Source: Nitrospiraceae bacterium (GTDB lineage: Bacteria; Nitrospirota; Nitrospiria; Nitrospirales; Nitrospiraceae). From it: a stretch of DNA of 34,433 nt. How positions within the stretch are numbered: the stretch's first letter is position 1; each line of letters opens with the position of its first letter. The notes below the pieces were generated by a model. It was not told the DNA's origin. It searched no databases and worked only from the letters and a program-made list of their open reading frames with translations. Positions 1-34,433 of the stretch are shown one piece after another. Made by a program: the position numbers and the translations under genes. The stretch is taken from NCBI GenBank assembly GCA_005799365.1, contig SYGV01000141.1, forward strand, positions 1 through 34,433. Reading direction: 5' to 3'.

Positions 1-1
1 C

Positions 2-886
2 CGTTTCCGGGGGCTCGAAGGGGCCTGGGAAGGAGCGGTCGCCGGCATCGAGGCCTGCAAACGCAACGGGCTTCAGTTCCAGGTGCACTTCAGCGCCCAG
101 CCGATGAACTACCGGGAGCTGCCGGACGTGATCGAGTGGGCGCATGTGTTGGGCGCCAAGGTGCTGAATGTCTTCTTCATGGTCTGCACCGGCCGGGGCG
201 AGGAACTGACCGACATCACCCCGGCCCAGTACGAAGAAGTCCTGGGCTACCTGGTGGATTGCCAGGACAAGTACAAGGACATGCTGGTGCGCGCCCGCTG
301 CGCGCCCCACTTCAAACGCCTGGCCTACGAGAAGGATCCCAGTTCCCCGATCACCAAGGCCCAGGGCTATATGGGCGGCGGCTGCCTAGCCGGCACCAAC
401 TACGCCCGGGTGACCCCGAACGGCGAGTTGACCCCCTGTCCCTACATGCCGCTCTCGGCCGGGAATATCCGCGAGAAGAGCTTCGCAGACCTCTGGGAAC
501 GGTCCGACATTTTCGACTCCTTCCGCTATCCGCACCTCAAAGGCAAGTGCGGAGATTGCGAGTACAGCGAGATCTGCGGCGGCTGCCGGGCCCGTCCCTA
601 CGTGGCCCATGGGGATTGGCTGGACGAGGACCAGTGGTGCCTCTACACCCCGAAGGGCGGCGAAAAGGTGCAGGTGGCCTTCAACACGCCCGAAGATAGC
701 ACCGCGGTCTGGGACGAGGCGGCGCAGACCAGGCTCAGCCGCATCCCTTATTTCCTCCGCGCCATGGTCAAGAAAGGCGTGGAGCGGCATGCGCGCGAGC
801 AGGGCCTAGCCTGTATCACCGTCGAATTGATGGAAGAGCTCCGCAAAAAGCGGTTCGGCAACGACGCGCCGGTGTTTAAGTTCTAA
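2..886 (+). CDS. Radical SAM/SPASM-type protein (5' truncated by window edge) with C-terminal PCP_red-like domain
   Basis: Frame is open from base 2 (FRGLEGAWEGAVAGIEACKRNG...). SPASM-like cysteine cluster CGDCEYSEICGGCRARP...QWC. C-terminus WDEAAQTRLSRIPYFLRAMVKKGVERHAREQG..ITVELMEEL resembles the PCP_red (protochlorophyllide reductase C-terminal) motif. Confidence 0.8.
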   Translation, partial: RFRGLEGAWEGAVAGIEACKRNGLQFQVHFSAQPMNYRELPDVIEWAHVLGAKVLNVFFMVCTGRGEELTDITPAQYEEVLGYLVDCQDKYKDMLVRARCAPHFKRLAYEKDPSSPITKAQGYMGGGCLAGTNYARVTPNGELTPCPYMPLSAGNIREKSFADLWERSDIFDSFRYPHLKGKCGDCEYSEICGGCRARPYVAHGDWLDEDQWCLYTPKGGEKVQVAFNTPEDSTAVWDEAAQTRLSRIPYFLRAMVKKGVERHAREQGLACITVELMEELRKKRFGNDAPVFKF

Positions 887-1413
887 TGGACGCGCTGCAA
901 TCACTCCTGACCGACCTCAACCAACTCATCCCGATCGTCAACCATTGGTTGCACTTGGTCTCGGCCGTTATCTGGATCGGCGGCCTGGCCTTCCTGGTCA
1001 TGGCGGTCACGCCGGGGCTGAAGACCGCGGTGCCCAAAGAATATATCAAGCCCATCGCCGACACGTTTTACCGGCAGTACAAGCGCGTGGTGGGCGTCTT
1101 GCTGGTCGTGATCCTCTTTACCGGCGGGATCAATCTGCACTATGTGAATCAACTGCTGGTTTCCCAAACCGGGTCCGGCATTCCCCACCATGCCAAGTAC
1201 CTGACCGTGTTCTTCATCAAGCTGTTCCTGGTTCTGGGCATCCTGACGCTCTTCCTCTACACCATCATCTTTAAGACCGAGCCGACCGGCGAAGAAACGG
1301 CCGAGGAACGGGAAGAGCAAATGGCGGAGCCGGTCCCCTTCCAGCGCGTGGCTTTGTGGCTCGGTCTCCTCATCATCCTCTGCGCCGCCGCCCTGAAACA
1401 CTTGCACCAGTAG
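886..1413 (+). CDS. CopD-like/hydrophobic integral membrane protein
   Basis: 175 aa, 4 hydrophobic segments, LHLVSAVIWIGGLAFLVMAVTPGL motif typical of CopD/DUF-type membrane proteins; abuts the upstream CDS. Confidence 0.65.
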   Translation: MDALQSLLTDLNQLIPIVNHWLHLVSAVIWIGGLAFLVMAVTPGLKTAVPKEYIKPIADTFYRQYKRVVGVLLVVILFTGGINLHYVNQLLVSQTGSGIPHHAKYLTVFFIKLFLVLGILTLFLYTIIFKTEPTGEETAEEREEQMAEPVPFQRVALWLGLLIILCAAALKHLHQ

Positions 1414-1536
1414 GCGATTCTCTCCTCCACATCGCCTCCGTCAAGGCACCGCCGGTCGGTCTCCGTACCCTCCCCTATTCCATCGAGTGCTTCCCCCGAT
1501 TGACAAGCAAGCCGAACTCTTTACATTGCGCTCTCT

Positions 1537-2250
1537 ATGGTCCCCTCACCGCCATCCGGCGAGCCCCTCGACGCGCTGAGCGAAAAGCGTCCGCCACCGG
1601 AGCCCCACACCGCCGAACGGGCGCTTCCCAAGACCCATACCATCCTTGAAAAGGGCATGATGGAGCACCGTCCCTTCGGTGCGGACGCCACGGGCGAGAA
1701 GATTCGCGACGCGAGCGGCATGACGATCCGCGCCAACATCGAGTATCTCGAAGAGTCCATCAGCCTGACAGCGGGGCCGGCAGCAGGTGCGCAAGCGATC
1801 GACGACCTTTGTAGCAGGTTGAATGAGCGAATTCGTGATCCCGCATATCACGTCACCCCGGCGCTGCTCAGGAACATGTGGCACAGCTATCCGTACGAGT
1901 TCCGCTGTTTCCTGGGTGAGTTCTGCTGCATCATCGCCGGCGATCCGCAATTCGCGTTCAAAATGGCTCAGGCCAAGTTTCTCTCGCCGATCATCCAGAC
2001 CCTGGGCCACCCCTTCTCCGTCTCGCAGATCTACCGGATGTTTCCGCATTTCGGGGAGAAGTTCGTGAAGGGCTCCATGTATATGGAGGCGGAATCGGTG
2101 ACCGATCGCCGTGCCCTGCTCAGGATGAAATTCACCAATTCGGTGGACGGGCAGTTCGGGCCCTATCGGAAGGCCTGCGCGGCCCTGGTCTGCGCCGCTT
2201 CAAAGGGAGCGTTGACGGCCATTCCCGAGCGTATTCATCACGGCCGGCCG
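1537..2250 (+). pseudogene. N-terminal sensor part of a histidine kinase (V4R-like domain), frameshifted relative to its kinase part
   Basis: ORF 1537..2622 encodes a plausible sensory domain up to ...PERIHHGRP; beyond ~2245 the coherent protein (AAITDLSCMAEGDEWCEWDIAW) continues in another frame. The remainder to 2622 looks like out-of-frame readthrough. Confidence 0.6.
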
Positions 2251-2261
2251 CGATCACAGAC

Positions 2262-3962
2262 TTGTCGTGCATGGCCGAAGGCGATGAGTGGTGCGAGTGG
2301 GATATTGCCTGGGATCCTGAGTCGTCCCCTCAGCCCATCTGGATCGCCGCCGGTCTGCTGCTCAGCGGGGCATGCTGGTTGTACCTCCGATATGAGCAGC
2401 CCGCCTTCACCGCCGCCCAAACCCTGCTGCTGGCCTCTGGGCCGGCCGCCCTGTCGCTGCTGCTGGCCCGCTGGTGGACACGTCGCGCCAGGGTCCAGGC
2501 GCGGGAACGGTTGGTGGACGAGCATCTCCGCTCCGTCGAGGCTCGGCACGAAGAGCTGCGCGAGGCCTATCTGGAACAGGAACAGACCACGGTCGAATTG
2601 CGCCTCAAGGTTGGACAACTGACCATTCTCCATCGGGCCGGGCTCCTCTTCAGTTCCACCCTGGACCGGGACCTGTTGTTCGATTCCGTGCTCCGCGTCC
2701 TCAACGAGGACTTGTACTACGATCGGGCCATGATCTCGCTGTACGATCGCGACCGCCAAGCGGCTCACAAGATCCGCATCGTGGGAGCCTCCCAGGCTTG
2801 CACGGCCTTTGCGGAGAACCTGGCGATTCCCGTCATAGATCCGCACCTGCTGGAAGGCGCTGTCCTGTTGGAGGGGCGACCGATCCTGGTCCGAAATCTT
2901 CAGGACGTCCGGCTCCGCCTGCACCCCCTCCATCAGCAGTTGGCGACCATGACGGGAGCGAAGTCCTTTATCTCCGTCCCGTTGAAGGTCAAAGGCCAGG
3001 TCATGAGAGCGCTGACGGTGGACCGGGACGAGGTCAACGGCCTCGGGCAGGCCGACCTGGACCTGATGGTGACGGTTGCGAATCAGGTTGCCATCGCGAT
3101 CGACAATGCGGACGCCTACGCCCAAATCGAGGCCTTGAACGTTGGGCTGGAAGCCAAGGTGCGCGAGCGGACCCATGAACTGGAGCGGCTGAACCGGGAT
3201 CTGGCGGCCGCGAACCAGCAACTGCGCGAGCTGGACCATCTGAAGTCGGCGTTCGTCTCGATCGTCTCACACGAACTGGGCACGCCCATGACGTCCATCA
3301 AGGGCTACGTGGACAATCTGCTGGACGGCATCAGCGGCCCCTTGAACAATCGCCAGGCCCAATCACTCGAACGGGTCAAATGCAACGCCGATCGGCTGAC
3401 ACGCATGACCAACGAACTCCTGGATCTCTCCCGAATCGAAGCCGGGTTGATCGACCTGCGCCTGGCCTCGATCACGATTCCTGAATTGGTGGCCGACGTC
3501 ATGGACAGCGCCCAAGCTTTTGCCCGGCCCAAATCCATCATGCTCCGCCAACGATACGACGAGACGCTGCCTCCCATCACGGCCGATCGGGACAAGTTGC
3601 ACCAAGTCCTCACCAACCCGATCCACAATGCGATCAAATTCACGCCGCCGCACGGCCTTGTCCTCGTGGAGGCGGCCAGGATGGAGGAACAGGTTCAGAT
3701 TTGCGTCTCGGACAGCGGCTACGGGATCCCCGAGCAGGAACTGAATCGGGTGTTCGAGAAGTTTTACCGAGGGCCCTCCGCCCCCATCGAGACGAGAGGC
3801 GCGGGACTGGGGCTCTCAATCACCAAGAGCCTGGTGGAGTCGCACGGAGGCCATATTTGGGTAACCAGCAACAGGGGCCAAGGGAGCCGCTTCTGCTTCA
3901 CCCTCCCGATCGAGACTCCCATTACACCGGACCTATCCAGCCCCACGTATCGTCTCGGATAA
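2262..3962 (+). CDS. Sensor histidine kinase (TM, coiled coil, GAF, HisKA, HATPase)
   Basis: H-box SIVSHELGTPMTSIKGY, N-box HNAIKFTPP, G-boxes DSGYGIPEQELNRVFEKFYRG and GAGLGLSITKSLVESHGGHIWV; GAF-like segment LTILHRAGLLFSSTLDRDLLFDSVLRVL. Confidence 0.85.
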   Translation: MSCMAEGDEWCEWDIAWDPESSPQPIWIAAGLLLSGACWLYLRYEQPAFTAAQTLLLASGPAALSLLLARWWTRRARVQARERLVDEHLRSVEARHEELREAYLEQEQTTVELRLKVGQLTILHRAGLLFSSTLDRDLLFDSVLRVLNEDLYYDRAMISLYDRDRQAAHKIRIVGASQACTAFAENLAIPVIDPHLLEGAVLLEGRPILVRNLQDVRLRLHPLHQQLATMTGAKSFISVPLKVKGQVMRALTVDRDEVNGLGQADLDLMVTVANQVAIAIDNADAYAQIEALNVGLEAKVRERTHELERLNRDLAAANQQLRELDHLKSAFVSIVSHELGTPMTSIKGYVDNLLDGISGPLNNRQAQSLERVKCNADRLTRMTNELLDLSRIEAGLIDLRLASITIPELVADVMDSAQAFARPKSIMLRQRYDETLPPITADRDKLHQVLTNPIHNAIKFTPPHGLVLVEAARMEEQVQICVSDSGYGIPEQELNRVFEKFYRGPSAPIETRGAGLGLSITKSLVESHGGHIWVTSNRGQGSRFCFTLPIETPITPDLSSPTYRLG

Positions 3963-4231
3963 GCTCTGCATGCGATCCGATGCCGGTGGGAATCAGTTTC
4001 ATCACCCGGCGACCCTCACCGCATGCGGAATGCGCGGCCTGAAACCATCGCGGCGGCGCGCCATCTGAACGCCTTGACGGTTCTACCGGCGCCTTACGAT
4101 ATCGCCATATTGATCGCCCTGCTGCGTCGCACGCTGGCAAGTAGCCCAATGGAGGTGCGAGCGGAAAAGACGGAACCACGTCCGCATGAACACCGCGAGG
4201 AAGCTAGCTCACAATCGTTCGGGGATGATCG

Positions 4232-4951
4232 TTAGGGCGGGCTCAGGGACGGGGCTTTGACGACCTCGACTCCCGGCGGAACGACAAACTCGAACAGATC
4301 CGGCTTCAGGCTGGAGTTGGGCTTCAGGTTGGCGAACTCGAACGTCGAGACATTCCCGCTGACCTCGTGGATAGAGACCCGCTTGATAAAATAGGTCTTG
4401 GGTTGAACTTCCAACACGATCCGCACCACCGTACGGACCGCCTCGTTGCCATCCGGCTTCGGCAGCAGGTTGAGCAACGGCAATCCTCCCTCGCCCCGAT
4501 CGCCGGCGCGGCCGAGGTCCAGGGTATATTGTTCCTCCAGCTTGGCGGCGCCTTGCAACAGTTGCAGCGGAGCCTGGGAGGCGGCCATCTGCGTCAACTT
4601 GCCGATCAAGACCTGCTTGTGCTCCGGCACATACATTTTGACGTCGTTCTGGCTCACATAAATCTCTTCCACGTTGGGATCGGCATAGTCCCACCGCAGT
4701 CGACCCGGCTTCTTGATGTACATCCGACCGCTGGACACAATCGGCGTGGCGAACCCCTCGATCTTGGTCGTCTGTTTGAAGTCCGCCGACAGGTCGCGGG
4801 TCTGCTCGTACCGTGCTTGCAGCTTCTTCGCCACATCTCTCACGTCTTCGGCTCCGAAGACCGGCGCGGCTGCCAATGCAAAATGACAAATTAACAATGC
4901 AAAAAATATGGCGCCTCTTTTTGCATTTTGCATTCTGCATGTGGACTTCAT
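4232..4951 (-). CDS. lolA: Outer-membrane lipoprotein carrier protein LolA
   Basis: Signal peptide, then VAKKLQARYEQTRDLSADFKQTTKIEGF...SGRMYIKKPGRLRWDYADPNVEEIYVSQNDVKMYVPEHKQVLIG. ATGA overlap with the ftsK stop. Confidence 0.85.
   Translation of the reverse strand: MKSTCRMQNAKRGAIFFALLICHFALAAAPVFGAEDVRDVAKKLQARYEQTRDLSADFKQTTKIEGFATPIVSSGRMYIKKPGRLRWDYADPNVEEIYVSQNDVKMYVPEHKQVLIGKLTQMAASQAPLQLLQGAAKLEEQYTLDLGRAGDRGEGGLPLLNLLPKPDGNEAVRTVVRIVLEVQPKTYFIKRVSIHEVSGNVSTFEFANLKPNSSLKPDLFEFVVPPGVEVVKAPSLSPP
4875..4939. repeat. Inverted pair of 7-nt-period arrays within lolA
   Basis: AATGCAA AATGACA AATTAAC AATGCAA (4875-4902) facing TTTTGCA TTTTGCA TTCTGCA (4919-4939). Confidence 0.85.
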
Positions 4952-7389
4952 TCTTGCTCCTCCCCCACCGCTCCCTTGCGCACCAAGACTTCGCGCCGGC
5001 CGTCCCGGCCTGCCGCGCCGACAATCCCTTCTTCCTGCATCTGCTCGATCATGCGGGCGGCGCGGGGATAGCCGACGCGCAGACGCCGCTGGATCAGCGA
5101 GGCGGAGGCCTGGCCGGAGGAGATCACCAGATCCTTGGCCTGCTCGTACACCTCGTCCTTCGCCTCTTCTTCCTTGGCCTCTTCCTGCTTGAGCGATTGC
5201 AGCTCTTCGCTGTAGGCAGGAGCCGCTTGCTTCTTGATGAACTCAACCACTTGCCGCACATCATCGTCCGGCACAAATGAGCCGTGCAGCCGGTTCAGGG
5301 TCCCGGTGCCGGCAGCAAACAGCATGTCGCCGCGCCCCAGCAGGGACTCGGCCCCGTTGGCGTCGAGGATCGTGCGCGAGTCGGTCTTGGAGGACACCTT
5401 GAACGCGATACGGGCGGGAAAGTTCGCCTTAATCAGGCCGGTCAGCACATCCACCGAGGGCCGTTGCGTGGCCAGCACCAAGTGGATGCCGGAGGCCCGG
5501 GCCATCTGGGCCAGGCGCGCGATCTTCTCTTCCACTTCCTTGGGCGCGACCATCATCAAATCCGCCAGCTCGTCGATCATCACCACGATATAGGGCAGCG
5601 GCGCCGGAGGCGTTTTGGGCTCGGCGGAAGAGCCCAGCGGCTGCACCGATTCCGGCACCGCGCTTTCCCCGGCGGCCAGCCGCGCGTCCTCGGACAGGAA
5701 TTCGACCGGCGGCTCGGGCGACTCCGAGCCTTTCTTGTCGGACGGCTCCGGCAGAACGCCTTGCTGCTCCGCCACCATGCGATTGTAGGAATCGATATTG
5801 CGGACATTGGCCTCGGCCAGCAGCTTGTAGCGGCGCTCCATCTCCTGCACCACCCAGCTCAACCCGCGCGCCGCGGACTTGGCATCCGTGATGACCGGCC
5901 GCAACAAATGGGGCACGCCGTCGTAGGACTTCAACTCCAGCATCTTGGGATCAATTAGCAGCAGCTTCACTTCGTCCGGCCTAGCCGAGAACAGAAGGCT
6001 CAGGAGAATCGTATTGAGGCCGACGCTTTTCCCCGCGCCGGTCGCGCCGGCCACCAGCAAGTGCGGCATGGACTTGAGATCGGCCGCGGCCGGCTTCCCG
6101 AAAATGTCCTTCCCCAGGGCCAAGGCCAGCTTGCTCTTGGCCTGGCCTTTCACGAAGGCCTCGCTGATCATGACCTCCTTCAACGAGACGGTTTCGCGGT
6201 AGCGATTGGGCACTTCAATCCCGACCACAGACTTGCCCGGCAGCGGCGCCACGATGCGGAGGCTCTCCGCTTTCAAGGCCAAGGCCAGGTCGTCGGCCAG
6301 GTTGACGATGCGGGCCACCTTGACCCCCGGCGCCGGTTCGAACTCGTACATGACCACGACCGGACCGGGATGCACTTCCGTGACCTTGCCCTCGATTCCG
6401 AAACTCTGGAGCGCTTTGGTCAACACTTCCGACTGGGCCTTGAGTTCTTCGTCGCTCATCCGGTCCAGCGTGCCGGACGGATCGGTCAGCAACTCTCTCG
6501 GGTCCGGCAGCACATACCCGGTCGAGGCGACGTTCATGGCCACGAGCGTCCGCTCTTCCTCCTCTTCCTTCTCGGGAGGCGGGACGGCCTTCGGCTTCTT
6601 GGCCGGCTGATCCTTGTGCGGGGCGACGACTAGAGGCGGGTCCTCCGCCTCCGTGGGAACAGCCGCCAGTTCGATCTCGGCGGGACGGTTGATCTTGACC
6701 GGTTTCGGTTTGGCCTTCTTGACCTTCTCCGGCTGCTCTTCCTTTTCGGTCCGTTCCGGTATCAGAGCCAGGATCGTCTCTTTCAGCTTCGCCCACCAGC
6801 CAGGCACGCGCTGCCAGAGATCGGCCAGAGACATGGGGGCGGCCAGAAGCAACGAGACCAGGAGTCCGGCCAGCACGATAATATGGGCGCCGGTGCTGGC
6901 AAAGTAGAGCCGCAGGCCGTCCGCAAGCAGGTGCCCCACCCGCCCGCCTCCCAGCCCCGGATAGACCCAGCCGCTCAGGATGGTCGGAACGGCCGGCATC
7001 TCCAGGTGGAACAAGCTGCTCAGGAAAAGCAAGGCAGCCAGGGACCCGACGGCGCTGCGGATGGTCACGGTGAGCAGGCCGGCCACGAAGCAGCGTCCCG
7101 CCAACATGCCCAACAGGAACGGCAATAAATACGCCCCCCCTCCCACAAGCCAGAACAAGCCGGTCGCCAGCGTTGCGCCGACCGTTCCGATCATGTTCCG
7201 AGTCGAAGGGGAGGCGGCCTCCGAGGACGAGAAGAGCAGCGGATCGGATTCGGCGAACGAGAGGAGACTGAGCAACGTCAACAGGCTGCCGGTGATCAGA
7301 AGGACGCCGACCACCTCATGCTTGAGTTGGGAGGGTTCACGAGAGGCCGGGCGAGCGTCACCGCGCTTCGCCGTGGTGGGGGCACCCAT
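4948..7389 (-). CDS. ftsK: DNA translocase FtsK/SpoIIIE
   Basis: N-terminal TM segments, Walker A LLVAGATGAGKSVGLNT, PYIVVMIDELADLMM, ATQRPSVDVLTGLIKANFPARIAFKV, C-terminal winged-helix ASASLIQRRLRVGYPRAARMIEQMQEEGIVG. Confidence 0.95.
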   Translation of the reverse strand: MGAPTTAKRGDARPASREPSQLKHEVVGVLLITGSLLTLLSLLSFAESDPLLFSSSEAASPSTRNMIGTVGATLATGLFWLVGGGAYLLPFLLGMLAGRCFVAGLLTVTIRSAVGSLAALLFLSSLFHLEMPAVPTILSGWVYPGLGGGRVGHLLADGLRLYFASTGAHIIVLAGLLVSLLLAAPMSLADLWQRVPGWWAKLKETILALIPERTEKEEQPEKVKKAKPKPVKINRPAEIELAAVPTEAEDPPLVVAPHKDQPAKKPKAVPPPEKEEEEERTLVAMNVASTGYVLPDPRELLTDPSGTLDRMSDEELKAQSEVLTKALQSFGIEGKVTEVHPGPVVVMYEFEPAPGVKVARIVNLADDLALALKAESLRIVAPLPGKSVVGIEVPNRYRETVSLKEVMISEAFVKGQAKSKLALALGKDIFGKPAAADLKSMPHLLVAGATGAGKSVGLNTILLSLLFSARPDEVKLLLIDPKMLELKSYDGVPHLLRPVITDAKSAARGLSWVVQEMERRYKLLAEANVRNIDSYNRMVAEQQGVLPEPSDKKGSESPEPPVEFLSEDARLAAGESAVPESVQPLGSSAEPKTPPAPLPYIVVMIDELADLMMVAPKEVEEKIARLAQMARASGIHLVLATQRPSVDVLTGLIKANFPARIAFKVSSKTDSRTILDANGAESLLGRGDMLFAAGTGTLNRLHGSFVPDDDVRQVVEFIKKQAAPAYSEELQSLKQEEAKEEEAKDEVYEQAKDLVISSGQASASLIQRRLRVGYPRAARMIEQMQEEGIVGAAGRDGRREVLVRKGAVGEEQE

Positions 7390-7417
7390 GGGCGGGATGG
7401 TAACATAAAACGAAGCC

Positions 7418-7453
7418 GCTGTCAGCCGTCAGATGGCAGCTTGTCAGCTGGCA
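7418..7453. repeat. Degenerate heptamer array at the rsmA 3' end
   Basis: GCTGTCA GCCGTCA GATGGCA GCTTGTCA GCTGGCA; one unit is 8 nt. Confidence 0.75.
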
Positions 7454-8264
7454 GTTTCGCGCCTGGCTCCGCCCCGCTCAAGCCTTCGGCAAGGGCCGAA
7501 AATTCGCGCAGCGTCAGCGTTTCGGCCCTACGTCTTGGGTCGATTCCCGCCTGCGCCAACGCCGGCATGATCCGGTCCTGGGGCAGGCCCTCGTCCCGGA
7601 GGGAATTGGCAAGTGTCTTCCGCCGATGGGCAAACGAGGCACGGACCGTACGCACGAACCAAGCTTCATCCTGCACGACCAGCGCCGGCTGTCGCCGCAA
7701 CGCCAGAGAGACCACGGAGGATCCGACATCGGGACGAGGCCGGAAGCAGTTGGCCGACACCGTGAACGCCAGTTTCGCCACGGCTGCATATTGAGTCAGA
7801 ACCGACAGGATGCCGTAGTCCTCCGTTCCCGGCTGCGCCACCAAACGGCGCGCCACCTCGGTCTGGAGCATCAGGACCATCCGATCGATTTTCCGTCTTG
7901 CCTCCAAGAGCTTGAAGAGGAGCGGCGTGGACACGTAATAGGGAAGATTGGCCACAACGACCGTCCCCTCGGGAAGCTCCTCATAGGGAAATTCCAGCGC
8001 ATCTCCGAGACGGAGATCCAGATTCCGACAATCCCGGATCGTCTCTCTGAGATACTCGCCCAGTTGCACGTCCAGCTCGACCGCCATCACCCGCTTGGCC
8101 TCCGCGCACAGGGCGTGGGTCAGGACGCCCCGACCCGGGCCGATCTCGAAGACCGTCTCGTCCGGCCGCAACTCCGCCAGCGCCACGATCTTGCGGACGA
8201 TGTTGGGATCAACGAGAAAGTGCTGGCCGAGGCGTTTGCGGGCAGGCGGGAGGGCGGGCGTCAT
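7422..8264 (-). CDS. rsmA: 16S rRNA (adenine1518-N6/1519-N6)-dimethyltransferase
   Basis: RKRLGQHFLVDPNIVRKIV, VFEIGPGRGVLTHAL, VVANLPYYVSTPLLF: KsgA/RsmA signatures. Confidence 0.95.
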   Translation of the reverse strand: MTPALPPARKRLGQHFLVDPNIVRKIVALAELRPDETVFEIGPGRGVLTHALCAEAKRVMAVELDVQLGEYLRETIRDCRNLDLRLGDALEFPYEELPEGTVVVANLPYYVSTPLLFKLLEARRKIDRMVLMLQTEVARRLVAQPGTEDYGILSVLTQYAAVAKLAFTVSANCFRPRPDVGSSVVSLALRRQPALVVQDEAWFVRTVRASFAHRRKTLANSLRDEGLPQDRIMPALAQAGIDPRRRAETLTLREFSALAEGLSGAEPGAKLPADKLPSDG

Positions 8265-8279
8265 ACCGAACCGGTTCTG

Positions 8280-8603
8280 TTAGGGAACATGGTTTGTCGA
8301 ACCATCCTTCTTCACTTTTTCGGCCAACGCCGCTAGGTAATCGCGATAGAGTTCGACGTCATCGCTCAGCTCTTCCAGCAGGTCGTTCGAAAACGACGGG
8401 CCCGGCTTGGTGTCGGCAAACCGCTGCGCTTCCTGCTGTCCCAGATGCCGGACAATCAAGGGAATCGCGGCGCCTTTCCACTTCACCAACCGCTCTCCCG
8501 CCGCGACGGTATTGAGACTCGTCCGGGCCTCTTCTAGGAGGGCGTCCAGCGCCAGGATCTGCTGTTGAAGCATGTCGAGTGCCTGTCGAGTCTGGTCCAT
8601 CAT
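8280..8603 (-). CDS. Small conserved protein between pdxA and rsmA
   Basis: MMDQTRQALDMLQQQILALDALLEEAR...; start codon overlaps the pdxA stop. Longer ORF to 8768 is antisense/out-of-frame readthrough into pdxA. Confidence 0.6.
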   Translation of the reverse strand: MMDQTRQALDMLQQQILALDALLEEARTSLNTVAAGERLVKWKGAAIPLIVRHLGQQEAQRFADTKPGPSFSNDLLEELSDDVELYRDYLAALAEKVKKDGSTNHVP

Positions 8604-9664
8604 CCCTTGCGTCCCTTCTTCATCCGGCTCCCGGCCAGCCTGGCCGCCAGTTTGATGGCCTCGATCAAACTTCCCGGATCGGCTAGGCCCTTCCCGGCGA
8701 TATCGAACGCGGTGCCATGATCCACCGAGGTGCGGATGATCGACAACCCGACCGTGAGATTCACGCAAGTGCCGAAGGCGACCAGCTTGAGCGGGATCAG
8801 GCCCTGGTCGTGGTACATGGCCACGATCCCGTCGTAGGCGCCCCGTGCTGCCTTGCCGAATAACGTATCAGCCGGCAAGGGATCGCTGGCCTGGATGCCG
8901 GCGGCCCGCGCGCGGCGAGAAGCCGGCAGAATAACCCTGCGTTCCTCGTCCCCGAAGAGCCCGCCCTCGCCCGCATGAGGATTCAGCGCCGCCACGCCGA
9001 TCCTGGGCTTGGCCACGCCGAAATAGTCCCGCAACGCCCGATCGGCCAGCCGGATAGCTTTCCCGATCCGCGCCTGCGTCACGTGCTCGGACAGATCGCG
9101 CAACGCCACGTGCGTGGTCACGAACATGATCTTGAGCGGTCCGCCCAGGATCATCATCCCGACTTCTTCGCTGTGGGTCAGATCCGCCAGCAATTCCGTA
9201 TGCCCCGGATAGTTGTGCCCCGCCTTGTTGATCGCTTCTTTATTGATCGGTCCGGTCACGATCGCGTCCACGCAGTTGGATTCCGAGAGCGTGATCGCCG
9301 TCTTGATGAACGACACGGAGGCCGCGCCCGTCTGCCGGCTCACCGCTCCAATCTTGAAGCGGCCCAAGGGCGCCTCCAAGGGATCCAGTGTCGGAATCTC
9401 GCCCCGCCGGCCCAAGGGAGTGTCATGGGCCATGACTTCCCGCACCAGCAGGGGAAGCCGCAAGGACCGGACCGTCCGCTCCAGCACGTCCCGTGAGCCA
9501 ATAACCAACGGACGGCAGAGGCGAAGGACCTCGGGCCTGGCCAACGCTTTCACGATCACTTCGGGGCCGATGCCGGCCGGATCGCCCATCGTCAGCGCAA
9601 GGGAGGGCCGATCATCGACTCGTCGGGATCGGCTAGCCACAGTTTTCCGGCTCCACATGCACAA
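8600..9664 (-). CDS. pdxA: 4-hydroxythreonine-4-phosphate dehydrogenase
   Basis: LALTMGDPAGIGPEVIVKAL, DAIVTGPINKEAINKAGHNYPGHTELLA, ALNPHAGEGGLFGDEE, GIVAMYHDQGLIPLKL. Exact start uncertain. Confidence 0.93.
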   Translation of the reverse strand: MCMWSRKTVASRSRRVDDRPSLALTMGDPAGIGPEVIVKALARPEVLRLCRPLVIGSRDVLERTVRSLRLPLLVREVMAHDTPLGRRGEIPTLDPLEAPLGRFKIGAVSRQTGAASVSFIKTAITLSESNCVDAIVTGPINKEAINKAGHNYPGHTELLADLTHSEEVGMMILGGPLKIMFVTTHVALRDLSEHVTQARIGKAIRLADRALRDYFGVAKPRIGVAALNPHAGEGGLFGDEERRVILPASRRARAAGIQASDPLPADTLFGKAARGAYDGIVAMYHDQGLIPLKLVAFGTCVNLTVGLSIIRTSVDHGTAFDIAGKGLADPGSLIEAIKLAARLAGSRMKKGRKG

Positions 9665-10550
9665 TCACCTCCGCGACCCCGTCGAACCGTTCCTTGATCG
9701 ACTCTTCGACTCGGTGCGCCAGATCATGGGAGGCTCCCACGGTCATCACGGCCGAAACGTGGACAGAGAGGTCCACAAAGATGTGATGCGGCACCCCCCT
9801 GGTCCTGATCTTGTGACAATCCAGCACCCCGGCGTTCCGTAAGACCACCGCCCGGACCTGCTCCGGGTCCAGCCGAGCCATGTCGGTCAACGATTGCGAA
9901 GTTTCGACCAACACCGACCAGGCCGTCCGGGCAATGATCGCCGCAATCACCACGGCCACGATCGGGTCCATGGCGGGATACCCCAACTTGACCGCCACTA
10001 GGCCGGCCAGAACCGAGCAGGACGTCAGCAGGTCGCTCCCAGTGTGGTGAGAGTCCGCCACGAGAATCTCGCTGCGCAGCGTCTGGCCCTTGCCACGCTC
10101 CCAGCGCATGACGCCGTAGTTGATCGCCATCGTCCCCAACATGATCATGAAGCTGGCGCGCGTCACCTGGGGCCGGACCGAACCCTGCCAATGGGCATAG
10201 CTGGTCCAGAGCAGATAGACACAGGTGCCCAGCAACATGGCCCCGATGGAAGCCGCCGCCAGGGTCTCATACTTCTTGTGCCCATACGGATGGACTTCGT
10301 CCGGCGGCGCCGCAGCGAGCCAGAGTCCGGTCAGCCCCACAATGTTCGACACCCCGTCGAAGAGCGAATGGAACCCGTCGGCCTGCATGCTGAGCGAGGC
10401 CGTGACCGCCCCGTAGATCAGCTTGGCCAAGGCCACCAACAGATTGAGGCCGAAGACCGCCCACAACACCCACCGCACTTCCCGGGAGCGCCGGTCCGGC
10501 GCTCCCGCAGACAGACCAGGGCCCGGATGCCCGCGCACTTCAACGCCCAT
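9633..10550 (-). CDS. Cation diffusion facilitator (CDF) transporter
   Basis: SLSMQADGFHSLFDGVSNIVGL, HPYGHKKYETLAA, SEILVADSHHTGSDLLTS, C-terminal cytoplasmic domain with HHIFVDLSVHV. Confidence 0.9.
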   Translation of the reverse strand: MGVEVRGHPGPGLSAGAPDRRSREVRWVLWAVFGLNLLVALAKLIYGAVTASLSMQADGFHSLFDGVSNIVGLTGLWLAAAPPDEVHPYGHKKYETLAAASIGAMLLGTCVYLLWTSYAHWQGSVRPQVTRASFMIMLGTMAINYGVMRWERGKGQTLRSEILVADSHHTGSDLLTSCSVLAGLVAVKLGYPAMDPIVAVVIAAIIARTAWSVLVETSQSLTDMARLDPEQVRAVVLRNAGVLDCHKIRTRGVPHHIFVDLSVHVSAVMTVGASHDLAHRVEESIKERFDGVAEVIVHVEPENCG

Positions 10551-11551
10551 AGAGAAAGACCATAAACCCCAGATAGAGGATCGCCCCGCTCCCGAGCAGC
10601 CAGGGCCTCCACCGCCCGCCCCAAAACAATTGCGCCAGGCTCATCCCGACCGCGACCATCGCCAGCTCCATCGTGAGCAACGCGGAGGAAGCCAGCGACC
10701 AATCGGTGCCGAGCAACCCCAGCGACACGGGGAAGGTTCCTTGAAAGACCATCGCGCCCGTCACGTTGCCGACCGCCAAGGTATCCTTCTTCTGGTAGAG
10801 CCAGAGAAAGCTGTTGGACATTTCCGGCAGCTCGGTGGCCAGCGGCGCAATCAGCAGGGCCAGCAACAGGGGAGAGACGTCCAGGGCGGCCGCCATCGCC
10901 TTGGCCGCCGTGACGAACAGGTGCGCGCCGCCGACCAATCCAGCCATGCCGACTGCCACCTGAGCGGCAATCGCCCCATAGGAGGGGACGGCAGACCGGC
11001 GGGCAAACAACAGGGGGGCCAAGCCCTCTCCGCCTTCCTGGTCGCCGCTGAACTTGATTTTCATGTAGAAGCCATACAGGACCACCAGGAGGCCGACCGT
11101 GACATAATGTAGGGGGCGCGAGGGCACAAAGGCGCAGCCGATCGCCAGGCCATAGGCCGTCAGAAAGAAGAGCAGGTCGGTCCGGACTTCCCCGTAATGC
11201 AACTTGAACTGGGGCTGGCGCTTGCCCAAGCCGGCATAGAGCACCAACAAGCCGGCCAGGATCGGCAACACTAAGGTGCTGAGCATGAACGGAGCGCCCA
11301 GGATCGCGCCAAGCCCGACTTCCGTCCGCTCCTGTCCCGTGCCGAAAAAGATCGCAATCACCGGAATGGACGTTTCCGGCAAGGCGGTGCCGACGGCGGC
11401 AAAGATACTCCCGATCGCCCCTTCCGGCACCTTGAGGCGTTTGCCGAACCACTCGATGCCGTTCGTAAAGAGTGCGCAGCCGCCCAGTGTGACCGCCACG
11501 GAAACCAAAAACAGCAGGACGTAGAGCAGGGCGGTCACGGAAGATTCCATG
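10540..11551 (-). CDS. Sodium/calcium exchanger family membrane protein
   Basis: Two alpha-repeat-like segments: FAAVGTALPETSIPVIAIFFG and IAPLATELPEMSNSFLWLYQ; start set at MESSVTALLYVLLF (11551) rather than the longer ORF start at 11658. Confidence 0.8.
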
Positions 11552-11557
11552 TGCGAA

Positions 11558-11578
11558 ACGATAAGTGATAAACGATAA
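11558..11578. repeat. Heptamer array upstream of the exchanger gene
   Basis: ACGATAA GTGATAA ACGATAA, exact 7-nt period. Confidence 0.75.
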
Positions 11579-11602
11579 ATTTCCCTTGTGGCATCCCGTC
11601 CA

Positions 11603-12802
11603 TCACTTGTGACTTCGTGCTTTTGCTTTGCGCATGCGGAACGCAAGCGCCGCCTCATCCATGATTTCGCGCACCGGCCTGCCGGTCCGCTCCGCGATCC
11701 GCAGGCAGTCCCGGTACTCGGGCGCCGCTTTTTCGCGGCCCGCTCCGGCCTGAGCCACCTTGACCCGCACCAGGCCCCCGGCTGTGCGAACCTTCCGGAT
11801 GCGCCGGGCTAAAATCAACCGGCCGACTTCCTGCATCCTGATGCCCAGCGTGGTGGTGTCGCGCAAGACCACCCCCGCCACCGCTTGGGCCTGATCGTGC
11901 TGGGCCAGGGCGGTCAACGTGATGCCGGGACGTCCGCGCTTCATGATGACCGGGGTCAGCGTGACATCCAGAGCCCCGGCCGCAAAGAGCCGTTCCATCA
12001 CGGTCTCATAGGCTTGGGGGTTCAGGTCGTCCAGGTTCGTCTCGATTTGGACGATCGTCTCGGCGCAACCAAGGGCGGACGTCCGGTCCTCGCCCAGAAA
12101 GACGCGCAGCACATTCGGCCAGCCATGGGGGTCGGCCGCACCTGCGCCATACCCGACGGAGGTGGGCATCATGGGAGGCAAGGGGCAAAAGTCTTGTGCG
12201 AGGGCCAGCAGCAGCGCGACCCCCGTCGGCGTCGCCAATTCGCGCGTGGGACCGGCGCTGTACACCGGCGCCGACCGAGCCAAGGCCGCGACGGCAGGAC
12301 CGGGGACCGGCAGCGCGCCATGCGCGCTCGTGATCATTCCCGCCCCCACATTGATCGGCGAGGCGGTCACGTGCGTCACGCCGAGGAGATGGCACCCCAG
12401 CAGGGTCCCCACCACGTCGACGAGCGAATCCACCACCCCGACCTCGTGAAAGTGGACCTTCGCGGGCGGCACCCGATGCGCCAGCCCCTCCGCCTTTGCG
12501 AGCCGCTCGAAGACATCCAGGCTGCGCTCTTTTACCGAGACCGGCAGCCGGCCGGATGCAATGGTGCGCCGGATCTGGCTCAACGACAACGGGGCGGCAA
12601 CGCCCCGCCGGATGACGACGTCCACCTTCGTGGCATGTAGACTGCCCCGCATCACCGGCTTCGCCCGCAAGACATATTCGCCGGCGCGCACGGACTTGAG
12701 GCCACGCGCCAAGTCCTTGAGCGGCAACCCCGCGTCCACCAGCGCGCCCAGCAGCATGTCGCCGCTGACCCCGGAAAAACAGTCGCAATGCAGGTGTGTC
12801 AC
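11603..12802 (-). CDS. larC: LarC-type nickel insertion protein (nickel pincer cofactor biosynthesis)
   Basis: MTHLHCDCFSGVSGDMLLGALVDAG, KVHFHEVGVVDSLVDVVG, ETNLDDLNPQAYETVMERLFAAGALDVTLTPVIMKRGRPG; single uninterrupted ORF. Confidence 0.9.
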   Translation of the reverse strand: MTHLHCDCFSGVSGDMLLGALVDAGLPLKDLARGLKSVRAGEYVLRAKPVMRGSLHATKVDVVIRRGVAAPLSLSQIRRTIASGRLPVSVKERSLDVFERLAKAEGLAHRVPPAKVHFHEVGVVDSLVDVVGTLLGCHLLGVTHVTASPINVGAGMITSAHGALPVPGPAVAALARSAPVYSAGPTRELATPTGVALLLALAQDFCPLPPMMPTSVGYGAGAADPHGWPNVLRVFLGEDRTSALGCAETIVQIETNLDDLNPQAYETVMERLFAAGALDVTLTPVIMKRGRPGITLTALAQHDQAQAVAGVVLRDTTTLGIRMQEVGRLILARRIRKVRTAGGLVRVKVAQAGAGREKAAPEYRDCLRIAERTGRPVREIMDEAALAFRMRKAKARSHK

Positions 12803-12985
12803 GTTGCTCTCCGTCTCCTCGCGAACTGCGGGACCGTGCCATCTTAGCCTATGGCCCGAACGGTCGGCAATCGCCGCCGCCCGGCTTCCGGTTGACAGTC
12901 CCGCCCCCCTATGCTATCCACAAGCGGCTTGCGTACAGACCTTGCCCGGCTCCGGCAACCCAGACGAGGCGCCTCGCTCTATACC

Positions 12986-13555
12986 ATGGCATCACTTCTC
13001 CACCGACAGACCAGACCGAGTTGCCCGCAGACCAATTCCGTCATTCCGCCGGCCTTGCTCCTCTGTTGCCTCTCGTTCCTGCTGCTGATCCCTTCCGGAT
13101 CGGCGGAGGCCAAACGCAAGGCGCCCTACCGGCCGCAACCGGACCTGAGGATCCTTTCGATCACCCCCTGGCCCATCTCCTATTCGTTCCAGGACGGTCC
13201 CCTGAACATCGCCATCGAGATCGAGTTACCCAAAGATCTGGACGGCGCAACCATCCTGGAAGTGTCCTCGCTCATCAGTTCGCCTTCGAAGCGGTCCATG
13301 CGGTTCTTGTCGAACCGGCAGCCGGTCGGCGCCGCGGACCCGTCCCCGCCCAACCAGGGTCCATCATCCGAATCCAAACCCAAGCCTCAGCTGGCCGTCA
13401 CGCTGACCTGGGACGGGCTAGACCAAAACCAGAAGACCGCGGAGCAGGGGACATACAGTTACGAAGTGCGCGCAAAACTTCTGGCCGTCGGCGAGAAGGG
13501 CCCCCGCACCCAGATGGTCTCCTGGCCTAGGCGGGGCACGTTGGAAGTGAGATAA
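12986..13555 (+). CDS. Secreted hypothetical protein with FlgD-Ig-like C-terminus
   Basis: Hydrophobic signal segment VIPPALLLCCLSFLLLIPSGSAEA; C-terminal LTWDGLDQNQKTAEQGTYSYEVRAKLL. Start at ATG 12986 preferred over 12911. Confidence 0.6.
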   Translation: MASLLHRQTRPSCPQTNSVIPPALLLCCLSFLLLIPSGSAEAKRKAPYRPQPDLRILSITPWPISYSFQDGPLNIAIEIELPKDLDGATILEVSSLISSPSKRSMRFLSNRQPVGAADPSPPNQGPSSESKPKPQLAVTLTWDGLDQNQKTAEQGTYSYEVRAKLLAVGEKGPRTQMVSWPRRGTLEVR

Positions 13556-13564
13556 CGCGAGTCG

Positions 13565-13609
13565 GAAAGTCTCTCAAGTCGTCAAGTCCGTCAAGTTCTA
13601 AGACTTTCA
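13565..13609. repeat. Short direct repeats with 7-bp inverted ends, between convergent genes
   Basis: TCAAGT at 13574, 13582 and 13591 (periods 8 and 9), flanked by GAAAGTC (13565-13571) and GACTTTC (13602-13608). Confidence 0.6.
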
Positions 13610-14362
13610 AACTTTCTCCCCCAGCATATTGATGCGGTGCGCCAGACAGCCGGCCCCGAACCCGTTGTCGATGTTCATGACGCCGACCCCGGCCGCGCAG
13701 GAATTCAGCATCGTCAGCAAGGCCGCCAGTCCGCCGAAGCTCGCCCCGTAGCCTCGGCTGGTCGGCACCGCCACCACCGGCCGATCGACCAATCCACCGA
13801 TCACGCTGGGCAACACCCCGTCCATCCCGGCCGCCACCACGAGCACACGCGCGCGCTGCAGCCGATGCGTCCGACTGAGCAGTCGATGGATCCCAGCCAC
13901 GCCGACGTCGTAGAGGACTTCCACTCGACTCCCCATCACCTCCGCCGTGATCCGCGCCTCCTCGGCGACCGGAATGTCGGCGGTGCCCGCGGTGACGATC
14001 AGGATGTCTCCCTTGGCAGCCGGTTTGCGCGGCTGGACGACCACGGTCCGCGCCAACTCGGAATAGACCGCGCGGCGGTCGAGCCGGACGAGCGCCTTGG
14101 CGATCTCGGGCTCGGCGCGCGTGGCCAGGAGCGGCCCGCCTTTCTTCAGGAGGCCCCGCGCAATCGCCACGACTTGCGCCTTGGTCTTCCCCTCACAGAG
14201 GATCACCTCCGGAAAGCCCTGCCGGATCGAGCGGTGATGATCCAGGGAGGCAAAGCCGAGTGCTTCGAACGGGAGGCTCCGCAAACGCGCAACCGCACGA
14301 GGCACGTCGAGCTTGCCTGCTCGTAGACCCTGCAGTAATTGTGTCAGCCGCTTGTGATCCAT
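13607..14362 (-). CDS. larB: LarB-type protein (PurE-like carboxylase, nickel pincer nucleotide synthesis)
   Basis: FPEVILCEGKTKAQVVAIARGLLKKGGPLLATRAEPEIA, ILIVTAGTADIPVAEEARITAEVMG, VPTSRGYGASFGGLAALLTMLNSCAAGVGVMNIDNGFGAG. Confidence 0.9.
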   Translation of the reverse strand: MDHKRLTQLLQGLRAGKLDVPRAVARLRSLPFEALGFASLDHHRSIRQGFPEVILCEGKTKAQVVAIARGLLKKGGPLLATRAEPEIAKALVRLDRRAVYSELARTVVVQPRKPAAKGDILIVTAGTADIPVAEEARITAEVMGSRVEVLYDVGVAGIHRLLSRTHRLQRARVLVVAAGMDGVLPSVIGGLVDRPVVAVPTSRGYGASFGGLAALLTMLNSCAAGVGVMNIDNGFGAGCLAHRINMLGEKV

Positions 14363-14376
14363 GCGTATCGGTTCCG

Positions 14377-15459
14377 TTATGAACGATCGCCCGTCGGCGA
14401 GGCCTCCGCCTCCCCTCTGGCGGCCCGCTCCATGAGGTCCGTCACGGCCTTGGCGCAGGACTTGTTCTCAAACAGGACCGCGCAGACCTCGCGGACGATG
14501 GGCATATCCACGCCGTGCCGTTCGGCCAGCCCCAAGGCGGCATGCGACGTCCTGACCCCCTCGGCCACCGCCTGCATGTCCTTGAGAATGTCGTCGAGCC
14601 GTTCGCCGCGGCCCAGTCTCATGCCCACCTGATGGTTGCGGCTGAGCGAACCCGTGCACGTCAGGACCAGATCCCCGATCCCCGACAGTCCGTAGAACGT
14701 CCTGGGGTCAGCCCCCATGGCCGCTCCGAGCCTGTTCATCTCCGCCAAGCCCCTGGTGATCAAGGCCGCGCGCGCGTTATGCCCCAAGCCCAGCCCGTCG
14801 ACGATGCCGGCCGCCAGCGCCATGACGTTCTTGAGGGCTCCGCCGAGTTGGACGCCCAAGACATCCCGACCCGCATAGACCCGGAACAGAGGCGTCATCA
14901 GCGAGGCTTGCAGGAGCCGGCACGCCCGGTCGTCGCGGCAAGCCAGGGTCACGGCCGTCGGCTGATCGCGGCAGACCTCCGCCGCAAAGCTGGGGCCGGA
15001 CAGCACCGCGCACATCGGGTGCAGCCCCGCGGGCAAGACATCGTGCATCACCTGCGTCATGACCTTCAACGTGCCTTCCTCGATGCCCTTGGTGGCGCTG
15101 ACCACCGGAACCGGACGGGCAATGAGTCGCCCCATCTGCTGCAAGACAGGTCGGGCCGCATGGGACGGCACGGCAAAGAGCAGCCAGTCGCAGTCCTGCA
15201 TCGCGTCGGCCAGCGAGCCGGTAGCCGACAGCGAAGGGGGCAGCGCGATGCCGGGCAGGAACCGCCTGTTTTCCCGCTGCCCGCTGATCGATGCCACGAC
15301 ATCCGGCTCATAGGCCCACAGCATGACCGGCAGTCCTTTATTGGCCAGGTGCCTGGCCAAGGCCGTTCCCCAAGCGCCGGCGCCGATCACCCCGACGCGT
15401 CGGATAGCCGACGGCTGATCCTGCCCTGCGTCCTGTGCCTGCTCCACGAGCTTCCCCAT
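14377..15459 (-). CDS. gpsA: Glycerol-3-phosphate dehydrogenase [NAD(P)+]
   Basis: VGVIGAGAWGTALARHLANKG, GPSFAAEVCRDQPTAVTLAC, GLGHNARAALITRGLAEMNRLG, GLSGIGDLVLTCTGSLSRN. Confidence 0.95.
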   Translation of the reverse strand: MGKLVEQAQDAGQDQPSAIRRVGVIGAGAWGTALARHLANKGLPVMLWAYEPDVVASISGQRENRRFLPGIALPPSLSATGSLADAMQDCDWLLFAVPSHAARPVLQQMGRLIARPVPVVSATKGIEEGTLKVMTQVMHDVLPAGLHPMCAVLSGPSFAAEVCRDQPTAVTLACRDDRACRLLQASLMTPLFRVYAGRDVLGVQLGGALKNVMALAAGIVDGLGLGHNARAALITRGLAEMNRLGAAMGADPRTFYGLSGIGDLVLTCTGSLSRNHQVGMRLGRGERLDDILKDMQAVAEGVRTSHAALGLAERHGVDMPIVREVCAVLFENKSCAKAVTDLMERAARGEAEASPTGDRS

Positions 15460-15803
15460 ACCAAGGCCTCAGTTCAACAACGGCGGTAAGAGACAGGCGA
15501 GGCAGCCCCGGAACGCCTCGCGAGAGATCGGTCGCTGCCGAGAGGGGGTGGAAGCATCGCCGCGCCGGGTGGCTTGCTGGGATGACCTAGTCAAAGTGCG
15601 CTGGGCTCTCTGGGCAGACTCGACGCTCAGGCACAACAACAGGACCGCCGCTCTCGCTTCACAGCCGATGGCGCAATCCGATACAATGCCGTATCAGAAC
15701 CGGCTTGACTGTTCCCTGCCGCAGTATCGGATGCGGTACTCTAGCTGATTGACCCTGGACGTGCAACCTTCCGCCCAAGACCTGGGCGCATCGTGAGGCC
15801 CCT

Positions 15804-16163
15804 GTGAACTGCCCCGCCTGCGGACAGGCACTCCCCCCAGCCAGCCGGTTCTGCATCGGCTGCGGCAAGCCGGTGACCAGCCCATTCCTCACCCCTGACC
15901 GGACGGCCAGGGCCGGACCGGCAACGGAAGACATGAACCTGCCGGTGCTCTATGCCATGGCTGCCCTGCTGGTTCTGGCGGGATTGTTCCCGCCCTGGGA
16001 AAGCCGGCCAGGACAGCCGCCGGAGTTCCTGGGCTTTCATTTCATCTTGAGCGGGGAAGCGGTCACCGGCGGGATCGTCAGCCGGCTGCTGCTGACGATC
16101 GACCTCGTCACGATCGCCGTCGCCGGACTCTATGTATCGTGGCTGTTGCGTAAAAAGAAGTGA
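15804..16163 (+). CDS. Small zinc-ribbon membrane protein
   Basis: GTG start; CPACGQALPPASRFCIGCGKP zinc ribbon, two TM segments, KKK* tail. Confidence 0.65.
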   Translation: MNCPACGQALPPASRFCIGCGKPVTSPFLTPDRTARAGPATEDMNLPVLYAMAALLVLAGLFPPWESRPGQPPEFLGFHFILSGEAVTGGIVSRLLLTIDLVTIAVAGLYVSWLLRKKK

Positions 16164-16237
16164 TGGGGGATCAGTGATGCGTAGCGGGCTGATTATCTGA
16201 ACTTTTCACTCATCACCCTTCACCTGTCACCCTTCAC
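16158..16237. repeat. Inverted pair of heptamer arrays between convergent genes
   Basis: AAGTGAT GGGGGAT CAGTGAT (16158-16178) and TTTTCAC TCATCAC CCTTCAC CTGTCAC CCTTCAC (16203-16237). Confidence 0.85.
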
Positions 16238-17054
16238 CTGCCTTCTGGTCCAGCGCCAGCGTCAGGCACTTGGCTGAGCCGCCCGCCTTCATGAATTCAT
16301 CGAGAGGAACCGGGCAGGGCTCATAGCCGCGGGCTGCGAGCCGCGCCATTGTCTCGGCGCACCCCTCCGGAAGCACGACCTGTTTTCCCACGCAGACGGC
16401 GTTGCAGGCAAAGCGGAGCGCCTCCGACTCAGGCACCGCCACACACAGGTCCTGGCCGATCCGATCCTCGATGACCCTCCGGGCATAGAGATCGAACGCG
16501 GGGGGGTAGTAGAGCAATGTTCCCCCGCTGAGCGGGCAGAAGCAAGTATCGAGGTGATAGAACCGGCGGTCCACCAGTTCGACCGGAATGATTTCCCGTC
16601 CGAACAGCTCGCTCAAGCTGGCGTAGGACCGGATGTCGCTGCGCTGGCGATACCCGCCGAACCAGGCATCGGGAAAGCCCAGGAGATCGCCTGCCCCCTC
16701 GAAATAGAGCCCCTCCTCCAGCGTCACCACGTCGTACCCATGGGCCCGGAACCACTGTTCGAAGAACGGCTCCTCCCGCCGGCGCTCCGGATGCCGGAAC
16801 CGGCTCGGCACGGCCTTTCGGCCCAGCACCGATCCGGCATTCGCCGTGAACACCATATCCGGCAGGCCTGGCGCCGGCGCCATCCGCTCCAATGTAGCGC
16901 CGACCTTGTCGGCAAGCACTTTCATCAGCCCCTGCCACTGGAGCCGCGCGCGGTCCGGCTGGACGCGGTTGGACAGGCGCATCCAGGGATTGATCTCGTA
17001 GTCGATGGAAAAATAGTCTGGCGGGCAGACGAGAAAACGGCTCATCCCTTCCAC
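16227..17054 (-). CDS. Amidinotransferase/arginine deiminase-fold protein, arginine dihydrolase (ArgZ/AgrE N-terminal)-like
   Basis: YEINPWMRLSNRV, LPDMVFTANAGSVLGRKAVPSRFRHPERRREEPFFEQW, YFEGAGDLLGF, YHLDTCFCPLSGG, GGSAKCLTL (candidate catalytic Cys). Confidence 0.75.
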   Translation of the reverse strand: MEGMSRFLVCPPDYFSIDYEINPWMRLSNRVQPDRARLQWQGLMKVLADKVGATLERMAPAPGLPDMVFTANAGSVLGRKAVPSRFRHPERRREEPFFEQWFRAHGYDVVTLEEGLYFEGAGDLLGFPDAWFGGYRQRSDIRSYASLSELFGREIIPVELVDRRFYHLDTCFCPLSGGTLLYYPPAFDLYARRVIEDRIGQDLCVAVPESEALRFACNAVCVGKQVVLPEGCAETMARLAARGYEPCPVPLDEFMKAGGSAKCLTLALDQKAGEG

Positions 17055-18298
17055 CCCAACTCCCGCGCCAGTTCCCGGAGAAAAGACGCGGCGTCCATGA
17101 CGAGCCCGACCGCCTGAAAGCTGCCCCGATCGGCCAGCTTGGTGGGCACCGCCTGGTTGACGTCCACACAGACGGTGGGCACCGTGGCCGGCAGCAGATT
17201 CCCCGTCGCGACGGCGTGCAGGGTGGAGGCCACCAGCAGCGCCAGCTTCACCCCCGGCAAGGCATCCCTCATGGCCGCCTGGGCCTGGACCGAATCCGTG
17301 ATCACGCCAGGCAGAGGCCCGTCGTCTCGAATGGAGCCGGCCAGGACCATGCGGACATCGTGACGGACCGACGCCGCCATGATCCCGCCGGTGATGACTC
17401 CCGACGCCACCGCCTTCTCGATGCTGCCGATCGCCCGGATGCGATTGATCGTGCGCAGATGGTGTTCGTGGCCATGCGGCACGGCCCGGCCGGCCGAGAG
17501 GCCGTAGCCGAGCGACGTCCCGTAGAGGTGCGCCTCCATGTCGTGCGCCGCCAGAGCGTTGCCCCCGAAGAGCACGTGGATGAACTCGGACTCGATGAGC
17601 CAGGTCAACGCGTCGCGGCCGCCTGCATGGACGATGGCCGGACCTCCCACCAGCAACACCAGGCTGTCTGGACGGCCTCCGCTGCGCGCCTCCCGGTAGC
17701 CCTCGCGCAGGGCTGTCATGCGGCCGGCGATGTCCGCGATGATATGCCGGTTGGGCCGCTCGGACGACACCTGGGCCTGCATGAAGCTGAAGATGTCGCG
17801 CTCCTTGGGCCGCTCCAGCGGCAGGACTCGGACGCCCTCCCGCCCGACGACGACCCGGTCCCCCTGCCGCACTTGCCCCATGGGAACCGCCTGGGCCGTT
17901 GCGGCTGAATCCCCCACCCGTATCGCCACATCCATTTCAATGCCCTCGACGTCGATCCATTGCCCGCCGAGCCTGACCTGGGTCGGCAGATGGGTCGTAG
18001 CGTAAAAGGTGGGAGGGAGGACTCCGTCCGCCGGCGCCGGCTCGGCGCAACAGTCCGATTCCCGCTCGACCCGCGCGCCGTGAGGCTGGATGGCCTGCAG
18101 GATATCCGCGAGCTGTTGGCCGGAGGGGGCCCGGATGAGGATTCGGGCCCGTGACGGCTGGTCGCGCTGACTTCCGATCTGCACGTCGAGCAGATCGAAG
18201 GCCCCGCCCAGCATGAGGATCGCGTCAAGAACCTTGGCCAGGATGAGGGAGTCGATGATATGGCCCTGGAGAAGGACCGTTTCCTGTGTATTGACCAT
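17042..18298 (-). CDS. TIGR00300/LOR-SDH-like protein (AgrE C-terminal ornithine cyclodeaminase-like)
   Basis: N-terminal GHIIDSLILAKVLDAILMLGGAFDLLDVQIG and ATTHLPTQVRLGGQWIDVEGIEMDVAIRV; adjacent to the dihydrolase-like gene with a short overlap. Confidence 0.7.
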   Translation of the reverse strand: MVNTQETVLLQGHIIDSLILAKVLDAILMLGGAFDLLDVQIGSQRDQPSRARILIRAPSGQQLADILQAIQPHGARVERESDCCAEPAPADGVLPPTFYATTHLPTQVRLGGQWIDVEGIEMDVAIRVGDSAATAQAVPMGQVRQGDRVVVGREGVRVLPLERPKERDIFSFMQAQVSSERPNRHIIADIAGRMTALREGYREARSGGRPDSLVLLVGGPAIVHAGGRDALTWLIESEFIHVLFGGNALAAHDMEAHLYGTSLGYGLSAGRAVPHGHEHHLRTINRIRAIGSIEKAVASGVITGGIMAASVRHDVRMVLAGSIRDDGPLPGVITDSVQAQAAMRDALPGVKLALLVASTLHAVATGNLLPATVPTVCVDVNQAVPTKLADRGSFQAVGLVMDAASFLRELARELGWKG

Positions 18299-18546
18299 GG
18301 CTCGGCTGCCTCCCACAGCCCTACGCCATTATGGTCCCCATCATACCACTGGGGCGCCTGCTTTGCCGTCCACGGCCGGATCAGCGCGTCCCGATGTGCA
18401 AACCGTCTCGAATGACGAACAGCGCGCGCATTCGGCAGCGGCATGATGCGTTGGTGATTGGTGGCTTTCCTGAGCCAGCCGGTTGGCCATTCGCCTCAGC
18501 GAGCAGCCGTTCCATCCTGGGCCAAAATAGAGAGGGGAGAGAGTGT

Positions 18547-18577
18547 CAGGGACAGGCCACCGGCGGACCTGTCCCTG
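18547..18577. repeat. Perfect 10-bp inverted repeat, REP-like hairpin
   Basis: CAGGGACAGG-CCACCGGCGGA-CCTGTCCCTG in the intergenic region downstream of truD; no T-tract. Confidence 0.7.
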
Positions 18578-18647
18578 CCGAATGTTCTCCCGAGTAGAAA
18601 TTGAAGTCCGTCGAAGAGGGTTTTGTAATAAGGGGGCCTAGCGTCCG

Positions 18648-19703
18648 CTAGACGCCGGCGTCGGGGCTGCCGGTTTTCATCACTTCGCGCAGCAGGCTGG
18701 TGGCATAGGAGCCGGGAGGCAGGACAAAGGACAGAATCAGGACGTCTTTCTCCAGCGACCAGTCCAACCCCTCCAATGGCACCCGCAGGGGCCTCCGCTC
18801 GCCGCGAAAGCCGCAGGCCGCCGCCGCTTCGCTGAGCGCCTCCGGCGTCGTCCCCTGTTCCGCCACGATGGCCCGCTCGATCTCTCCCGGCGCCCCCGAC
18901 GCCCAGGGAGCCCGTGAACCGAACAGAGGGCCGGTCGGACTGATCGCAAAGGCCTCCGCCCGCGGCTGCTCCGCGCCTTCATCCTCCACCGGGAAACAGG
19001 CGCCGTTCTCATGCTTCATGGCCCAGTCTCCGGCGAGCACCCGGTCGAGGCGGTCTATCCGGCGGGCCACAATCCGGTTGAAGAGAAACGATTGATACGC
19101 GTGCAGGTACCAGAGCCGTTTGGGCTTGGGCATTGTGGCGCGGCGGGCCGGATCCACGAGCAGCGCGGCTCCCGTCGAATAATTGAGTCCGTCCCGCCCC
19201 TGTCGCTGCGGCCCGAAATAGTTGGGCAGGCCGCGTTTCCCCAACTGGTCGAGAATCGCCGGCACGGAATCGGCCGCGCCGGGACGCACCCCGCGGATGA
19301 CCAGCCGGAAGCCGTTGCCCGCATGGTGTCCGGTCCGAAGACGGTTCCGATGGCGCCCCAACACCCTGATCGACAGAAGATGCTCGTCGGGAGGCAGTCG
19401 GGCGATCCGGTCCTCGGCCACGCCCTGCACGGACACCATCTGGGTCGTCACGGCTCGGGCATCCTTGAGACCGGCCACGCCGATGCACCGGGCCTTCACG
19501 CCCAAGCGGGATGAAAACCAGTCCACCATCTGAGGCGTGGCCAACCCCCGCTTGGTGACGGACAGATACAGATGCTCTCCCTGGCCGCAGGGCAGATACA
19601 GGGGGCGCTCCTCGACCCGAAAGTCGTCCGGCGTCGTGCGGATCATTCCCCCGATGCCCGGCACCGTTGCAGTGAGAAAGGGAAGGGACTGTTCAGGGGC
19701 CAT
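18648..19703 (-). CDS. truD: tRNA pseudouridine(13) synthase TruD
   Basis: IRTTPDDFRVEERPLYLPCGQGEHLYLSVTKRGLATPQ, GVAGLKDARAVTTQMVSV, LPNYFGPQRQGRDG. Confidence 0.92.
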   Translation of the reverse strand: MAPEQSLPFLTATVPGIGGMIRTTPDDFRVEERPLYLPCGQGEHLYLSVTKRGLATPQMVDWFSSRLGVKARCIGVAGLKDARAVTTQMVSVQGVAEDRIARLPPDEHLLSIRVLGRHRNRLRTGHHAGNGFRLVIRGVRPGAADSVPAILDQLGKRGLPNYFGPQRQGRDGLNYSTGAALLVDPARRATMPKPKRLWYLHAYQSFLFNRIVARRIDRLDRVLAGDWAMKHENGACFPVEDEGAEQPRAEAFAISPTGPLFGSRAPWASGAPGEIERAIVAEQGTTPEALSEAAAACGFRGERRPLRVPLEGLDWSLEKDVLILSFVLPPGSYATSLLREVMKTGSPDAGV

Positions 19704-19812
19704 GGTGGTTCCTCGATCCTCCTTGTACAGGCCTTACGTAAGCAGGCAGACGCAGATAGCCCGTGGTATACTCAGAGTGCCACACACATCAGGAGGCTCC
19801 GCTGTCGCCGCC

Positions 19813-20460
19813 ATGACGCCTCGGATCGCCATCACGGTTTATGCCATCCTCGCGTTCCTCTGCGGCGCGATGGGCGCAGCAGCCCCGTCCCATGCCGCAC
19901 GCCTCGCCGTCGAGCCGGACAACGTGTTCGCGTCCTTCACCGCCCATATCCGGCGGCAGATTCAGATCGACAAGGCAGGCTTTGCCCAGGCCCAAACGTG
20001 CACCGAATGGTTCTATCGCCAGCAACGCAAAAAGCCGGCGCCACCGGTGCTTGGCGTCTCCTTCCATCCCGCACGTGCGGTGGATCACGGGTCCGCCCAG
20101 ACTTCGGACTGCCCGTCTCGGTACCCGGGCAGGCTGGATGCCGCGAGGGAAGATTTCAACCGGACCCAATCCGCCCTGTCGTTCAGCCTCACCTTCTACG
20201 AATTTGCGCTGGTGGGCGACGGAAACGACGACGGACGGTACAGCCAACGCGAGTTACAGGACATCCTGGAGTCGTTCGGCCTCTCATTCCACCCGGGCGA
20301 CGCCTCGGCGACCCAGGTGGCCGTCCTCACCGCTCATTTCGACGCCGTGCGGAAAACCGGGGGGCTCGACATCCTCATGACCAGCATGGGCCTCCTGTAC
20401 GACAAGGGCTACCGCTTTACCGCCCCGGACCGGGCCGACTTGAATAGGATTTCCGGATGA
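19813..20460 (+). CDS. Secreted protein with one EF-hand-like calcium loop
   Basis: Signal peptide MTPRIAITVYAILAFLCGAMGAAAPSHAA; 12-residue loop DGNDDGRYSQRE fits the EF-hand pattern. Confidence 0.65.
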   Translation: MTPRIAITVYAILAFLCGAMGAAAPSHAARLAVEPDNVFASFTAHIRRQIQIDKAGFAQAQTCTEWFYRQQRKKPAPPVLGVSFHPARAVDHGSAQTSDCPSRYPGRLDAAREDFNRTQSALSFSLTFYEFALVGDGNDDGRYSQRELQDILESFGLSFHPGDASATQVAVLTAHFDAVRKTGGLDILMTSMGLLYDKGYRFTAPDRADLNRISG

Positions 20461-21320
20461 TCAAGTTTCCGCTCAGCTGGCACAGACGGCTCCGACTTGC
20501 GCTGGCCCACCGGATTTCTCTGCCCTTCCACCGCCTCTTCAACCGGTTTCCCGATTCCGAGGCCGGCCATGCCCGGGCGGAGGTCACCCGTATCACCTGT
20601 CACCATACGCCCTTGGCCGGTCGCAGGGCCGTGCAGATCAGCGACCTGCACCTGGACCGCTACCATGCGCGCCATGACTCCGTTCTCCGGACGATCGCCG
20701 GGCTGAAGCCGGACTGGATCTTCGTGACCGGAGACCTCCTGAATGTCTCAGACGGGCTGCCCCATCTCTTCCAGTTCCTCGCCGGGCTGAGAAGCCTGGC
20801 TCCCGTCTTCCTCACCCTGGGAAACCACGACCATTACAGCGGCGTCCCCGTGGATCAGTTCACCGCACTGGCGGACCGGCACAAGCTGCACCTGCTGGTC
20901 AACCAAACCATGTTCGTCCCGACGGAAGGGGGCGAATTGGGGATCGTCGGCCTGGACGATCCTTCGTTGCACCGGGCCGATCTCACGTGCATCCCGCCAC
21001 GGACCAAAGGCCGCTTTACCGTCCTGCTGGCTCACGCCCCGAACGTGCTCGACCATCTGGACCACCGCCATGCGGTCGATCTGATCCTCTGCGGCCACAG
21101 CCATGGAGGCCAGTGGCGCCCGCCGCTCATTCCTCCGTCCTGGCTTCCATACGGCTGTCGGGGACGAGTACACGGTCACTACCGACAGAACCGTCACCGG
21201 CTCTATGTGAATCGCGGCCTCGGTTGGTCGCTTCTCCCCCTCCGCTGGAGCTGCCCGCCGGAAATCCTGGCCATCGACTGGAGCGCCGACGCCCCATCGG
21301 ATCACGAAAACGCCGGCTGA
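20457..21320 (+). CDS. Metallophosphoesterase (YkuE/YaeI-like)
   Basis: VQISDLHLDRYH, FVTGDLLN, LGNHDHYSG, LLAHAPNV, LILCGHSHGGQ metallophosphatase motifs; overlaps the upstream stop by 4 nt. Confidence 0.9.
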   Translation: MIKFPLSWHRRLRLALAHRISLPFHRLFNRFPDSEAGHARAEVTRITCHHTPLAGRRAVQISDLHLDRYHARHDSVLRTIAGLKPDWIFVTGDLLNVSDGLPHLFQFLAGLRSLAPVFLTLGNHDHYSGVPVDQFTALADRHKLHLLVNQTMFVPTEGGELGIVGLDDPSLHRADLTCIPPRTKGRFTVLLAHAPNVLDHLDHRHAVDLILCGHSHGGQWRPPLIPPSWLPYGCRGRVHGHYRQNRHRLYVNRGLGWSLLPLRWSCPPEILAIDWSADAPSDHENAG

Positions 21321-21327
21321 TCGCCGG

Positions 21328-21963
21328 TCACGCCAGCCGCTCCAGCGCTTCCCGCGCCCGGCTGCGGACCGTTTGGTCCCAGTCGTCCTGCATCACAGCC
21401 GTCAGCTTCTGCTTCGCCTCAGCCGCCCGCATCCGCCCCAAGGCCAGCGCCGCGCTGGCCCGCACATAGGCATGGTCGTCCTCCAGCGCCAGCAACAACA
21501 AGGGAATCGCCTCCGTCGCCCGCAACGCCCCCAGGTGACTGGCGGCCATCCCCCGCACACGGTGCTGCTTGTCGCCCAAGGCCGTCTTGAGGGTGTGCAT
21601 CAACAGTTCGGCCATCGGCGCCGCGACCGGCTCCAGCCCCTCCGGCCGGTATCCATTCAACTCGACGAGGGCAAAGGCCAGATCGAGCCGTTGCTGCGTC
21701 GCGGTGGCTTGCCGGAACAGGCCGATCAGCCGCGCCCGCTCCCGGCTGGTCTGTCGGGAACGACGAATCCTCCTGACTCCCAGCCACAAGAGCAGCGCGC
21801 CGGCAAGCCCCAGCAGCGCCAGCGGCAGGGCCTGATCGAGGACCCGGTCCTGGATCTCGGGCGGCGTCCGCTTCCACACCCAGACCGCCGCGACGACCAG
21901 GCCGATCAGGGTGAACACCGCGGTCACATTCGCCTGGCCCTGCTGGTTCTGTACGCGCATCAT
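21328..21963 (-). CDS. Membrane-anchored HEAT-repeat protein
   Basis: Two TM segments then HEAT-like repeats (RGMAASHLGALRATEAIPLLLLALEDDHAYVRASAALALGRMRAAEAK). Confidence 0.7.
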   Translation of the reverse strand: MMRVQNQQGQANVTAVFTLIGLVVAAVWVWKRTPPEIQDRVLDQALPLALLGLAGALLLWLGVRRIRRSRQTSRERARLIGLFRQATATQQRLDLAFALVELNGYRPEGLEPVAAPMAELLMHTLKTALGDKQHRVRGMAASHLGALRATEAIPLLLLALEDDHAYVRASAALALGRMRAAEAKQKLTAVMQDDWDQTVRSRAREALERLA

Positions 21964-22019
21964 CGGCGCATCATAGGGGGTCGTTGCGGACGCCGTCAAC
22001 GCCCGCCTCCGCTTTGCGC

Positions 22020-22048
22020 TTGACATTGATCCTAACTAGGACTACTAT
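22020..22048 (+). promoter_or_regulatory. Predicted sigma70 promoter of the marR gene with a palindrome in the spacer
   Basis: TTGACA (22020-22025), 17-nt spacer, TACTAT (22043-22048); spacer contains TCCTA-AC-TAGGA. Confidence 0.55.
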
Positions 22049-22054
22049 GTGCGC

Positions 22055-22513
22055 ATGCCCGACCTTCCGGACCTCCAGGACGACCCCTATCTGAAGGTGG
22101 TGCGGCCGCTGGCCGAAGCCTATCTGGCCTTCTGGCGCGAAGACAACCGCCATATCCGGTCCCTTCGGCTGACCCCGTCCCAGTTCGACGTCATCGCGAC
22201 CCTCGGCGATACCGACGGCCTGACCTGTTCCGAGCTGTCCGCCCGCACCCTGGTCACCAAGGGCACGTTGACCGGCGTGCTGGACCGGCTGGAAGCCAAG
22301 GGCTTCATCCTGCGGGATGCCGTGACCGGGGACCGGCGGTGCACCAAGATCACGCTGACGGGCAAAGGCGAGGCGCTGTTCCGCAAGACCTTTGCGGCGC
22401 ACATCTCGTTCTTGCGTCCCCGCTTCGAGCGGGCGGTGACGAAAAAAGAAGCGGACCAGCTCCGGGCCCTGCTACTCCGCATCCGCGACAGCTTCCTGGA
22501 GAAACCGGCCTAG
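22055..22513 (+). CDS. MarR-family transcriptional regulator
   Basis: LTPSQFDVIATLGDTDGLTCSELSARTLVTKGTLTGVLDRLEAKGFILRDAVTGDRRCTKITLTGKGEALF. Alternative GTG start at 22049. Confidence 0.88.
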   Translation: MPDLPDLQDDPYLKVVRPLAEAYLAFWREDNRHIRSLRLTPSQFDVIATLGDTDGLTCSELSARTLVTKGTLTGVLDRLEAKGFILRDAVTGDRRCTKITLTGKGEALFRKTFAAHISFLRPRFERAVTKKEADQLRALLLRIRDSFLEKPA

Positions 22514-22540
22514 CAGGGCGGGCAGCTACGGAGCTTCGTC

Positions 22541-22945
22541 ATGGGAAAACCGGCGACCCCCGACCATCCGATCCACGAGATCCTCCGTCGGCGATGGAGT
22601 CCGTTGGCCTTCTCCGACCGGAGCATGACACCCGAGACGCCGCAGAGTCTATGCGAAGCGTCGCGCCGGGCGCCTTCCAGCGCCCACGAGCGGCCCTGGA
22701 GTTTCCTTGTGGCCACAAACGACGCCCCGGAGGAATACGACCGTTTGCTCGGCTGTCTCGTGGAAGGCCATCAGGTCCGGGCCAAACACGCGCCGGCGCT
22801 GCTGGTGTCCGTGGCCGGCAAGTTCGATCGCGACCGCGCTCCCACCCCCCATTTGCGACAGCGCGAGTCGGCCCCGCAAATTCGCACGCCGATCGGGTCG
22901 TTCGTCTTCAGCGGCCGATGGGGACGGGGGTTCCCGCTCGCGTGA
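22541..22945 (+). pseudogene. Truncated nitroreductase-family gene
   Basis: ILRRRWSPLAFSDRSMTPETPQSLCEASRRAPSSAHERPWSFLVATNDAPEEYDRLLGCLVEGHQ matches the nitroreductase N-terminal half; family resemblance stops after ~100 aa. Confidence 0.65.
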
Positions 22946-23697
22946 TGCGCCTGACCATCCTCGGCTCCGGCACCAACGTCCATCCCGCCCGCGCCGCCGC
23001 CGGATACCTGGTCCGGACGGACCGGCTCTTCCTGATGGACTTCGGGCCCCGCACTCTCATGAACCTCATCAAGAGCGGCACGGACCGGCATCGGATCACC
23101 CATATCCTGTTTTCGCATTTCCACGCCGATCACTTCGCAGACTTTATTCCCTTTTTCTTCGATGCGGTCTACCATGCCAAGCATGTCGGCAGACGCGAGG
23201 ACCTGACGATCATCGGCCCGCGCGGCACGAAGCGACTGTTCGGCGTCATGTTGCACACCGTCCCCGGGTTTGGGACCGCCCAATTTCACACGACGATCCG
23301 CGAAGTGGCCGACCGGAGCTTTCGCATCGGCAAGACCCACATCACCGCGCGCACGGTGGCGCACAGTCCTCGGCTGCACTGTCTGGGATATCGGGTGCGC
23401 TACGGCGGGAAGACGCTGGCCTACTCGGGCGATGCGATGTATTGCGACGGCTTGCTCGCGCTCTGCCGCAAGGCGGATGCGGCCGTCTTGGATTGTTCAT
23501 TTCCGGAGAACCGCCCTGGCCCCGGCCATATGCACGCGGGAGACTGCGGCAGGGTGGCGCAGGAGGCCGGCGTCAAACGCCTGATCCTGTCGCACTTTTA
23601 TCCGATTGCGGAATCCCGCGACGTCGCGCGGCAAGCCGGACGCCGGTTCGACGGCCGGATTACGGTGGGCCGTGACTTGATGACGGTGCGCCTGTGA
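22945..23697 (+). CDS. Metallo-beta-lactamase fold hydrolase (RNase Z-like)
   Basis: ITHILFSHFHADHFADFIPFFFDA, LAYSGDAMYCDGL, VKRLILSHFYP; ATG overlaps the upstream stop. Confidence 0.88.
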   Translation: MRLTILGSGTNVHPARAAAGYLVRTDRLFLMDFGPRTLMNLIKSGTDRHRITHILFSHFHADHFADFIPFFFDAVYHAKHVGRREDLTIIGPRGTKRLFGVMLHTVPGFGTAQFHTTIREVADRSFRIGKTHITARTVAHSPRLHCLGYRVRYGGKTLAYSGDAMYCDGLLALCRKADAAVLDCSFPENRPGPGHMHAGDCGRVAQEAGVKRLILSHFYPIAESRDVARQAGRRFDGRITVGRDLMTVRL

Positions 23698-23750
23698 AGC
23701 AGAATCGGCGGCTCGACACTACCGGCCGGTTCTCGAACGAAGGGTAGACA

Positions 23751-24728
23751 TTAGGGCCCGCATTCCTCTTCCTGATCCGCTCCTTCTGACCCCTTGGGTC
23801 TGCCGTCCAGCACCTCGATGAAGCGGGTCAGCCGCGTTTCTTTCACCGTCTCATCCAATTTGCGGTAGATGGCAATGAGGTTCTTGAGGGTCCGAACCAG
23901 AATGGCCCTGGACGGACTCTTGGCCAGGTACCGCTCTTCGAATCCATACCCGGCCTGCATCAAGAAACGCGCGCAGTCCTTCTCGGTCAGCAACGCGCCG
24001 CCGTTGAAGCAATCCACGAACACCTTGTACCGTTCCGACTCGTACTTGACCAGGAAATGTCCCGGCATGCCCACCCCCGCCAAGGGGAGTCCCAAGCGCC
24101 ACCCGATGAGCAGGTAGACCAGGGACAGGCTGATCGGAATCCCCGTCCGCCGATCGAGCACTCGGTTCAAATAGCTGTTGTCCGTTTCGTAGTAGTTCCT
24201 GGTATTGCCGCGGAAGCCCTGCTCGGCGAACAGGTATCGGCCGAGCGTCTTCACCGCTTCTTCGCCGGAGACCCGCACGCCCATCCGTTCGCGCACCTCG
24301 GCCGACAGGGCGGCGAGCTGGGCCCGGTAGGTCGGCACGTCTAGGTTAGGATAGGCGTACCTGGCGATGAGAAACGCGCCGGTTTCCAGATCCACGCCAT
24401 CGTCGGACGCGGAGACGAGCGCATGGAGCTCCTCCTCCAGCCGCTTCCCGCGAATCTCATCGAGCACCCCCTCGATACGCTTGGCCATCTCCGGCTGCTC
24501 GATCTCGGCCTCCTGAAGCAGGGGGACGGCCGTGTTGCCGATCTCGATGAGCTTGCCGGTGATCGTCTTGACAATCCGTTCGTTCTCGTCGGACAGGAGC
24601 CGGATCAGCGCTTTAATCTGGTTCTCGCCGGTCGGCATCGTGCGTCGTTCGCCTCTCGTCCCTCGATACTCGTCGGCCGCCTGACCGGTCACGAGGCGGG
24701 TGTCACGCGGCACAGATTCTTCTGTCAT
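23751..24728 (-). CDS. SirB1-like transglutaminase-core protein with N-terminal HEAT-like segment
   Basis: RNYYETDNSYLNRVLDRRTGIPISLSLVYLLIGWRLGLPLAGVGMPGHFLVKYE; start set at MTEESVPRDTR (ATGA overlap with the upstream permease); 24638 also possible. Confidence 0.85.
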   Translation of the reverse strand: MTEESVPRDTRLVTGQAADEYRGTRGERRTMPTGENQIKALIRLLSDENERIVKTITGKLIEIGNTAVPLLQEAEIEQPEMAKRIEGVLDEIRGKRLEEELHALVSASDDGVDLETGAFLIARYAYPNLDVPTYRAQLAALSAEVRERMGVRVSGEEAVKTLGRYLFAEQGFRGNTRNYYETDNSYLNRVLDRRTGIPISLSLVYLLIGWRLGLPLAGVGMPGHFLVKYESERYKVFVDCFNGGALLTEKDCARFLMQAGYGFEERYLAKSPSRAILVRTLKNLIAIYRKLDETVKETRLTRFIEVLDGRPKGSEGADQEEECGP

Positions 24729-25504
24729 CCGATCGCACGGCGAAACGCCTTCGCGCTCCCATACAGGCACAGCGCGTCGAAGGCCACCATGATCAGCAGT
24801 ACAATGGCCAACGGCCGGAGAGCGTCCGCCCATCCGGTCAGAATCAACGGCCGGATCGCGTCGATGGCCCAGGTCATCGGATTGAGCACCGCCAACATGG
24901 CCATGAACTTGGGCATGGCGGACAGCGGGACCAAGGCCGAACTGAGAAAAATCATGGGCAGAGAGAGAAAGCCGAGCACGGAGAAGAAATCCCCGTGGCT
25001 TTTGACCGAGAAGGCCATGGCCATGGAAATGGCCGTCAGCCCCACACCAAACAGCATCCCGATGAGCAGGATCACCGCCACACCGAAGAAGCCGGTCGCC
25101 GGCGTGACGCCGAACAGAAAGGCCACGCCCAGAATCACCAGGACTTGCAGCGAGGTCACCGTCGTCACGAAGAGAAACCGGCTCAGGATCACGGAGGTCC
25201 GGTGGATGGGCGTGGACATCAGCCGCTCCAGAAACCCGTTTTCCTTGTCGAACAGCAGGTCCACTCCGCCCGCCAGCCCGTTGTTGAGCACCGTCATCAC
25301 CACAACGCCCGCCGTGAGGAAGCTGATGTAATTGGGCGCCTGAACCACTTGCACGTCGGCGGCGCGCTGGAAGAGGTTGCCGAAAAAAATCAACCAGAAC
25401 AACATCGGCTGAATCAGCGTGAACAACATGCTGAACTTTTCACGGCTCAGCCGGCGAACCCAGCGCATCGTGAGCGCGGCAATTTCCTGTCGGTATTCGT
25501 TCAT
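24725..25504 (-). CDS. ABC-2 type transporter permease (DrrB-like)
   Basis: MNEYRQEIAALTMRWVRRLSREKFSMLFTLIQPMLFWLIFFG..., LLFDKENGFLERLMSTPIHRTSVILSR, six hydrophobic segments. Confidence 0.9.
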   Translation of the reverse strand: MNEYRQEIAALTMRWVRRLSREKFSMLFTLIQPMLFWLIFFGNLFQRAADVQVVQAPNYISFLTAGVVVMTVLNNGLAGGVDLLFDKENGFLERLMSTPIHRTSVILSRFLFVTTVTSLQVLVILGVAFLFGVTPATGFFGVAVILLIGMLFGVGLTAISMAMAFSVKSHGDFFSVLGFLSLPMIFLSSALVPLSAMPKFMAMLAVLNPMTWAIDAIRPLILTGWADALRPLAIVLLIMVAFDALCLYGSAKAFRRAIG

Positions 25505-25508
25505 ACAG

Positions 25509-26492
25509 CTATGCCTCTTCCTCGGCTGCGGGAAATTCCTCACGGATGGCATGGCCCGTGTGGGCCACGAAGACATCGTCCAACCTTGGCCGGTGGTACT
25601 CGATGAATTCCACCGGACAAGCCAGCCGGTTGGCCACCTCCAAGATAGCCGGCAAGGCCTTTTCGGGAGATTCCACCCGAATGTCCAGCCCCGTTGGCTT
25701 GGCGCTGATCGCTCGTATGGACGGGAGCCCCTTGAGCGCAGCGGCCAGCGGCTCCACCCGTGCCAGCGCCGCCGAGCCGACGGTCACGGACACGATGTCC
25801 CCGCCCAAGCCTGATTTCAACTCCGTCGGTGAGCCCAACGCCTTGATATGCCCCCCGTCGATGATGGCCAGCCGATCGCACAACTGGTCCGCCTCGTCGA
25901 GATAGTTGGTCGTCATCACGACGGTGATGCCCCGTTGCCTGAGTTGCCGGACATAGTCCCAAATGCGGAGACGGCTCTGGACGTCCAGCCCCAGCGTCGG
26001 TTCGTCCAAGAAGAGGATCTTGGGATTCGGCAACAGTCCGCAGGCGATGTCCAGTTTCCGCTTCATCCCGCCTGAATAAGTCTTGGCCGGCTGATCCGCC
26101 TTGCCTTCCAGATCCACCAGTTTGAGCAGTTCCGCAATGCGGCGGAGGCTTTCCTCTTTGGACAGGTGGTACAAGTCGCCCAGCAGCAGCAGATGCTCAC
26201 GTCCTGTGAGAAAGCGATCGATGGCCCGCTCTTGGGGCACGTAGCCGATCAGCCGGCGCACGTGATCCGCATCCCGAACGACATCATGCCCCAGCACCGT
26301 CGCCTGGCCGGAAGTCGGGCGCAGAAGGGTGATCAGGATCCGCAGGGTCGTGCTTTTGCCGGCCCCATTGGGCCCCAGCAGGGCGAAGATTTCCCCCGTC
26401 CGGATCTGGAACGAGAGATCCTGGATGGCGGCGACGCCGTCATACGTCTTGCCCAACTTGGACACGTCAATGGCGACCGATTGCTCCATCAC
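25509..26492 (-). CDS. ABC transporter ATP-binding protein (DrrA-like)
   Basis: Walker A LLGPNGAGKSTTLRIL, signature YSGGMKRKLDIACGLL, Walker B ILFLDEPTLGLD. Confidence 0.95.
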   Translation of the reverse strand: MMEQSVAIDVSKLGKTYDGVAAIQDLSFQIRTGEIFALLGPNGAGKSTTLRILITLLRPTSGQATVLGHDVVRDADHVRRLIGYVPQERAIDRFLTGREHLLLLGDLYHLSKEESLRRIAELLKLVDLEGKADQPAKTYSGGMKRKLDIACGLLPNPKILFLDEPTLGLDVQSRLRIWDYVRQLRQRGITVVMTTNYLDEADQLCDRLAIIDGGHIKALGSPTELKSGLGGDIVSVTVGSAALARVEPLAAALKGLPSIRAISAKPTGLDIRVESPEKALPAILEVANRLACPVEFIEYHRPRLDDVFVAHTGHAIREEFPAAEEEA

Positions 26493-27163
26493 CCCCAGCC
26501 TTTCACGCCGCCACGCTCCTGCAGCTTGAACTCCAGCAAATTGTTAAGCCGGCGGGCCCGCTGATGCAGACTGTCCGCCTCCATCAGAAACTGTTTTTCG
26601 AGCGGGGTCAGATCGAGGCAGCCGGCCAGACTGTTGACCAGCGCCTCATCGTCCACCGCTTGGCGCAACAACCATTCCCGCTGATGCCCGTCATCGCCTG
26701 AGTGCAGGTAGGTATCCAGAAGCCGCACCAGCACCGCCCTGATGGCCGGTTCCAGGCTCACCGCCCCCTCGTTCGGTATGAGCCGGATCCTGGCCTGCCG
26801 GTAGCTTTTCTCATAAAACTGCTCGCCGATCTCAAACCGGGACAGGCCGTGCAACAGAATATTGAACCGGCCGTCCGGCAGCGGCTGCACACTCACCAGC
26901 CGCCCGACACAGCCCACGTCAAAAATCGGTGGATTCCCGTAATAGTCATCCTCCCAGCCCTCTTTCAGCAGCGCCATCCCGACGCACTGGCCCCCGACCG
27001 CCGCGTCGGCAACCATCTCGCGGTAACGAGGCTCAAAGATGTGCAACGGCAGGTAGGTTTTGGGGAAAAACACGACGTCGGGAAGAGGGAAGACTGGAAT
27101 GTGTTCCGGCACATGAAATTCCGTATCCTCGCCGGAGGGGGCGCGCCCTGGATCAATTGGCAT
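26489..27163 (-). CDS. Lon N-terminal (substrate-binding) domain protein
   Basis: IPVFPLPDVVFFPKTYLPLHIFEPRYREMVADAA, CVGRLVSVQPLPDGRFNILLHGLSRFEI. Confidence 0.9.
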   Translation of the reverse strand: MPIDPGRAPSGEDTEFHVPEHIPVFPLPDVVFFPKTYLPLHIFEPRYREMVADAAVGGQCVGMALLKEGWEDDYYGNPPIFDVGCVGRLVSVQPLPDGRFNILLHGLSRFEIGEQFYEKSYRQARIRLIPNEGAVSLEPAIRAVLVRLLDTYLHSGDDGHQREWLLRQAVDDEALVNSLAGCLDLTPLEKQFLMEADSLHQRARRLNNLLEFKLQERGGVKGWG

Positions 27164-27259
27164 GCCTCACGATAGCCGAAGGCTGTTTGCAAAGTCAACA
27201 GCGCACCGGCATGCGACACGCTCCTCGAGATACAGAAAACCCTCTTCAATACAGGAGAT

Positions 27260-28534
27260 TTGCGCGGTCTTCCGTCGCATGTTATAAGCCTGGCGTACCC
27301 GATGGGCCCGATCACCGGGTCGTGTCGGCTGGTGTCCGACCAGGGGGAGGGGCGTCTGTCATATTCCATCTCTCCAGGCCGCCGAGGTCGCGCCGGTTGG
27401 TGTCCGCTCCTCGCTTGCCTCTTGGCCGGCATCCTGCTGGCCATCCCGGCATCAAGCCCTGCGACCGTCCCCGCTGAACCGCCCTCGCCGGGAGTCTACC
27501 GTCACCCTGTGCCCGGATACGTCTATCGTTTTCCACACGACCATGGGGCCCATGAGGAGTTTCGCACGGAATGGTGGTACTACACCGGCCACCTATCCAC
27601 CAAAAGCGGGCGACGGTTCGGCTATCAATTGACGTTTTTCCGACGAGGGGTCGCGCAAGAAGCGGCTCGGGAAAATCCCTCCCGCTGGGCCATCCGCCAT
27701 CTGTACTTGGCCCATGCGGCCGTGACCGATCTGGACCGCTCCCGGTTTTCGTATGCCGAAAAACTGAGCCGGGCCGGCCTCGGCAAGGCGGGGGCCGAAC
27801 ATGGACGACTCCGCGTCTGGATCGACCGCTGGAAGGCCGAAGCCTCTCCTGCCGAACCGCATCGCCATCATCTCCAGGCCGCCGGAGACGATTTTACGCT
27901 GGACCTGACGGTGGCGTCCGAAAAACCGCCCGTCATCCACGGCCAAGGCGGCGTCAGCCGCAAAGGAGCCTCGCCCGAACAGGCCTCCCATTATTATTCG
28001 CTGACTCGCTTGACGACGTCGGGCACCATCACCGTCGCGGGGGAATCCCTGGCGGTCACCGGATGGAGTTGGATGGACCACGAGTTCGGCTCCGGCGACC
28101 TCGGCGCAAACCAGGTCGGCTGGGATTGGTTCAGCATCCAGTTGGACAACCGGACCGAAGTGATGCTCTACCGGCTGCGTCTGGCGGACGGCACGATCGA
28201 TCCTGCCTCCAGCGGAAGCCTGATCCTCCCGGACGGGCGGGTGCAGACGCTGTCGGCATCGGACGTCCGTGTCGAAACCTTGGAGTCCTGGACGAGCCGG
28301 CTCAGCGGCGCCCGCTATCCGGCTCGATGGAAAATCGCGATTCCGTCGGCGGACCTGAGTCTGGAAGTGACCCCGGAACTCGCCGACCAGGAGCTGCTCA
28401 CGACCCGCAGCACCCAGGTGACCTATTGGGAAGGAGCCGCCCGGATCGCCGGCATGCAGCGAGGCATTCCGCTGACAGGAGCCGGGTACGTCGAGCTGAC
28501 GGGCTACGCCGAACGCTTTCGGCAACGCCTCTGA
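27260..28534 (+). CDS. CrtC/AttH lipocalin-like secreted protein
   Basis: FPHDHGAHEEFRTEWWYYTGHLSTKSGRRFGYQLTFFRRGV, SGTITVAGESLAVTGWSWMDHEFGSGDLGANQVGWDWFSIQLDNRTEVMLYRLR. Exact start uncertain. Confidence 0.85.
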   Translation: MRGLPSHVISLAYPMGPITGSCRLVSDQGEGRLSYSISPGRRGRAGWCPLLACLLAGILLAIPASSPATVPAEPPSPGVYRHPVPGYVYRFPHDHGAHEEFRTEWWYYTGHLSTKSGRRFGYQLTFFRRGVAQEAARENPSRWAIRHLYLAHAAVTDLDRSRFSYAEKLSRAGLGKAGAEHGRLRVWIDRWKAEASPAEPHRHHLQAAGDDFTLDLTVASEKPPVIHGQGGVSRKGASPEQASHYYSLTRLTTSGTITVAGESLAVTGWSWMDHEFGSGDLGANQVGWDWFSIQLDNRTEVMLYRLRLADGTIDPASSGSLILPDGRVQTLSASDVRVETLESWTSRLSGARYPARWKIAIPSADLSLEVTPELADQELLTTRSTQVTYWEGAARIAGMQRGIPLTGAGYVELTGYAERFRQRL

Positions 28535-28635
28535 GGGCCCGTCGGCACAGGCGGCGCACCAACCGTTGCCAGGAGGGGTCGCGGTATGATTCGCGCCCTT
28601 GACTCATTTGCCGGTCGTATGGCACGGTCCCGGAC

Positions 28636-29724
28636 ATGCCGATCCTGTCAGGCCCAGCATGGTCGCCACCGACCGCACGTGCGCAATTCCAGCGGATCGC
28701 CGGACTGTTGGTCCTGCTGGCCCTGGGGTGGCTTCCCGCCTGCAGCAAGCAAAGCGACGCCATCGTCTCGATCGCACTGCACCCCGCCAACGCCGCTATC
28801 CTCTACGTGGCCACCAATGAGTCGGTGTACAAAACTCGCGACGGCGGCGTCTCCTGGGAACGGATGGCCACGGACCTCAGCTCCTATCGAGTCCTTTCGC
28901 TCGCGCTGGACCCGGCGCATCCGGCCTCGGTCTACGCGGGCACGATGGGAGACGCGGTGTACAAGAGCCCAGACGGAGGGCAGCGCTGGATTGCGCATAA
29001 TGCGGGGCTGAAGGAGCATGTGTCCGTGGTGAACCGGTTCGTCTTCGATCCGCGTGACACCGAAACCGTGTATGCCGCCACGACGGTCGGGGTCTTCCGC
29101 AGCACGGACGGCGGGCGCCTGTGGGACGAGCGGATGGCCGGCATGAAGGAAGTCCATATCGTGTTCACGCTCACGATGGACCCCGCCAGGCCCAATATCT
29201 TCTATGCTGGCACATCCGGCGGCGCCTATCGCAGCCTGGACGGCACGGCCTCGTGGCAGAAGGTGAACAACGGCCTGATCCCCCCGGAAATTTTGGATGC
29301 TGCCCTCTCCCTCGGCGTCAGCACGATCGCCATCGACCCGAAAACGCCCGACACAGTCTACGCAGGAACTAACAAGGGGCTCTTCATGAGCACCGATCGA
29401 GCCGAGGCCTGGACCCGCATCGGTCAGTCCCTGACCGACCAGTACATCAGCAGCCTCGTGATCGACCCGGTGAATCCGTCTGTCTTGTATGCGGGCGGTC
29501 GATCCGGCATTCACAAGAGCCTGGACAAAGGCCGGACCTGGCAGGCGATGAACGAAGGACTGGAGACGCTCAACATCCGAACCATCGTGATGAGCCCGCA
29601 AGACCCGCAGACACTCTACCTGGGGACGAACGGGAGCGGACTGTACCGAAGCCTCGACGGAGCCCGGAGCTGGACCCGCGTGCACATCACGGACCAAGCG
29701 ACACCCTCTCCCGCGGGGGCCTGA
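28636..29724 (+). CDS. BNR/Asp-box repeat (YCF48-like) putative lipoprotein
   Basis: Lipobox-like LGWLPAC; seven repeats of the form DP..p..vYagt..g.ykS.DgG..W. Confidence 0.8.
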   Translation: MPILSGPAWSPPTARAQFQRIAGLLVLLALGWLPACSKQSDAIVSIALHPANAAILYVATNESVYKTRDGGVSWERMATDLSSYRVLSLALDPAHPASVYAGTMGDAVYKSPDGGQRWIAHNAGLKEHVSVVNRFVFDPRDTETVYAATTVGVFRSTDGGRLWDERMAGMKEVHIVFTLTMDPARPNIFYAGTSGGAYRSLDGTASWQKVNNGLIPPEILDAALSLGVSTIAIDPKTPDTVYAGTNKGLFMSTDRAEAWTRIGQSLTDQYISSLVIDPVNPSVLYAGGRSGIHKSLDKGRTWQAMNEGLETLNIRTIVMSPQDPQTLYLGTNGSGLYRSLDGARSWTRVHITDQATPSPAGA

Positions 29725-29743
29725 CAGACCCCTGCCCATCACT

Positions 29744-30349
29744 ATGCCGACGATATTTCTGGTGCGACACGGAGAGACCGACTGGAACCGGAGCGGGCAA
29801 ATCATGGGCGAGCGGCCCGTCCCCCTGAACCAGCAGGGGCTGGCGCAAGTCCAACGACTGGCGGGCTTGTTGATGGACCGCCCGATCCGGGCCATCTACT
29901 CGAGCCCGGTGGCACGAGCGCGGCAGACTGCGGAGGTCCTCACCTCGGCGACGAACGTCCCGGTGACGATCGACCGAGGGCTGACCGAAATCGGCGTGGG
30001 CCGCTGGGAAGGGCTCTACTGGAAAGATCTTGCCGATCAGATCATCCGGCAGGACTTATACCGCAAGCCCCACGAAGCCCGCCCGCCAGGGGGCGAAACA
30101 TTGCGCGAGGTGCAAGACCGCGCCGTAGCCGCGGTGGAACGGGCCTGCGCAACGCACTCGGAAGGCCCGCTCCTGTTCGTCTCCCATGCCGATGTCTTGC
30201 GCGCGATCCTGGCCCATTATCTCAAGTTGGACCTCGCCACCATACGGCAGGTGCTCGTCAGCCATGCGGCGCTGACAGCCATCGAGATGCACGGACGCCT
30301 GACAGACCTTGTGTGCCTGAACTATCCTCCCGATCCGTCGCTCCTATAG
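29744..30349 (+). CDS. Histidine phosphatase (phosphoglycerate mutase/CobC-like)
   Basis: IFLVRHGETDWNRSGQIMGERPVPLNQQGLAQ, IYSSPVARARQTAEVL, LLFVSHADVLRAILAH. Confidence 0.92.
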   Translation: MPTIFLVRHGETDWNRSGQIMGERPVPLNQQGLAQVQRLAGLLMDRPIRAIYSSPVARARQTAEVLTSATNVPVTIDRGLTEIGVGRWEGLYWKDLADQIIRQDLYRKPHEARPPGGETLREVQDRAVAAVERACATHSEGPLLFVSHADVLRAILAHYLKLDLATIRQVLVSHAALTAIEMHGRLTDLVCLNYPPDPSLL

Positions 30350-30362
30350 CCCGGCATTCGGC

Positions 30363-30851
30363 TCAGTGTCCGCCCTGTCCCTCGGCCCGGCTTTGCCCAT
30401 GCCCATAGCGGCTCTGGTAACGGTTCATCCCCTCGGACAAGATCTTCCATTCCGACGCCGTCAGCATGTCCTTCAACTTGAACCGCAAGCCGAGAATGTT
30501 CGCGGCCGAGCGCATCCGGCTGTTGTTCGCCTCGTCCAAAATCTTCGTGAACTCCTCCGGAGCCGCCTCGTAATTCGCGTTCGTTTCGTATAGCTTCTGA
30601 TGGTATCGGCGTTGCTGCTGGTAGGATTGCTTGATCTCTTCGATTATGTCTCCGACCACCGCCTTCGCGCGTTTGGCCTTGTCCTGATCCTGGACCGACT
30701 GGTCAACAAGCGCCTCCACTTCCTGTTGCGCTTTCTCGCCCATCGTATCCATGCCGCGGCCATGCCCACCCGTTCCATGGTAGCCACCGCACCCGGCCAG
30801 GGGCAGCCAGACCAACAGACTCATTGCAAACCATACCTTGGCGCCATTCAT
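30363..30851 (-). CDS. Putative lipoprotein, Spy/CpxP-like helical periplasmic protein
   Basis: RBS GAGGAGG upstream of ATG 30851; MNGAKVWFAMSLLVWLPLAGCGG lipobox; helical Gln/Glu-rich body. Confidence 0.65.
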   Translation of the reverse strand: MNGAKVWFAMSLLVWLPLAGCGGYHGTGGHGRGMDTMGEKAQQEVEALVDQSVQDQDKAKRAKAVVGDIIEEIKQSYQQQRRYHQKLYETNANYEAAPEEFTKILDEANNSRMRSAANILGLRFKLKDMLTASEWKILSEGMNRYQSRYGHGQSRAEGQGGH

Positions 30852-31205
30852 CAGGAACCTCCTCGCGTAAGAAATACCAGGTATTGCTCCTTGAAGCCTG
30901 CTCATCCCCGTGCGCCTGCCTGCCAAGGGCTGCGCTTGCTTGTAGCCCCGCGCACAGTAGCACAGACTTTTTCTCTTTTCGAGTGCCGGTTTGATGGAAC
31001 CGATGGCCAAGACCGCTTTGCACAAGGCCGAGCGCCATCGGATTGCTTTGAATGGCCCAGCCCATGTAACATGAAGCATGGAAAATCAACCTCTTGGATT
31101 GATAAAAGCAAAAAATCTCACGGCTTGTACTAGCTGGGAATGTCCGCAAGTAGCACGTGCGCCGTATCGCAGTATGTTTTCGTGAACTTGCCATTCATTT
31201 TCTTC

Positions 31206-31234
31206 TTGACAAGCCTCTCATGATTCGCTATAAA
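31206..31234 (+). promoter_or_regulatory. Near-consensus sigma70 promoter
   Basis: TTGACA (31206-31211), 17-nt spacer, TATAAA (31229-31234), 11/12 matches to consensus. Confidence 0.75.
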
Positions 31235-31262
31235 GCAAGCATGCTCGCAAGGAGTCTTGCTT

Positions 31263-31769
31263 GTGGAAGAACTAAAAGACATTCTGGTCGGCCTTGAACA
31301 GCGTATCAATGCCTATAAGACCCGCCTGCAGGAATTGGAGAAAAAGCGGGGCCGGCTTGAGGACGAGATCGCCACGATCAAGAAATACCTCGAACTCGCT
31401 GAAACTCTCTACCGCGTGGAAGCCGACAAGGCCAAGCTCGCCAGCCTGTCCAGCCAAATCATCACCGATGACAAGGGCCCGCGCCTGCTGCCGATGGACG
31501 TCACCGATCAATCGCGCGAGATCCTCCTGGGTCGGAGCAAGTATGTCACCATGAGCGTGCCCGAGGCCGCCCATCAGATTTTACGTGAAGCGAGGCGCTC
31601 AATGCATGCGAAGGAGTTGGTCCAGCGGTTGATTGAGGGAGGCATGCAGATTAAGGGGAAAACGCCTCTGACCTCCGTGGCCACCTCGCTCAAGCGGGAC
31701 CGGCGGTTCAAGAAGGTAGGGCCCAATACGTTTGACCTTCTCGATGAAGCATTAACGAAGGCGGTGTAA
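31263..31769 (+). CDS. Coiled-coil protein with C-terminal HARE-HTH-like winged helix
   Basis: GTG start with AAGGAG 8 nt upstream; N-terminal coiled coil (LEQRINAYKTRLQELEKKRGRLEDEIATIKKYLELAETLY); C-terminal MSVPEAAHQILREARRSMHAKELVQRLIEGGMQIKGKTPLTSVATSLKRDRRFKKVGPNTFDLLD. Confidence 0.8.
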   Translation: MEELKDILVGLEQRINAYKTRLQELEKKRGRLEDEIATIKKYLELAETLYRVEADKAKLASLSSQIITDDKGPRLLPMDVTDQSREILLGRSKYVTMSVPEAAHQILREARRSMHAKELVQRLIEGGMQIKGKTPLTSVATSLKRDRRFKKVGPNTFDLLDEALTKAV

Positions 31770-31817
31770 ACGCTTCGACCAGTTTCCGCCAAGAGTCGAT
31801 GAAAGGAGGTGAGCGCT

Positions 31818-31856
31818 TTGGCAACGAAGAAGGCAGCGAAGAAGAAAAAGAAGTAA
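31818..31856 (+). CDS. 12-codon lysine-rich micropeptide MATKKAAKKKKK (TTG start)
   Basis: AAAGGAGGTGA (31802-31812) is a full-length anti-SD complement, 8 nt from TTG; ORF ttg gca acg aag aag gca gcg aag aag aaa aag aag taa. Confidence 0.6.
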   Translation: MATKKAAKKKKK

Positions 31857-31871
31857 CCCCTCCACGGTTAC

Positions 31872-31905
31872 GGCGCCGGGGGCAAGGCCACTTGCTCCCG
31901 GCGCC
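31872..31905 (+). terminator. Strong hairpin, terminator-like between convergent genes
   Basis: GGCGCCGGGGGCAAG-GCCA-CTTGCTCCCGGCGCC: 15-bp stem with one G-T pair, tetraloop; only a short weak T stretch follows. Confidence 0.65.
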
Positions 31906-32009
31906 CCTTCAATACAGAACACCCTCCCCACGACGACCAACATTCCCGGCACAAACAAGACACCAGGACCACTGTCGGTTCTTGAGAAGGCGTTGCGGCT
32001 GAAACAGGC

Positions 32010-32948
32010 TTAGGCTGCGGGAGCGGCTTGCAGAGCCGCAATAGGCACGTGAGCGGGACGTGAATGGACATGCTGCGGGGCGACCGGAGCTTCCTGGGAG
32101 TCGACCAACACCCAGCTGTCCGGCTGCGACAGGATGGTTTGCACCAATTTGGTGTGGAGCGCATGCCCCGATCGGTCGGCGGTCAGATGGCCGATAACCG
32201 GAACCCCGAGCAAGGCCATGTCTCCGATCAGGTCCAGCACCTTATGCCGCACAAACTCATCGGCGAAACGGAGGCCGGATTCGTTCACAATGCCGTCCTC
32301 AGACAATACCACCGTATTCTCCAGCGAGCCGCCTTTTGCAAGGCCCCTTGCCCAAAGCGCCTCCACTTCTTTCAGAAACGCGAACGTGCGCGCATCGGCG
32401 ATGTCCTGCTCGAACGAGGCCACGGAGCAGTCATACTCGTACGTCTGCCGCTGGATCATCGGATGATTGTACTGAACGGAGCACGTAATCCTCGGCGTTG
32501 TCGCAGGCGTGATCGCGATCCGTCGTCCACCTTCGGCAATCTCGATCGGCCGTAATATCTTTAGGTAGGGCTGCCACCGCTCTTGCTGGGTGATTCCCGC
32601 AGAACGGATCAACTGGACAAACGCGCCGGCACTGCCATCCATCGCCGGAATCTCCCCCCCGTCCAGTTCCACATAGACGTTGTCGATCTCGACCCCGACC
32701 AACGCCGCCAGCAGGTGTTCGACCGTTTTAATCAAAGCCCCGTTCGCACTGAGAGCCGTGCAGAGTTCGGTGGACATCAGATTGCGGATCGAAGCCCCAA
32801 ACGACACGGTGCCACCCCTCTGGTGCCGGATAAATAAAATGCCCGTATCAGGAGGAGCCGGACTCAGCGTCAGCGACACGGACTGGCCCGTATGGAGGCC
32901 GATACCGGAGCAGGAAACCGAATGGTTAATGGTATGTTGCTGACGCAT
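32010..32948 (-). CDS. lpxC: UDP-3-O-acyl-N-acetylglucosamine deacetylase
   Basis: SVSCSGIGLHTGQSVSLTLSPAP, KTVEHLLAALVGVEIDNVYVELDGGEIPAMDGSAGAFV, RFADEFVRHKVLDLIGDMALLG. Confidence 0.95.
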   Translation of the reverse strand: MRQQHTINHSVSCSGIGLHTGQSVSLTLSPAPPDTGILFIRHQRGGTVSFGASIRNLMSTELCTALSANGALIKTVEHLLAALVGVEIDNVYVELDGGEIPAMDGSAGAFVQLIRSAGITQQERWQPYLKILRPIEIAEGGRRIAITPATTPRITCSVQYNHPMIQRQTYEYDCSVASFEQDIADARTFAFLKEVEALWARGLAKGGSLENTVVLSEDGIVNESGLRFADEFVRHKVLDLIGDMALLGVPVIGHLTADRSGHALHTKLVQTILSQPDSWVLVDSQEAPVAPQHVHSRPAHVPIAALQAAPAA

Positions 32949-33233
32949 AAAAATACCCTCAATCCCGCGTAGGATACAGCAAGATAGATGCCAAAAATAT
33001 TCTCTGTCTTTAATTCATAACAAATTGATTTACAAAGATTTATATTCATACCGTCTGTACGGTGTGTTGTAAAAACAAAACATGTGTGCTTTTTTCACCG
33101 TAGTTAAAAAGACAGTGATGGGCTTCTCGTGGCCCATCCTGGACTCCTTCGCCAGGCGCTTCGCGACGCATTCGATTCATTGCGGGCGAAAACCGGGCCA
33201 TGATACAGTGCTCACGCGCACCGGCTGAAAGAC

Positions 33234-33896
33234 ATGCCCATGCAAGAACCAAATGAAAAGCTGATCGCCAAGAAGGAAGAGTGGGCCAAGGCCAAACGCG
33301 GGCTGGTCGAGGATGGGGTGACGCAAGACCACCGCGCCAGGGCAGTTGGGCTCCCGCCGGGTCAGCACCGGGTCAACAACTGGCCGGTTCTGGATCTGGG
33401 CATTCATCCCGATTTGCCGCTGGATCAGTGGGCGCTGACCGTCAGTGGCCTCGTCGAGCAGCCGATCACCTGGACCTGGGAACAATTCCTGGCCCAGCCG
33501 CAAGTCGAACTGGTCACCGACTTTCATTGTGTTACGACTTGGAGCACGTTCGACAACGCCTGGCTGGGCGTCGCCTTTCGCCACCTCATGCAGCTGGTCA
33601 AACCCAAGCCGGACGCACAATTCGTCTATTTCACCAGCTACGACAACTATTCGACGAGCCTCCCCCTGGAGGCCTGCGATGATGACGATGTCCTGCTTGT
33701 CCAGCGATGGAACGGCAAGCCCCTGCCCAAGGAACACGGAGGTCCGGTGCGCGTGCATGTCCCCAAGCGCTATGCCTGGAAAGGCGCCAAGTGGGTGAAG
33801 GAAATTATTTTCTTAGAGAACGACCGTCCGGGATATTGGGAAGTGCGGGGCTATTCGAATACGGCGCTCCCTTGGGACGAAGACCGGTATGCGTAA
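33234..33896 (+). CDS. Molybdopterin-dependent sulfite oxidase-fold oxidoreductase (YedY/MsrP-like)
   Basis: WALTVSGLVEQPITWTWEQFLAQPQVELVTDFHCVTTWS (Mo-ligand Cys), LPLEACDDDDVLLVQRWNGKPLPKEHGGPVRVHVPKRYAWKGAKWVKEI. No signal peptide. Confidence 0.85.
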   Translation: MPMQEPNEKLIAKKEEWAKAKRGLVEDGVTQDHRARAVGLPPGQHRVNNWPVLDLGIHPDLPLDQWALTVSGLVEQPITWTWEQFLAQPQVELVTDFHCVTTWSTFDNAWLGVAFRHLMQLVKPKPDAQFVYFTSYDNYSTSLPLEACDDDDVLLVQRWNGKPLPKEHGGPVRVHVPKRYAWKGAKWVKEIIFLENDRPGYWEVRGYSNTALPWDEDRYA

Positions 33897-33915
33897 CGCA
33901 ACAACGATGCACGCG

Positions 33916-33973
33916 GAATGATGACCGATGACTACGCATCCCGACCATTCATCATTCTGCATTCAGCATTCAT
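33916..33973. repeat. Heptamer array with inverted partner between convergent genes
   Basis: CATTCAT CATTCTG CATTCAG CATTCAT (33946-33973); GAATGATGA (33916-33924) is the exact inverse of TCATCATTC (33949-33957). Confidence 0.8.
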
Positions 33974-33979
33974 TGTTGC

Positions 33980-34433
33980 TCAAGGGCGCGGCTCCAGTTC
34001 GATCAACCCCTTCCGAATCGCCAGAATCGCCGCCTGCGTCCGGTCGTAGACCTGCAACTTGTGAAAAATATTCCGCACGTGGTTCTTGACGGTCTTCTCG
34101 CTCAGATCCAGATTGTTGGCGATTTCCTTGTTCGTCTTCCCGTCCGCCACGAGCCGCAGCACGGTGATTTCACGCTCCGTCAGGTCATGTTCCACCCAGC
34201 CCGGCTTCTTGCCCTTGCGCTGCGCCAACAAGGAAAACTCGGCGAGAATCTTGCTGGCCACCGAGGGATGGATGAGCGACTCGCCCCGATAGACGGCCCG
34301 GATCGCCGCCACGATCTGCGAGGAATCCGTGTCTTTGAGCAAATAGCCCGTCGCGCCGGCCCGGACCAGATCGAAGATATATTGCTGTTCTTCATACATG
34401 GTCAGCGCAATGATGCCGATGTGCGGGAATTCC
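33980..34433 (-). CDS. LuxR/NarL-family response regulator (5' end beyond window)
   Basis: REC end LTMYEEQQYIFDLVRAGATGYLLKDTDSSQIVAAIRAV and HTH LTEREITVLRLVADGKTNKEIANNLDLSEKTVKNHVRNIFHKL; frame stays open to the window edge. Confidence 0.92.
   Translation of the reverse strand, partial: EFPHIGIIALTMYEEQQYIFDLVRAGATGYLLKDTDSSQIVAAIRAVYRGESLIHPSVASKILAEFSLLAQRKGKKPGWVEHDLTEREITVLRLVADGKTNKEIANNLDLSEKTVKNHVRNIFHKLQVYDRTQAAILAIRKGLIELEPRP

Follow-up and report, generated by a model that had tools for sequence, protein, structure and literature searches.

Bacterial proteins that resemble histone H1, among them Hc1 and Hc2 of Chlamydia, the tails of AlgP and PhaF in Pseudomonas and the H1-like proteins of Bordetella and Burkholderia, are rich in lysine, alanine and proline, contain almost no acidic residues, are presumably disordered and vary in repeat number between relatives. 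AlgP, which has an H1-like C-terminal domain rich in KPAA repeats, associates with polyphosphate (polyP) granules and is required for their even spacing (PMC9239181). Rok of Bacillus subtilis is a silencer consisting of a coiled coil and a winged helix, and the RNA polymerase (RNAP) delta subunit (RpoE) carries a HARE-HTH winged-helix domain. The locus described here combines a gene for a HARE-HTH protein that has the same overall architecture as Rok with a downstream gene of 12 codons, which belongs to a peptide family with the H1-like properties listed above. In the papers searched, we found no description of HARE-HTH proteins or of lysine-rich or H1-like proteins in connection with Nitrospira.

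Layout of the locus

The window, meaning the whole stretch of 34,433 nucleotides analyzed, corresponds to contig 127 in a genome assembly of 1.63 Mb that is 77% complete and has Nitrospira MAGs as its nearest named relatives. The locus is also present in N. moscoviensis and Candidatus N. defluvii, and many of the genomes compared are metagenome assemblies. All elements lie on the forward strand, and those named in the preliminary description were confirmed at the positions given there. Direct reading places a sigma-70-type promoter, TTGACA-N17-TATAAA, at 31206–31234 (TTGACA at 31206–31211, TATAAA at 31229–31234), with the putative operator GCAAGCATGCTC (family consensus GCAAGCATGCTT) just 3′ of the −10 box at 31235–31246. 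An inverted repeat, AAGCAAG-N16-CTTGCTT (31233–31262), spans the expected transcription start and the ribosome-binding site of the HARE-HTH gene. That gene (31263–31769) starts with GTG and encodes a protein of 168 amino acids, a putative autoregulator with a coiled coil and a C-terminal HARE-HTH winged helix. Its stop codon is followed after 48 nt by the TTG start of the peptide gene MATKKAAKKKKK at 31818–31856, which has 12 codons, ends with TAA and translates as (M)ATKKAAKKKKK-stop. The near-perfect Shine-Dalgarno (SD) sequence AAAGGAGGTGA of this gene lies at 31802–31812, with 8 nt between GGAGG and TTG. A hairpin with a 15-bp stem and a GCCA loop (31872–31905) forms the 3′ end of the operon before the convergent lpxC gene, as a terminator or an mRNA-end structure.

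Conservation of the peptide gene

Genes this short fall under annotation cut-offs. The preliminary description took the open reading frame (ORF) to be real but easily overlooked owing to its size, and both points are supported. Each of the 79 relatives that have a full-length HARE-HTH gene carries the ORF, open, behind it (78 found by script, and L048, which contains a run of N, by eye), and no relative examined has kept the HARE-HTH gene while losing the SD sequence or the lysine-rich frame. Among named Nitrospira loci, represented by the nearest 80 listed in one contig scan, it was found in 79, and the contig of the 80th ends 46 nt past the HARE-HTH stop codon. The SD consensus GG(A/G)GGTGA and its approximately constant spacing extend to relatives that have lost HARE-HTH. 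The distance from the HARE-HTH stop codon to the ORF takes all three values modulo 3 across relatives, and the ORF is still open.

Variation within the frame preserves the peptide. An identical peptide is encoded in 45 loci by 20 different DNA sequences, and synonymous substitutions account for 50 of 74 codon changes, where 27% would be expected (p = 2e-13, a value to be taken as indicative, since the counting used minimum spanning trees built from related sequences). Where the TTG start has changed to TTA (L232), codon 3 has become ATG, providing a new in-frame start two codons on. A pattern of SD, start codon and KKxxKK, applied to 61 related genomes, has a single match in the window's genome, at this ORF, and thus identifies no paralogue there, while the reversed control pattern has zero matches in the 61 genomes. 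Tandem copies of the peptide gene, two each and every copy with its own SD sequence, occur in L009 (MAAKKKAKKKR and MAAKKKAKKKKK, 3′ of HARE-HTH) and L046 (MPAKKKAAKKKR and MPAKKKAAKKKK), and we count these as speaking for selection on copy number. Conservation, synonymous bias and the absence of reversed-pattern matches rule out a chance ORF, and on these comparative grounds we are almost certain that the 12 codons form a protein-coding gene under purifying selection.

Translation from an in-frame GTG 9 nt upstream of the TTG was considered and rejected, as this codon overlaps the SD sequence and in L010 lies in another frame. TTG is the start codon in each of the 79 named loci and in those outgroup loci that were read, so that a weak start is unusually constant beside a very strong SD sequence. 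An Rfam search of the region gave no match to a known RNA family. Apart from the HARE-HTH locus, one genome has another SD sequence with a lysine-rich frame, MAAAKKLAKK... (G067:C3:40924-40965).

Longer orthologues resemble histone H1 tails

The length of the peptide varies in frame from 11 to 64 residues across most of the order, with 11–18 amino acids in the window's family, 11–13 in family f2 and 24–64 in family f3, and reaches 113 outside it, where 16 loci from other families of the class and from family f21 outside the class encode 14–113 amino acids. On sequence comparison, the window's 12-codon gene is shown to correspond to the longer H1-tail-like gene behind the same HARE-HTH gene in other families of the class and in a single family of the phylum beyond it. 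The direction of change would be shortening in the Nitrospira family, which is the simpler one because the outgroups mostly carry the longer form.

The histone-tail-like character that had been proposed for the peptide is made plain by the long orthologues, which are rich in lysine, alanine and proline (MATAKKKAPAKKAAKKKAPAKK..., with repeats KKAAKKKAPAKK). The 44 distinct peptides of the order contain 50% lysine, 32% alanine and 8% proline, and aspartate or glutamate occurs in just two of the 44 frames as called. The family as a whole thus has the composition of an H1 tail (K/A/P-rich, variable repeats, no acidic residues), although the 12-mer itself is without proline. Profile tests were run with long orthologues, as the 12-mer is under the 20-residue limit. 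The longest one (L217, 113 amino acids) resembles Pfam HC2 (PF07382) with E = 7e-5 and 23.4 bits against a cut-off of 40. With NF038053 (Burkholderia H1-like), it scores 17.6 and a 64-residue orthologue scores 19.8, against a cut-off of 80. These scores lie below the curated cut-offs, so we claim resemblance and not family membership. Since low-complexity K/A/P sequence can arise convergently, the likeness to H1 is one of composition rather than proven descent.

The peptide gene outlasts its neighbor

In six or seven independent lineages, the HARE-HTH gene has decayed while SD sequence, ORF and hairpin are intact. A profile search found no HARE-HTH in G004, G015, G019, G023, G025, G034 and G044, which have all three of these elements. 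Only fragments of HARE-HTH are left in G014, G018, G066 and G074, and the copy in G313 is broken; the ORF is kept in all five. Remnants can be recognized in several of the loci that have lost HARE-HTH, as in L093 (MEGLADSLIGFEQRINAS...). A tree of lpxC gives eight changes of state for HARE-HTH and one for the ORF; within the window's family alone the numbers are seven and one, or six and one without L082, a doubtful case whose lone frameshift may stem from faulty assembly. The one loss of the ORF, in a clade comprising g5 and g7, occurred together with HARE-HTH. Looser peptide patterns detected no peptide gene in this clade, nor in five genomes of the class without HARE-HTH. L234 has the same flanking genes with no operon between them. 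In G254, G359, G372 and G379, which are also without an lpxC match, the failure to find the peptide gene may be due to assembly gaps or sequence divergence.

The peptide gene is therefore the more durable part of the locus, and because it is kept where the neighboring HARE-HTH gene has decayed, the peptide probably serves a separate function. The preliminary description had paired the two products, possibly in a nucleoid- or RNAP-associated complex. The pairing of the genes stands as linkage (79/79), which is tight among families of the class as well as in a family of the phylum outside the class, and the winged helix does resemble those of RNAP delta and the Rok DNA-binding domain, at non-significant E-values. 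Dependence of the peptide on HARE-HTH is not supported, given the lineages in which the peptide gene has outlived it, and no fused form was seen among the loci read. We regard a joint complex as improbable.

The HARE-HTH protein as a putative autorepressor

The HARE-HTH domain (PF05066) occupies residues 97–159 of the protein (E = 1.1e-12; 48.6 bits against a gathering score of 25.9), and this is the only PF05066 site in the window's genome at 77% completeness. Orthologues of the gene were found in 85 of 100 relatives. An AlphaFold model (mean pLDDT 80) predicts one long helix at residues 2–69 and a winged helix at about 82–159. Foldseek returned winged-helix likenesses, including Z-alpha, Rok and RNAP delta, none with E ≤ 0.001, and a profile of the protein matched essentially coiled coils alone among PDB sequences. 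Identity with the delta subunit is not supported, as the NCBIfam delta model TIGR04567 scores 15 bits, far under its cut-off of 42, and the domain is C-terminal with no acidic tail behind it. One contig (JABMDK010000011.1; L179 and L200) carries a pair of HARE-HTH genes separated by about 7.7 kb, with MATKKAAKKKKK behind each. Many f3 genomes encode a second, distant protein with a weak match, an open frame of 270–307 amino acids with about 35% identity over query residues 18–125 (for example G070:C29:31537-31845).

Across 79 distinct promoters of the family with HARE-HTH, the −35 and −10 boxes match their consensus at means of 5.8/6 and 5.7/6, and both are mostly kept in nine loci that have lost HARE-HTH (5.0/6 and 5.3/6). 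A strict promoter scanner missed the window's promoter because it demanded a −10 hexamer ending in T, but the promoter is nonetheless conserved in relatives. The match to the GCAAGCATGCTT palindrome averages 11.3/12 in the 79 promoters versus 5.2/12 in the nine loci (p = 1e-7, uncorrected for kinship). For L093 the script settled on a pseudo-promoter further upstream, and the promoter that is probably correct, with GCAGGCACACTC, is also without the palindrome. Phylogenetically independent co-loss of operator and HARE-HTH amounts to few events, with two to three concordant pairs and no pair against (p = 0.25 by sign test), and L099 (10/12) and L082 (9/12) retain much of the palindrome. The exact 15-mer operator motif, present in 9 of 60 genomes, occurs there at one site per genome, only at this promoter. 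Upstream AAGCA/TGCTT words are strongly enriched over shuffles in f1 and f3.

From this comparison of promoters, the HARE-HTH protein is probably the operon's own regulator, an autorepressor acting through the putative operator. With the palindrome fading in several lineages that have lost HARE-HTH but kept the promoter, an autoregulator fits better than a structural partner. The protein could instead act globally as a nucleoid protein like Rok or H-NS, or be a factor associated with RNAP, the palindrome at +1 being a promoter or discriminator feature. The coiled coil with a winged helix recalls Rok, and Rok and RNAP delta are among the top Foldseek matches (E 0.02–0.07). We consider this doubtful, given that the exact palindrome is confined to this promoter in the genomes having it, that it fades in most HARE-lost lineages retaining −35 and −10, and that a delta-like acidic tail is missing.

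The 3′ hairpin and readings at the nucleic acid level

The hairpin at 31872–31905 has a perfect 15-bp stem with a free energy of −34.9 kcal/mol (z = −5.1), and none of 200 shuffles was as stable. Among 44 distinct relatives whose loop has four bases, paired changes (A-T/G-C and C-G/T-A) occur in the stem. The window has no U-tract behind the hairpin, which in this genome therefore departs from a textbook intrinsic terminator. As a T-rich tail follows in only 24 of 79 relatives by script, the hairpin may be an mRNA-end or a two-way terminator structure. The loop is mostly of the GYYA type, with GCCA the commonest (50/79), an inverted form (TGGC) in L008 and an invariant first G-C pair in the four-base-loop set. 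Adjacency to lpxC is common to the window's family, f2 (L046, L070, L072 and L077) and most class-level outgroup loci (L210–L225).

With lpxC convergent in the window and many relatives, the lysine codons might be no more than the pyrimidine tract of the minus strand, serving as the T-tract of an lpxC terminator in an RNA or DNA element to which the peptide is irrelevant; the minus strand does have a small hairpin followed by TTCTTTTTCT. We rejected this as very improbable. The ORF persists with SD sequence and start in the fetched f3 and f4 loci, where no lpxC neighbor was found, and GCN and CCN codons interrupt the tract in longer forms. Changes preserve the peptide, including the start shift in L232, and most of the relatives read lack the small minus-strand hairpin.

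An effect of the lysine run on translation or mRNA, which the preliminary description offered as an alternative, is likewise disfavored by the peptide-preserving variation, by the lack of a same-direction gene immediately downstream and by codon choice. AAA makes up 14% of lysine codons in the peptide ORFs versus 42% in the HARE-HTH genes of the same family, a choice better suited to smooth translation than to stalling. This avoidance, together with the rarity of A6 runs (4/79 ORFs), led us to reject programmed stalling or slippage on poly-A lysine codons. A leader peptide or attenuator was also rejected, since the ORF is the last on its strand before the hairpin and convergent lpxC, leaving no downstream gene to regulate.

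A proposed role and comparison with known systems

We lean towards an autoregulated operon with a minimal, detached H1-like polycationic tail as its product, binding nucleic acid or another polyanion. The coiled-coil HARE-HTH protein would bind the palindrome over its own transcription start and repress the operon. Through its charge the peptide would bind polyanions, with chromosomal DNA the most likely target and RNA a possible one, and would neutralize or softly compact the DNA. Seven lysines and no acidic residue leave hardly any activity other than polyanion binding. DNA is favored as the target because the orthologues are H1-tail-like and the neighbor is a DNA-binding protein. Complexes of synthetic K8 are reported to be less stable than those of K16 or longer (PMC4991294), so a peptide this short would be expected to be a weak, counter-ion-like binder and not a stable condenser.

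The main alternative target, by analogy with AlgP and its KPAA-rich tail proposed to act in granule spacing (PMC9239181), would be polyP; polyP granules or ribosomal RNA might be bound instead of chromosomal DNA, as a short polycation is indiscriminate among polyanions. We hold this to be unlikely, as the peptide has neither the folded N-terminal domain of AlgP nor its repeats of about 150 residues, and nothing at the locus points to polyP. If chromosomal DNA is the target, we would tentatively see in the peptide a bacterial chromatin micro-protein of about 9–13 residues, an H1-like tail worn down to one positive patch and encoded by a separate gene with a dedicated autorepressor, which might place this gene among the smallest conserved ones known for a non-leader protein.

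The peptide gene is conserved through an ecologically major group, the nitrite-oxidizing and comammox Nitrospira, and has persisted although its operon partner was lost repeatedly. Lengths at this one orthologous position run from 113 down to about 10 residues and form a natural titration of the minimal length at which a histone-like tail is still kept, and this series makes a general question on polycationic tails directly testable. A bacterial HARE-HTH protein also gains a probable role as a local autoregulator.

Compared with the RNAP delta subunit, to which it has a weak fold likeness by Foldseek, the protein carries its HARE-HTH domain at the C-terminus (97–159) behind a long coiled coil and is without the acidic tail. 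With Rok it has no significant sequence likeness, and the Foldseek match to the Rok DNA-binding domain (E = 0.03) is not significant; in contrast to the many AT-rich targets of Rok, the evidence here suggests one dedicated site. The window's peptide differs from the H1-like proteins of Chlamydia, Pseudomonas, Bordetella and Burkholderia in its length of 12 amino acids, practically without repeats and without a folded domain, and in being encoded in an operon with a HARE-HTH gene.
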